Source: Myxococcales bacterium
GTDB lineage: Bacteria; Myxococcota_A; Polyangia; Polyangiales; Polyangiaceae
Length of the DNA: 39,342 nucleotides
Direction: 5' to 3'
NCBI GenBank assembly: GCA_012514535.1
Contig: JAAZAA010000006.1
Location: 1 to 39,342, forward strand
The translations under genes and the position numbers were made by a program. Below, in pieces: positions 1-39,342 of the stretch (position 1 is the first letter of the stretch; every line of letters starts with the position of its first letter). The notes beneath the pieces were generated by a model. The model was not told the origin of the DNA. It saw nothing but the letters and a program-made list of their open reading frames with translations, and did not search any database.

Positions 1-63
1 CTTCCCCAGGTACATCTGAGGATGCACGGCGAACTCGGTTTCGTTCTCGAGGGGCGGCTCCAT
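1..63 (-). CDS. N-terminus of a truncated gene, possibly DUF2169-like
   Basis: The window opens with 21 in-frame codons on the minus strand, starting with ATG at 63-61 and running off the left edge. The visible peptide contains NETEFAVHPQMYLGK. An N-x-T-x-F segment close to the start followed by a short hydrophobic stretch is typical of DUF2169 proteins (often found with type VI secretion genes), but 21 residues cannot settle the family. There is no clear Shine-Dalgarno sequence just upstream. The codons are GC-rich at third positions, as expected for a real gene here. Confidence 0.4.
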   Translation of the reverse strand, partial: MEPPLENETEFAVHPQMYLGK

Positions 64-753
64 CGGGGGGAGGAGGGTACTACCGGATGGCGCCGATGTG
101 GATGGGAGGGGGACCGCGGGAGAGCTCACCTGCTCGCGTGCCGGCGTTTCGGAGCGGGCGAACGAGGCTCCAGGGAGGCTCCAGGGTTGGAGCAGGAGGC
201 CCCCGTCACGGCCCTGGTCGTCGGAACGGCGGGACCAGCGTGGACGTCGTGGAAGGTCGGTGGCGGGACGCGCTGTCGCCTGTTGGGTTCGCTGTCGTCT
301 TCTGGGGATTCGGGTGGGCGGGCGAATACCGTTGTCTACTCATTTGTGGGGCGAGGGCGCCCGGACGGGGCCATTGGCGCTGCTTGGCGTTGACAGGGAT
401 CGGTGTTCGGGTGTTATTCTTATTAGATAGTGTGCCGGAGCAGCTGAGCGCCTCGACGATGGCGCGCCGGGCGCTCCGTATCAACGAAGACTCGATGCCC
501 AGGCGCGACAGGTAGTTCCCCGAAAGTCCACGAAGGTAGGCCGAGGGCCGGAGGGCGGTGCACGCGGCGCGCCCCCGAGGGTCCTGGGTGCATCTGGCGG
601 TTCGCCGTAGTTCAGCTGCGCTGCAGCGCGGCTGGAGCTTCGGCCCGGCTCCGAGTCGACGCGGTAACGCGCGCTTCCCCATTCCGTGTTCGAGACGAAA
701 GTTCCCGGTCCAAGTTCTCCGTCGGTTGTGTAGTCAAAGGTTAAGGGTGTTGT
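64..753. other. 690-bp intergenic region between divergent genes
   Basis: No open frame in this stretch looks like a protein. It separates the leftward gene at the window edge from the rightward Cys-rich lipoprotein gene. It holds one promoter-like pair at 390-420 and would leave a 5' leader of roughly 325 nt before the lipoprotein start at 754. I see no tRNA, no recognised riboswitch and no clear terminator. Confidence 0.5.
390..420 (+). promoter_or_regulatory. putative sigma70-type promoter
   Basis: A perfect -35 hexamer TTGACA (390-395) is followed after 19 nt by TATTCT (415-420), in a locally AT-rich patch of an otherwise very GC-rich intergenic region. It points towards the Cys-rich lipoprotein gene at 754. 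The spacer is longer than the ideal 17 nt. The assignment is by pattern only. Confidence 0.4.
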
Positions 754-2172
754 GTGGGTCAAATCTCGAAGAAGACTCGGCTGTCGGTCCTCGCGTCCTC
801 CCTGGTGTTGGTGTGGGGTGTCGTCACCGGATGTGAGGGCCAGTTCACGGACGCCGTGGATGACGTCGACGCGACCGGTGGAACGGGTGGCGGCAAGGGG
901 GACGAGGAGCCGCCGGCTCCCTGTGCCTCGGGGACCTACGACGACGACGGTGACCCCGAGACCGAGTGTGTGCCCTGGAGCGACTGCGCCCCCGGCACCT
1001 TCGTCAGCGCCCAGGGGAGCCCCACGCGGGATCGCGAGTGTTCTGCGTGCCCGGAGCAGACCTTCAGCACGAAGAAGAACGCCCGCTCCTGCACGGACTG
1101 GTCGTCCTGCGGGCGAGGCACCTTCGTCGAAGAGGCGGGCACCGCGACGTCCGATCGGGTGTGCGGGGAGTGCGCCTCGGGGACCTTCACCGACAAGGCG
1201 AATCGCTCCGCGTGCGTCCCGTGGACGAACTGTGCGCCCGGGACTCGAGTCGACGACGCCCCGAGCTCCACCGCAGACCGCACCTGTGTCCCTTGCGAAG
1301 AGGGAAAGACGACATTGGCGGAGAACCTGGGGCGCTGCACCTTCGAGGGGACCTGCGCGCCGGGGACGGTCCAGATCGAGCCCGCGAGCGAGGACTCTCC
1401 GGCGGTATGCGAGCCCTGCGCGGCCGGGGTGTGGTGTGCGGGAGACGACGCGCCGGCGGAGGCGTGTGCGGGCGACACCTGGGACGACGACGGTGACCCG
1501 GCGACCCCCTGTGTCGCGAAGACCTCCTGCGCCCCGGGCAGCCATGTCCTCGAGGAGGGCAGCGCGACCGAGGACCGGACCTGCGAAGCTTGCCCTCCGG
1601 AGACCTTCAGCGGGACGGCCAACGCGGCGGAGTGCACCGCGTGGACGACCTGCGCCGCCGGGGAGTACCTGAGCGCCGACGCGACGGCGCAGTCGGATCG
1701 GGTCTGCGAGCCGTGCGCCGAGGGAGAGTTCAGCTCGGAGCCCAACTCCGGGAGCTGCGTCGCCTGGACGGAGTGCGCCGCGGGCGAGTTCGTGGTCTCC
1801 GAGCCATCCAGCGACGCGGATCGTGAGTGCGGCGCCTGCGGGCCGGACCAGTACAGCACGGACCCGAACGCTTCCTCGTGCCAGGATCGCACGACTTGTG
1901 AGCCCGGCACCTACGTCGACTCGCCTGGCTCACCGACGAGCGACCGGACGTGTCTGCCGTGTCCGGAGGGAGAGACGAGCTACGCGGAGAACGCGACGAT
2001 GTGCACGAGCTCGTCGCCGGAGTTCAGCTGCGCGGGGCGGTCGCCGAACAGCTGTTGCGAGGGCACGGACAACTCCTGCACCGCCGGTTTGGACGCCTGC
2101 TTCTGCGACGAGTACTGCGTGGAAGCCGGGGATTGCTGCTTTGACTACGAGGCCGTCTGCATGGGGGGGTGA
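754..2172 (+). CDS. Cys-rich lipoprotein with TNFR/ephrin-receptor-like repeats and a C-terminal somatomedin-B-like domain
   Basis: A 472-residue exported protein. Residues 1-27 form a lipoprotein signal peptide (KK, then a hydrophobic stretch ending VVTGC, Cys27), so it is probably anchored to a membrane and surface-exposed. A short acidic, Gly-rich linker follows. Residues about 56-420 are a tandem series of modules of roughly 40-50 residues with the pattern C-x-x-G-T/E-F/Y...DRxC-x-x-C, resembling TNFR and GCC2/GCC3 ephrin-receptor-like repeats. Two DDDGDP segments could bind calcium. The last ~45 residues end in CFCDEYC, then GDCCFDYEAVC, the CxC/CC/C spacing of somatomedin-B domains. The GTG start at 754 is preceded by AAGGG with 6 nt spacing. 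It stands alone, with a promoter-like site far upstream. Families like this are adhesive or binding modules in animals; the bacterial role is unknown. Confidence 0.85.
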   Translation: MGQISKKTRLSVLASSLVLVWGVVTGCEGQFTDAVDDVDATGGTGGGKGDEEPPAPCASGTYDDDGDPETECVPWSDCAPGTFVSAQGSPTRDRECSACPEQTFSTKKNARSCTDWSSCGRGTFVEEAGTATSDRVCGECASGTFTDKANRSACVPWTNCAPGTRVDDAPSSTADRTCVPCEEGKTTLAENLGRCTFEGTCAPGTVQIEPASEDSPAVCEPCAAGVWCAGDDAPAEACAGDTWDDDGDPATPCVAKTSCAPGSHVLEEGSATEDRTCEACPPETFSGTANAAECTAWTTCAAGEYLSADATAQSDRVCEPCAEGEFSSEPNSGSCVAWTECAAGEFVVSEPSSDADRECGACGPDQYSTDPNASSCQDRTTCEPGTYVDSPGSPTSDRTCLPCPEGETSYAENATMCTSSSPEFSCAGRSPNSCCEGTDNSCTAGLDACFCDEYCVEAGDCCFDYEAVCMGG

Positions 2173-2190
2173 GCGGATCGATCCGCTCAC
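2169..2190. repeat. 22-bp perfect palindrome over the stop codon
   Basis: The half-site GTGAGCGGATC is followed directly by its exact reverse complement. It overlaps the TGA of the Cys-rich lipoprotein gene. It could form a hairpin in RNA at the 3' end of the transcript, but no U-run follows, so it is not a classical intrinsic terminator. As DNA it could be a dimer-binding site. Confidence 0.6.
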
Positions 2191-2291
2191 GGGGAAGCCG
2201 CCCGCGGCGCTCGCTCGAGGGCGTCGCGGGGGTCTCGTGAAGGAGAGTGGAGCGCCCAGCCGGGTCCTTTGGATCGCGAGGGACCCGGCGC

Positions 2292-2768
2292 TCAGGAGTC
2301 GGAGTTCTCGATCGCCGCCGCCGCCGGTGGGGGCTGATTGAGCAGCAGCCAGAACACGCCGAGCTGGGTCGCCGCCTCGCTGAACTCGGCGAAGTCCACT
2401 GGCTTGCGGACGTAGGCGTTGGCTCCGAGCTGGTAGCTGCGGACGACGTCCTCCTCTTCCTTCGAGGACGTGAGCACGACGACGGGGATCATGCTGGTGC
2501 GGGGGTCGTTGCGGAGGCTGCGGAGGACATCCAGGCCGCTGACCTTGGGCAGCTTGAGATCGAGCAGGATGACCTGGGGGACGATCTCCGGATCACGATT
2601 CGCGTGAACGCCTCGCATGAAGAGGAAGTCGAGGGCCTCCGCGCCATCTCGGACGACCACCAGCTCGTTCAACAGGTGGCTCGACTCGAAGGCCATGCGC
2701 GTGAGCTCTTCGTCATCGGGGTTGTCCTCGACGAGGAGGACGATCTTCTTGGTCTCGAGTCCAGACAT
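2292..2768 (-). CDS. Rcp1-type single-domain response regulator
   Basis: A 158-residue stand-alone receiver domain. The acidic pocket is E14-D15 (VEDNPDD), the phosphoacceptor is D70 in LLDLKLP, the switch threonine is T100 in VVLTSS and the conserved lysine is K122 in VRKPVD. The inserted loop after helix 2 (FLFMRGVHANRDP) is typical of the Rcp1/CheY-like group that partners bacteriophytochrome-type kinases. There is no output domain; a Pro/Ala-rich tail ends the protein. It is the last gene of the minus-strand operon, 3 nt downstream of the PAS kinase stop. It probably receives phosphate from that kinase and signals by protein contact. Confidence 0.9.
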   Translation of the reverse strand: MSGLETKKIVLLVEDNPDDEELTRMAFESSHLLNELVVVRDGAEALDFLFMRGVHANRDPEIVPQVILLDLKLPKVSGLDVLRSLRNDPRTSMIPVVVLTSSKEEEDVVRSYQLGANAYVRKPVDFAEFSEAATQLGVFWLLLNQPPPAAAAIENSDS

Positions 2769-2771
2769 GCG

Positions 2772-4379
2772 TTAGCTCCTCTCCGGTGGAGGGGGATCGT
2801 CCGCGGGGACGGGCCCCGGGAGGGTGAAGTAGAAGGTCGCGCCGCGATCGGGGGCGGCTTGCGCCCAGACGCGCCCGCCGTGTCGAACGATCACGCGCTG
2901 CACGGTGGCGAGCCCGACGCCGGTCCCGTCGAATTCGCTGCTCGAATGCAGGCGCTGAAACGCACCGAACAGCTGCCCGGCGTAGGCCATGTCGAAGCCG
3001 GCGCCGTCGTCTCGAACGAAGTAGGCCTGCTCGCCGTCCACTTCGCAGACGCCGACCTCGATGTGGGCCTCGGGGCGCTTCGACGTGAACTTCCAGGCGT
3101 TGCCGATGAGGTTACGCAGGGCGACCTCGATGAGCTGGGGATCGACCACCGCGCGCAACTTCGGCGCGATCGTGAAGACGACCTGGCGTTCGGGAGACTC
3201 CTCGGCGAGCTCGTTGGCGATGGTCGTCGCCAGCTTGCCGAGATCGAGGGGGCGGCGCTTCATCTCGACCCGGGAGAGGCGCGACAAGGTGAGCAGATCG
3301 TCGATCAGCCGCCCCATGCGCTGGGAGGCGCGGCGGATGCGCTGCAGGTAGTCGCGACCCTTCTCGTCGAGGGGGCGGTCGGCGTACTTCGCCAGCAGGA
3401 TCTGGCTGAAACCGTCGAGGGCGCGCAGGGGCGTCCGCAAGTCGTGGGAGACGGAGTAGGAGAACGACTCGAGCTCCCGGTTCACGACCTCCAGCTCGGT
3501 GGCCCGCCGCTTCAAGGCGTCCGCGAGCTCCTCGATCCGCCGCGCGGCTTCGTTCTTCGCGCGCTCGGCCGTCTTGCGTTCGCTGATGTCCCGGATGGCG
3601 CTCGAGACGAGCAGGCCGTCCTCGTCGGTGCGCAGGGGGCTCAGGCTGATCTCGAGGGGAAACTCGCTGCCGTCCTTGCGTCTCCCGTGGAGCTCCAGCC
3701 CCGAACCCATGGCCCGCGCGCGCGGCTCGTCCGTGTAGGCGCCGCGGTGCACCACATGGCCCGTCCGGAAGCGCTCGGGGATCAAGAGCTCGACGAACTC
3801 ACCGATCAGCTCGTCGCGCGTGTACCCGAAGAGCCGCTCGGTCTGGGCGTTGACGATCCGGATCCGCCCCGCGCGGTCCGTGATCACGATGGCGTCCGGG
3901 GCGGACTCCAGGAGGCCGCGGAACATGCGCTCCCCCTTACGGAGGCCCTCCATGCCTTCCAGGTAGCCCTCGCCGAGGGTGGACAGCACCCAGCCGAGAT
4001 GCTCGTGCAGGGCGATGAGCGCCGCGCTCAGGCGCGAAGCGTCGTGCTGGTAGGTCCGGACGATCAGGGGCACCAGCGGCTCGGTGAACGCCGCCGCGAG
4101 GTCGTACCACCCCTGGAGGGTGACCCCCGCCGCGGCATAGGTGATGCCTTCCTGGTGCAGGCGTGCTTCGTGGCGGGTTCGGTCGCCCTGAAAGACCTCG
4201 CGGAGCTCGTCGCGGCGGGTGCGGCGCTCCTCCTGAACGGCCTCTGCCTTCGCGGAGTGTACGACAGGGCCGAACTCGGGGTGGTTCGCGGCCGCCTGGA
4301 GCACGACGTCGAAAATTTCGTCGTAGTGTTCGTCGTACACGCGCCAGAGGTCTGCGGGGCCATCGGGAAGCTTCGACAT
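2772..4379 (-). CDS. PAS-domain sensor histidine kinase (bacteriophytochrome-type transmitter)
   Basis: A 535-residue soluble kinase with no transmembrane segment. Residues 1-145 are an all-helical region I do not recognise. A PAS domain spans about 150-270 (FRGLLESAPDAIVITD at its start). A coiled linker leads to the HisKA helix with the phosphorylated histidine H312 in SHDLRTPL, then the HATPase domain with N424 in the N-box, DDGAGFD (G1) at 457-463 and GTGVGLA (G2) at 485-491. The transmitter is of the kind found in Cph1-like phytochromes, which pair with Rcp1-type receivers, and such a receiver lies 3 nt downstream. No GAF-PHY chromophore domains are present, so the input is unknown. It starts 22 nt downstream of the hybrid kinase stop. 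Confidence 0.92.
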   Translation of the reverse strand: MSKLPDGPADLWRVYDEHYDEIFDVVLQAAANHPEFGPVVHSAKAEAVQEERRTRRDELREVFQGDRTRHEARLHQEGITYAAAGVTLQGWYDLAAAFTEPLVPLIVRTYQHDASRLSAALIALHEHLGWVLSTLGEGYLEGMEGLRKGERMFRGLLESAPDAIVITDRAGRIRIVNAQTERLFGYTRDELIGEFVELLIPERFRTGHVVHRGAYTDEPRARAMGSGLELHGRRKDGSEFPLEISLSPLRTDEDGLLVSSAIRDISERKTAERAKNEAARRIEELADALKRRATELEVVNRELESFSYSVSHDLRTPLRALDGFSQILLAKYADRPLDEKGRDYLQRIRRASQRMGRLIDDLLTLSRLSRVEMKRRPLDLGKLATTIANELAEESPERQVVFTIAPKLRAVVDPQLIEVALRNLIGNAWKFTSKRPEAHIEVGVCEVDGEQAYFVRDDGAGFDMAYAGQLFGAFQRLHSSSEFDGTGVGLATVQRVIVRHGGRVWAQAAPDRGATFYFTLPGPVPADDPPPPERS

Positions 4380-4401
4380 GGGTCACCTGCGCGCGAGACG
4401 C

Positions 4402-6375
4402 TCAGTCGCGATCGAGGAGTTCGCGCACGCTGCGCGCCAAGTGCTCCGGGGTGAACGGCTTCTGGAGCCACGTCGCCTCCGCCTCGACGGTGCCGTCCTC
4501 GAAGGCGCCGTCCTCGATGGAGTCGGCGGCGTGCCCGGAGACGTAAAGCACTCTGATGCCCTGGCGGAGCGCGCGGAGCTCGGTCGCCAGGCGCCTGCCA
4601 CCGACGCCGGGCATGACCATGTCCGTGACGAGCAGGTCGATGGGGGCGGCGGCGGTGGCCTCGACGAGGGCGAGCGCTTCGGCTCCATTCGCGGCGTCGA
4701 GGACGCGGTAGCCATAGCGGGAGAGGACCCGCACGCTGAGCTTGCGGACCTGATCGTCGTCCTCGACGACCAGGATGGTCTCGGTTCCTTGGAGCGTCGG
4801 AGGCGTGGAGCGGAGCGGAGCCGGTTCGGTGTCGTGCGCGGTGCGGGGGAGGAGCACGCGCACGGTCGTGCCGCGTCCCGGCTCCGACTCGGCGGTCATG
4901 TAGCCCCGCGCCTGGCGGATGATCCCGTGACAGGTGGACAGCCCGAGGCCGGTGCCTTTGCCGGGAGGCTTCGTGGTGAAGAAGGGCTCGAAGACCTGCT
5001 CGAGGATCTCCCCAGTCATGCCGACGCCCGTGTCGGAGACGGTCACCTCGACGTAGGTGCCCGGCGCGATCTCTTCACCGGAGAGCGTCCGGTGCCCGGC
5101 GTCGACGATGCGGCTCGAGGTGGCGACGGTGAGCGTGCCGCCGCTGGGCATGGCGTCGCGAGCATTGATGGCGAGGTTCAACAGCACCTGCTCGAAGGCG
5201 CCCGGATCGATCCGCACCTTGCCGAGTTGCCCTTGCAGCTGGAGGACGATGCCGACGTCCTCGCCGATGACGCGGCGGAGCAGTTTCTCGATCTCGAGGA
5301 TCGAGTCGTCGACGTTCACGATCTTTGGCTCGATCGTCTGTCGACGGGAGAAGGCGAGCAGCTGCCCCGTCAGGCTCGCCGCACGCTGGGCGGCCTTGAT
5401 GACCTCCTGCATGTCCGCGTGGATCGCGCTGCCGGGCTCGAGGGAGCCGAGCACGAAGCCGCCGAAGGTGTAGATGACCGTGAGGAGATTGTTGAAGTCG
5501 TGGGCGACGCCGCCAGCGAGGCGCCCCACCGCCTCCATCTTCTGGGCTTGGCGGAGCTGATCCTCGAGGCGGCGGCGCTCCGTGAGATCGAGCATGACCC
5601 CGACGACGTGGCTGGCGGCCCCGTCCGGGCCACGCTCCACGACCGTGCCGAGGAGGGTGACGGCGATCCAGCTGCCGTCCTTGCGGGCGACCCGGACCTC
5701 GACGACGAGCCGCGACTGACTCCCCGCCAACAGCTCGCTCCGCGCGAGCGCGTACTCCGCGCGGTCTTCGGGGTGCACCCGACGGGCGAACCAGGTGGGG
5801 ACCTCCTGGGCCGGGGGCAGCTCTTCCAGGCGAAAGCCGAGGATCTCGGCCCAGCGCTCGCTGTAGTAGGAGTCCGCCGTGGCGGGGATGTGGTACTCGT
5901 AGACCCCCGCGCCGCTCGCCTCGACGGCGGCGGCGAGCCGCCTGGCATCCCGGAGCGCGCGCGCCTCGGCGGAGAGCCTCTGGCGTCGGACCGCGGCCTC
6001 TTCGAGCTCGCGTCGGACCGCGGCGGCGAGGCGCTTCAGGTTGTCCTTGAGGATGTAGTCACGGGCGCCTGCGCGCATGGCCTCGACGGCGCGCTCCTCA
6101 CCGATGGCCCCGGAGACGAAGATGAAGGGGACGTCCGCGGCCAGCGCCTTGACCAGCTGAAAGGCCCGCAGGCCATCGAAGCTCGGCATCGCGAAGTCGG
6201 AGATCACGACGTCCCAGCTCCGTTCGGCGAGGGCCGCCCGGAGATCGGGCTCCCGGTCGACCCGCCGCGCGTCCACGGACAGGCCGGCTCGTCCGAGCTC
6301 GAGCAAGACCAGCTCGGCGTCGTCTTCGGAGTCCTCGATCAAGAGGACACGTGTCGCCGGTTGCTCCCCCTGCAC
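4402..6375 (-). CDS. hybrid histidine kinase: REC-PAS-HisKA-HATPase-REC
   Basis: A 657-residue soluble kinase. Receiver 1 covers residues 8-125 (phosphoacceptor D60 in VISDFAMPS, lysine K110). A PAS domain covers about 145-265 (FGxxxEEL type, [11 protein letters not shown]). The phosphorylated histidine is H292 in [11 protein letters not shown], a sequence typical of the hybrid-kinase subgroup that also carries a C-terminal receiver. N-box at about 400-409, G1 SDTGVGM at 447-453, G2 GTGLGLS at 474-480. Receiver 2 covers 533-655 (D585 in [10 protein letters not shown]639 in LQKP). The start is GTG at 6375. It is the first gene of the operon that also encodes a second kinase and a lone receiver, so phosphate could pass between the three proteins. 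An inverted repeat lies about 100 bp upstream. Confidence 0.92.
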
Positions 6376-6471
6376 AATCCGCCTTCCAGTCGTTCCGTCC
6401 CGAGCCCAGCGTCGCGGGCGCCCTGGTGCTGCGCTTCAGGCGGAAGGCAGCCTACTGGGCTACCCGACCGT

Positions 6472-6488
6472 CGCGCAAATTTTGCGCG
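6472..6488. promoter_or_regulatory. inverted repeat upstream of the kinase operon
   Basis: CGCGCAAA, one T, TTTGCGCG: an 8-bp perfect inverted repeat with a 1-nt centre, in an AT-rich island about 97 bp upstream of the hybrid-kinase start. The size and symmetry suit a dimeric regulator. The regulator is unknown. Confidence 0.4.
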
Positions 6489-6653
6489 GAGGTTTTTCCC
6501 TGGGGCAACGAACGGGCGCGCCAGGTGCCCCGGCGACGTTCCTTCGGCGCTGCCGCCGGACCACAGGACGTCCGCTCGCCCGTGGTCCGGCGAGGGAATC
6601 CTCGAGGATGCGGGGGCCAGGTGGGCCGCTCACGCAGGCTCGGTCGTTTTCAG

Positions 6654-6726
6654 TGGGCCATGAAGGACTTGAACCTTCAGCCAACGGATTAAGAGTCCGC
6701 TGCTCTACCGATTGAGCTAATGGCCC
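6654..6726 (-). tRNA. tRNA-Lys (anticodon CTT)
   Basis: A complete 73-nt cloverleaf reads on the minus strand: acceptor GGGCCAT/ATGGCCC, D arm GCTC/GAGC with AATCGGTA loop, anticodon stem GCGGA/TCCGT closing the loop CTCTTAA (anticodon CTT, reading AAG), variable loop, T stem GAAGG/CTTC with loop TTCAAGT, and discriminator A. The 3' CCA is not encoded (the genome continues CTGA), so it must be added by nucleotidyltransferase. A promoter lies about 50 bp upstream. Confidence 0.97.
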
Positions 6727-6777
6727 CGAGCTTTCGCTCCGTCACCGGCGGGGGACCACCGGCGCGATGGGGACGGG

Positions 6778-6805
6778 CTCTTACCATGGTCAGACGACAC
6801 GTCAA
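6778..6805 (-). promoter_or_regulatory. promoter of tRNA-Lys
   Basis: Read on the minus strand: TTGACG (6805-6800), 16 nt, TAAGAG (6783-6778), the latter inside ATGGTAAGA. The predicted transcription start is about 45 nt before the mature tRNA. The same design (T-T/A-GAC, N16, TAAGA preceded by ATGG) occurs before tRNA-Arg at 13435-13462. Confidence 0.6.
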
Positions 6806-6914
6806 GCGGGGTGAGCGCTCATCCCTGACGAAGATTGCCACGGAGCAGAGGGATCCGCGAGCAAGGCTGAGGCTTGGCTGAGCCCTTCAGGTCCACCAGG
6901 GGGCGTCCACCAGG

Positions 6915-6966
6915 GGGCGGGGCCTGATGGGCGGGGCCTGATGGGCGGGGCCTGATGGGCGGGGCT
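6915..6966. repeat. 14-bp tandem repeat, 3.7 copies
   Basis: The unit GGGCGGGGCCTGAT is repeated three times exactly, with a fourth partial copy. It sits in the 390-bp non-coding gap between the leftward tRNA-Lys promoter and the rightward glycosyltransferase gene, so it could affect that gene's transcription. It is preceded by a twofold repeat of GGGCGTCCACCA. Apart from these repeats the gap holds no feature I can name. Confidence 0.7.
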
Positions 6967-7115
6967 CTCCCGATGGCGACCGAGCGATGCTCCAGGGCGG
7001 GCGGTGGCTGGCCTGGGGCCGCTCGGAGGGGTCCGGCTCGTCGACGGTGACCTACGGAACCATCAGGGAGCGGGCTGGCACCGGGGATGGAGTCGTGGCT
7101 AGGCTGCCCGTCGTG

Positions 7116-9956
7116 ATGCAGTGGAAGTGGCCGCGCTCGTGGGCGCTCGGCCTCCGCGGCCTGCGCTCCAGAGGAGCTGGGAGCGCAGGGGGCGAGGATC
7201 CCGTCGGGTCCGGAGCGGATGCGGCTCCCACGGTCACGGGGTCGCGTCGACGGGGTGAGCGGTGGCGCTGGTGGCTCGCCGGGCTGGGCGGAGGCGCCGT
7301 CCTGGTGTGCCTCGTCTTGCTGTTCGCGCTCGGACCGTTGCTCAAGAGCCGCGCCATCGCCGAGGCGGCCAAGCGCGGCGTGGAGCTGGACGCAGCGCGG
7401 GTACGCGCCGGCTGGATGAGCGCGACGCTTTACGACGTGAGCCTGCAACCCATCGGCGTGTCGGCGCTGCGGGCGCGCTTCGCGACGGTCAGGGTGGGGA
7501 TCGGCGGGGGACTGGGGCTGCGAGAGCTGGAGGTGGCCGACGGCACCGTCGAGGTCGACGGCTCCGTGGAGGTCGTCCTCGAGCAGGTCGAGCGCTGGCG
7601 GAAGGAGTGGCGCGGGCGCGCCCGGGCCAGCGAGGGAACGTCCGCGAGCGCCGGGCCCAGCTACCGCGCAGCGGGGGTCGGGTTGGTCTGGAAGAACGCC
7701 TTCGAGCCCGGAGACGAGCAGCGCTGGGCGGGGCTCCAGTTCGAGCGGACCCAGGAGGTCCAGCAGGTCGGGCTGGATCACGTGGCCCTCGAGCATCCGC
7801 GGGGCACGGTCGAGCTGGCGGGCCTCAAGGCGCTGTGGCGGCGAGAGGCAGGGGCGGAGCGGCTGGTCGAAGCGAGCATCGCCGAGGCGCGCGTGAAGGC
7901 GAACCTGGGCGGGGACGACGCGGGGGCGACGGCCGCCCGGACGCGAGCGCCCGACGACGTGGACGGGAGCGACGCGGCGCGGAGAGCAGCTGAGGCGCGG
8001 GCGGACACGGCACCGACCACGGCCGAGGAGGCCGGCGGCCTGACGGCTCGGCTCCCCGCGGTGGATCCGGATCGGGGGGCGCGCTGGCAGAGGTTGCTGG
8101 GACGATTGGTGGGCGATCTGATCGAACGCTTGCCCGAGCAGGCACGCGTGAACTCCCTGTGGCTCGAGCTCGAGCGCGGGGAGCAGCGCCTGCACCTGGG
8201 GCCGAGCACCTTGACCTTGGACCGCGGAGCGGAGGCCCTCGCCGTCGCCCTGACGCCCCAAGGAGAGACCAAGGGCACGCCCCTCTCCGTGCGCGCCACC
8301 GTTCCCCGGAGCGGCAAGGGGTTCCGCCTCGCCGTGGAGGGCGGTCCGGTGAGCCTCTCGACCCTCGGCGTGCGCGAGGGCGACTTCGGGCTCGTGGGCG
8401 TCGGGCAGGCAGAGGTGGGCGGTGTGCTCGAGGTGGAGCTCACGGATGCCCCCACCAGCGTCCAGGATGCAGCCGCGCACGGCGCTCAGGACACGGCCCA
8501 GGAGGGGCTTCGAGACACGGCCCAGGAGGGGCTTCGAGACACAGCCCAGGAGGGGCTTCGAGACACGGTCGAGGCGGAGATCGGACCCCAGCTGAAGCTG
8601 CGGGTCGACGCCCGGCTCGCCCACCTCACGGTGCAGAGCGATCGCCTGGCGCCGCGACCCGTCAGCGTGCGGAGCACGCGCCTCTCGGGGAAGGGTCAGG
8701 TGGATTTGGGGGGCACGCGCTACGCCCTCGAGGAGGCGGAGCTCCAGGTGGGGGAGGCGGCGTTCCGGCTCGAGGGGGTCCTCGAGCGCGGCGCGGACCA
8801 CGTCGCCGTGCAGTTCCGAGGCGGCACTCCGCTGATCGCCTGCCAGACGCTGCTCGACTCCGCTCCCCGGGGGCTGCTCGACCGGGTGGAGCAGACCCGC
8901 ATGCAAGGGACCCTCGCCCTCGACGTCGGCGTGGCCTTCGACTCTCGTAAGCCGGCGGACATGAAGGTGCGCTGGGACCTGAAGAACGCCTGCCGCATCA
9001 CGGACGTCCCGCCGAGCCTCGCCCCCGAGCGTTTCGGCGCCCCCTTCCAGCACGAGGTCGTGGGGCCCGACAACTCGACCCTCCTGCACGAGACCGGACC
9101 GGGCACGATCAACTGGACGCCCATCGACGGGATGGTGCCCTACCTCGAGTCGGCGGTCCTCGTCTGTGAGGATGGGCGCTTCTTCCGTCACGACGGCTTC
9201 GACGCCCGCGCGATCGAATCGTCGATCCAGATGAACGTCCGCGCGGGGCGTTTCGTGCGCGGGGCCAGCACCGTGTCCATGCAGCTGGCGAAGAACCTGT
9301 ATCTCTCTCGAGAGAAGCAGATGTCGCGGAAGCTCCAGGAGGCGGTGCTGACGATGCTGCTCGAGCAACGGCTCAGCAAGCGGGAGCTGCTCGAGCTGTA
9401 CTTCAACATCGTCGAGCTGGGGCCGGGCGTGTACGGGATCCGCCAAGCGGCCCAGCACTATTTCGCGACCACGCCCGATCAGCTCACCCTCGCGCAGTCG
9501 TTCTTCCTGGTCTCCATCTTGCCGAGCCCCACCCGTCAGTTCTTCGACGCGGAGGGGCGCCTCAACGCCGGCCGGGCCGCGTACGTCCGCCAGCTGCTGC
9601 GCATCGCCCACGAGCGAGGGCGCATCACGGACGCCGAGCTCGAGCTCGGGTTGACGGAGGAGCTCCGCTTCGGGGTGCCGTACACTCGGGAGGAGGCCGC
9701 CGGGTTCGACGACTTCAGCGAGCACGACCCCGAATTCGACGTCGACGGGCCTGCCACGCGCACGGCGCCGCCCGTCGACGGGAGCGTCGCGCCCGGGGTC
9801 CACGCACCGGCCCCAGCTCCTCACGTTCCGCCCCCTCCTGCCACACCGCCTCCTGCCACACCGCCTCCCGCCACGGCACCCGCGCGCCGCGCCCCCTCGC
9901 CGAGCTCCCCGGCGTCGGCGACGGACGGCACCCCCCGGGTCCCACCGCTGCAGTGA
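7116..9956 (+). CDS. GT51 peptidoglycan glycosyltransferase with N-terminal AsmA-like region
   Basis: About 946 residues, four times longer than a monofunctional transglycosylase such as MtgA. An inner-membrane helix spans about 51-77. Residues about 85-650 are a large beta-rich region beginning like AsmA-type proteins (VRAGWMSATLYDVSLQP), interrupted by three copies of an octapeptide. The C-terminal catalytic domain (about 665-830) carries all GT51 motifs: CEDGRFFRHDG with catalytic E685, GASTVSMQLAKN, RKLQEAVLTMLLEQ and ELLELYFNIVELG. It would polymerise lipid II into glycan strands in the periplasm; there is no transpeptidase domain. A Pro/Ala-rich tail with PPPAT repeats ends the protein. 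The start is uncertain: ATG 7116, GTG 7095 (GGGGA upstream) and ATG 6987 are in frame. tadA follows after 17 nt. Confidence 0.9.
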   Translation: MQWKWPRSWALGLRGLRSRGAGSAGGEDPVGSGADAAPTVTGSRRRGERWRWWLAGLGGGAVLVCLVLLFALGPLLKSRAIAEAAKRGVELDAARVRAGWMSATLYDVSLQPIGVSALRARFATVRVGIGGGLGLRELEVADGTVEVDGSVEVVLEQVERWRKEWRGRARASEGTSASAGPSYRAAGVGLVWKNAFEPGDEQRWAGLQFERTQEVQQVGLDHVALEHPRGTVELAGLKALWRREAGAERLVEASIAEARVKANLGGDDAGATAARTRAPDDVDGSDAARRAAEARADTAPTTAEEAGGLTARLPAVDPDRGARWQRLLGRLVGDLIERLPEQARVNSLWLELERGEQRLHLGPSTLTLDRGAEALAVALTPQGETKGTPLSVRATVPRSGKGFRLAVEGGPVSLSTLGVREGDFGLVGVGQAEVGGVLEVELTDAPTSVQDAAAHGAQDTAQEGLRDTAQEGLRDTAQEGLRDTVEAEIGPQLKLRVDARLAHLTVQSDRLAPRPVSVRSTRLSGKGQVDLGGTRYALEEAELQVGEAAFRLEGVLERGADHVAVQFRGGTPLIACQTLLDSAPRGLLDRVEQTRMQGTLALDVGVAFDSRKPADMKVRWDLKNACRITDVPPSLAPERFGAPFQHEVVGPDNSTLLHETGPGTINWTPIDGMVPYLESAVLVCEDGRFFRHDGFDARAIESSIQMNVRAGRFVRGASTVSMQLAKNLYLSREKQMSRKLQEAVLTMLLEQRLSKRELLELYFNIVELGPGVYGIRQAAQHYFATTPDQLTLAQSFFLVSILPSPTRQFFDAEGRLNAGRAAYVRQLLRIAHERGRITDAELELGLTEELRFGVPYTREEAAGFDDFSEHDPEFDVDGPATRTAPPVDGSVAPGVHAPAPAPHVPPPPATPPPATPPPATAPARRAPSPSSPASATDGTPRVPPLQ
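8490..8561 (+). repeat. 24-bp in-frame tandem repeat x3
   Basis: Three consecutive 24-bp units (8490-8513, 8514-8537, 8538-8561), differing at one base, encode the octapeptide DTAQEGLR three times within the AsmA-like region of the glycosyltransferase gene. A change in copy number would keep the reading frame. Confidence 0.9.
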
Positions 9957-9973
9957 GCCCTCTGCGGTGAGTC

Positions 9974-10465
9974 ATGTCAGAAGCGCCCATGAGCCTCGCC
10001 GATCGTGATCTCGAGTGGATGCAGCACGCCCTCGCCGAGGCGGATCGGGCGGCGGAGCACGGGGACGTCCCCGTCGGCTGTGTGATCGTCGACGCCGAGG
10101 GGCAGGAGCTGTCCCGGGGGCGGAACCGCCGAGAGCTGGAGGGCGATCCCACGGCGCACGCGGAGATCGACGCGCTGCGAGCGGCCGCGCGACGCATCGG
10201 ACACTGGCGGCTCGAAGGGGCCACCGTCTACGTGACCCTCGAGCCCTGCGCCATGTGCGCGGGGGCTCTCGTGAACGCCCGGGTGGCTCGGGTCGTCTAT
10301 GGCGCCACGGACCCGAAGGCGGGCGCGGTGGACTCGCTCTTCACCATCGGTCGGGATCTCCGGCTCAACCACCGCTTCGAGGTGCAGAGCGGGGTACTCA
10401 CGGCTGAGGCAGTGGGACGCCTCCAGGCGTTCTTTCGCCGCCTGCGCGCCGCCGGTGAGAAGTAG
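9974..10465 (+). CDS. tadA: tRNA(Arg) adenosine-34 deaminase TadA
   Basis: A 163-residue zinc-dependent deaminase that converts A34 of tRNA-Arg(ACG) to inosine so that it can read CGU, CGC and CGA. The zinc-binding and catalytic residues are H62 and E64 in AHAEID and C92/C95 in PCAMC. The family's early GDVPVG segment and the GATDPKAGA segment after the active site are both present. Length matches the family (about 150-170). Two in-frame ATGs occur at 9974 and 9989. It lies 17 nt downstream of the glycosyltransferase gene and is probably co-transcribed. The substrate tRNA gene is in this window at 13349-13422. Confidence 0.96.
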   Translation: MSEAPMSLADRDLEWMQHALAEADRAAEHGDVPVGCVIVDAEGQELSRGRNRRELEGDPTAHAEIDALRAAARRIGHWRLEGATVYVTLEPCAMCAGALVNARVARVVYGATDPKAGAVDSLFTIGRDLRLNHRFEVQSGVLTAEAVGRLQAFFRRLRAAGEK

Positions 10466-10795
10466 CGCCGCAGACCCGCCCTACGAGCCGCCGGCGCGCC
10501 GCCCGGCAAGAGCGCCGCCTGCGAGCGGAATCCAGCTCCTCGACAATCGCTGTTGACTGGATCGGCGGGACCCCACTAGCTTGCTCAGCTTACGAAGCTG
10601 GCCTGCTTGCGCGGGTCGTCCTCGGACAACCTCTACGAACCAATCCCACTGCCACTCCTCAGCAAGCTCTCGGACATCTCCCCGGCCCTCTGGAGCCTCG
10701 CGGACCCTCTCTCAGCAAGCCGCCTTTCGTGGCGGTCGCCTCGGGGAGCCCGGCGGGGCGGGGCGACCTGGGCGGATGAGCTGAGACGGTGACCC
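10466..10795. other. 330-bp intergenic region
   Basis: Lies between tadA and the yqiJ-like gene. A promoter-like pair is at 10553-10582. The following ~150 bp are less GC-rich than the surroundings and rich in CTC/CAGCAAG words (CAGCAAG at two places), but no RNA family is recognisable; I checked for the small SRP RNA core and did not find it. A TTG-initiated 61-codon frame at 10607-10792 is probably spurious. Confidence 0.5.
10553..10582 (+). promoter_or_regulatory. putative sigma70-type promoter for the yqiJ-flotillin pair
   Basis: TTGACT (10553-10558) and TAGCTT (10577-10582) separated by 18 nt, oriented towards the yqiJ-like gene at 10796. The -35 element is good; the -10 element is weak (three matches to consensus). 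Confidence 0.3.
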
Positions 10796-11449
10796 GTGCT
10801 CGACTATTTCCTCGCCCCAGAGAACGTTCCCTTCGCCGTCGTGGCTGGCCTCTTCGGGCTCATGAGCGTGCTGCAGATCGTGTCCTTCATCCTGGGCCTG
10901 GAGGCGTTGTCGGGGTTGGACGACTGGTTGAGCGCGGAGCTCTCCTTCGACGTCGATCACGTCCCGACCTTCGGAGAGGCACTGCTGTCCCTTTTGGGAA
11001 TCGGCAAGGTGCCCGCGGCCTTCTCGATATTGTTCTTTCTCTTCGGGTTCGCCAGCGTGGGTTATGGACTGCAGTGGGGAGTAGCGACCCTCAGCGGCTC
11101 CCTGTGGCCGTCGTGGCTCGCAGGGCCCGTGGCGTTCGTCTTCACGTTGCCGCTGCTGCGCGCGGCGAACGGGGTGCTCGCGAAGGTCGTGCCCATGGAT
11201 GAGAGCTTCGCCGTGTCCGAGAACACGTTCGTCGGAAAGCTCGCGGTCGTCACCATCGGGACGATGACGCATGAGCGGAGCGCGGAGGTGCGCCTCGAGG
11301 ACGAGCATGGCCGGCACCACTACGTACAAGCGGTGGCCGACGCCGCAGGGGAGACGTTCCGCGCGGGCGACGAGGTCGTCATCGTGGGCAGACAAGGCAG
11401 CGTGTTCACCGTCGTGCGTGGGCCGGCGGCGCTGCTCCTGGAGGAGTGA
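10796..11449 (+). CDS. YqiJ-like inner-membrane protein with C-terminal OB-fold
   Basis: A 217-residue membrane protein. Hydrophobic helices lie at about 15-33, 74-91 and 108-124; the C-terminal 75 residues (FVGKLAVVTIGTMTHERSAEV, then VGRQGSVFTVVRG) form a soluble beta-rich domain like the OB/NfeD-type folds that accompany flotillins. The order and 6-nt spacing to the flotillin gene match the yqiJ-yqiK pair of E. coli. The start is GTG at 10796; no strong Shine-Dalgarno is seen. NfeD/YqiJ proteins are thought to work with flotillins in membrane microdomains; the exact reaction is not known. Confidence 0.85.
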   Translation: MLDYFLAPENVPFAVVAGLFGLMSVLQIVSFILGLEALSGLDDWLSAELSFDVDHVPTFGEALLSLLGIGKVPAAFSILFFLFGFASVGYGLQWGVATLSGSLWPSWLAGPVAFVFTLPLLRAANGVLAKVVPMDESFAVSENTFVGKLAVVTIGTMTHERSAEVRLEDEHGRHHYVQAVADAAGETFRAGDEVVIVGRQGSVFTVVRGPAALLLEE

Positions 11450-11455
11450 TCAGCA

Positions 11456-13285
11456 ATGGATGGAGAGATCGTGGAGATCGGGGGCATCGTCGTCCCCAGT
11501 GGGCCGGCGCTCGTCGGTATGTTCGTGGGGGGCTTTCTGGTCCTCCTGCTGGTGTTCGTGCTGCTCGCGGCGCGCTTCTATCACCGCGCCACGAAGGAGG
11601 TCGCGTTCGTGCGCACCGGCATGGGCGGCGAGAAGGTGATCTTGGACGGCGGGTGCATCAAGCTCCCCGTCTTCCACGAGATCATCCCCGTCAACATGCG
11701 GACGCTGCGCCTGCAGGTGGATCGCAAGAACGAAGAGGGGCTCATCACCGCGGATCGCATGCGCGTGGACGTCACCGCGGAGTTCTATGTGCGGGTGAAG
11801 ACCAGCACCGAGGCCATCGCCAAGGCGGCGCAGACCCTCGGCAACCGGACCCTCGAGACGCAGCACCTGAAGGAGCTGCTCCAGGGCAAGTTTGTCGACG
11901 CGCTGCGCTCGGTGGCGGCGGGGCTCAGCATGGAGCAGCTGCACGAGCAGCGCTCGGACTTCGTCCAGTCGGTGCAGCAGTCGGTCAGCGAGGACCTGCT
12001 CAAAAACGGTCTCGAGCTCGAGTCCGTCTCCTTGACCGCTCTCGATCAGACCGCCCGGCAGTACTTCAAGGAGGACAACGCCTTCGACGCGCAAGGTTTG
12101 GCCAAGCTCACGCAGATCACGGAGGCGAAGAAGGAGGAGCGGAACCGCATCGAGCAGGAGGCCCGCATCCTCATCGAGACGAAGAACCTCGAGGCGGAGA
12201 AGCAGAGCCTCCACATCAAGCGCGACGAGGAGTTCGCGCGCATGAGCCAGCGCCAGGAGGTCGAGGTCGCCCGTGCCCAGCAAGAGGCGGAGATCGCCAA
12301 GGAGCAGGCCAATCGGCGCCGCGAGGCCGAGCACGCGCGCATCGTCGCCGAGCAGCAGGTGAAGGAGTCGAACATCGGGGCCAACCGCGCCGTGCGTGAG
12401 CAGGAGATCCAGGCGGCGCAGCAGGTCGAACAAGCGCGCATCCACTCCGAACAGACGCTCGAGATCAGCAAGCAGGCGGCGGCCATCGCCGTCGCGCGCA
12501 AGAGCGAGGAGAAATCGAAGGCGGAGGCCGAGGCGGCCGTGGCGCGCGCCCTCATGGTGAAGCAGGAGGAGGAGGTCGTGACGGTCCGGGAGACCGCGGT
12601 GGCCACCCGCCTCAAGGAGATTCAGCTCATCAAGGCTCGCGAAGAGGCCGAGCAGAAGGCCATCGACGTGACGGTGCGTGCCACGGCGGAGCGCGAAGCA
12701 GCCAAGGACCGCGCTGATGCGGAGCTCACCGAGGCGCGCGCCCAGGCGGAGCGGATCCGGCTCGTGGCGGAGGCGGATCAGAAGCGCCTCGAGGTCGAGG
12801 CGTTCGGTGAGAAGGCCATCAACGAGGCGAAGAACATCCTCTCCGGGGAGATCATCCGCTTCGAGCTCCGCAAGCTCATCGCTCAGCTGGCGCCGGAGGT
12901 GGTCGCGGCCAGCGTGAAGCCGATGGAGAAGATCGACTCGATCCGCATCATCCAGGCGAACGGGTTCGGCGGCCTCGGCGACGGCAGCGGGAACGCGGCC
13001 GCGGGCCAGAACGGCGCGGGAGCCACCCTGCCGAACCAGGTCGTGCAGGCGGCGCTCGGCTACCGCATGAACTTGCCCCTGGTGGAAGCCCTGCTCAAGG
13101 AGGTGGGGCTCGAGACGTCCAGCGTCGAGGGGTTGCTCGGCGGTCTGGGCAGCGCGATGCGCTCAGGTGAGGCAGCGGAGGGCGCGAGCCCCGCGCCCGA
13201 GGCCGGCCCCGTCGAGAACGCGAGCTCGGGCGCCGTGACCACCACCCGCGCGACCGCGGGGGACGACGCCGGGCTGGGGAGCTGA
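11456..13285 (+). CDS. flotillin-family protein (YqiK-like)
   Basis: A 609-residue SPFH/flotillin protein. An N-terminal membrane helix (about 18-42) is followed by the SPFH domain (about 45-230), a very long charged coiled coil rich in AEA/EAE words (about 230-470), a conserved flotillin C-terminal region (about 470-560, SGEIIRFELRKLIAQLAPEV) and a disordered Ala/Gly/Ser tail. Flotillins form large oligomers that organise membrane microdomains. A strong Shine-Dalgarno GGAGGAG at 11440-11446 lies inside the last codons of the yqiJ-like gene, so the two are translated together. A strong hairpin ends the transcript. Confidence 0.93.
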   Translation: MDGEIVEIGGIVVPSGPALVGMFVGGFLVLLLVFVLLAARFYHRATKEVAFVRTGMGGEKVILDGGCIKLPVFHEIIPVNMRTLRLQVDRKNEEGLITADRMRVDVTAEFYVRVKTSTEAIAKAAQTLGNRTLETQHLKELLQGKFVDALRSVAAGLSMEQLHEQRSDFVQSVQQSVSEDLLKNGLELESVSLTALDQTARQYFKEDNAFDAQGLAKLTQITEAKKEERNRIEQEARILIETKNLEAEKQSLHIKRDEEFARMSQRQEVEVARAQQEAEIAKEQANRRREAEHARIVAEQQVKESNIGANRAVREQEIQAAQQVEQARIHSEQTLEISKQAAAIAVARKSEEKSKAEAEAAVARALMVKQEEEVVTVRETAVATRLKEIQLIKAREEAEQKAIDVTVRATAEREAAKDRADAELTEARAQAERIRLVAEADQKRLEVEAFGEKAINEAKNILSGEIIRFELRKLIAQLAPEVVAASVKPMEKIDSIRIIQANGFGGLGDGSGNAAAGQNGAGATLPNQVVQAALGYRMNLPLVEALLKEVGLETSSVEGLLGGLGSAMRSGEAAEGASPAPEAGPVENASSGAVTTTRATAGDDAGLGS

Positions 13286-13311
13286 GCGCCGCGAGGGGGG
13301 CCCTGGATGTG

Positions 13312-13344
13312 CGAAACCCTCGGCCGGGGGAGCCGAGGGTTTCG
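13312..13344. terminator. strong hairpin terminator after the flotillin gene
   Basis: A 13-bp perfect stem (CGAAACCCTCGGC, 13312-13324, with its complement 13332-13344) and a 7-nt loop. A short TTTG follows on the plus strand, where no longer U-run is present. It lies between the rightward flotillin gene and the 3' end of the leftward tRNA-Arg gene, so it may serve both strands. Confidence 0.75.
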
Positions 13345-13348
13345 TTTG

Positions 13349-13422
<74 letters not shown>

Positions 13423-13434
13423 TGAGGGGCCGGT

Positions 13435-13462
13435 TTCTTACCATCGCCGCAGGGAAAGTCTA
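13435..13462 (-). promoter_or_regulatory. promoter of tRNA-Arg
   Basis: Read on the minus strand: TAGACT (13462-13457), 16 nt, TAAGAA (13440-13435) inside ATGGTAAGA. The -10 element ends 12 nt before the mature tRNA, so the leader is only a few nucleotides. The design matches the tRNA-Lys promoter at 6778-6805. Confidence 0.6.
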
Positions 13463-13550
13463 CCCCCATGCGACAGGACCCGACGAACGTTTTCGAGGGG
13501 GCGGGGTTGTCGGGGGCGCGTCGGGCGCGAAGGGCGGTAGGCTGGGGACC

Positions 13551-14426
13551 ATGAGCGACCCACCGACCCTCTCTGCGTCCGGCCCCGCTGGGTCCGGTCC
13601 CTCCCCGTCGAGTCCTCCCGGTGTGCCCGTGCTGTGCGGCTCGCTCTCCCGTTACCCGGTCGGCCTCGGCCGAGCCATGCACGAAGCGGGCTATCGTGCC
13701 CTGGGGCTCGACTACCGATATCAGCCCTTCCAGGTAGACGACATCGGCGCGGCCCTGGACGCGATGCGGACCCTGGGGATCCGGGGCTGTGGCGTCTCCA
13801 TGCCCTTCAAGCTGGAGGTGTTGCGCTATCTGGACGAGGTGGACCCGCTGGCCCACCGCATCGGGGCGGTGAACACCGTGGTCAACGAGGGAGGGCGCCT
13901 CGTCGGGTACAACACGGACGCCTGGGGGGCGCGCCGGGCGTTCGAGGAGGTCCGCCCCCTCGCCGGGTGCCGCGTGCTCCTCCTGGGGGCAGGAGGGGCG
14001 GCACGGGCGGTCGCGTTCGCCTTCGTCGCCGCGGGAGCGCACCTGACCATCGCCAACCGGGATCGCCGCCGCGCCGAGGCCCTGGCCCAGGAGGTGGGGG
14101 CCCAGGCCGCGGGGGACACGGACCTGGCCGCCGCGCTCGATCCCTTCGACGCCGTCGTCAACGCGTCGAGCCGCGGGATGACCGACGTCGATCCGACGAG
14201 TCCGATCGAGCCCTCCCAGTTGAGGCGCGATCTCACTGTCATGGACATCGTCTACAAGCCCATCTGGACCGAGCTGATCCGGGCGGCCGTCACCCAAGGC
14301 TGTCCGACGGTGCACGGCGGCCGGATGCTCTTGCACCAGGCAACCCGTCAGTTCGAGCTGTATACGGGCCGTCCGGCGCCCGCCGAACGGATGGACGAAG
14401 AGCTGCACAGGGCGCTGGCCGGGTGA
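13551..14426 (+). CDS. shikimate dehydrogenase-like protein (AroE family, atypical)
   Basis: A 291-residue NADP-dependent dehydrogenase of the AroE family. Conserved catalytic residues are visible: K87 in VSMPFK, N108-T109 in GAVNTV and N121/D123 in GYNTDAWG. The nucleotide site is GAGGAARA (147-154) and the NADP-selecting motif is NRDRRRA (169-175). The substrate-binding serine motif near the N-terminus is altered: SLSRYPVGLG stands where AroE has S-x-S-x-S-P. This resembles a group of AroE-like paralogues rather than the housekeeping enzyme. An extra 20-residue Pro/Ser-rich leader precedes the domain. It is monocistronic; no other shikimate gene is nearby. Whether it makes shikimate is uncertain. 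Confidence 0.85.
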   Translation: MSDPPTLSASGPAGSGPSPSSPPGVPVLCGSLSRYPVGLGRAMHEAGYRALGLDYRYQPFQVDDIGAALDAMRTLGIRGCGVSMPFKLEVLRYLDEVDPLAHRIGAVNTVVNEGGRLVGYNTDAWGARRAFEEVRPLAGCRVLLLGAGGAARAVAFAFVAAGAHLTIANRDRRRAEALAQEVGAQAAGDTDLAAALDPFDAVVNASSRGMTDVDPTSPIEPSQLRRDLTVMDIVYKPIWTELIRAAVTQGCPTVHGGRMLLHQATRQFELYTGRPAPAERMDEELHRALAG

Positions 14427-14545
14427 GCGGCGCCCCGCCCTTAGATCCGCCAGAAATAGAAATATTACCGTAAGATCGGAACGGTGTCCGCCTGCAGGGG
14501 CAGACCGAGGTGGGCCATGGTGTGCAAAATCTACGGCGGGTCCAG

Positions 14546-14570
14546 GAGCTATGACAGGACTGTCATGCTC
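14546..14570. repeat. inverted repeat ATGACAG-GA-CTGTCAT
   Basis: A 7-bp perfect inverted repeat with a 2-nt centre (14551-14566), extended on both sides by GAGC (14546-14549) and GCTC (14567-14570) with one unpaired T. As RNA this is an 11-bp stem with a bulge; as DNA it looks like an operator. Confidence 0.5.
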
Positions 14571-14890
14571 TCCCACGAGCGGCAGAGGGCCGGAGGAACG
14601 GGGCTGCCGGATGGAAGCGCAGCAAGGTCCAGGAAACGCCCCTGCGACGCTCCTTGGCATGCGACGTGCACATCCAGGACGCGTCGGCGACATCGTGTAG
14701 GTCGCCTCCTTGGCTTTCTTCCGCTTTCTTGTGCTTCCGGGGTTCCAGGAGCGGGCCCCGCACGCTTGGCTTGATCTTTTCGCCCCACCTCCCGGGGCGA
14801 CCGGGCTTCCTGACTTACCGGCTTCTCCCTTGGCTTTTCCACGAGCGCCGTTTCGTGCTCGTGACCGCTCCTCTTCGCTTCGTCGATTTT

Positions 14891-14930
14891 CGCCTCCCTA
14901 GAGACCTTTTCACCTCCCTAGAGATTCTCT
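14891..14930. repeat. 20-bp degenerate direct repeat x2
   Basis: Two adjacent 20-bp units, both containing CCTCCCTAGAGA, identical at 15 of 20 positions. They are part of the gene-free region between the AroE-like gene and the small lipoprotein gene. Confidence 0.6.
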
Positions 14931-14949
14931 GCCGAGCTTGGTTCCCGGC

Positions 14950-14971
14950 GGGCCGCCACGACGGGCGGCCC
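14950..14971. repeat. GC-rich hairpin GGGCCGCC/GGCGGCCC
   Basis: An 8-bp perfect stem with a 6-nt loop (ACGACG), no U-run on either side. It would be a stable helix in a transcript of either strand. Confidence 0.45.
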
Positions 14972-15290
14972 CGGCGACCTGAGCCGCGGGCGTTGCCTGC
15001 GGTGCCCTTGGATGCACCCTCTTCGGTCCGCTGCGCTCACGAGTTCAGCCGGTGCGACTGCCACCGCGCGACGGCTGCTCGTCCTCTGCTTTCCTGTGCT
15101 GACTTTGGTCCCGCTCCTTCGCTCCAGGCGGCCTCGCCGGCTGGAGCGGAGGGCGGCGCACCTCCGATCCCTTTGCTTCACCTTGGCGGGTTGCTTGGCT
15201 TGGCCCAGCTTCGGGCAGCTTAACTTCTTAGACTAGTCGATGGTGCAGACGAGCGGACGGCCCCTGGGGCGGTTCGGTCGGCCAAGTTTG

Positions 15291-15327
15291 CAAGAGCCCG
15301 ACGCCCTCCGCCGGGCTCTTGTTTTGT
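15291..15327 (+). terminator. intrinsic terminator (+ strand)
   Basis: Stem CAAGAGCCCG (15291-15300) pairs with CGGGCTCTTG (15312-15321) around an 11-nt loop and is followed by TTTTGT. There is no plus-strand protein gene for 865 bp upstream, so its natural client would be a transcript from the gene-free region. It also lies 75 bp past the stop of the minus-strand small lipoprotein gene, but in that direction no T-run follows the stem. Confidence 0.8.
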
Positions 15328-15400
15328 CCGCCATTTCGTTCGGCGCCGCTCTCTCGCGATCGTCGTTCGGACCAGTTCCGTCGCACGTCGAGAGAACGAG

Positions 15401-15604
15401 TCAGTCGCCCCGGGTATTCCCCTCGTCGGGCTGCTCCTGGGACGGGGCTTCCGTTTGAGGCACGCTCGGCTCCGGGGGTGGGGGCTCGTCGGGGGGAGTG
15501 CGTGGCTCTCCGGGAGGACCACAGGCCGTCGCGGCCAGAAGCAGGAGGGCGCCGCTCAGCTCACGAGCTGACCACGGCGGACGTGCATGGTACCTGGCGA
15601 TCAT
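15401..15604 (-). CDS. small Pro/Glu-rich lipoprotein
   Basis: A 67-residue protein. Residues 1-28 read as a lipoprotein signal: Arg-containing start, hydrophobic ALLLLAATAC with Cys28 as the lipidated residue. The mature 39 residues are disordered, rich in Pro, Glu and Gln. No domain is recognised. The ATG (15604-15602) overlaps the ATG of the divergent PDZ-thioredoxin gene by two bases, an arrangement that leaves no separate promoter between them. A much longer frame runs upstream in the same phase, but it is the shadow of the divergent gene. Confidence 0.5.
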   Translation of the reverse strand: MIARYHARPPWSARELSGALLLLAATACGPPGEPRTPPDEPPPPEPSVPQTEAPSQEQPDEGNTRGD

Positions 15605-16658
15605 GATCGATGGCTTGGCCTGGGACCGCTCCCGCCCCGGGGTGACCCCCAGCGGGCTCGCCTCCGGGGGCCTCCGGGCCGCCTTGCGGGCGTCCTGGAG
15701 CCTCGCGGTCGTCGTGCCCCTCCTCTGTTCATCCTGTGGCGCACCTCGGGGAACGGCGCAAGGCGCCTCCGGCCCGACGTCCTCGGCGGCGTCGCGGCCT
15801 GCGAGCTCGACGAGCGCCCCGCTGCCCTCCGCCGAGGAGGGAACCTCACGGGACGCAGGGCTTGCCAGCTCGGGGGGATCTGGGCGCACCGTCGAGGGGC
15901 CACCGCTCCCGGCCCTGCTTCATCCCCCGGGAGACAAACCCTGGCTCGGGGTCGAGTTGAAGGCGCTGCCGCGAGGGGCCACGGGGGTCCGGGTCGAGCG
16001 TGTGTTTCGTGGCTCGCCCGCGGACGCGGCGGGGATCGAGGCCGGGGACGTCCTCCTGGCCCTCGATGGGGAGACGCTTCGAGAGCCGCGGCAGGTGCAG
16101 GAGACCGTGGGGCGGAGCGCGCCGAGCGCCCGCGTCGCCGTGCTGTTGGAGCGGCTCGGGCGCCAGCGACTCTTGCCGGTGCAGCTCGCCCAGCTGCCGG
16201 ACGCGGAGGATCGCATGCGCCTGCACTTCGTGGGGCTGCGAGCGCCGGAGCTGGGGGCCCTGGCGACGGTGCAGGGGACCGGGCCCTGGGGGTGGAAGCA
16301 GCTCGAAGGCAAGGTGGTGGTCGTCGAGTTCTGGGCGCGCACCTGCCCGGTGTGCCGCTACCTCGTGCCCGTCCTGAACCAGTGGCACCAGCGTTATCGT
16401 CCTCAGGGAGCCGTCCTCGTCGGGATCACCACGGACTCCGTGCCCAGCGCCGACCGCACGGCGCGCGAGCTCGGCATGACCTACCCGGTGGTGAGCGATC
16501 TCACTGGCAAGACCAGCGCCGCGTTTTCCGCGAACCAGCTGCCGACGCTGTTCGTCGTGGACCGGCGCGGTATCGTCCGGGACGTGATGGTGGGTTTGTC
16601 GGAGGCACGGCTCGAGGATCTGCAGGCGCTGATCGAGCAGCTCTTGAGCGAGGCCTGA
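15603..16658 (+). CDS. PDZ-thioredoxin (TlpA-like) fusion, exported lipoprotein
   Basis: A 351-residue protein. The N-terminus is a hydrophobic export signal ending LLCSSC (Cys42/Cys45; the lipobox is imperfect), followed by a Ser/Ala-rich linker (50-105). Residues about 113-198 are a PDZ domain (PWLGVEL, then GIEAGDVLLALDG). Residues about 210-345 are a TlpA/ResA-like thioredoxin domain with active site TCPVC (C248, C251), the GITTDS segment and the cis-proline loop QLPTLFVVD. It probably works as a periplasmic thiol-disulfide oxidoreductase, with the PDZ domain choosing a partner. Start codons at 15603 (ATG) or 15642 (GTG) are possible; neither has a clear Shine-Dalgarno. The carboxyltransferase gene follows after 63 nt. 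Confidence 0.85.
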   Translation: MIDGLAWDRSRPGVTPSGLASGGLRAALRASWSLAVVVPLLCSSCGAPRGTAQGASGPTSSAASRPASSTSAPLPSAEEGTSRDAGLASSGGSGRTVEGPPLPALLHPPGDKPWLGVELKALPRGATGVRVERVFRGSPADAAGIEAGDVLLALDGETLREPRQVQETVGRSAPSARVAVLLERLGRQRLLPVQLAQLPDAEDRMRLHFVGLRAPELGALATVQGTGPWGWKQLEGKVVVVEFWARTCPVCRYLVPVLNQWHQRYRPQGAVLVGITTDSVPSADRTARELGMTYPVVSDLTGKTSAAFSANQLPTLFVVDRRGIVRDVMVGLSEARLEDLQALIEQLLSEA

Positions 16659-16721
16659 GCTGCACCGACGCGCGGGGCCCGGCCGCGGCCGCCGCGCCCC
16701 CAGGAGAAGGAGCCGACGAGG

Positions 16722-18251
16722 ATGGATGACTTGAAGCTACGGGAGCTGATCGAGCGCACGCGGGCCGGTGGAGACGCCGGCTATCACCAGAAGAACGCGG
16801 AGCGCGGCAAGCTCTTCGCGCGGGACCGCATCGCGCGCTTGCTCGATCCGGGGTCCTTCGTGGAGGACTCCCTCCTCGCCAACAGTCGGGCCCAGGGGCT
16901 CCCCGCCGACGGCGTGATCACCGGCAGCGGCACCGTCGAGGGACGGGTGGTGTGCGTCGTGGCGAACGACTCCACCGTCAAGGCCGGCTCGTGGGGCGCG
17001 CGCACCGTCGAGAAGATCCTGCGCACCCAAGAGCGCGCGAAGAAGCTGCGGTGCCCCCTCTTCTATCTCGTCGACAGCGCGGGCGCGCGCATCACCGATC
17101 AGGTGGAGATGTTCCCCGGGCGCCGGGGTGCCGGGCGCATCTTCTACAACCAGGTGCAGCTGTCGGGGCTGGTGCCCCAGGTGTGTTTGCTGTTCGGGCC
17201 GTCGGCGGCGGGCGGCGCGTACATTCCCGCGTTCTGTGACGTGGTGGTGATGGTCGACGGGAACGCGAGCATGTACCTCGGCTCACCGCGCATGGCGGAG
17301 ATGGTGATCGGTGAGCGCGTGACCCTCGAAGAGATGGGGGGCGCGAAGATGCACACCTCCGTCTCCGGCTGCGGCGACGTCCTCGTCAAGACGGAAGAGG
17401 AGGCCATCGACTGGGCGCGGACCTACCTGGCGTTGATGCCGGACAACTACGAGAGCGCGCCGCCGGTGGCGGAGCCCAAGCCGCCGGCGCCCGGTCCTCG
17501 ATCCCTCGAGGAGATCATCGTCCCCGACGAGAACAAACCCTTCGACATGAAGCAGGTGATCGAGCACCTGGTGGACGCGGGCAGCTTCCTCGAGATCAAG
17601 AAGCGCTTCGCCAAGGAGCTCATCACGGGGCTGGCGCGCATCGAGGGGCGGGTCGTCGGCGTCGTCGCGAACCAGCCGAAGCACCTCGGGGGAGTGCTGT
17701 TCGTCGACAGCGCCGACAAGGCGGCGCGCTTCATCTGGCTCTGCGACGCCTTCGGCATCCCCCTCGTGTACCTCGCCGACGTGCCAGGCTTCATGATCGG
17801 CACCAAGGTGGAGCGTCAGGGGATCATCCGCGCGGGGGCGAAGATGATCTCCGCGGTCAGCGAGGCGACGGTGCCGAAGGTGTGCGTCATCGTGCGGAAG
17901 GCCTACGGCGCGGGGCTCTACGCGATGGGCGGGCCCGCCTTCGAGCCCGACGCCTGCATCGCGCTCCCCACGGCGTCCATCGCCGTGATGGGGCCGAGCG
18001 CCGCGGTGAACGCCGTGTACTACAACAAGATCCAGCAGGTCCCCGAGGGCCAGGAGCGGGACGCTTACGTCGAGCAGCTCCGGGAGGAGTACCGCCGGGA
18101 CGTCGATCTCGAGAAGCTGGCGAGCGAGCTGGTGGTGGACGCGGTCGTCCCCTTCGCGGAGCTCCGGGAGGAGGTCGCCCGCCGGTTGGAGCGGGCTCGG
18201 GACAAGCTCGAGGAGCGGCCGCGCAAGAAGCACATGGTGCCCCCCGTCTGA
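16722..18251 (+). CDS. acyl-CoA carboxylase carboxyltransferase (beta) subunit
   Basis: A 509-residue biotin-dependent carboxyltransferase of the propionyl-/methylcrotonyl-CoA carboxylase beta type. The two crotonase-like halves are both complete: N-half with LVDSAGARITDQVEMFPGRR and GPSAAGGAYIPAF (acyl-CoA oxyanion hole), C-half with YLADVPGFMIGTKVE and KAYGAGLYAMGGPAFEPD. It transfers CO2 from carboxybiotin to an acyl-CoA. Length matches the family. No biotin carboxylase or biotin carrier gene is in the window, so the alpha subunit is encoded elsewhere. A strong Shine-Dalgarno (AGGAGAAGGAG) precedes the ATG. The precise acyl-CoA cannot be read from sequence alone. Confidence 0.93.
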   Translation: MDDLKLRELIERTRAGGDAGYHQKNAERGKLFARDRIARLLDPGSFVEDSLLANSRAQGLPADGVITGSGTVEGRVVCVVANDSTVKAGSWGARTVEKILRTQERAKKLRCPLFYLVDSAGARITDQVEMFPGRRGAGRIFYNQVQLSGLVPQVCLLFGPSAAGGAYIPAFCDVVVMVDGNASMYLGSPRMAEMVIGERVTLEEMGGAKMHTSVSGCGDVLVKTEEEAIDWARTYLALMPDNYESAPPVAEPKPPAPGPRSLEEIIVPDENKPFDMKQVIEHLVDAGSFLEIKKRFAKELITGLARIEGRVVGVVANQPKHLGGVLFVDSADKAARFIWLCDAFGIPLVYLADVPGFMIGTKVERQGIIRAGAKMISAVSEATVPKVCVIVRKAYGAGLYAMGGPAFEPDACIALPTASIAVMGPSAAVNAVYYNKIQQVPEGQERDAYVEQLREEYRRDVDLEKLASELVVDAVVPFAELREEVARRLERARDKLEERPRKKHMVPPV

Positions 18252-18302
18252 GCCGAGCAGGGGGGCGCCCTGCGTGCGCCGCGCTTGCCGCGCGCTCGGG
18301 TC

Positions 18303-20912
18303 TCAGGGGTGTCGTCGCCGACGCAGGAGGGGGAGGGCCAGGGCGAGCACCAGCGCGAGCCCGCGCGCGCTCCCCCCACCGAGCTGACCGGCACCGAGGA
18401 GGCCCGGGTCGACGGCGCAGCCGCCGCTCGCGCGGAACCCGGAGCCCGCCACCTGGGGGTCCACGGCGACGGGGAGCGTGCGCGAGCCGATGCGTTCCCC
18501 GTCGAAGGCGACGTCGAGCTCGACGTCGCTGCCCCCCGAGCCTGCGGGCATGGCCAAGGCGAGCCGCCAGAGGCCGGGCGTGAGGGGCTCGAGGGTCACC
18601 CGCGCGGCGCCGGGGGCCCGCGCGGTGAGGCGATGCGCCGCGAAGCCCCCCGCCGGGCGTCCCGCCTGGTCCCGAAGCACGACCAACCCTTGGAGGGGCT
18701 GGTTCTCGTCCGGGTACACGAAGGTCTGGGCCACTTCGATGCGCGCGGTGCGGGGGAGCGTCGCCGCGTTGGCAGGTGTCGAGCTCTGCGCGGCGTCCTG
18801 CGCCAACAGCGCGCCCACCACGTCGAGCGCCCCGGCGCCCACCTGCTCGGGAGCGAAGACGGCGCCTTCGAGGGGGCGGGAGCCCGCCTGGAGCAGCGCG
18901 CGGATCTGGTCGTTGTCGAGCTCCGGCTCTCGCTGCAGCAGCAGCGCGATGGCGCCGGTCACGACGGGCGCCGCCATCGACGTGCCGGAGGCCAGCGCGT
19001 GGTGATCGCTCACCACCAAACACGCCCCACCTCCGGGACCACAGGGTCCGGAGCCCCGGAACTGGCTCAGCACGTTGCCCGAGGTCCGCGGATCCGCCTC
19101 TGCGGACATGGCCGCCACGACGTTGACCCCGGGCGCGACGAGATCGGGCTTGAGCGCTCCGGTGCCCGTGGGGCCTGCCGCGCTGAAGTAGGCCGTCGTG
19201 TCGCCGGGGGCGCGATCGAGCGCCCCGTGCGCAGGCTGATCGATCGTGGCGCCCGCGTGGTCCACCCAGGAGGTGCGGTTGGTGGTGGCGCCCACGGCGA
19301 TCAGCGCCGGGTGCGAGGCGGGGATGGACACGGTGCCCGCCTTGCGAGACGCGGGCAGCAGCGGTCCGAGGCCGCGCCCCGGCTCGAGATCCCCGGATCC
19401 GTCCACCCACACGCGCGCGGTGCCGTTGCCCTCGAGGTGCAGGGCGAAGGTGCGCCCGGAGCGCCACTCGCCAGCGACGATCACGATCGCGCCGTGCTGG
19501 GGGAGGGCCACTCCATGGGCATTGTCGCGCACGCCGTTGACGATCGACACGGTGTAGTCGTCGTCGTCTCCGAGCTCCCGGGCGCGGAAGGCGGCGGCGC
19601 GCCCGCGCCCGAGGAGCGGCGTGCTCCTGCCGCGGCCGTTGGCGAAGCCGACCCGGAGGTCGTCGCCGGGGGCGGAGGCGATCCAGGCGAAGACGGCGCC
19701 CCGGGTGGGGCGCGTCGTCAGGGCAGGGCTCACGATGGGCACCCGGGTCGTCCCCGCGGGGGCCACGTGGACCTCCGTGTGAATCCCCAGAGGCCCGGGC
19801 AGCTCGTCGGTGAGCCCGGGGTACTGCCCCGCGCTGTTGCCTGAAGCCACGACGATGGCGCGGCCCGGTCGGTCGAGGAGGCCCGCGAGGCCGACCTCCA
19901 GCGCGGAGGTCCCGTCGTGACCGCCGAAGTTCGAGCCGAGGCTCACGTTGACGACCGCAGGGCGACCGAGAGCCTGCGCCCGGTCGAAGACGAACCGCGC
20001 GGAGGTGAGGATGTTGACGTCGAAGATGGTCCCCGCGGGCCCCGTGCCCACCTGCGCGACGATCAGATCCGCTTCGGGAGCGAGGCCGAAGTAGCTCCCC
20101 TCCGGCTCACCATTGCCCGCGGCGATGGACGCGACGTGGGTACCATGGCCGACGAGGTCCGTGGGCTCGTCGCCTTCGACCGTGTTGTGCAAGAGCTCGT
20201 CGATGTCCGCGGCGGACAGCACCGCGCAGGGGTTGTCCCCCGTGCACCCGAAGGCCGCCTCGAGCTCGGGGTGGCGGCCCCGAGGCTGCGCGGCGAAGTC
20301 GATCAGCCAGCGGACCCGCGTGCTCCCGTCCCGGTGGCGGAGGGCGGGATGCTTGGTGTCCACCCCCGTGTCGATCACGCCGACCACCACGCCCGCGCCC
20401 GTGAGCCCGGTGGACTCCCGGGCGGTGTCGCTCCTGGTCCACCCGGCGACTTGATCGAGCTGAGGTCGCAGGGGCGGTGACCAGCGGAAGCGGACGTCGG
20501 GGTTCTCGGCGATGACTCGCTGCAGCTGGGCCAGGGACCCCCGAGCGACGGCGAGCCGCCCGGCGATCGCCGTGAGCCCCCGCTCGCCCGCGCTCACCCC
20601 CGGGGGCAGCTCCGCCGTGATGCCGAAGGAGTCGTCGGAGAGCCCGAGGGCGCGCGCCACCTCCGCCGGGGATCGATCCCGGGAGAGCGCGTCGAACAGC
20701 CGCCCCGCGTCCACGTCCGCCGCGGCTCCACGGGGCGCCCAGCAGGCGAGCGCCGCCAGCACCCCGAACACCCAGGACGCCCTCGAGCCGGGCTTCCGCA
20801 GACGGGGCAGCCGCGCGCGGGGAAGTCTGCGGCGAGCTCGCCGGGCGACCGGGCAGATGGAGGGACCCCGACGGGGTGACCCCGAGCGGGGCGGGTGCGT
20901 CACGGGCCGCAT
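18303..20912 (-). CDS. subtilisin-like (S8) serine protease with MYXO-CTERM-like tail
   Basis: An 869-residue secreted protease. An Arg-rich N-terminus leads to a hydrophobic segment ending RGAAAD (about 46-65). The catalytic triad is D181 (GVIDTGVD), H256 (GHGTHVAS) and S645 (ASGTSMAAP); N359 in ASGN is the oxyanion residue. About 180 residues between N359 and the TTAYFSAAGP strand are an insertion, probably a beta-sandwich, as in many large subtilases. A further beta-rich domain covers 690-820. The C-terminus has GGC, a hydrophobic helix and RRRR, the layout of a MYXO-CTERM sorting tail, so it is probably processed and retained at the outer surface. It converges with the carboxyltransferase gene across 51 bp. 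Confidence 0.93.
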   Translation of the reverse strand: MRPVTHPPRSGSPRRGPSICPVARRARRRLPRARLPRLRKPGSRASWVFGVLAALACWAPRGAAADVDAGRLFDALSRDRSPAEVARALGLSDDSFGITAELPPGVSAGERGLTAIAGRLAVARGSLAQLQRVIAENPDVRFRWSPPLRPQLDQVAGWTRSDTARESTGLTGAGVVVGVIDTGVDTKHPALRHRDGSTRVRWLIDFAAQPRGRHPELEAAFGCTGDNPCAVLSAADIDELLHNTVEGDEPTDLVGHGTHVASIAAGNGEPEGSYFGLAPEADLIVAQVGTGPAGTIFDVNILTSARFVFDRAQALGRPAVVNVSLGSNFGGHDGTSALEVGLAGLLDRPGRAIVVASGNSAGQYPGLTDELPGPLGIHTEVHVAPAGTTRVPIVSPALTTRPTRGAVFAWIASAPGDDLRVGFANGRGRSTPLLGRGRAAAFRARELGDDDDYTVSIVNGVRDNAHGVALPQHGAIVIVAGEWRSGRTFALHLEGNGTARVWVDGSGDLEPGRGLGPLLPASRKAGTVSIPASHPALIAVGATTNRTSWVDHAGATIDQPAHGALDRAPGDTTAYFSAAGPTGTGALKPDLVAPGVNVVAAMSAEADPRTSGNVLSQFRGSGPCGPGGGACLVVSDHHALASGTSMAAPVVTGAIALLLQREPELDNDQIRALLQAGSRPLEGAVFAPEQVGAGALDVVGALLAQDAAQSSTPANAATLPRTARIEVAQTFVYPDENQPLQGLVVLRDQAGRPAGGFAAHRLTARAPGAARVTLEPLTPGLWRLALAMPAGSGGSDVELDVAFDGERIGSRTLPVAVDPQVAGSGFRASGGCAVDPGLLGAGQLGGGSARGLALVLALALPLLRRRRHP

Positions 20913-20939
20913 CCTAGCGCGCCGGCGGGCCTGCGTCGC

Positions 20940-22421
20940 TCAGAGGGCGGCGAAGTAGACCGAGCAGGCGTGGGGCTCGAAGGGCTCGTGATCGGGGTCG
21001 AAGGGGTGGGCGAGGTCGACGCCGCCCAGGTTCGTCACGGTGACGAGGAGGTGGGCCACGCCGTCGAGCTCCGTGATGCGTTGCTCGACCACGGGGTGGC
21101 GCTCGCGGAAGGGGACCAGGAGGGTCGACACCCGCTGCCAGGCGGCGTCGTAGCGCGTGACCGACCAGACATAGGACACGGGGGCCTCGCAGGTCCCGCG
21201 CAGGGCGATGGACGGCAAGGGGCGATCGAGCTCCAGGTGGACGTAGGAGGAGCCCGTGGGCGTCAGCGGCCGCGGCAGCGCGAGGTTGCGGGGCAAGGTG
21301 GACGAGCGCAGCCGCCAGGCGGGCTCCACGCGGCTCGCCTCGCCGGCCCACGGGAGCCAGCCGCCATCGACGTCGGGGCGTCCGACGCTGAACCGGCTCC
21401 GAGCGAAGGCGTCCCAGTGGCGCGCCACCCGCTCTCGCGAGTCACCGAGGCTGCTGCGCAGCACGTCGAGCACGTCCGGTTCTCCGTGCCAGCGCAGGGC
21501 GCCGGCAGGCGTGCGTGTCGCCGCGAGCTGGAGGGCGGCGGTGGGCGCCTTCGAGCGGAGGGAGGGCGGCGCGGTGTCGTCCCCGAGGCGGGCCAGGTGT
21601 TCGAACCAGAGCGCCGCGCCCTCGGAGCGCTCGTCGCGCATTCGCCACGAGACGCCGCGCTCCGGCGCTGCCTGGAGACGGGCGAGGGCGAGCTCGTCGC
21701 GGAGCTCCGGGGTGCCGAGCCGCCACCAGAGGTGCGTGGCGTAGGCGCGTCGCACGTGAGGGGGATGCGCGGGGGCCCGGGCCGCGTCGCTGGCCTCGGC
21801 GACGCAAAGATGAGCGGCCCGTGAGAGCTGCGTGGCGCCACCGACGCAGAAGGCCGCCGCTCGATCGAAGCCGCGGCTCGCCTGGGGCTCGAGCCACACG
21901 GCGACGTCACCAGCGGCTGTCAGCGGAGACTCCGGGGGCGCAGAGGAGGGAGGCGGCTCGTCGAGGCCGACGTACCAGTCGAGCTCGCCGCCGCCGCCGC
22001 GCCGTCCGTCGGATCCAGGTGCGGGCAATCCCTCGAGTCGAACCAGGCGCTCGTAGGCGAGCTCCAGAGCCTCCAGCGCCGCTCCCGCCAGGGTCGATGG
22101 CTCGACGTCGATCTGCGTCGGTGTCAGTGGGACATGAGCGCACACGGGGAGCCGGTGGGAGCAGAGCCGCGCCGTCCCCGACGGGCGTGGCACCTCCCAA
22201 CGCAGGGCCCCCGAGGGGAGCGCGGGATCGACGGGGACCTCCGGCTCCGACCGGGGCGAGGGCCCACCGAGGAGGAAGGACGGCTCACGACGGGGAGACG
22301 TCGAGGGCGTGCTCTGCGCCGCGGCCCAGGAGCAGACCGTGAGACACCCGATCAGCCAGCGCGCGGTGGACCGTCGAGGGCGTCTCCGGGGTTCGGGCGC
22401 GCCAGGCGGACGGCTGATCAC
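20940..22421 (-). CDS. exported protein of unknown function
   Basis: About 493 residues. I place the start at GTG 22421, preceded by GGA at about 7 nt, because this gives a standard signal peptide (RRRPRRSTARW, then a hydrophobic stretch ending AAAQ). The frame stays open further upstream, but that part overlaps the divergent gene at 22497 and looks like its shadow. The mature protein has no family I recognise; it has scattered cysteines, several Trp, and C-terminal beta-rich segments (YVHLELDRPLP, then HLLVTVTNLGGV) that look like an immunoglobulin-like or jelly-roll domain. The middle third is helical and resembles a putative peptidase or repeat region, without a visible HExxH motif. The subtilase gene lies 27 bp downstream. 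Confidence 0.75.
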   Translation of the reverse strand: MISRPPGAPEPRRRPRRSTARWLIGCLTVCSWAAAQSTPSTSPRREPSFLLGGPSPRSEPEVPVDPALPSGALRWEVPRPSGTARLCSHRLPVCAHVPLTPTQIDVEPSTLAGAALEALELAYERLVRLEGLPAPGSDGRRGGGGELDWYVGLDEPPPSSAPPESPLTAAGDVAVWLEPQASRGFDRAAAFCVGGATQLSRAAHLCVAEASDAARAPAHPPHVRRAYATHLWWRLGTPELRDELALARLQAAPERGVSWRMRDERSEGAALWFEHLARLGDDTAPPSLRSKAPTAALQLAATRTPAGALRWHGEPDVLDVLRSSLGDSRERVARHWDAFARSRFSVGRPDVDGGWLPWAGEASRVEPAWRLRSSTLPRNLALPRPLTPTGSSYVHLELDRPLPSIALRGTCEAPVSYVWSVTRYDAAWQRVSTLLVPFRERHPVVEQRITELDGVAHLLVTVTNLGGVDLAHPFDPDHEPFEPHACSVYFAAL

Positions 22422-22434
22422 GGTTTCCAGCAAT

Positions 22435-22465
22435 TTGACAGTGTACTCCGACAGGACCCTATACT
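22435..22465 (+). promoter_or_regulatory. putative sigma70-type promoter of the tyrosine-catabolic cluster
   Basis: A perfect TTGACA (22435-22440) and TATACT (22460-22465) separated by 19 nt, in the 75-bp space between divergent genes. The predicted start is about 25 nt upstream of the ATG at 22497. The long spacer matches the one at 390-420. Confidence 0.5.
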
Positions 22466-22496
22466 GACCGCGGCGTCGCCGTTCATTCTCTGCATC

Positions 22497-23045
22497 ATGA
22501 TACCCCGCTTCGATCCAACCCGCGCCGTGGTGTTCGACCTCGCGCAAGGTCAGCTCCGCGACGAGGAGGGCATTGGCCGCCTCAACGTTCCCGCGGATGC
22601 GTTGCTTCGGCTCTTGGCGGGCGTTGGAGCCGACGCGCGCCGGGACTTCGGCCATGGGCTCGGCAACGAGGTCGGGCGGCGGGTGCAGCGGCGCCTCGGC
22701 GACGCGGCGAAGGACGCCGGAGCGGAGGTTTGGGTCGAGCACCTCGGAGGTGAGCTGGCCCTCTTGGGCCTCGGGAACCTGAGCTTCGAGCGCTGGGGCA
22801 AGGCGTTGGTGATCGCCGTCGCGGGCGCGCCCCAGGGCGCCGAGGAGCTGGTGGGTTCCCTCCTCGAGGGAGCGCTGCTCCGCGCGCTCGGGCGCGAGGT
22901 CGTGGCGGTAGCCATGGGAGGCGAGCCCTTGCGGTACGCCCTGTTGAATCAGCGCGCCGGAGCGCAGGCGCGCGCTTGGCTCGACGAGGGGGCCTCCTGG
23001 AGCGAAGTTTTGGAGAGGCTCCACCGCGGGCGAGGTGATGCGTGA
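22497..23045 (+). CDS. hypothetical protein, possibly V4R-like
   Basis: A 182-residue soluble protein. I chose ATG 22497 because a good promoter-like site ends 31 bp upstream; the frame is open earlier only as a shadow of the divergent gene. The layout (FGHGLGNEV early helix, GAEVWVEHLGGELALLGLGN, LLEGALLRALGREVVAVAM, RYALLN strand) is reminiscent of 4-vinyl-reductase-like (V4R) ligand-binding domains, but the zinc-ligand cysteines of that family are absent, so this is only a structural guess. Its stop overlaps the next GTG start by GTGA, so the two are translationally coupled. Confidence 0.75.
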   Translation: MIPRFDPTRAVVFDLAQGQLRDEEGIGRLNVPADALLRLLAGVGADARRDFGHGLGNEVGRRVQRRLGDAAKDAGAEVWVEHLGGELALLGLGNLSFERWGKALVIAVAGAPQGAEELVGSLLEGALLRALGREVVAVAMGGEPLRYALLNQRAGAQARAWLDEGASWSEVLERLHRGRGDA

Positions 23046-23890
23046 ACACCGAGACGTTGACCAAGCTCGAGGGGCTGCTCGAACGGGTGCGACGCAACGC
23101 GGCGGCCCCACGGCCCCAGCGTCGTCCCGTCGTCGCCACCACGGGGGTGGCGAGCCCCACGACGAGCGCTGAAGCGGACGAGGAGCGCCGCGCCGTGGCG
23201 CCCGCTCCCGACATGGTCGAGGGCACCCGACCTCCTGGGATCTTCCTCGGCAAAGAGGCTGCTCGCGAGGAGGAAGGGCCCATCGAGGAGGAGCTCTCTC
23301 GTGAGGAGCTCACCGACGACGCGCAGCTGTTGGAGCTCGATGAGCCGGCGCTCGAGGGCGTCCAGGGCCTCGAAGAAGAGGCGGAGGAGGAGCCGGAGTC
23401 CAGTCGTCGCGTGGCGGCGAGCATGGACGAGGCGTTGGCCGGCGCCGCGGATCGCCTCGAGCCGAAGACCATCCCGCCCGAGTCTGGCCCCGAGCCCGTC
23501 ACTGAAGCCGAGCTCGCCCGGAGGAAGGACGCCGCCGGGTTCGACGTGCCGACGACGGAGCAGCTCGGACAGACCGTGCCCCTCGAAGAGGGCCCCCACG
23601 CGGACTTCGAGCTGGACGAGCCTCTGAACGAGCCGCTGCGGGAGCGCGCCGCCGACGCGTCGTTCCTCGAAGCGGAGCTCCCTTCGGGGCGCGCCTACGG
23701 CGAACACCTGGCGCCGCCGCCGAACGCTCGAGAAGAGCTGGAGCGTGTTCGGCTCGGTGAGGTGCGGGCGGAGGTCGTGGTTCGGCCGCTCATCTCGACC
23801 AACGTCGTCGAGTTCATCGAAGCGCACCGCGGCGAGCGCCCCACCGGGTTCGCGGCCATCGTCGACGAGAGCCTTTCACTCGGCGGCTGA
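23042..23890 (+). CDS. acidic disordered protein of unknown function
   Basis: A 282-residue protein with no signal peptide, no membrane helix and no domain I recognise. The middle (about 60-220) is strongly acidic and Pro-rich and almost certainly disordered. The N-terminal 20 residues (TETLTKLEGLLERVRRNA) form an amphipathic helix, and the C-terminal 45 residues (VVVRPLISTNVVEFIEAHRG onwards) look like a small folded or binding segment. GTG 23042 overlaps the upstream TGA. The reading frame has the expected GC-rich third positions. It could be a partner or scaffold for the upstream protein. Confidence 0.75.
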   Translation: MNTETLTKLEGLLERVRRNAAAPRPQRRPVVATTGVASPTTSAEADEERRAVAPAPDMVEGTRPPGIFLGKEAAREEEGPIEEELSREELTDDAQLLELDEPALEGVQGLEEEAEEEPESSRRVAASMDEALAGAADRLEPKTIPPESGPEPVTEAELARRKDAAGFDVPTTEQLGQTVPLEEGPHADFELDEPLNEPLRERAADASFLEAELPSGRAYGEHLAPPPNAREELERVRLGEVRAEVVVRPLISTNVVEFIEAHRGERPTGFAAIVDESLSLGG

Positions 23891-23906
23891 AGGGCGAGGG
23901 GGGCAT

Positions 23907-24884
23907 CTGCGGCTCGCGACGCGCAGGGACGGCACTCGCGACGGAGAGCTCGTCGTGATCTCCTCGGACGGGCAACGCTGGAGCTCCGCCCGGGACATCG
24001 CTCCGCACCTGCAGGGGGCCCTGGACGATTGGTCGCGGGCCGAGCCCTTGCTGCGGGAGCGGGCCCGCGAGCTCGACGAAGGCCGCGCCGCCGATCGACC
24101 GTGCGCGGGGGAGGAGTGGGCCGCCCCGCTGCCCCGCGCCTACGAGTGGATCGACGGCTCCGCTTACCTGAACCACATGGTGCTCGTGCGCCGTGCCCGT
24201 GGGGCGGACCTGCCTCCGGAGCTGCTCACGGATCCTCTCGTCTACCAGGGCGGCTCCGGCCGGTTGCTGGGGCCCCGAGACGATCTCCTCCTCGCGGATC
24301 CTGCGTGGGGTCTCGACTACGAGGCGGAGCTGGCGGTGATCCTCGGTGATACGGCGCGCGGCACCCAGGCGTCCACCGCCGCGGAGCAGGTGCGGCTCCT
24401 GGTGCTCCTGAACGACGTGACGCTCCGCAACCTGGTGCCGAAGGAGCTCGCGAAGGGCTTCGGGTTCTTCGTGGCGAAACCGGCGACCGCCTTCGCGCCC
24501 TTCGCCGTCACCCCCGACGAGCTGGGCGCGGCCTGGCGCGAAGGTCGTGTGCACCTGCCCGTGCGTTCGTTCGTGAACGGCGCTTGGTGCGGTGAGCCGG
24601 ACGCGGGGGCGGAGATGCACTTTTCCTTCTTCGATCTGATCGAGCACGTCACCCAGACCCGTGAGCTGACCGCCGGGACGATCCTCGGCAGCGGGACGGT
24701 GTCGAACGCCGATCCCCGCCGTGGTGTCTCGTGCCTGGCGGAGCGCCGCACCCGCGAGCTCCTCGAGACTGGCGCCGCTGTCACACCCTTCCTGCAGCCG
24801 GGGGATCGGGTGCGTATCGAGGTGCTGGACGCCGCGGGGCGCAGCGTGTTCGGCGCGATCGAGCAGCAAGTCGTCGCCGTGTGA
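23907..24884 (+). CDS. fumarylacetoacetate hydrolase family protein
   Basis: About 325 residues. The N-terminus RLATRRDGTRDGELVVIS matches the start of the long bacterial FAA-hydrolase group, which usually opens M-K-L-A-T. The only initiator that gives this start is CTG 23907, preceded by GAGGGGGG; the next upstream GTG (23757) lies inside the previous gene. Metal-site segments are LDYEAELAVILGD and LLNDVTLRN; DLIEHVTQTREL and GTILGSGTVSN are the conserved late motifs. The enzyme cleaves fumarylacetoacetate to fumarate and acetoacetate. Placement directly before the HPPD and HGD genes supports that function. The next gene starts 76 nt later. Confidence 0.88.
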   Translation: MRLATRRDGTRDGELVVISSDGQRWSSARDIAPHLQGALDDWSRAEPLLRERARELDEGRAADRPCAGEEWAAPLPRAYEWIDGSAYLNHMVLVRRARGADLPPELLTDPLVYQGGSGRLLGPRDDLLLADPAWGLDYEAELAVILGDTARGTQASTAAEQVRLLVLLNDVTLRNLVPKELAKGFGFFVAKPATAFAPFAVTPDELGAAWREGRVHLPVRSFVNGAWCGEPDAGAEMHFSFFDLIEHVTQTRELTAGTILGSGTVSNADPRRGVSCLAERRTRELLETGAAVTPFLQPGDRVRIEVLDAAGRSVFGAIEQQVVAV

Positions 24885-24960
24885 CCTCGTGTGAGCCCCT
24901 GCAGAGCCCCTGCGGGCGCCGCGCCTTGAGGACGGGCGCAGGGGGTGCGATCATCGAAAG

Positions 24961-26141
<1,181 letters not shown>

Positions 26142-26145
<4 letters not shown>

Positions 26146-27344
26146 TCGAGCGGCGTTGGGCAGGCACGCTGCCGGCCAAGGCGCATACCCAGCTCAGGGA
26201 CCCCGCGGGGGCGCTCCGCCACGAGGAGTGCATCACGCGGCGCGGCTTCGATGGCCCGTTCACCATCCTCTACCACGAACACCGCCCCCACACGGCGCTC
26301 CCGACGTCCCTCGCGCCCCTCGGTCTCGACGACGCCGGGTCGCTCGCCCTCACGCCCGCCGAGGCGAGCGCTCCTCTCCTGCGTCGCCACTTCCGCGGCG
26401 CTCGGGTGCAGAGCTCCGGGGATCCGCTGAGCGCTCGCCGCCCGCTGCTCTTCAACCGCGACGTCGTGGTGTCGCTCCTGCGCCCGACCAGCGCCCTCGA
26501 CGCTTACAGCGTGAACGGGGACGCCGACGAGCTCTATTTCGTGCACCGGGGAGGCGGGGTGCTGCACTCCGTGTTGGGGGAGCTCGAGTTCACCGAGGGG
26601 GACTACCTGTGCATCCCCCGGGGCATCATCCACCGCTTCGAGCTCGACGCGGGGGAGCAGCTGTGGTTGCTCGTGGAGTGCAGCGCGCCCGTCGAGGTGC
26701 CGGCTCAGTACAGGAACCCCGTGGGTCAGCTCCGCATGGACGCCCCCTATGGTCATCGGGACTTTCGTGCCCCTCGCTTCGTGGGGCCCCGGGACGACGG
26801 CGTGCGCACGCTCGTGGTGCAGAGAAACAGGCGTTGGCACGGGTTCGCGCTCGCCCACCCGGCGCTGGACGTGGTGGGCTGGGATGGAGCCCTGTACCCG
26901 TGGGCGCTTTCGATCCACGACTTTCAGCCCAAGGTGGGGCGCGTCCACCTGCCGCCGACCATCCACGGCACCTTCGCGACGCGCGGCGCCCTCGTCTGCA
27001 GCTTCGTGCCGCGTTTGCTCGATTTTGGCGCGGGGGCGATCCCCTGCCCCTATCCGCACAGCTCCGTCGACGTCGACGAGGTGATCTTCTACGCCCGGGG
27101 CGAGTTCGGTTCCCGGCGTGGGGTCGGGGAAGCCAGCCTCTCCCTGCACCCCGCGGGGATCGCTCATGGACCGCACCCGGGGAGATACGAGGCGAGCGCG
27201 GAGGAGGCGGAGCAGGGGCGCCAAGCTGGACGACCCGGGGCTACGCACGAGCTCGCGGTCATGCTCGACTGCGCCGAGCCGCTGCGCGTCACGCCCCACG
27301 CCGTTGCCGTCGAGGACGGCGATTATCACCAGAGCTTCGTCTGA
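26142..27344 (+). CDS. hmgA: homogentisate 1,2-dioxygenase
   Basis: A 400-residue ring-cleaving dioxygenase that converts homogentisate to maleylacetoacetate, the next step after HPPD. It is a two-domain cupin-like protein; probable iron ligands are H306 (YPHSSVD), E313 (DEVIFYARGEF) and H342 (GIAHGPHPG), and other family segments are GDYLCIPRGIIHRF and HLPPTIHGTFAT. It belongs to the shorter bacterial branch rather than the ~430-residue animal/Pseudomonas type. GTG 26142 overlaps the HPPD stop (GTGA). It is the last gene of the cluster. Maleylacetoacetate isomerase is not in the window. Confidence 0.94.
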
Positions 27345-27774
27345 GACGCCACGAGACGATCCCGTCGCCGGGGAGCTGCTCGAGGTGCGGGCGCGGCGTC
27401 GCCAGCGGGGGTGCGGGCGCATCGTGTGCGTGCCCGTCGCGCAGTGCGTCGCGGGCGCCGGAGCGGTGGACGCCGCAGTGGTCGACGCCGCCTCGTGGGC
27501 GCTGGAGCGGTGGACGCCGCAGTGGTCGACGCCGTCTCGTGGGCGCTGGAGCGGTGGGGGAGCGGTGAACACTGGAGCGGTGAACACTGGAGCGGTGAAC
27601 ACTGGGCCGTGAACAGAGCCTCGTGGGTGCTGGATCGGCGGGGGGCGCGGTTCCCGTGGGTGCCCGTCGAGGGCGGCCCCGCAAGCGGGCGCGGGGCCGC
27701 GCCGTTGACGAAGGTGCGCGGGCCATGATGAAAGAAGACGACGTTGGCGGGCCAGCCGCCGCGATGTTCACGAC
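27345..27774. other. 430-bp intergenic region with minisatellite and GC hairpin
   Basis: Contains the two tandem arrays at 27460-27603 and a perfect 10-bp GC stem (GCGGCCCCGC, 27673-27682, with 27691-27700). The stem has no U-run, so it is a weak terminator candidate for the tyrosine cluster. No protein-like frame is seen despite open frames on both strands. Confidence 0.55.
27460..27603. repeat. minisatellite: 44-bp unit x2.2 then 15-bp unit x3
   Basis: Units of 44 bp at 27460-27503 and 27504-27547 differ at one base (C/T); a third partial copy starts at 27548. It passes directly into three exact copies of GGAGCGGTGAACACT (27559-27573, 27574-27588, 27589-27603). The shared GGAGCGGTG start suggests that the short unit arose from the long one. 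Confidence 0.9.
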
Positions 27775-29031
27775 ATGGGGCTGGAACGGGAGCAACGAGG
27801 GCGCGAGACACTGCGCCGGGGTGGTCGGCGTGGCGTCGCTGCCGGGTGGTTGTGCGCCTTGCTCACGGTGAGTCCCGGACAAGCGTGGGGTGATCGGGCG
27901 CAGGACGTCCCCGGCGTTTCTCTCGTGGGCGTGGGGGAGAGCGCGGGGGCGCCCGACGACGTCGCGGTCGCCCAGCTGGGGACGAGCGCCTATGCGTACG
28001 GCGCGCACGATGCTTCCGTCGTGTACCCGAGCGGCGGCGACCGGGCGTTGGCGTTCGGCGCGGCGATCGTGCCTGGCTTGCTGATCCACGGTTCGGGGAG
28101 CTACGTGCTGGGGCGCGAGGACACGGCGGTGCGCCTGCTGATCCTCGAAGGCGTGGGGTTGGCGCTGCTGGCGGCGGGGGGCTCCGTGATCGCCGCGACC
28201 GGCGCGGCGCGGGATTTCGTCGGACCCGCCGCGGCGGTGACGATGATGGGGGCGGGCTTGTTCACCTCGTCGGCGCTGGCGGACATGTACTCGGTGCTGG
28301 CCCCCACAGGAGGGCTTGGCGTCGATCCCGGTTGGACGCCGCGGCTCCAGGCCGAGCTCGGCTACCGATACGTCTACGATCCGCAGTTCGACTACCGGCA
28401 TTTCGTGGTGAATCGGCTGCACGGGCGCCTCGCGAACTGGCGGCTGTCGCCCTCCTTGTGGTCCTCCCCGGGCGACGCCAACCAGCGCTTCCGGGTGGAG
28501 CTGGCTTACCGCTTCTTCGGGCCCCTCCCGGGGAGCGCCCGGACGGACGGCAACTTCCTCGAGGCGGAGGTCGCCATGACGAACCACCGCTTCCCGCGGG
28601 ACGAGTTCCAGCTCACGACCTTCGAGAGCTCCCTGCGCGCGCGCTGGGACCTGGCCACCTACGATCCGTTTCTCGCGGGGGCCTTCCTGGACTTCGAGGT
28701 CGGCGCGGCGACCCAGGTGCATGATTTCGGGCCTGGAGCCCACGGCTCGAAGAGCTTCACGCTTCTGCTCGGTGGCTTCGGTTTCGGGATGTACCTGGGA
28801 GATCAGCGCTCCGAGGGAGGCTACGTGCGCGCCTACTACGATCATCGGCACGACGACTTCGCGGCGGGTCTGCTCTTGCCGGGGCTCATCAGCGGGACCC
28901 TGGGGCACCTCGGGCTCGACGCGCTCTACTATTTCACCGAGCACCTCGGCGCCCGGGCAGAGGCCCAGGTGGGCTCCGCGACCGTCGTGGGGCTCTCGGG
29001 GGTGTTCCGTTTCGGAGGTCGAGGGCCGTGA
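27775..29031 (+). CDS. probable outer-membrane protein of unknown family
   Basis: A 418-residue exported protein: Arg-rich n-region, hydrophobic AAGWLCALLTVSPGQAWG, probable cleavage near residue 39. Residues about 95-190 contain two or three glycine/alanine-rich hydrophobic stretches (like FGAAIVPGLLIHG, LLAAGGSVIAATG). From about 185 onwards alternating aromatic/hydrophobic strands (AELGYRYVY, RVELAYRFFG, VRAYYD, GLSGVFRFGG) end in a C-terminal strand, as in beta-barrel proteins. No named family is recognised. Its TGA overlaps the GTG of the metallophosphoesterase gene by GTGA, so the two products are probably made together. Confidence 0.75.
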   Translation: MGLEREQRGRETLRRGGRRGVAAGWLCALLTVSPGQAWGDRAQDVPGVSLVGVGESAGAPDDVAVAQLGTSAYAYGAHDASVVYPSGGDRALAFGAAIVPGLLIHGSGSYVLGREDTAVRLLILEGVGLALLAAGGSVIAATGAARDFVGPAAAVTMMGAGLFTSSALADMYSVLAPTGGLGVDPGWTPRLQAELGYRYVYDPQFDYRHFVVNRLHGRLANWRLSPSLWSSPGDANQRFRVELAYRFFGPLPGSARTDGNFLEAEVAMTNHRFPRDEFQLTTFESSLRARWDLATYDPFLAGAFLDFEVGAATQVHDFGPGAHGSKSFTLLLGGFGFGMYLGDQRSEGGYVRAYYDHRHDDFAAGLLLPGLISGTLGHLGLDALYYFTEHLGARAEAQVGSATVVGLSGVFRFGGRGP

Positions 29032-30188
29032 AGCGTCGGCGCAGGCAGGGCGTCTCGAGGCGCTTCGGAGGGCTCCTGGTCGGTGCTGTCGCGGCGAGCG
29101 TGATCGCAGGCCTCGTGCCGAGCTGTCTGCGCCCCGCGGAGGATCGCACCGCGCGGGACGAGGCGGTCGGGCACGCCGCGATCCCAGGGCTCCGCGTCGC
29201 CGTGCGCGAGGGACTCGCTGCGGTGCGCGAGCTGGAGGAGGGGAGCGTGCGGCTGTGGGCGAGCGCCCCGTCCATCGAGCTGGAGCTGTCCTTCGACGAG
29301 GCGGCTGGGGCTCCGGAGCAGGCGGCGACTCCGCCGCGGGAGGTGGAGCTCTCCGTCAGGAACTGCATGCCCGAGGGCACTCTGACGATCCTCGAGGGAG
29401 AGGCCCAGTGGGCGCCCCTCCCTGCGTCGCTGGTGACGGAGTGCCGCTTCCGCGTGATCGCGAGCTCGTCCCCGGTGGTGCTACGCGTGGCCGATCCCCT
29501 CGCGGACACGCCGGGCGCCTTCCACTTCGGCGTGCTCAGCGACATCCAGGAGGCGATCGATCGCGTGGGCGACGTGTATCGGCGCATCAACGAGGAGCCG
29601 CACCTGTCCTTCGTCCTCGGCGCGGGCGATCTCACGGAGCGAGGCTCCCGGGAGGAGCTCGAGCGCTTCCAGGAGGAGCTCGAGGCCCTCGCGTTGCCCT
29701 ACTACACGACCCTCGGCAATCACGAACTCGGAGCTTCGGAGACGCCCTATCACGACTACTTCGGCCGAGGCAGCTTCAGCTTCGTCTACCGGGACGCGCG
29801 CTTCACCCTGCTCGACTCCGCGAGCGCGACCATCGATCCGCGCGTGTACGAGTGGCTGAGCGATTGGCTCGATCTCGGGCGACGGCAGACGCACGTGGTG
29901 GCGATGCACATCCCGCCCCTGGACCCGATCGGGGTGCGCAACGGCGCATTCTCGAGTCGCAACGAAGCTTCGAAGCTCCTGGGGCGCCTCGCCCGCGGGA
30001 ACGTGGATCTGACGCTCTACGGGCACATCCACTCCTATTATCGGTTCGACAACGCAGGGATCCCTGCCCACATCAGCGGCGGCGGTGGCGCCATCCCCGA
30101 GCGCTTCGACGCGCTGGGGCGCCACTTCCTCGACGTGCGCGTCGACGAGCGGGGGGTGGCCGGAGTGCGCGTCGTCCGGGTGGATTGA
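29028..30188 (+). CDS. metallophosphoesterase lipoprotein
   Basis: A 386-residue calcineurin-like phosphoesterase with a lipoprotein signal (KRRRRQG, hydrophobic stretch, LVPSC with Cys33). A beta-rich domain (about 50-155) precedes the catalytic domain. Metal-binding motifs are D172 (LSDIQ), D201 (GAGDL), N231-H232 (LGNHE), H294 (VAMHIPP) and H333/H335 (YGHIH). The histidine of the canonical D-x-H motif is replaced by glutamine (Q174), which in some relatives is tolerated. It would hydrolyse a phosphate ester or diester outside the cytoplasm; the substrate is unknown. The GTG start overlaps the preceding stop. Confidence 0.88.
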   Translation: MKRRRRQGVSRRFGGLLVGAVAASVIAGLVPSCLRPAEDRTARDEAVGHAAIPGLRVAVREGLAAVRELEEGSVRLWASAPSIELELSFDEAAGAPEQAATPPREVELSVRNCMPEGTLTILEGEAQWAPLPASLVTECRFRVIASSSPVVLRVADPLADTPGAFHFGVLSDIQEAIDRVGDVYRRINEEPHLSFVLGAGDLTERGSREELERFQEELEALALPYYTTLGNHELGASETPYHDYFGRGSFSFVYRDARFTLLDSASATIDPRVYEWLSDWLDLGRRQTHVVAMHIPPLDPIGVRNGAFSSRNEASKLLGRLARGNVDLTLYGHIHSYYRFDNAGIPAHISGGGGAIPERFDALGRHFLDVRVDERGVAGVRVVRVD

Positions 30189-30269
30189 AGGGCTGCGCGC
30201 TTCGCCGCGCTGCTCGCCGGGAGCGTGAGCGCGGGACCGAGGAGCGCGCTCGTCGTGGGGGCGTGGCCC

Positions 30270-31673
30270 TCAGCGGGACGAGCGGGCCTCGCGTCGCTCG
30301 AGCTTGCGATACAAGGTGCGCCGATCGAGCCCGAGGATCTTGGCGGCCTGGGTCTTGTTGCCAGCGACGGTCGCCAGGACCCGCTCGATATAGCGTTGTT
30401 CCAGCTCGTCGAGGGTGATGAGCATCTCCGGATTGTTTCCGGCGACGACCAGATCGCTGCTGCGGTAGTTCTGGATGCGCTCGGGCAGGTCCTCCACCGT
30501 GATCTGGTCGAAGCGGGCGAGGGCCATCGCCCGCTCCATCACGTTTTGCAGCTGGCGGACGTTGCCGGGCCAGTCGTACTCGAGCAGGCGCTGCGCCACG
30601 GCGGTGGACAGCCCTTTGACGGGCTTGCCGGTGCGCTCGGCGATGGAGCGGATGAAATGCTGAGCGAGCAGGAGCACGTCGTTGTCCCGGGCGCGCAGGG
30701 GAGGGGTGCGCATCGTGACGACGTTGATGCGGTAGTAGAAATCCTCCCGGAAGCGGCCCTCCTCGACCTCCGTCTCCAGGTCGCGGTTGGTGGCGCAGAC
30801 GATGCGCGCGTCGAAGGAGACCTCCTGGGCGCTGCCGAGGGGACGCACGCGCCGCTCCTGCAGGGCACGCAGGAGCTTGACCTGCACGTCCTGGGACATC
30901 TCGCCGATCTCATCCAGAAACAATGTCCCGCCGCTCGCCTCCCGCAGGAGCCCCTCGTGAGCGCGGCGCGCGTCCGTGAAGGCTCCGCGCTCGTGCCCGA
31001 AGAGCTCGCTCTCCAGCACGCCGGGCGGCAAGGCGGCGCAGTTCAGGGCCACGAACGGACCATCCTTGCGGCGACTCAGGCGGTGCAAGGCGCGCGCGAC
31101 GAGCTCCTTGCCCGTGCCGCTCTCGCCGTTGATGAGCACCGTCGCGTCTCCATCCGCCACGCGCTCGATGAGCTGAGTGAGACGACGGATGGCGTCGCTC
31201 TCCCCGAGGATGCCGGTGTCCTGGGTGGTCGGCCCCGTGGCCTGCCGCAGCCGCCGCACCTCCTTGCGGAGCTGGGTGTGCTCGAGGGCCCGCTTGACCG
31301 TGTAGTCGAGGATTTGAAGGTCGACAGGCTTGGTAATAAAATCGTGAGCACCCGCACGGATGGCACCCACGGCGGTCTCCATGCTTCCAAAGGCGGTGAG
31401 CATCACGGCGGGCGTCGCGGGGCGGTTCTCGGTCAACCAGGTGCAGAGGTCGAGCCCGCTCTCCTGGCCCAGTTGGACGTCGGAGAGGAGGAGATCGATC
31501 TCATGAGCCTCGAGGACAGCCCGAGCAGACGCCACGTCGTGAGCCGTGTGGACGGTGAAGTCCTCTCGGCGGAAGTGGAGCTCGAGCAGCTCGCAGGCGT
31601 CGCGATCGTCGTCGACGACCAGGAGGCTGGCATGTGTCACGGGGGTCGTTCCGGGCACGGCGTGTGGGCTCAT
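30270..31673 (-). CDS. NtrC-family response regulator (sigma54 activator)
   Basis: A 467-residue regulator: receiver domain (D65 in LLSDVQLG, K115 in TKP), AAA+ ATPase domain with Walker A GESGTGKE (183-190) and Walker B LFLDEIGE (251-258), and a Fis-type helix-turn-helix at the C-terminus (NKTQAAKILGLDRRTLYRKL). The sigma54-contact loop reads GAFTDA rather than GAFTGA; this variant occurs in other activators. I placed the start at ATG 31673, just before the receiver; the frame is open for another 285 bp without family similarity. It faces a hybrid kinase gene across 301 bp and may pair with it. Confidence 0.93.
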   Translation of the reverse strand: MSPHAVPGTTPVTHASLLVVDDDRDACELLELHFRREDFTVHTAHDVASARAVLEAHEIDLLLSDVQLGQESGLDLCTWLTENRPATPAVMLTAFGSMETAVGAIRAGAHDFITKPVDLQILDYTVKRALEHTQLRKEVRRLRQATGPTTQDTGILGESDAIRRLTQLIERVADGDATVLINGESGTGKELVARALHRLSRRKDGPFVALNCAALPPGVLESELFGHERGAFTDARRAHEGLLREASGGTLFLDEIGEMSQDVQVKLLRALQERRVRPLGSAQEVSFDARIVCATNRDLETEVEEGRFREDFYYRINVVTMRTPPLRARDNDVLLLAQHFIRSIAERTGKPVKGLSTAVAQRLLEYDWPGNVRQLQNVMERAMALARFDQITVEDLPERIQNYRSSDLVVAGNNPEMLITLDELEQRYIERVLATVAGNKTQAAKILGLDRRTLYRKLERREARSSR

Positions 31674-31974
31674 GCATACACCAGATCCGTGATGGGGTCT
31701 GCACTCGGACCGTCGGTGCCCGAGGGAGACGCGACGCGCTGCTCGCCCCGGTTCCTGCAGCGGAGCGGTTCGTGTCGAAGGCTGCGGACGATATCCAGTG
31801 CAAACCACGGACCCTCGGCGCGCGCAAACGAAACGGCGCGCCGCCGAGCGGCGCCACGCGCCGCTCGACGTCCGTCCTGGGGTGAGACACGTGCTGCCCG
31901 AACGGCCCTTCTCCCGGGGCGCGAAAGGGGACGGCGACATTTCCCAGGCGTCGTTCACTGCCGTAGGTGCTCGG
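31674..31974. other. 301-bp divergent intergenic region
   Basis: Promoters for the NtrC-type regulator and the hybrid kinase must both lie here. I see no -24/-12 sigma54 site and no clear sigma70 site; the centre holds a short inverted patch (GCGCGCGCAAACG, AACGGCGCGCC). No gene-like frame. Confidence 0.4.
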
Positions 31975-34224
31975 ATGGACGAGCCTAGTCAGGGATTATC
32001 CAGCGGTCCCGGTGGGCCCGAGGGAGTCCCCGTCACGGCGGGGTTGGACACAAGCGAGTCCGGCCGGCGCGCGGAGTCTGGCGAGCGTGGGACGGCGGAT
32101 CTCGAGCAGGAGGTCCGAGCCCTGCGGTCCGAGCTCGCGCAGGCTCGGGCGTCTCTGTGGGGACTTCAGGAGCTCTTCCAGGAAGCCCCGGCTTACGTGT
32201 CGGTGCACGACGGACCCGAGCACGGTATCGTGTTCGCGACGGCCTTGCTCGAGCGCCTGCTTGGCGGCCGACGGTTGCGCGGCCTCTCCTTCGCCGAGGG
32301 ATTCCCGCCAGAGCTCCAGGGTGATCTCCGAGCGCGCTTCGACGCGGTGTACCGGTCCGGGTACCCGTCGGTGCAGCGAGAGGTCCTGTGGCGGGTGCGG
32401 GACGAGGTCACGGGAGTGGTCCGTGAGCTCTGCGCGGACGAGGTCATCCAGCCCTGGTTCTCCGAGCAGGGGGAGGTCCGGGGGGTCATGTGGTTCGCCG
32501 TGGACGTCATGGCCCAGGTGAAGGCGCGTCGGGCGTTGCTCGCGAGTGAGCGCAAGCTGCGCACGGTGGTCGAGCGCGCGCCCGTGGGGATCGCCTTGAT
32601 CTCCGAGGAGTTCTGCTGGCAACGGCTCAACGACGAACTCTGCCGCATCCTGTGCTGCGAGCCAATCCAAATTCTATCACAGCACATCCGCGGCGTCTTC
32701 TTCCCCGAGGATTGGCCGAGCCTCGAGGAAGACCTAAGGCGGCTCTTGCGCGGCGAGGTGGCGCACGTGCACCGGGAAGAGCAGGTGCTGCGCTTCGATG
32801 GGAAGACCGCCTGGTGCCGCGTCAGCGTCTCCCCGCTGGCGGCGGGGGATCGGCAAGAGAACGGCGCCGGTGATGGACTCGTTGGTGGAGGACTCGTTGG
32901 CGACGAGGTGGCCGGTGGCGGGTTGGCCGGCGATGGGTCGGCTGGTGACGGCGGGCGGGCTGGTGAGGGGCGGGCTGGTGAGGGGCGGGCGGGCGCTCGC
33001 CAGTCGCTGAGCGAACGGCAGCTGGTCGTCATCGTGGACGACGTCAGCGAGCGTTACGAGTACCGGCGGAGGCTCGAGCAGGAAGCGCGCCGTCGCGACG
33101 AGTTCATGGCGACCTTGGGGCACGAGCTCCGCAACCCCCTCGCCGCTCTCGCCAACGCTGCCGAGCTGCTGCGGCGCACGGACGAGCGCCCGAACACCCT
33201 CCGCATCTCGGGGGTCTTGGAGCGCCAGACCCGCCAGATGCGCCGCATGGTCGACGAGCTCCTCGACGTGGCGCGCATCGCCAAGGGCAAGATCCAGCTC
33301 CAGTTCACCGAGCTCGACTTCGTGGATCTCGTCCGGAGCGTCGCGGACGATCTGGTGGGCGCGGTGGAGGCGCGCGGCCTCACACTGCAGGTGGATCTGC
33401 CCGCTCGGGAGCTGTGGGTGCGGGGGGATCGGATCCGGTTGACGCAGATCATCCAGAACCTGGCGGACAACGCCGCGAAGTTCACGGATCCGCCGGGACG
33501 GGTGGTCCTGCGGGTGACCGTGGACGAGGACGAGCGGCGCGTGCGGCTCAGCGTCTGCGACACGGGCTGTGGAATGGACCCCGAGCTGCTGTGCAGCGCG
33601 TTCGAGTCCTTCCGGCAGGCGCACCACACTCTGGGGCAGAGCCGGGGCGGGTTGGGCTTGGGGCTCCCCCTCGTGCGCGGCTTGGTGACGATGCACGGGG
33701 GATCCATCGAGGCTCGCAGCGATGGTCCGGGCTGCGGGACGGAGATGCACGTCACCCTGCCGCTCCTCGAGGAGCCCGCCGAGCGCGGTGACCAGCGGCT
33801 GGCGACGGGGGTGAAGAGCTCCCTGCGGGTGTTGGTGGTCGAAGATCACGAGGACGGCGCGGAGACCCTTCGGGAGCTCCTCGAGAGCGTCGCCTTCCGT
33901 GTGTGCGTCGCGAAGGACGCGGCGGAGGCGTTGAATCGGGCGGAGAGCTACGGGCCAGAGCTCGTGCTGTGCGACATCGGGCTCCCTGGGGCCGTCGACG
34001 GTTACGAGTTGGCGCGGCTGCTCCGCGCGCGCTGGGGCGAGCGGCTGTTGCTCGTCGCCTTGACGGGCTACGGAAGCGGGGCGGATCGCGAGCGCGCCTT
34101 CGCTGCCGGCTTCGATGCCCACATGACGAAGCCCCTCGATCTCGACGCCTTGCTGGAGCTGACGTCGGCACGCGCAGGCGGCGACCCGGTGTCCTCGTCC
34201 CGGCGGATCCCCGGAGAACCGTGA
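31975..34224 (+). CDS. hybrid histidine kinase: PAS-PAS-HisKA-HATPase-REC
   Basis: A 749-residue soluble kinase. Start ATG 31975 has AGGTG 6 nt upstream. A coiled coil (40-66) precedes a PAS-like domain (about 68-185) and a second PAS (about 190-358). Within the second PAS, residues 292-343 are a Gly/Asp/Ala-rich low-complexity insert. The phosphorylated histidine is H383 (LGHELRNPL); N-box IIQNLADNAAKF, G1 CDTGCGM (528-534), G2 GGLGLGL (558-564). The C-terminal receiver (617-735) has D667 in LCDIGLPG and K719 in MTKP. It is divergent from the sigma54-activator gene. Input signal unknown. Confidence 0.92.
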   Translation: MDEPSQGLSSGPGGPEGVPVTAGLDTSESGRRAESGERGTADLEQEVRALRSELAQARASLWGLQELFQEAPAYVSVHDGPEHGIVFATALLERLLGGRRLRGLSFAEGFPPELQGDLRARFDAVYRSGYPSVQREVLWRVRDEVTGVVRELCADEVIQPWFSEQGEVRGVMWFAVDVMAQVKARRALLASERKLRTVVERAPVGIALISEEFCWQRLNDELCRILCCEPIQILSQHIRGVFFPEDWPSLEEDLRRLLRGEVAHVHREEQVLRFDGKTAWCRVSVSPLAAGDRQENGAGDGLVGGGLVGDEVAGGGLAGDGSAGDGGRAGEGRAGEGRAGARQSLSERQLVVIVDDVSERYEYRRRLEQEARRRDEFMATLGHELRNPLAALANAAELLRRTDERPNTLRISGVLERQTRQMRRMVDELLDVARIAKGKIQLQFTELDFVDLVRSVADDLVGAVEARGLTLQVDLPARELWVRGDRIRLTQIIQNLADNAAKFTDPPGRVVLRVTVDEDERRVRLSVCDTGCGMDPELLCSAFESFRQAHHTLGQSRGGLGLGLPLVRGLVTMHGGSIEARSDGPGCGTEMHVTLPLLEEPAERGDQRLATGVKSSLRVLVVEDHEDGAETLRELLESVAFRVCVAKDAAEALNRAESYGPELVLCDIGLPGAVDGYELARLLRARWGERLLLVALTGYGSGADRERAFAAGFDAHMTKPLDLDALLELTSARAGGDPVSSSRRIPGEP

Positions 34225-34306
34225 TGTCGCCCGGGCCGTGGCGTCCCTCGTCGCTCTGGCGAACGGCTCCGCGCAGCGCGCTCAGCGATGAGGTGTCCGT
34301 GAGGTG

Positions 34307-34771
34307 TCAGTGGTGGGCGACGGGGCCAGAGCGCGGAGCTTCCGGTTCGGCGTGGGTCACGGAGATCTCGGTGACGCGCCCCTGGACGTTCTCTCCGGCT
34401 CTGCCGCGGCGCGAGAAGCGCTTGACGAGGTACGCCGTGCCCGCCTTGGCGCGATCGCTCGCGATCCGGCTCCACTCGCGCACGCGCGCCTTCGCCCGCT
34501 CGCGGGTCTCCGCACCCTTGGCGGGGGCCGTCATCCAGCCCACGGCGACGCCTGCCGCGAAGCAGGTGACCAGGACGCTCGGGGCCGCCACGCCGACGAG
34601 CTTCCCCGCGCGGACGCCCTTGAGCGAGCGTTCGACGACGGGGACGAGCTCGCTCACGGCGCGCCGGGAGGCGTCCACGACGGCCGGGTTGGCGACGAGC
34701 GCGGACAGGATCGGGTTCAACGGGAGGCTCTTGGTGAGTAGCTCCAAGAACGGCGTGCTCGTGTCTTCCAT
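34307..34771 (-). CDS. small membrane protein, YtxH-like
   Basis: A 154-residue protein with one membrane helix (about 52-75, GVAAPSVLVTCFAAGVAVGW) followed directly by TAPAKGAETRERAKARVREW, a pattern like YtxH proteins (hydrophobic Gly-rich helix, then APxSGxETRxxL). The start at 34771 is supported by AGGGGA about 5 nt upstream; the frame is open further upstream but with a different codon pattern. The N-terminal half is helical and may be amphipathic. Function of YtxH-like proteins is poorly known (envelope stress in some bacteria). It converges with the hybrid kinase gene across 82 bp. Confidence 0.72.
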   Translation of the reverse strand: MEDTSTPFLELLTKSLPLNPILSALVANPAVVDASRRAVSELVPVVERSLKGVRAGKLVGVAAPSVLVTCFAAGVAVGWMTAPAKGAETRERAKARVREWSRIASDRAKAGTAYLVKRFSRRGRAGENVQGRVTEISVTHAEPEAPRSGPVAHH

Positions 34772-35054
34772 GGTGTTCCCCTCTGCGCAGTCGGCCGAGC
34801 GTGCGCTGACGTCCATCGAGCAGTGTGGTCGAAGGGGGCAACGGCCGGCGCACGCGGAGGATGACCCTGCACCGAAGCGTAGCGCCGGACGCGGGACCAG
34901 GGCCAGGACCAGGACTACGGGCCAAGAACTTCGGCGGCAGAGCGCACCCCGGACGTCGTGCGGTGTGCGTCGCAAGGGAGTGTTCGGCCCGCTTCATGCA
35001 TGGCCTGGTTCGCAGTAGGATGAACGGACCGTCAGTGAGGGGTGAGGAGTCGCG
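34772..35054. other. 283-bp divergent intergenic region
   Basis: Lies between the leftward YtxH-like gene and the rightward kinase-like gene. The region carries no protein-like frame and no clear promoter hexamers on either strand; a TTCAT...ATGAA pair of half-sites occurs around 34993-35022. Confidence 0.35.
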
Positions 35055-35903
35055 GTGTTCGGGAGCCCCGGAGCCGCGCAGGGAGGCGCGGGCCACGGTG
35101 CACCTCCCGACTCACAGGTGACCATGGCAGAGACATCGAGTGGAACGACCGACAACTCTCGTGGAGCGAACCTGTCGTCGCTCGTCCCACGTCTGCTCTG
35201 GCGCGAGCGCGAGTTGGCGGTGGCGCGCCTCGCTTCGACGCTGACCCACACCCTGGGCACCCCGTTGCAGGTGATCGCGGGACGAGCGGCCCTCGCGCGG
35301 AACTCCTCGGATCTCGAGGAGATCGCCCGGCACCTGGAGATCATCCAGCGGAAGTGCTCGGAGATCACGGCGCTGCTCTGGAAGGTGCTCGACTCCCTGC
35401 GTGTGGAGCAGCCCGCCACGGGAGCGCGCCTCGATCTCGCGGAGCTCCTTGGGGCGGTGCTGGAGGACCTACGAGCCGTCGGCGCGGCGCGCGGCATCAC
35501 CTGGTCGCTGCGCCTGCCCGAGGACGAGCAGCGACTCCGGGGGCTCGCCTTGTGCGCGGAGGACCTGCGCCATGCTCTCTTCTCCGTGGGTTTGAATCTG
35601 CTGGCGGAGGCGCCCGATGGGTCCGAGCTCAAAGTGGAGCTCGACCGGGTCGAACAGGGGGGCACGGGTCTGACGCCCGTCCACGAGGCGGTGCTGCATT
35701 TCACCTTTCACCGTGCTGCGGGAGCGCCGGAGGGGGACGGGGCGCTCACGTCGGTGGCAGATCCATGGCTCCACGCGGACGGGCGGCGGGTCGACGGGGG
35801 AGCGCTCGGCTGGGCTGCCGTTCATGAGCTCGCCCGGGGGAACGAGGGGCGGATCGAGGTGAGCGCGGCCACCGTCACCTTGTCTTGGCCCATCGTTTCG
35901 TGA
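35055..35903 (+). CDS. histidine kinase-like protein with degenerate ATPase domain
   Basis: Up to 282 residues. The dimerisation/phosphoacceptor helix is clear: LASTLTHTLGTPLQVIAGRA, with H65 in the H-box position. An ATPase-like domain follows, with a relic N-box (FSVGLNLLAEAP) and a late HELARGNEGRIEV segment, but no D-x-G-x-G (G1) and no G-x-G-x-G (G2) motif, so ATP binding is unlikely. It may act as a histidine phosphotransfer protein (in the manner of ChpT-like proteins) or as a pseudokinase. GTG 35055 is preceded by GAGGAG; ATG 35124, preceded by AGGTG, is an alternative. No partner gene is directly adjacent. Confidence 0.75.
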   Translation: MFGSPGAAQGGAGHGAPPDSQVTMAETSSGTTDNSRGANLSSLVPRLLWRERELAVARLASTLTHTLGTPLQVIAGRAALARNSSDLEEIARHLEIIQRKCSEITALLWKVLDSLRVEQPATGARLDLAELLGAVLEDLRAVGAARGITWSLRLPEDEQRLRGLALCAEDLRHALFSVGLNLLAEAPDGSELKVELDRVEQGGTGLTPVHEAVLHFTFHRAAGAPEGDGALTSVADPWLHADGRRVDGGALGWAAVHELARGNEGRIEVSAATVTLSWPIVS

Positions 35904-36005
35904 TCGCTCCCGTCGCGAGATCGCGCGGCTGCACGTCGGTCCGCGCCTGAGGGTGGACGGCGTGGCGAGCGGCGCGATGCGTCGGGAACGCGCGCCCGCG
36001 ACGTT

Positions 36006-36641
36006 TCAGTGGAGCGGGACGATCAACGGCCGCGGTGCCTCCAGCTCTCCGTCCGAGCACGCCGCCTGCAAGCGCGCGTGGGGAGCGCCCGCGCCGACGG
36101 CGGAGCGGATCGTCGAAGCCTCGATGAGGCGGCGGCGCGGTAGCTGATCGACGAGCCGGGGCCGGGCGATCACGACCGGACAGGGGGCGGTGGCGAGCAC
36201 GTCCGCCGCGACGGAGCCCAAGAGCACGCGCTCGAGGCCCGCCCGGCTCTGGCCGCCCACCACGACCATGTGCGCCCCTTGCCGAAACGCGACGTCGTTG
36301 AGCACTCGTGCCGGGGAGCCGGGGAGCACATGGACGCATACCTGGCTCGCCCCATAGCTCGTGTGGGGACCGAGGCGATTCGCCACGAAGCGGACGCGCG
36401 CCGCGACATAGTCGCGGAGCGCCTCGGAGGCCACGCCGAGATCCTCCGCTGGAGGGATCGGCTCGCGGAAGCCCCCGATCGGGGTGACCCACACCACGTG
36501 CAGGATCGCCGCTGGCAGCGAGCCCATCAGCGTCAGCGCGTGATCGAGGGCGACCTCCGCGCTCTCGCCGAAGTCGAACCCTACGACGAAACAGTGTCGT
36601 TCTCCGGGATCGGGGGTCGCCATGGCTCCGCGTCGCGTCAT
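36006..36641 (-). CDS. universal stress protein (UspA family)
   Basis: A 211-residue protein, longer than the usual 140-160 because of a C-terminal extension of about 45 residues. The Usp fold is clear: FVVGFDFGESAEVALDHAL at the first strand and helix, LHVVWV second strand, MVVVGG followed by RAGLERVLLGSVAADVL, which is the G-x2-G-x9-G-S/T nucleotide-binding motif (about 129-143). It probably binds ATP. ATG 36641 is preceded by a perfect AGGAGG (36653-36648) and its A overlaps an upstream TGA. Universal stress proteins adjust survival under stress; the target is not known. Confidence 0.9.
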   Translation of the reverse strand: MTRRGAMATPDPGERHCFVVGFDFGESAEVALDHALTLMGSLPAAILHVVWVTPIGGFREPIPPAEDLGVASEALRDYVAARVRFVANRLGPHTSYGASQVCVHVLPGSPARVLNDVAFRQGAHMVVVGGQSRAGLERVLLGSVAADVLATAPCPVVIARPRLVDQLPRRRLIEASTIRSAVGAGAPHARLQAACSDGELEAPRPLIVPLH

Positions 36642-36838
36642 CGAGCTCCTCCTGAACGTCTCTCTCGAAGGCCTCTCGGAGGGGCTGCGTCGTCGCGCGT
36701 GAGTCCTGGCAGGTTCGGTGCGCTCTCCGCGACCACGGCAATCGGCTCGCGATCACGGGCAACGACAAACTCGGTCACGAGCTTCGTGCGCTGCGGTGGC
36801 CGCGTCGCTGCTCCCCCAAGCGGCAACGACGCGACCAC
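36638..36838 (-). CDS. candidate small ORF overlapping the universal stress gene start
   Basis: A possible 66-codon frame starting GTG and ending in TGA within ATGA of the universal stress gene start, an overlap that would couple the two. The translated segment TKLVTEFVVARDREPIAVVAE is protein-like. However third-position GC is much lower than in neighbouring genes and no Shine-Dalgarno is seen for it, so it may not be expressed. I recognise no family. Confidence 0.2.
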   Translation of the reverse strand: MVASLPLGGAATRPPQRTKLVTEFVVARDREPIAVVAESAPNLPGLTRDDAAPPRGLRERRSGGAR

Positions 36839-36852
36839 CGGGCACGGGCAAC

Positions 36853-37089
36853 TCAGTCCGTCGCCTCTTCCACTTCGTCAGCGGCCTCGTCGGTGGCTCG
36901 ATCAGCTTCGTCCCCCACGTCGTCCGCAGCGTCCCCCGCGTCGTCTGCGGCGTCCTCAGCACTTTCAGTCGCTTCTTCGGTAGCATCCCGCTCGCGGTCT
37001 GGTGTGTCCGCGTCGTTCTGTCTCCCCCCGCACCCAAGAGCGACCAGCGCAACGAAAAAGATCGAGCTGACGAGTTCTGGCAATCGCAC
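36853..37089 (-). CDS. small acidic lipoprotein
   Basis: A 78-residue protein. GTG 37089 is preceded by AGGGGA about 6 nt away; a second GTG at 37113 is in frame. The signal is short (MRLPEL, hydrophobic SSIFFVALVALGC) with the lipidated Cys followed by GG. The mature part is almost entirely A, D, E, T and S in three- and four-residue periodic words (AADDAGDAADD), so it should form an acidic helix or coiled coil. No family is recognised; similar Ala/Asp/Glu-rich lipoproteins occur in other myxobacteria. The region holds no other convincing gene. Confidence 0.6.
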   Translation of the reverse strand: MRLPELVSSIFFVALVALGCGGRQNDADTPDRERDATEEATESAEDAADDAGDAADDVGDEADRATDEAADEVEEATD

Positions 37090-37556
37090 GTCTGTTCCCC
37101 TTCTTGCTCTCACCCAGCACCAATGCAGGTCTCGTGCCGCACACGAGGGGCACCCGGCGGGCAGGTGTGCTCAGCGTCCTCGCTGCCGGGAAATGTCGGT
37201 TCTCCCGCGGGGTCCGTGGGATCGAGGGTCGTGAGCGGGGCTCGAGAGGGCGCCGTCCGCCGGGGACTGGGCGACGAACGAGCGTGGCGTTCTGTCATGG
37301 TGTGGAGAAATGCCGCGCTCACTCCTGGCGCGGTGTCACCTCCTGGCTCGACGTGGACGCCGGGGTCGACTCGGGCGCTCTCCGGTAGCGTGCGCCGGGT
37401 GGCGCTCACCGGGCACGCCTCCGACATGGGAGCTGTTCATCCCACATGTGCGTCATCCGACGATGGTGTGAGCTTCAGCGGAGTGGGTCGCCGCGCTCGC
37501 CGCGCTCGCCGGGCAGCCGTGTCTCACTGGGGCGCGGGCCCGCTCTCCGCTTCGAT
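37090..37556. other. 467-bp intergenic region
   Basis: Between the end of miaA and the start of the acidic lipoprotein gene, both on the minus strand. A 105-codon minus frame (37110-37427) is open but has weak codon bias. CGCCGCGCT appears twice near 37490-37512. No RNA gene or clear terminator is seen. Confidence 0.35.
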
Positions 37557-38510
37557 CTATGCGACGACGTCGTCTCGGAACGGGGCGCGGAGCAGCTCCT
37601 CCAGGACGTCCTCGCGCTGCGCCTCCTGGGGCGAGAGCCAGCGTACGGGTTGGTCACGCAGCCACGTGCGTTGACGACGCGCGAACACGCGCGTGGCCCG
37701 CAGGACCTCCTCTTGGAGGGTCTCGCTGGCCCCCTCGAGATCCGGGTCGGCTTCCAGCGCGGCGGCGAGGAGGCGATATCCGACGGCGCCCATGGGGCGT
37801 GTGGCACCGTAGCCCGCCTGCAGCAGGCGCCGGACCTCGTCCAGCCAGCCCACCTCGAACATTTGGCGACACCGGGCACGGAGACGTTCGTCCAGCTGCT
37901 CGGGGGTGTGCTGCACGCCGATCAGATGCGCAGGGTGGCGCCAGGTGCGGAAACCGTGGCGCGCCTGGAGGGTGCTCAGCTTGGTGCCCGTGAGCTCGAA
38001 GACCTCCAGCGCTCGGCTCACGCGCACGAAGTCGTGGGGATGTAACCGGGCGGCGCTCTCGGGATCGACGCGTGTGAGCTGCTCGTGCAGGGCCGGGCGA
38101 CCTTCGCGCTCGGCCAGCTCCTGGTGGCGGGCGCGGACGGCGGGGTCGGCTGGAGGCGCTTCGGCGAGCCCGTGCAGCAACGCTCGGATCCAGAGGAAGC
38201 TGCCGCCACAGAGGATCGGGCGCACCCCACGGGCACGGAGCTCGGCGATGGTCGCCTCCGCGCGCGCTGCCCACTGGGCGGCCTCCAGGGCCTCGTGGGG
38301 TTCGACGAGATCGACCAGGTGGTGAACGGCGCGGGCGCGCTCCTCCGCGGTGGGCTTGGCGGAGCCGATGTCGAAGTGCCGGTAGACCTGCACGCTGTCG
38401 GCGCTCACCACCTCGCCGCCGGCGAGCTCGGCGAGGCGCACGGCGAGGCTCGTCTTGCCGGACCCCGTGGGGCCCACGATGACTAGAAGGGGGTCGGTTG
38501 CGGTCGGCAT
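37557..38510 (-). CDS. miaA: tRNA dimethylallyltransferase MiaA
   Basis: A 317-residue enzyme that transfers a dimethylallyl group to N6 of A37 in tRNAs reading codons beginning with U. The P-loop is GPTGSGKT (13-20); D38 in SADSVQVYR is the catalytic acid that contacts A37; GSAKPT, GGSFLWIRALLHG and the late GYR segment are also conserved, as is the swinging basic RRQRTWLRDQ region that grips the anticodon stem. Length matches the family. It lies 54 bp downstream of mutL on the same strand, the gene order found in many Proteobacteria. Confidence 0.97.
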   Translation of the reverse strand: MPTATDPLLVIVGPTGSGKTSLAVRLAELAGGEVVSADSVQVYRHFDIGSAKPTAEERARAVHHLVDLVEPHEALEAAQWAARAEATIAELRARGVRPILCGGSFLWIRALLHGLAEAPPADPAVRARHQELAEREGRPALHEQLTRVDPESAARLHPHDFVRVSRALEVFELTGTKLSTLQARHGFRTWRHPAHLIGVQHTPEQLDERLRARCRQMFEVGWLDEVRRLLQAGYGATRPMGAVGYRLLAAALEADPDLEGASETLQEEVLRATRVFARRQRTWLRDQPVRWLSPQEAQREDVLEELLRAPFRDDVVA

Positions 38511-38564
38511 CTCGACGGACGAGGACGCCCGCCGCTCGTGGCGTGGGCCTCGGTGAAGGGCGCT

Positions 38565-39342
38565 CTAGCGCCTGCCCACCTTTCGCTCCAGCTCTTCCCA
38601 GCTGGTGAACGTCACGATGGGGCGCCCGTGCGGGCAATAGGCGGCGAAATCCGCCTCATCGAGGGCGGCGAGCAACGCTGCGGCTTCGCTCGCCCCGAGG
38701 GGATCGCCGGCACGTACGGCGGCGTGACAGGCCATGGTCGCCAGCGCCTTGTCCACCGCGTCGGAGAAGGCGCGCTCCCCGGCGCGGGTGAGCTCCACCA
38801 AGAGATCGCGGAGCATGCGCTCGGGGCTACCCGACTGGAGCAGCTTGGGGACGGCGTGGATGCTCACCGCCTCGGGGGTGCGGACGCGTACGTCGAGGCC
38901 CAGCGCCGCAATCTGCTCGCCGTGGTGCGCGAGGACGTCGCTCTCCGTGGGGGTCACCTCTACGGTCACGGGGAAGAGCAAGGTTTGGGCGGCGACGTTG
39001 CGGGCGAGGTACTGAGCGCGCAGCTTCGAGAACACGACGCGCTCGGCCGCCGCGTGCTGGTCGAGCACGTACAGCCCTTCGGCGCCCTCGCAGATCAGGT
39101 AGGTCTCTCGGACCTGCGCGAGGAAGCGCAGGCGCTTCCAGGCAGTGCGCGCGTGCTGATCGGAGGTCCGCGCGGGAGCCGGCGGCGGGGTGAGGGCAGG
39201 GGAGGTGCGATCGGCGACGTCAGCGGCGGTGAGCACCGCGGAGGCGACGTCAGCCTGGGCGACGTCGGTGGAGGCGACGTCAGTGGAGGCGACGTCGGTG
39301 GACGTGTTTGTCGGGCGAAGCGCGGCGGGGTGGCGCAGCTCC
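38565..39342 (-). CDS. mutL: DNA mismatch repair protein MutL, C-terminal part (gene runs off the window)
   Basis: 259 codons of the 3' part of mutL; the frame is open to the right edge. The visible part starts in the linker, which includes a pentapeptide repeat (DVAST/DVAQA/DVASA, 39241-39303), then the C-terminal dimerisation domain: FLAQVRETYLICEG, VLDQHAAAERV, ACHAAVRAGDPL and the final CPHGRPI segment. The endonuclease motif DQHAxxERxxxE of MutL enzymes is only partly matched (VLDQHAAAERVVFSKL, no E at the last position), so this may be a non-cleaving MutL as in E. coli. The ATPase domain lies beyond the window. miaA follows. Confidence 0.93.
   Translation of the reverse strand, partial: ELRHPAALRPTNTSTDVASTDVASTDVAQADVASAVLTAADVADRTSPALTPPPAPARTSDQHARTAWKRLRFLAQVRETYLICEGAEGLYVLDQHAAAERVVFSKLRAQYLARNVAAQTLLFPVTVEVTPTESDVLAHHGEQIAALGLDVRVRTPEAVSIHAVPKLLQSGSPERMLRDLLVELTRAGERAFSDAVDKALATMACHAAVRAGDPLGASEAAALLAALDEADFAAYCPHGRPIVTFTSWEELERKVGRR
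39241..39303. repeat. 15-bp in-frame repeat in the mutL linker
   Basis: Four 15-bp units (39241-39255, 39256-39270, 39271-39285, 39286-39300) of the type GAGGCGACGTCAGTG, differing at a few bases. They encode a pentapeptide of the DVAST type on the minus strand. Unit number could vary without breaking the frame. Confidence 0.8.

Follow-up and report, generated by a model that had tools for sequence, protein, structure and literature searches.

We identified a probable gene for a regulatory noncoding RNA, most likely not previously described, whose locus recurs beside the same genes across the Polyangiaceae. In the window (the whole 39,342-nt stretch of DNA analyzed, which comes from a Polyangiaceae MAG), it would occupy most of a gene-free region at positions 14427 to 15400. 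Judging from sequence comparisons alone, we consider it very probable that this part of the window is a noncoding RNA gene controlled by a sigma-54 enhancer and closed by an intrinsic terminator.

The region is located between aroE (shikimate dehydrogenase; 13551 to 14426, plus strand), which is the upstream neighbor in some genera only, and a TlpA-like PDZ-thioredoxin gene (PDZ-TlpA; 15498 to 16658, plus strand, start codon uncertain), which is a syntenic anchor throughout the family. The second syntenic anchor, a tRNA-Arg(ACG) gene (13348 to 13422, minus strand), adjoins aroE in the window. All three are context and lie outside the RNA gene. A short lipoprotein-like frame of 67 amino acids (15401 to 15601, minus strand) is convergent with the RNA. 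At this position, relatives carry a small CxxCH (cytochrome-like) lipoprotein gene without a Pfam match; the window copy has no CxxCH part, so the lipoprotein gene looks shortened here.

A sequence-only reading had described the region as gene free but ordered, ending in a terminator, and had proposed an undescribed structured RNA. The overall observation was confirmed. None of the five long frames has a Pfam match, and the 189–amino acid plus-strand frame is unmatched in syntenic relatives; no conserved reading frame was found. The four plus-strand copies of CTTGGCTT are present at 14709 to 14716, 14765 to 14772 (the earlier start, 14763, was off by two), 14829 to 14836, and 15194 to 15201, and neither strand of the 39 kb has a further copy. 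For the whole window, both strands included, the expected number is 0.47 copies, and 1 of 100 shuffles reaches four. The direct repeat is also real, with two 18-nt copies (94% identical, spacing of 20 nt) at 14887 and 14907. The Rfam search that had been proposed as a check gave no match at the gathering level in the region; weak matches (E ≥ 0.5) looked like chance and were rejected.

A direct DNA search with the region itself returned no homologue, because everything but the motifs changes too rapidly; therefore, synteny was used. In three genomes (G014, G022, and G007), the gap next to aroE combines a CTT-rich stretch and a strong terminator with a promoter-like TGGCAYG-N5-TGCT. When one of these gaps served as the query, versions at 91% and 80% identity were recovered from the same genus; the indels separating the three aligned versions do not come in multiples of three. 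The promoter occupies the same place in the aroE loci of three more genomes (G079, G074, and G070), with no terminator seen in the last of these. Promoter matches in G003 and G097 are located directly before PDZ-TlpA without aroE upstream, while in G029 the RNA precedes the convergent CxxCH gene. The notion of an aroE-linked RNA was dropped, since loci L225, L232, and L234 have the RNA beside PDZ-TlpA or its CxxCH neighbor and no aroE upstream.

PDZ-TlpA genes were found in 85 of the 108 family genomes, and the DNA upstream of them was taken, giving 83 loci. In 75 of these, a GG-N10-GC sigma-54–type promoter (TGGCAYG-N5-TGC) was detected ahead of a stretch in which CTT outnumbers AAG. A stricter rule (CTT excess ≥ 8, promoter score ≥ 9 of 11) was met by 72 of the 83 loci compared to 0 or 1 of 83 in ten dinucleotide-shuffle sets. 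The tRNA-Arg(ACG) gene was also present in 14 of the 16 relatives’ loci scanned. Conservation of the locus in relatives with the same flanking genes, on which the sequence-only reading had staked its proposal, is thus borne out: the promoter, enhancer, CUU motif, and terminator recur in most Polyangiaceae. No such RNA was seen in the flanks of PDZ-TlpA–like genes from other families of the order, a comparison limited by the shortness of several flanks and by matches that mostly covered thioredoxin only. In some genera, aroE lies between the tRNA-Arg(ACG) gene and the RNA, which suggests insertion of aroE next to the tRNA.

The putative sigma-54–type promoter of the window, TGGCATGCGACGTGCA (14655 to 14670, plus strand; −24/−12, GG-N10-GC), matches 9 of 11 consensus positions, and its place and spacing are as in relatives. 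It is rather weak, with TGCACATC in place of TGCTNWAGG. When the 108 family genomes were searched with the promoter pattern, about 80 matches were obtained, and a reversed control gave about a fifth as many. One of the matches, TGGCACGCGACCTGCTTTAGG, is in the window’s own genome, where it is the sigma-54–type promoter of a pilin gene on the reverse strand of locus L236 (G000:C108:18500-22500). From the reversed control and the pilin promoter, we conclude that the pattern is a genuine sigma-54–type consensus of the family. RpoN-dependent transcription of the RNA is an inference.

Upstream of the promoter by about 100 nt, we found a two-part palindrome, GCAA-N3-TTGC followed by YGACA-N4-TGYCA, which we take to be a bipartite enhancer. 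In the window, the distal half, TGCAAAATCTACG (14523 to 14535, plus strand), is a degenerate YGCAA-N3-TTGCR positioned 28 nt before the proximal half, TGACAGGACTGTCA (14552 to 14565, plus strand), a perfect palindrome 103 nt before the promoter. In the DNA preceding the 75 promoters, GCAA-N3-TTGC is enriched (25 species versus 0.65 expected), as is TGACA-N4-TGTCA (14 cases with at most one mismatch versus about 0.3 expected). Both halves jointly, with up to three mismatches, occur in 58 of the 75 loci versus 0.3 expected. The half-to-half offset is exactly 29 nt in 60 of 73 loci; by the same count, it is 28 nt in the window. The proximal half clusters at ~68, 80, 91, 102, 113, and 124 nt from the promoter, i.e., in steps of about 11 bp, or one helical turn. 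Such phasing is what an enhancer-binding protein looping to sigma-54 polymerase would require. The window halves jointly contain two mismatches, and none of 1000 shuffles of the window’s upstream DNA was as good. While a high CTT count was one selection criterion for the 75 loci, the enhancer was not and therefore provides independent support, including for the weak window promoter. A small circularity remains in that the window is among the 75 loci in which the palindromes were found. A class-wide search with the distal half and the promoter pattern gave matches mainly in the Polyangiaceae. Seven genomes outside the family (L384 to L390) matched as well and may represent RNA loci, other activator targets, or chance.

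With its start set by promoter spacing and its end by the terminator, the predicted noncoding RNA spans 14681 to 15327 on the plus strand (about 647 nt). The intrinsic terminator (15290 to 15328, plus strand) is real in form, as had been claimed: a stem of 11 + 2 pairs (about 15290 to 15322) is followed by TTTTGTC, a tail common to many relatives, and its folding energy of −21.4 kcal/mol (z = −4.45) was not equaled by any of 200 shuffles. A simple terminator scan did not list this stem. A strong terminator is present in 54 of the 75 loci, with an RNA length to the first one of 147 to 555 nt (median of 268 nt); by the scan used, the other 21 loci have none. The window RNA is long because two weaker candidate stops within it were passed over for the strong terminator at 15291. 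The plus-strand transcript ending near 15327 that the sequence-only reading envisaged is supported as a noncoding RNA by this comparative evidence; transcription has not been shown.

The window RNA contains 33 CTT versus 2 AAG, and the 75 RNAs pooled contain 1361 versus 122. Within them, CTTGGCTT is a family motif (54 copies in 32 species versus 2.1 expected), and CTTCCTTA occurs 24 times versus 1.2 expected. Neither was a selection criterion, and the expected numbers come from shuffling these same CTT-rich sequences. Six genomes belonging to a single genus (g14) have CTTGGCTT units within a well-aligned block. CTT-to-CTT spacings of 4 to 6 nt are enriched relative to both other distances and shuffles. 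According to folding, CUU is mostly unpaired (mean unpaired probability of 0.67), with GC-rich hairpins in between. The conserved element consists of mostly unpaired CUUGGCUU and CUUCCUUA and not of helices. The predicted window transcript has a more stable fold than its shuffles (z = −3.1), of which only 20 were made. No conservation of helices between genera was seen except for the terminator, and covariation in relatives’ loci is weak (1 to 8 compensated pairs per genus group, most pairs being invariant), so no consensus fold is claimed. The description of the RNA as structured holds for the terminator hairpin; it does not extend to the other helices, which vary from genus to genus with little sign of compensatory change. 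A genome-wide search for CTTNGCTT clusters was uninformative, being dominated by tandem repeats that resemble the antisense of lysine-rich coding repeats.

How such an RNA might work can be outlined in four steps. An enhancer-binding protein on the two-part palindrome, about 70 to 125 nt upstream, would activate sigma-54 RNA polymerase (at 14655 in the window); the transcript of ~650 nt (about 270 in the median relative) would end at the terminator at 15327. The pyrimidine linkers with their many CUU units would, as sequence and folding lead us to infer, be kept open by the GC-rich hairpins. An RNA-binding protein, perhaps of the RRM type, would then be bound and titrated by these units, and the signal sensed by the activator would alter the fate of mRNAs under the control of the titrated protein; this last step is an inference. 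We give the whole chain, an enhancer-controlled ~650-nt RNA that titrates an RNA-binding protein via CUU linkers, an even chance, there being no transcript, target, or binding data. We favor titration since the units are short and numerous and their number varies, a pattern shared with CrcZ (PMC8871633) and CsrB.

The identity of the protein is a separate matter. Hfq was detected in 0 of 39 genomes, while control genomes matched; myxobacteria are also described as lacking Hfq in the literature (PMC5568312). RRM proteins were present in all 39 genomes checked, and binding to short pyrimidine elements has been described for members of this group such as PTB (PMC3907290). Related families that yielded no such RNA have RRM proteins as well, which makes their link to the RNA only a guess. 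RRM proteins may thus be named as a candidate partner and no more; both the protein partner and the targets are inferred. It is doubtful that the CUU repeats of a sigma-54 RNA sequester a bacterial RRM protein and so represent a new class of titrating RNA. If they did, the Hfq-less Polyangiaceae would gain a global post-transcriptional switch working like CrcZ-Hfq/Crc or CsrB-CsrA and built on pyrimidine-tract/RRM binding as it is known in eukaryotes.

The main rival to titration keeps the same sigma-54 RNA and has it act by base-pairing, with unpaired CUUCCUU or CUUGGCUU binding purine-rich stretches (AAGGAAG and AAGCCAAG) in several mRNAs, some of these stretches near ribosome-binding sites. 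The enriched CTTCCTTA is complementary to TAAGGAAG, which is close to the Shine-Dalgarno sequence; however, CTTGGCTT, whose exact conservation in distant genera would suit pairing, does not match the Shine-Dalgarno complement. Multi-site sRNAs are common, but the many short copies in variable number exceed what one pairing site needs. Base-pairing is possible but, in our judgment, rather unlikely.

Titration and base-pairing share one noncoding RNA, which the remaining explanations replace. The RNA could be a sigma-54–driven PDZ-TlpA leader in which the terminator acts as an attenuator and tlpA is expressed by read-through. In some genomes, for example at L225 and L232, the terminator is indeed located just before tlpA on the same strand. 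Across the 75 loci, however, the RNA has the same orientation as tlpA in 53 and the opposite one in 22, and in aroE-type loci such as L054, L057, and L061 a convergent gene separates the two, so that a leader is very improbable. We give no more credit to an mRNA encoding small peptides, one or several, with a secreted or regulatory role. In its favor are the length of the transcript and the fact that sigma-54 promoters could serve a small gene; against it, the CTT units have no codon phase, indels between congeners at 84 to 96% identity do not come in multiples of three, and no frame is shared with relatives or matched in Pfam. A decayed gene (the main alternative in the sequence-only reading) or neutral spacer whose terminator serves aroE, located on the same strand with its end (14426) 865 bp upstream of the stem, can hardly be upheld even in the absence of expression data, since loci without aroE upstream have this enhancer, promoter, motif, and terminator too.

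CsrB and RsmZ are long RNAs that titrate a translational regulator through many copies of a short motif. Their motif, GGA, is placed in hairpin loops, whereas that of the Polyangiaceae RNA is mainly in linkers. GGA is not enriched in the window RNA (5 in 647 nt compared to 33 CTT, with 1 A-N-GGA), and by this count, which leaves loop position aside, the RNA does not fit the CsrB type. By sequence, the general features of a sigma-54 noncoding RNA, i.e., a −24/−12 promoter, an upstream enhancer in helical phase, a terminator, and no frame, are all present. CrcZ, CrcY, and CrcX of the Pseudomonadaceae, which bind the Hfq/Crc complex, resemble the RNA in having a sigma-N promoter on which an enhancer-binding regulator acts directly, a feature supported here by sequence comparison only, as well as a length of a few hundred nucleotides, a repeated short single-stranded motif, and a conserved neighborhood (PMC8871633). 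Their motif is A-rich and their partner is Hfq/Crc, whereas the Polyangiaceae RNA is CUU-rich, has other neighbors, and occurs without Hfq; the A-rich Hfq/Crc motif AANAANAA was found neither in the window nor in the 75 RNAs.

Pxr of Myxococcus is likewise a sigma-54–promoted myxobacterial sRNA with a conserved neighborhood and no Hfq. It is about 108 nt long, forms three stem-loops, and lies next to nla19, unlike the predicted ~647-nt window RNA next to aroE and PDZ-TlpA; no repeated CUU motif is described in the accessible part of its description, and Pxr is said to have arisen at the base of the Cystobacterineae and is reported only from that group (PMC5568312). GlmY, a protein decoy (PMC7073468), and a quorum regulatory RNA of Vibrio fischeri (PMC10162802) are also sRNA genes controlled by enhancer-binding proteins, but both are from Gammaproteobacteria, and the Polyangiaceae RNA has no Rfam match: with Rfam 15 covariance models (including tmRNA, RNase P, 6S, and SRP), only tRNAs exceeded the gathering cutoff in the window and 16 relatives’ loci. 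Myxobacteria go unmentioned in the main text of three articles that surveyed novel structured RNAs (PMC11109978, PMC8632094, and PMC6429828). Within the open-access literature, we found no described family that includes this RNA, which would work like a sigma-54–driven sponge or sRNA.

Myxobacteria have large regulatory genomes and no Hfq. Pxr, the single well-studied myxobacterial regulatory RNA in the literature covered, is confined to another lineage. A family-wide locus in which enhancer, promoter, repeated motif, and terminator are precisely spaced offers a directly testable way to approach how these bacteria exert post-transcriptional control and perhaps what bacterial RRM proteins do.

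Repeats of another kind were observed elsewhere in the window. Positions 8490 to 8568 contain three copies of a 24-nt unit (DTAQEGLR) within a long transglycosylase-like frame, and positions 27449 to 27615 contain tandem repeats of 44- and 15-nt units, which encode VNTAPV-like peptide repeats within long frames on both strands.
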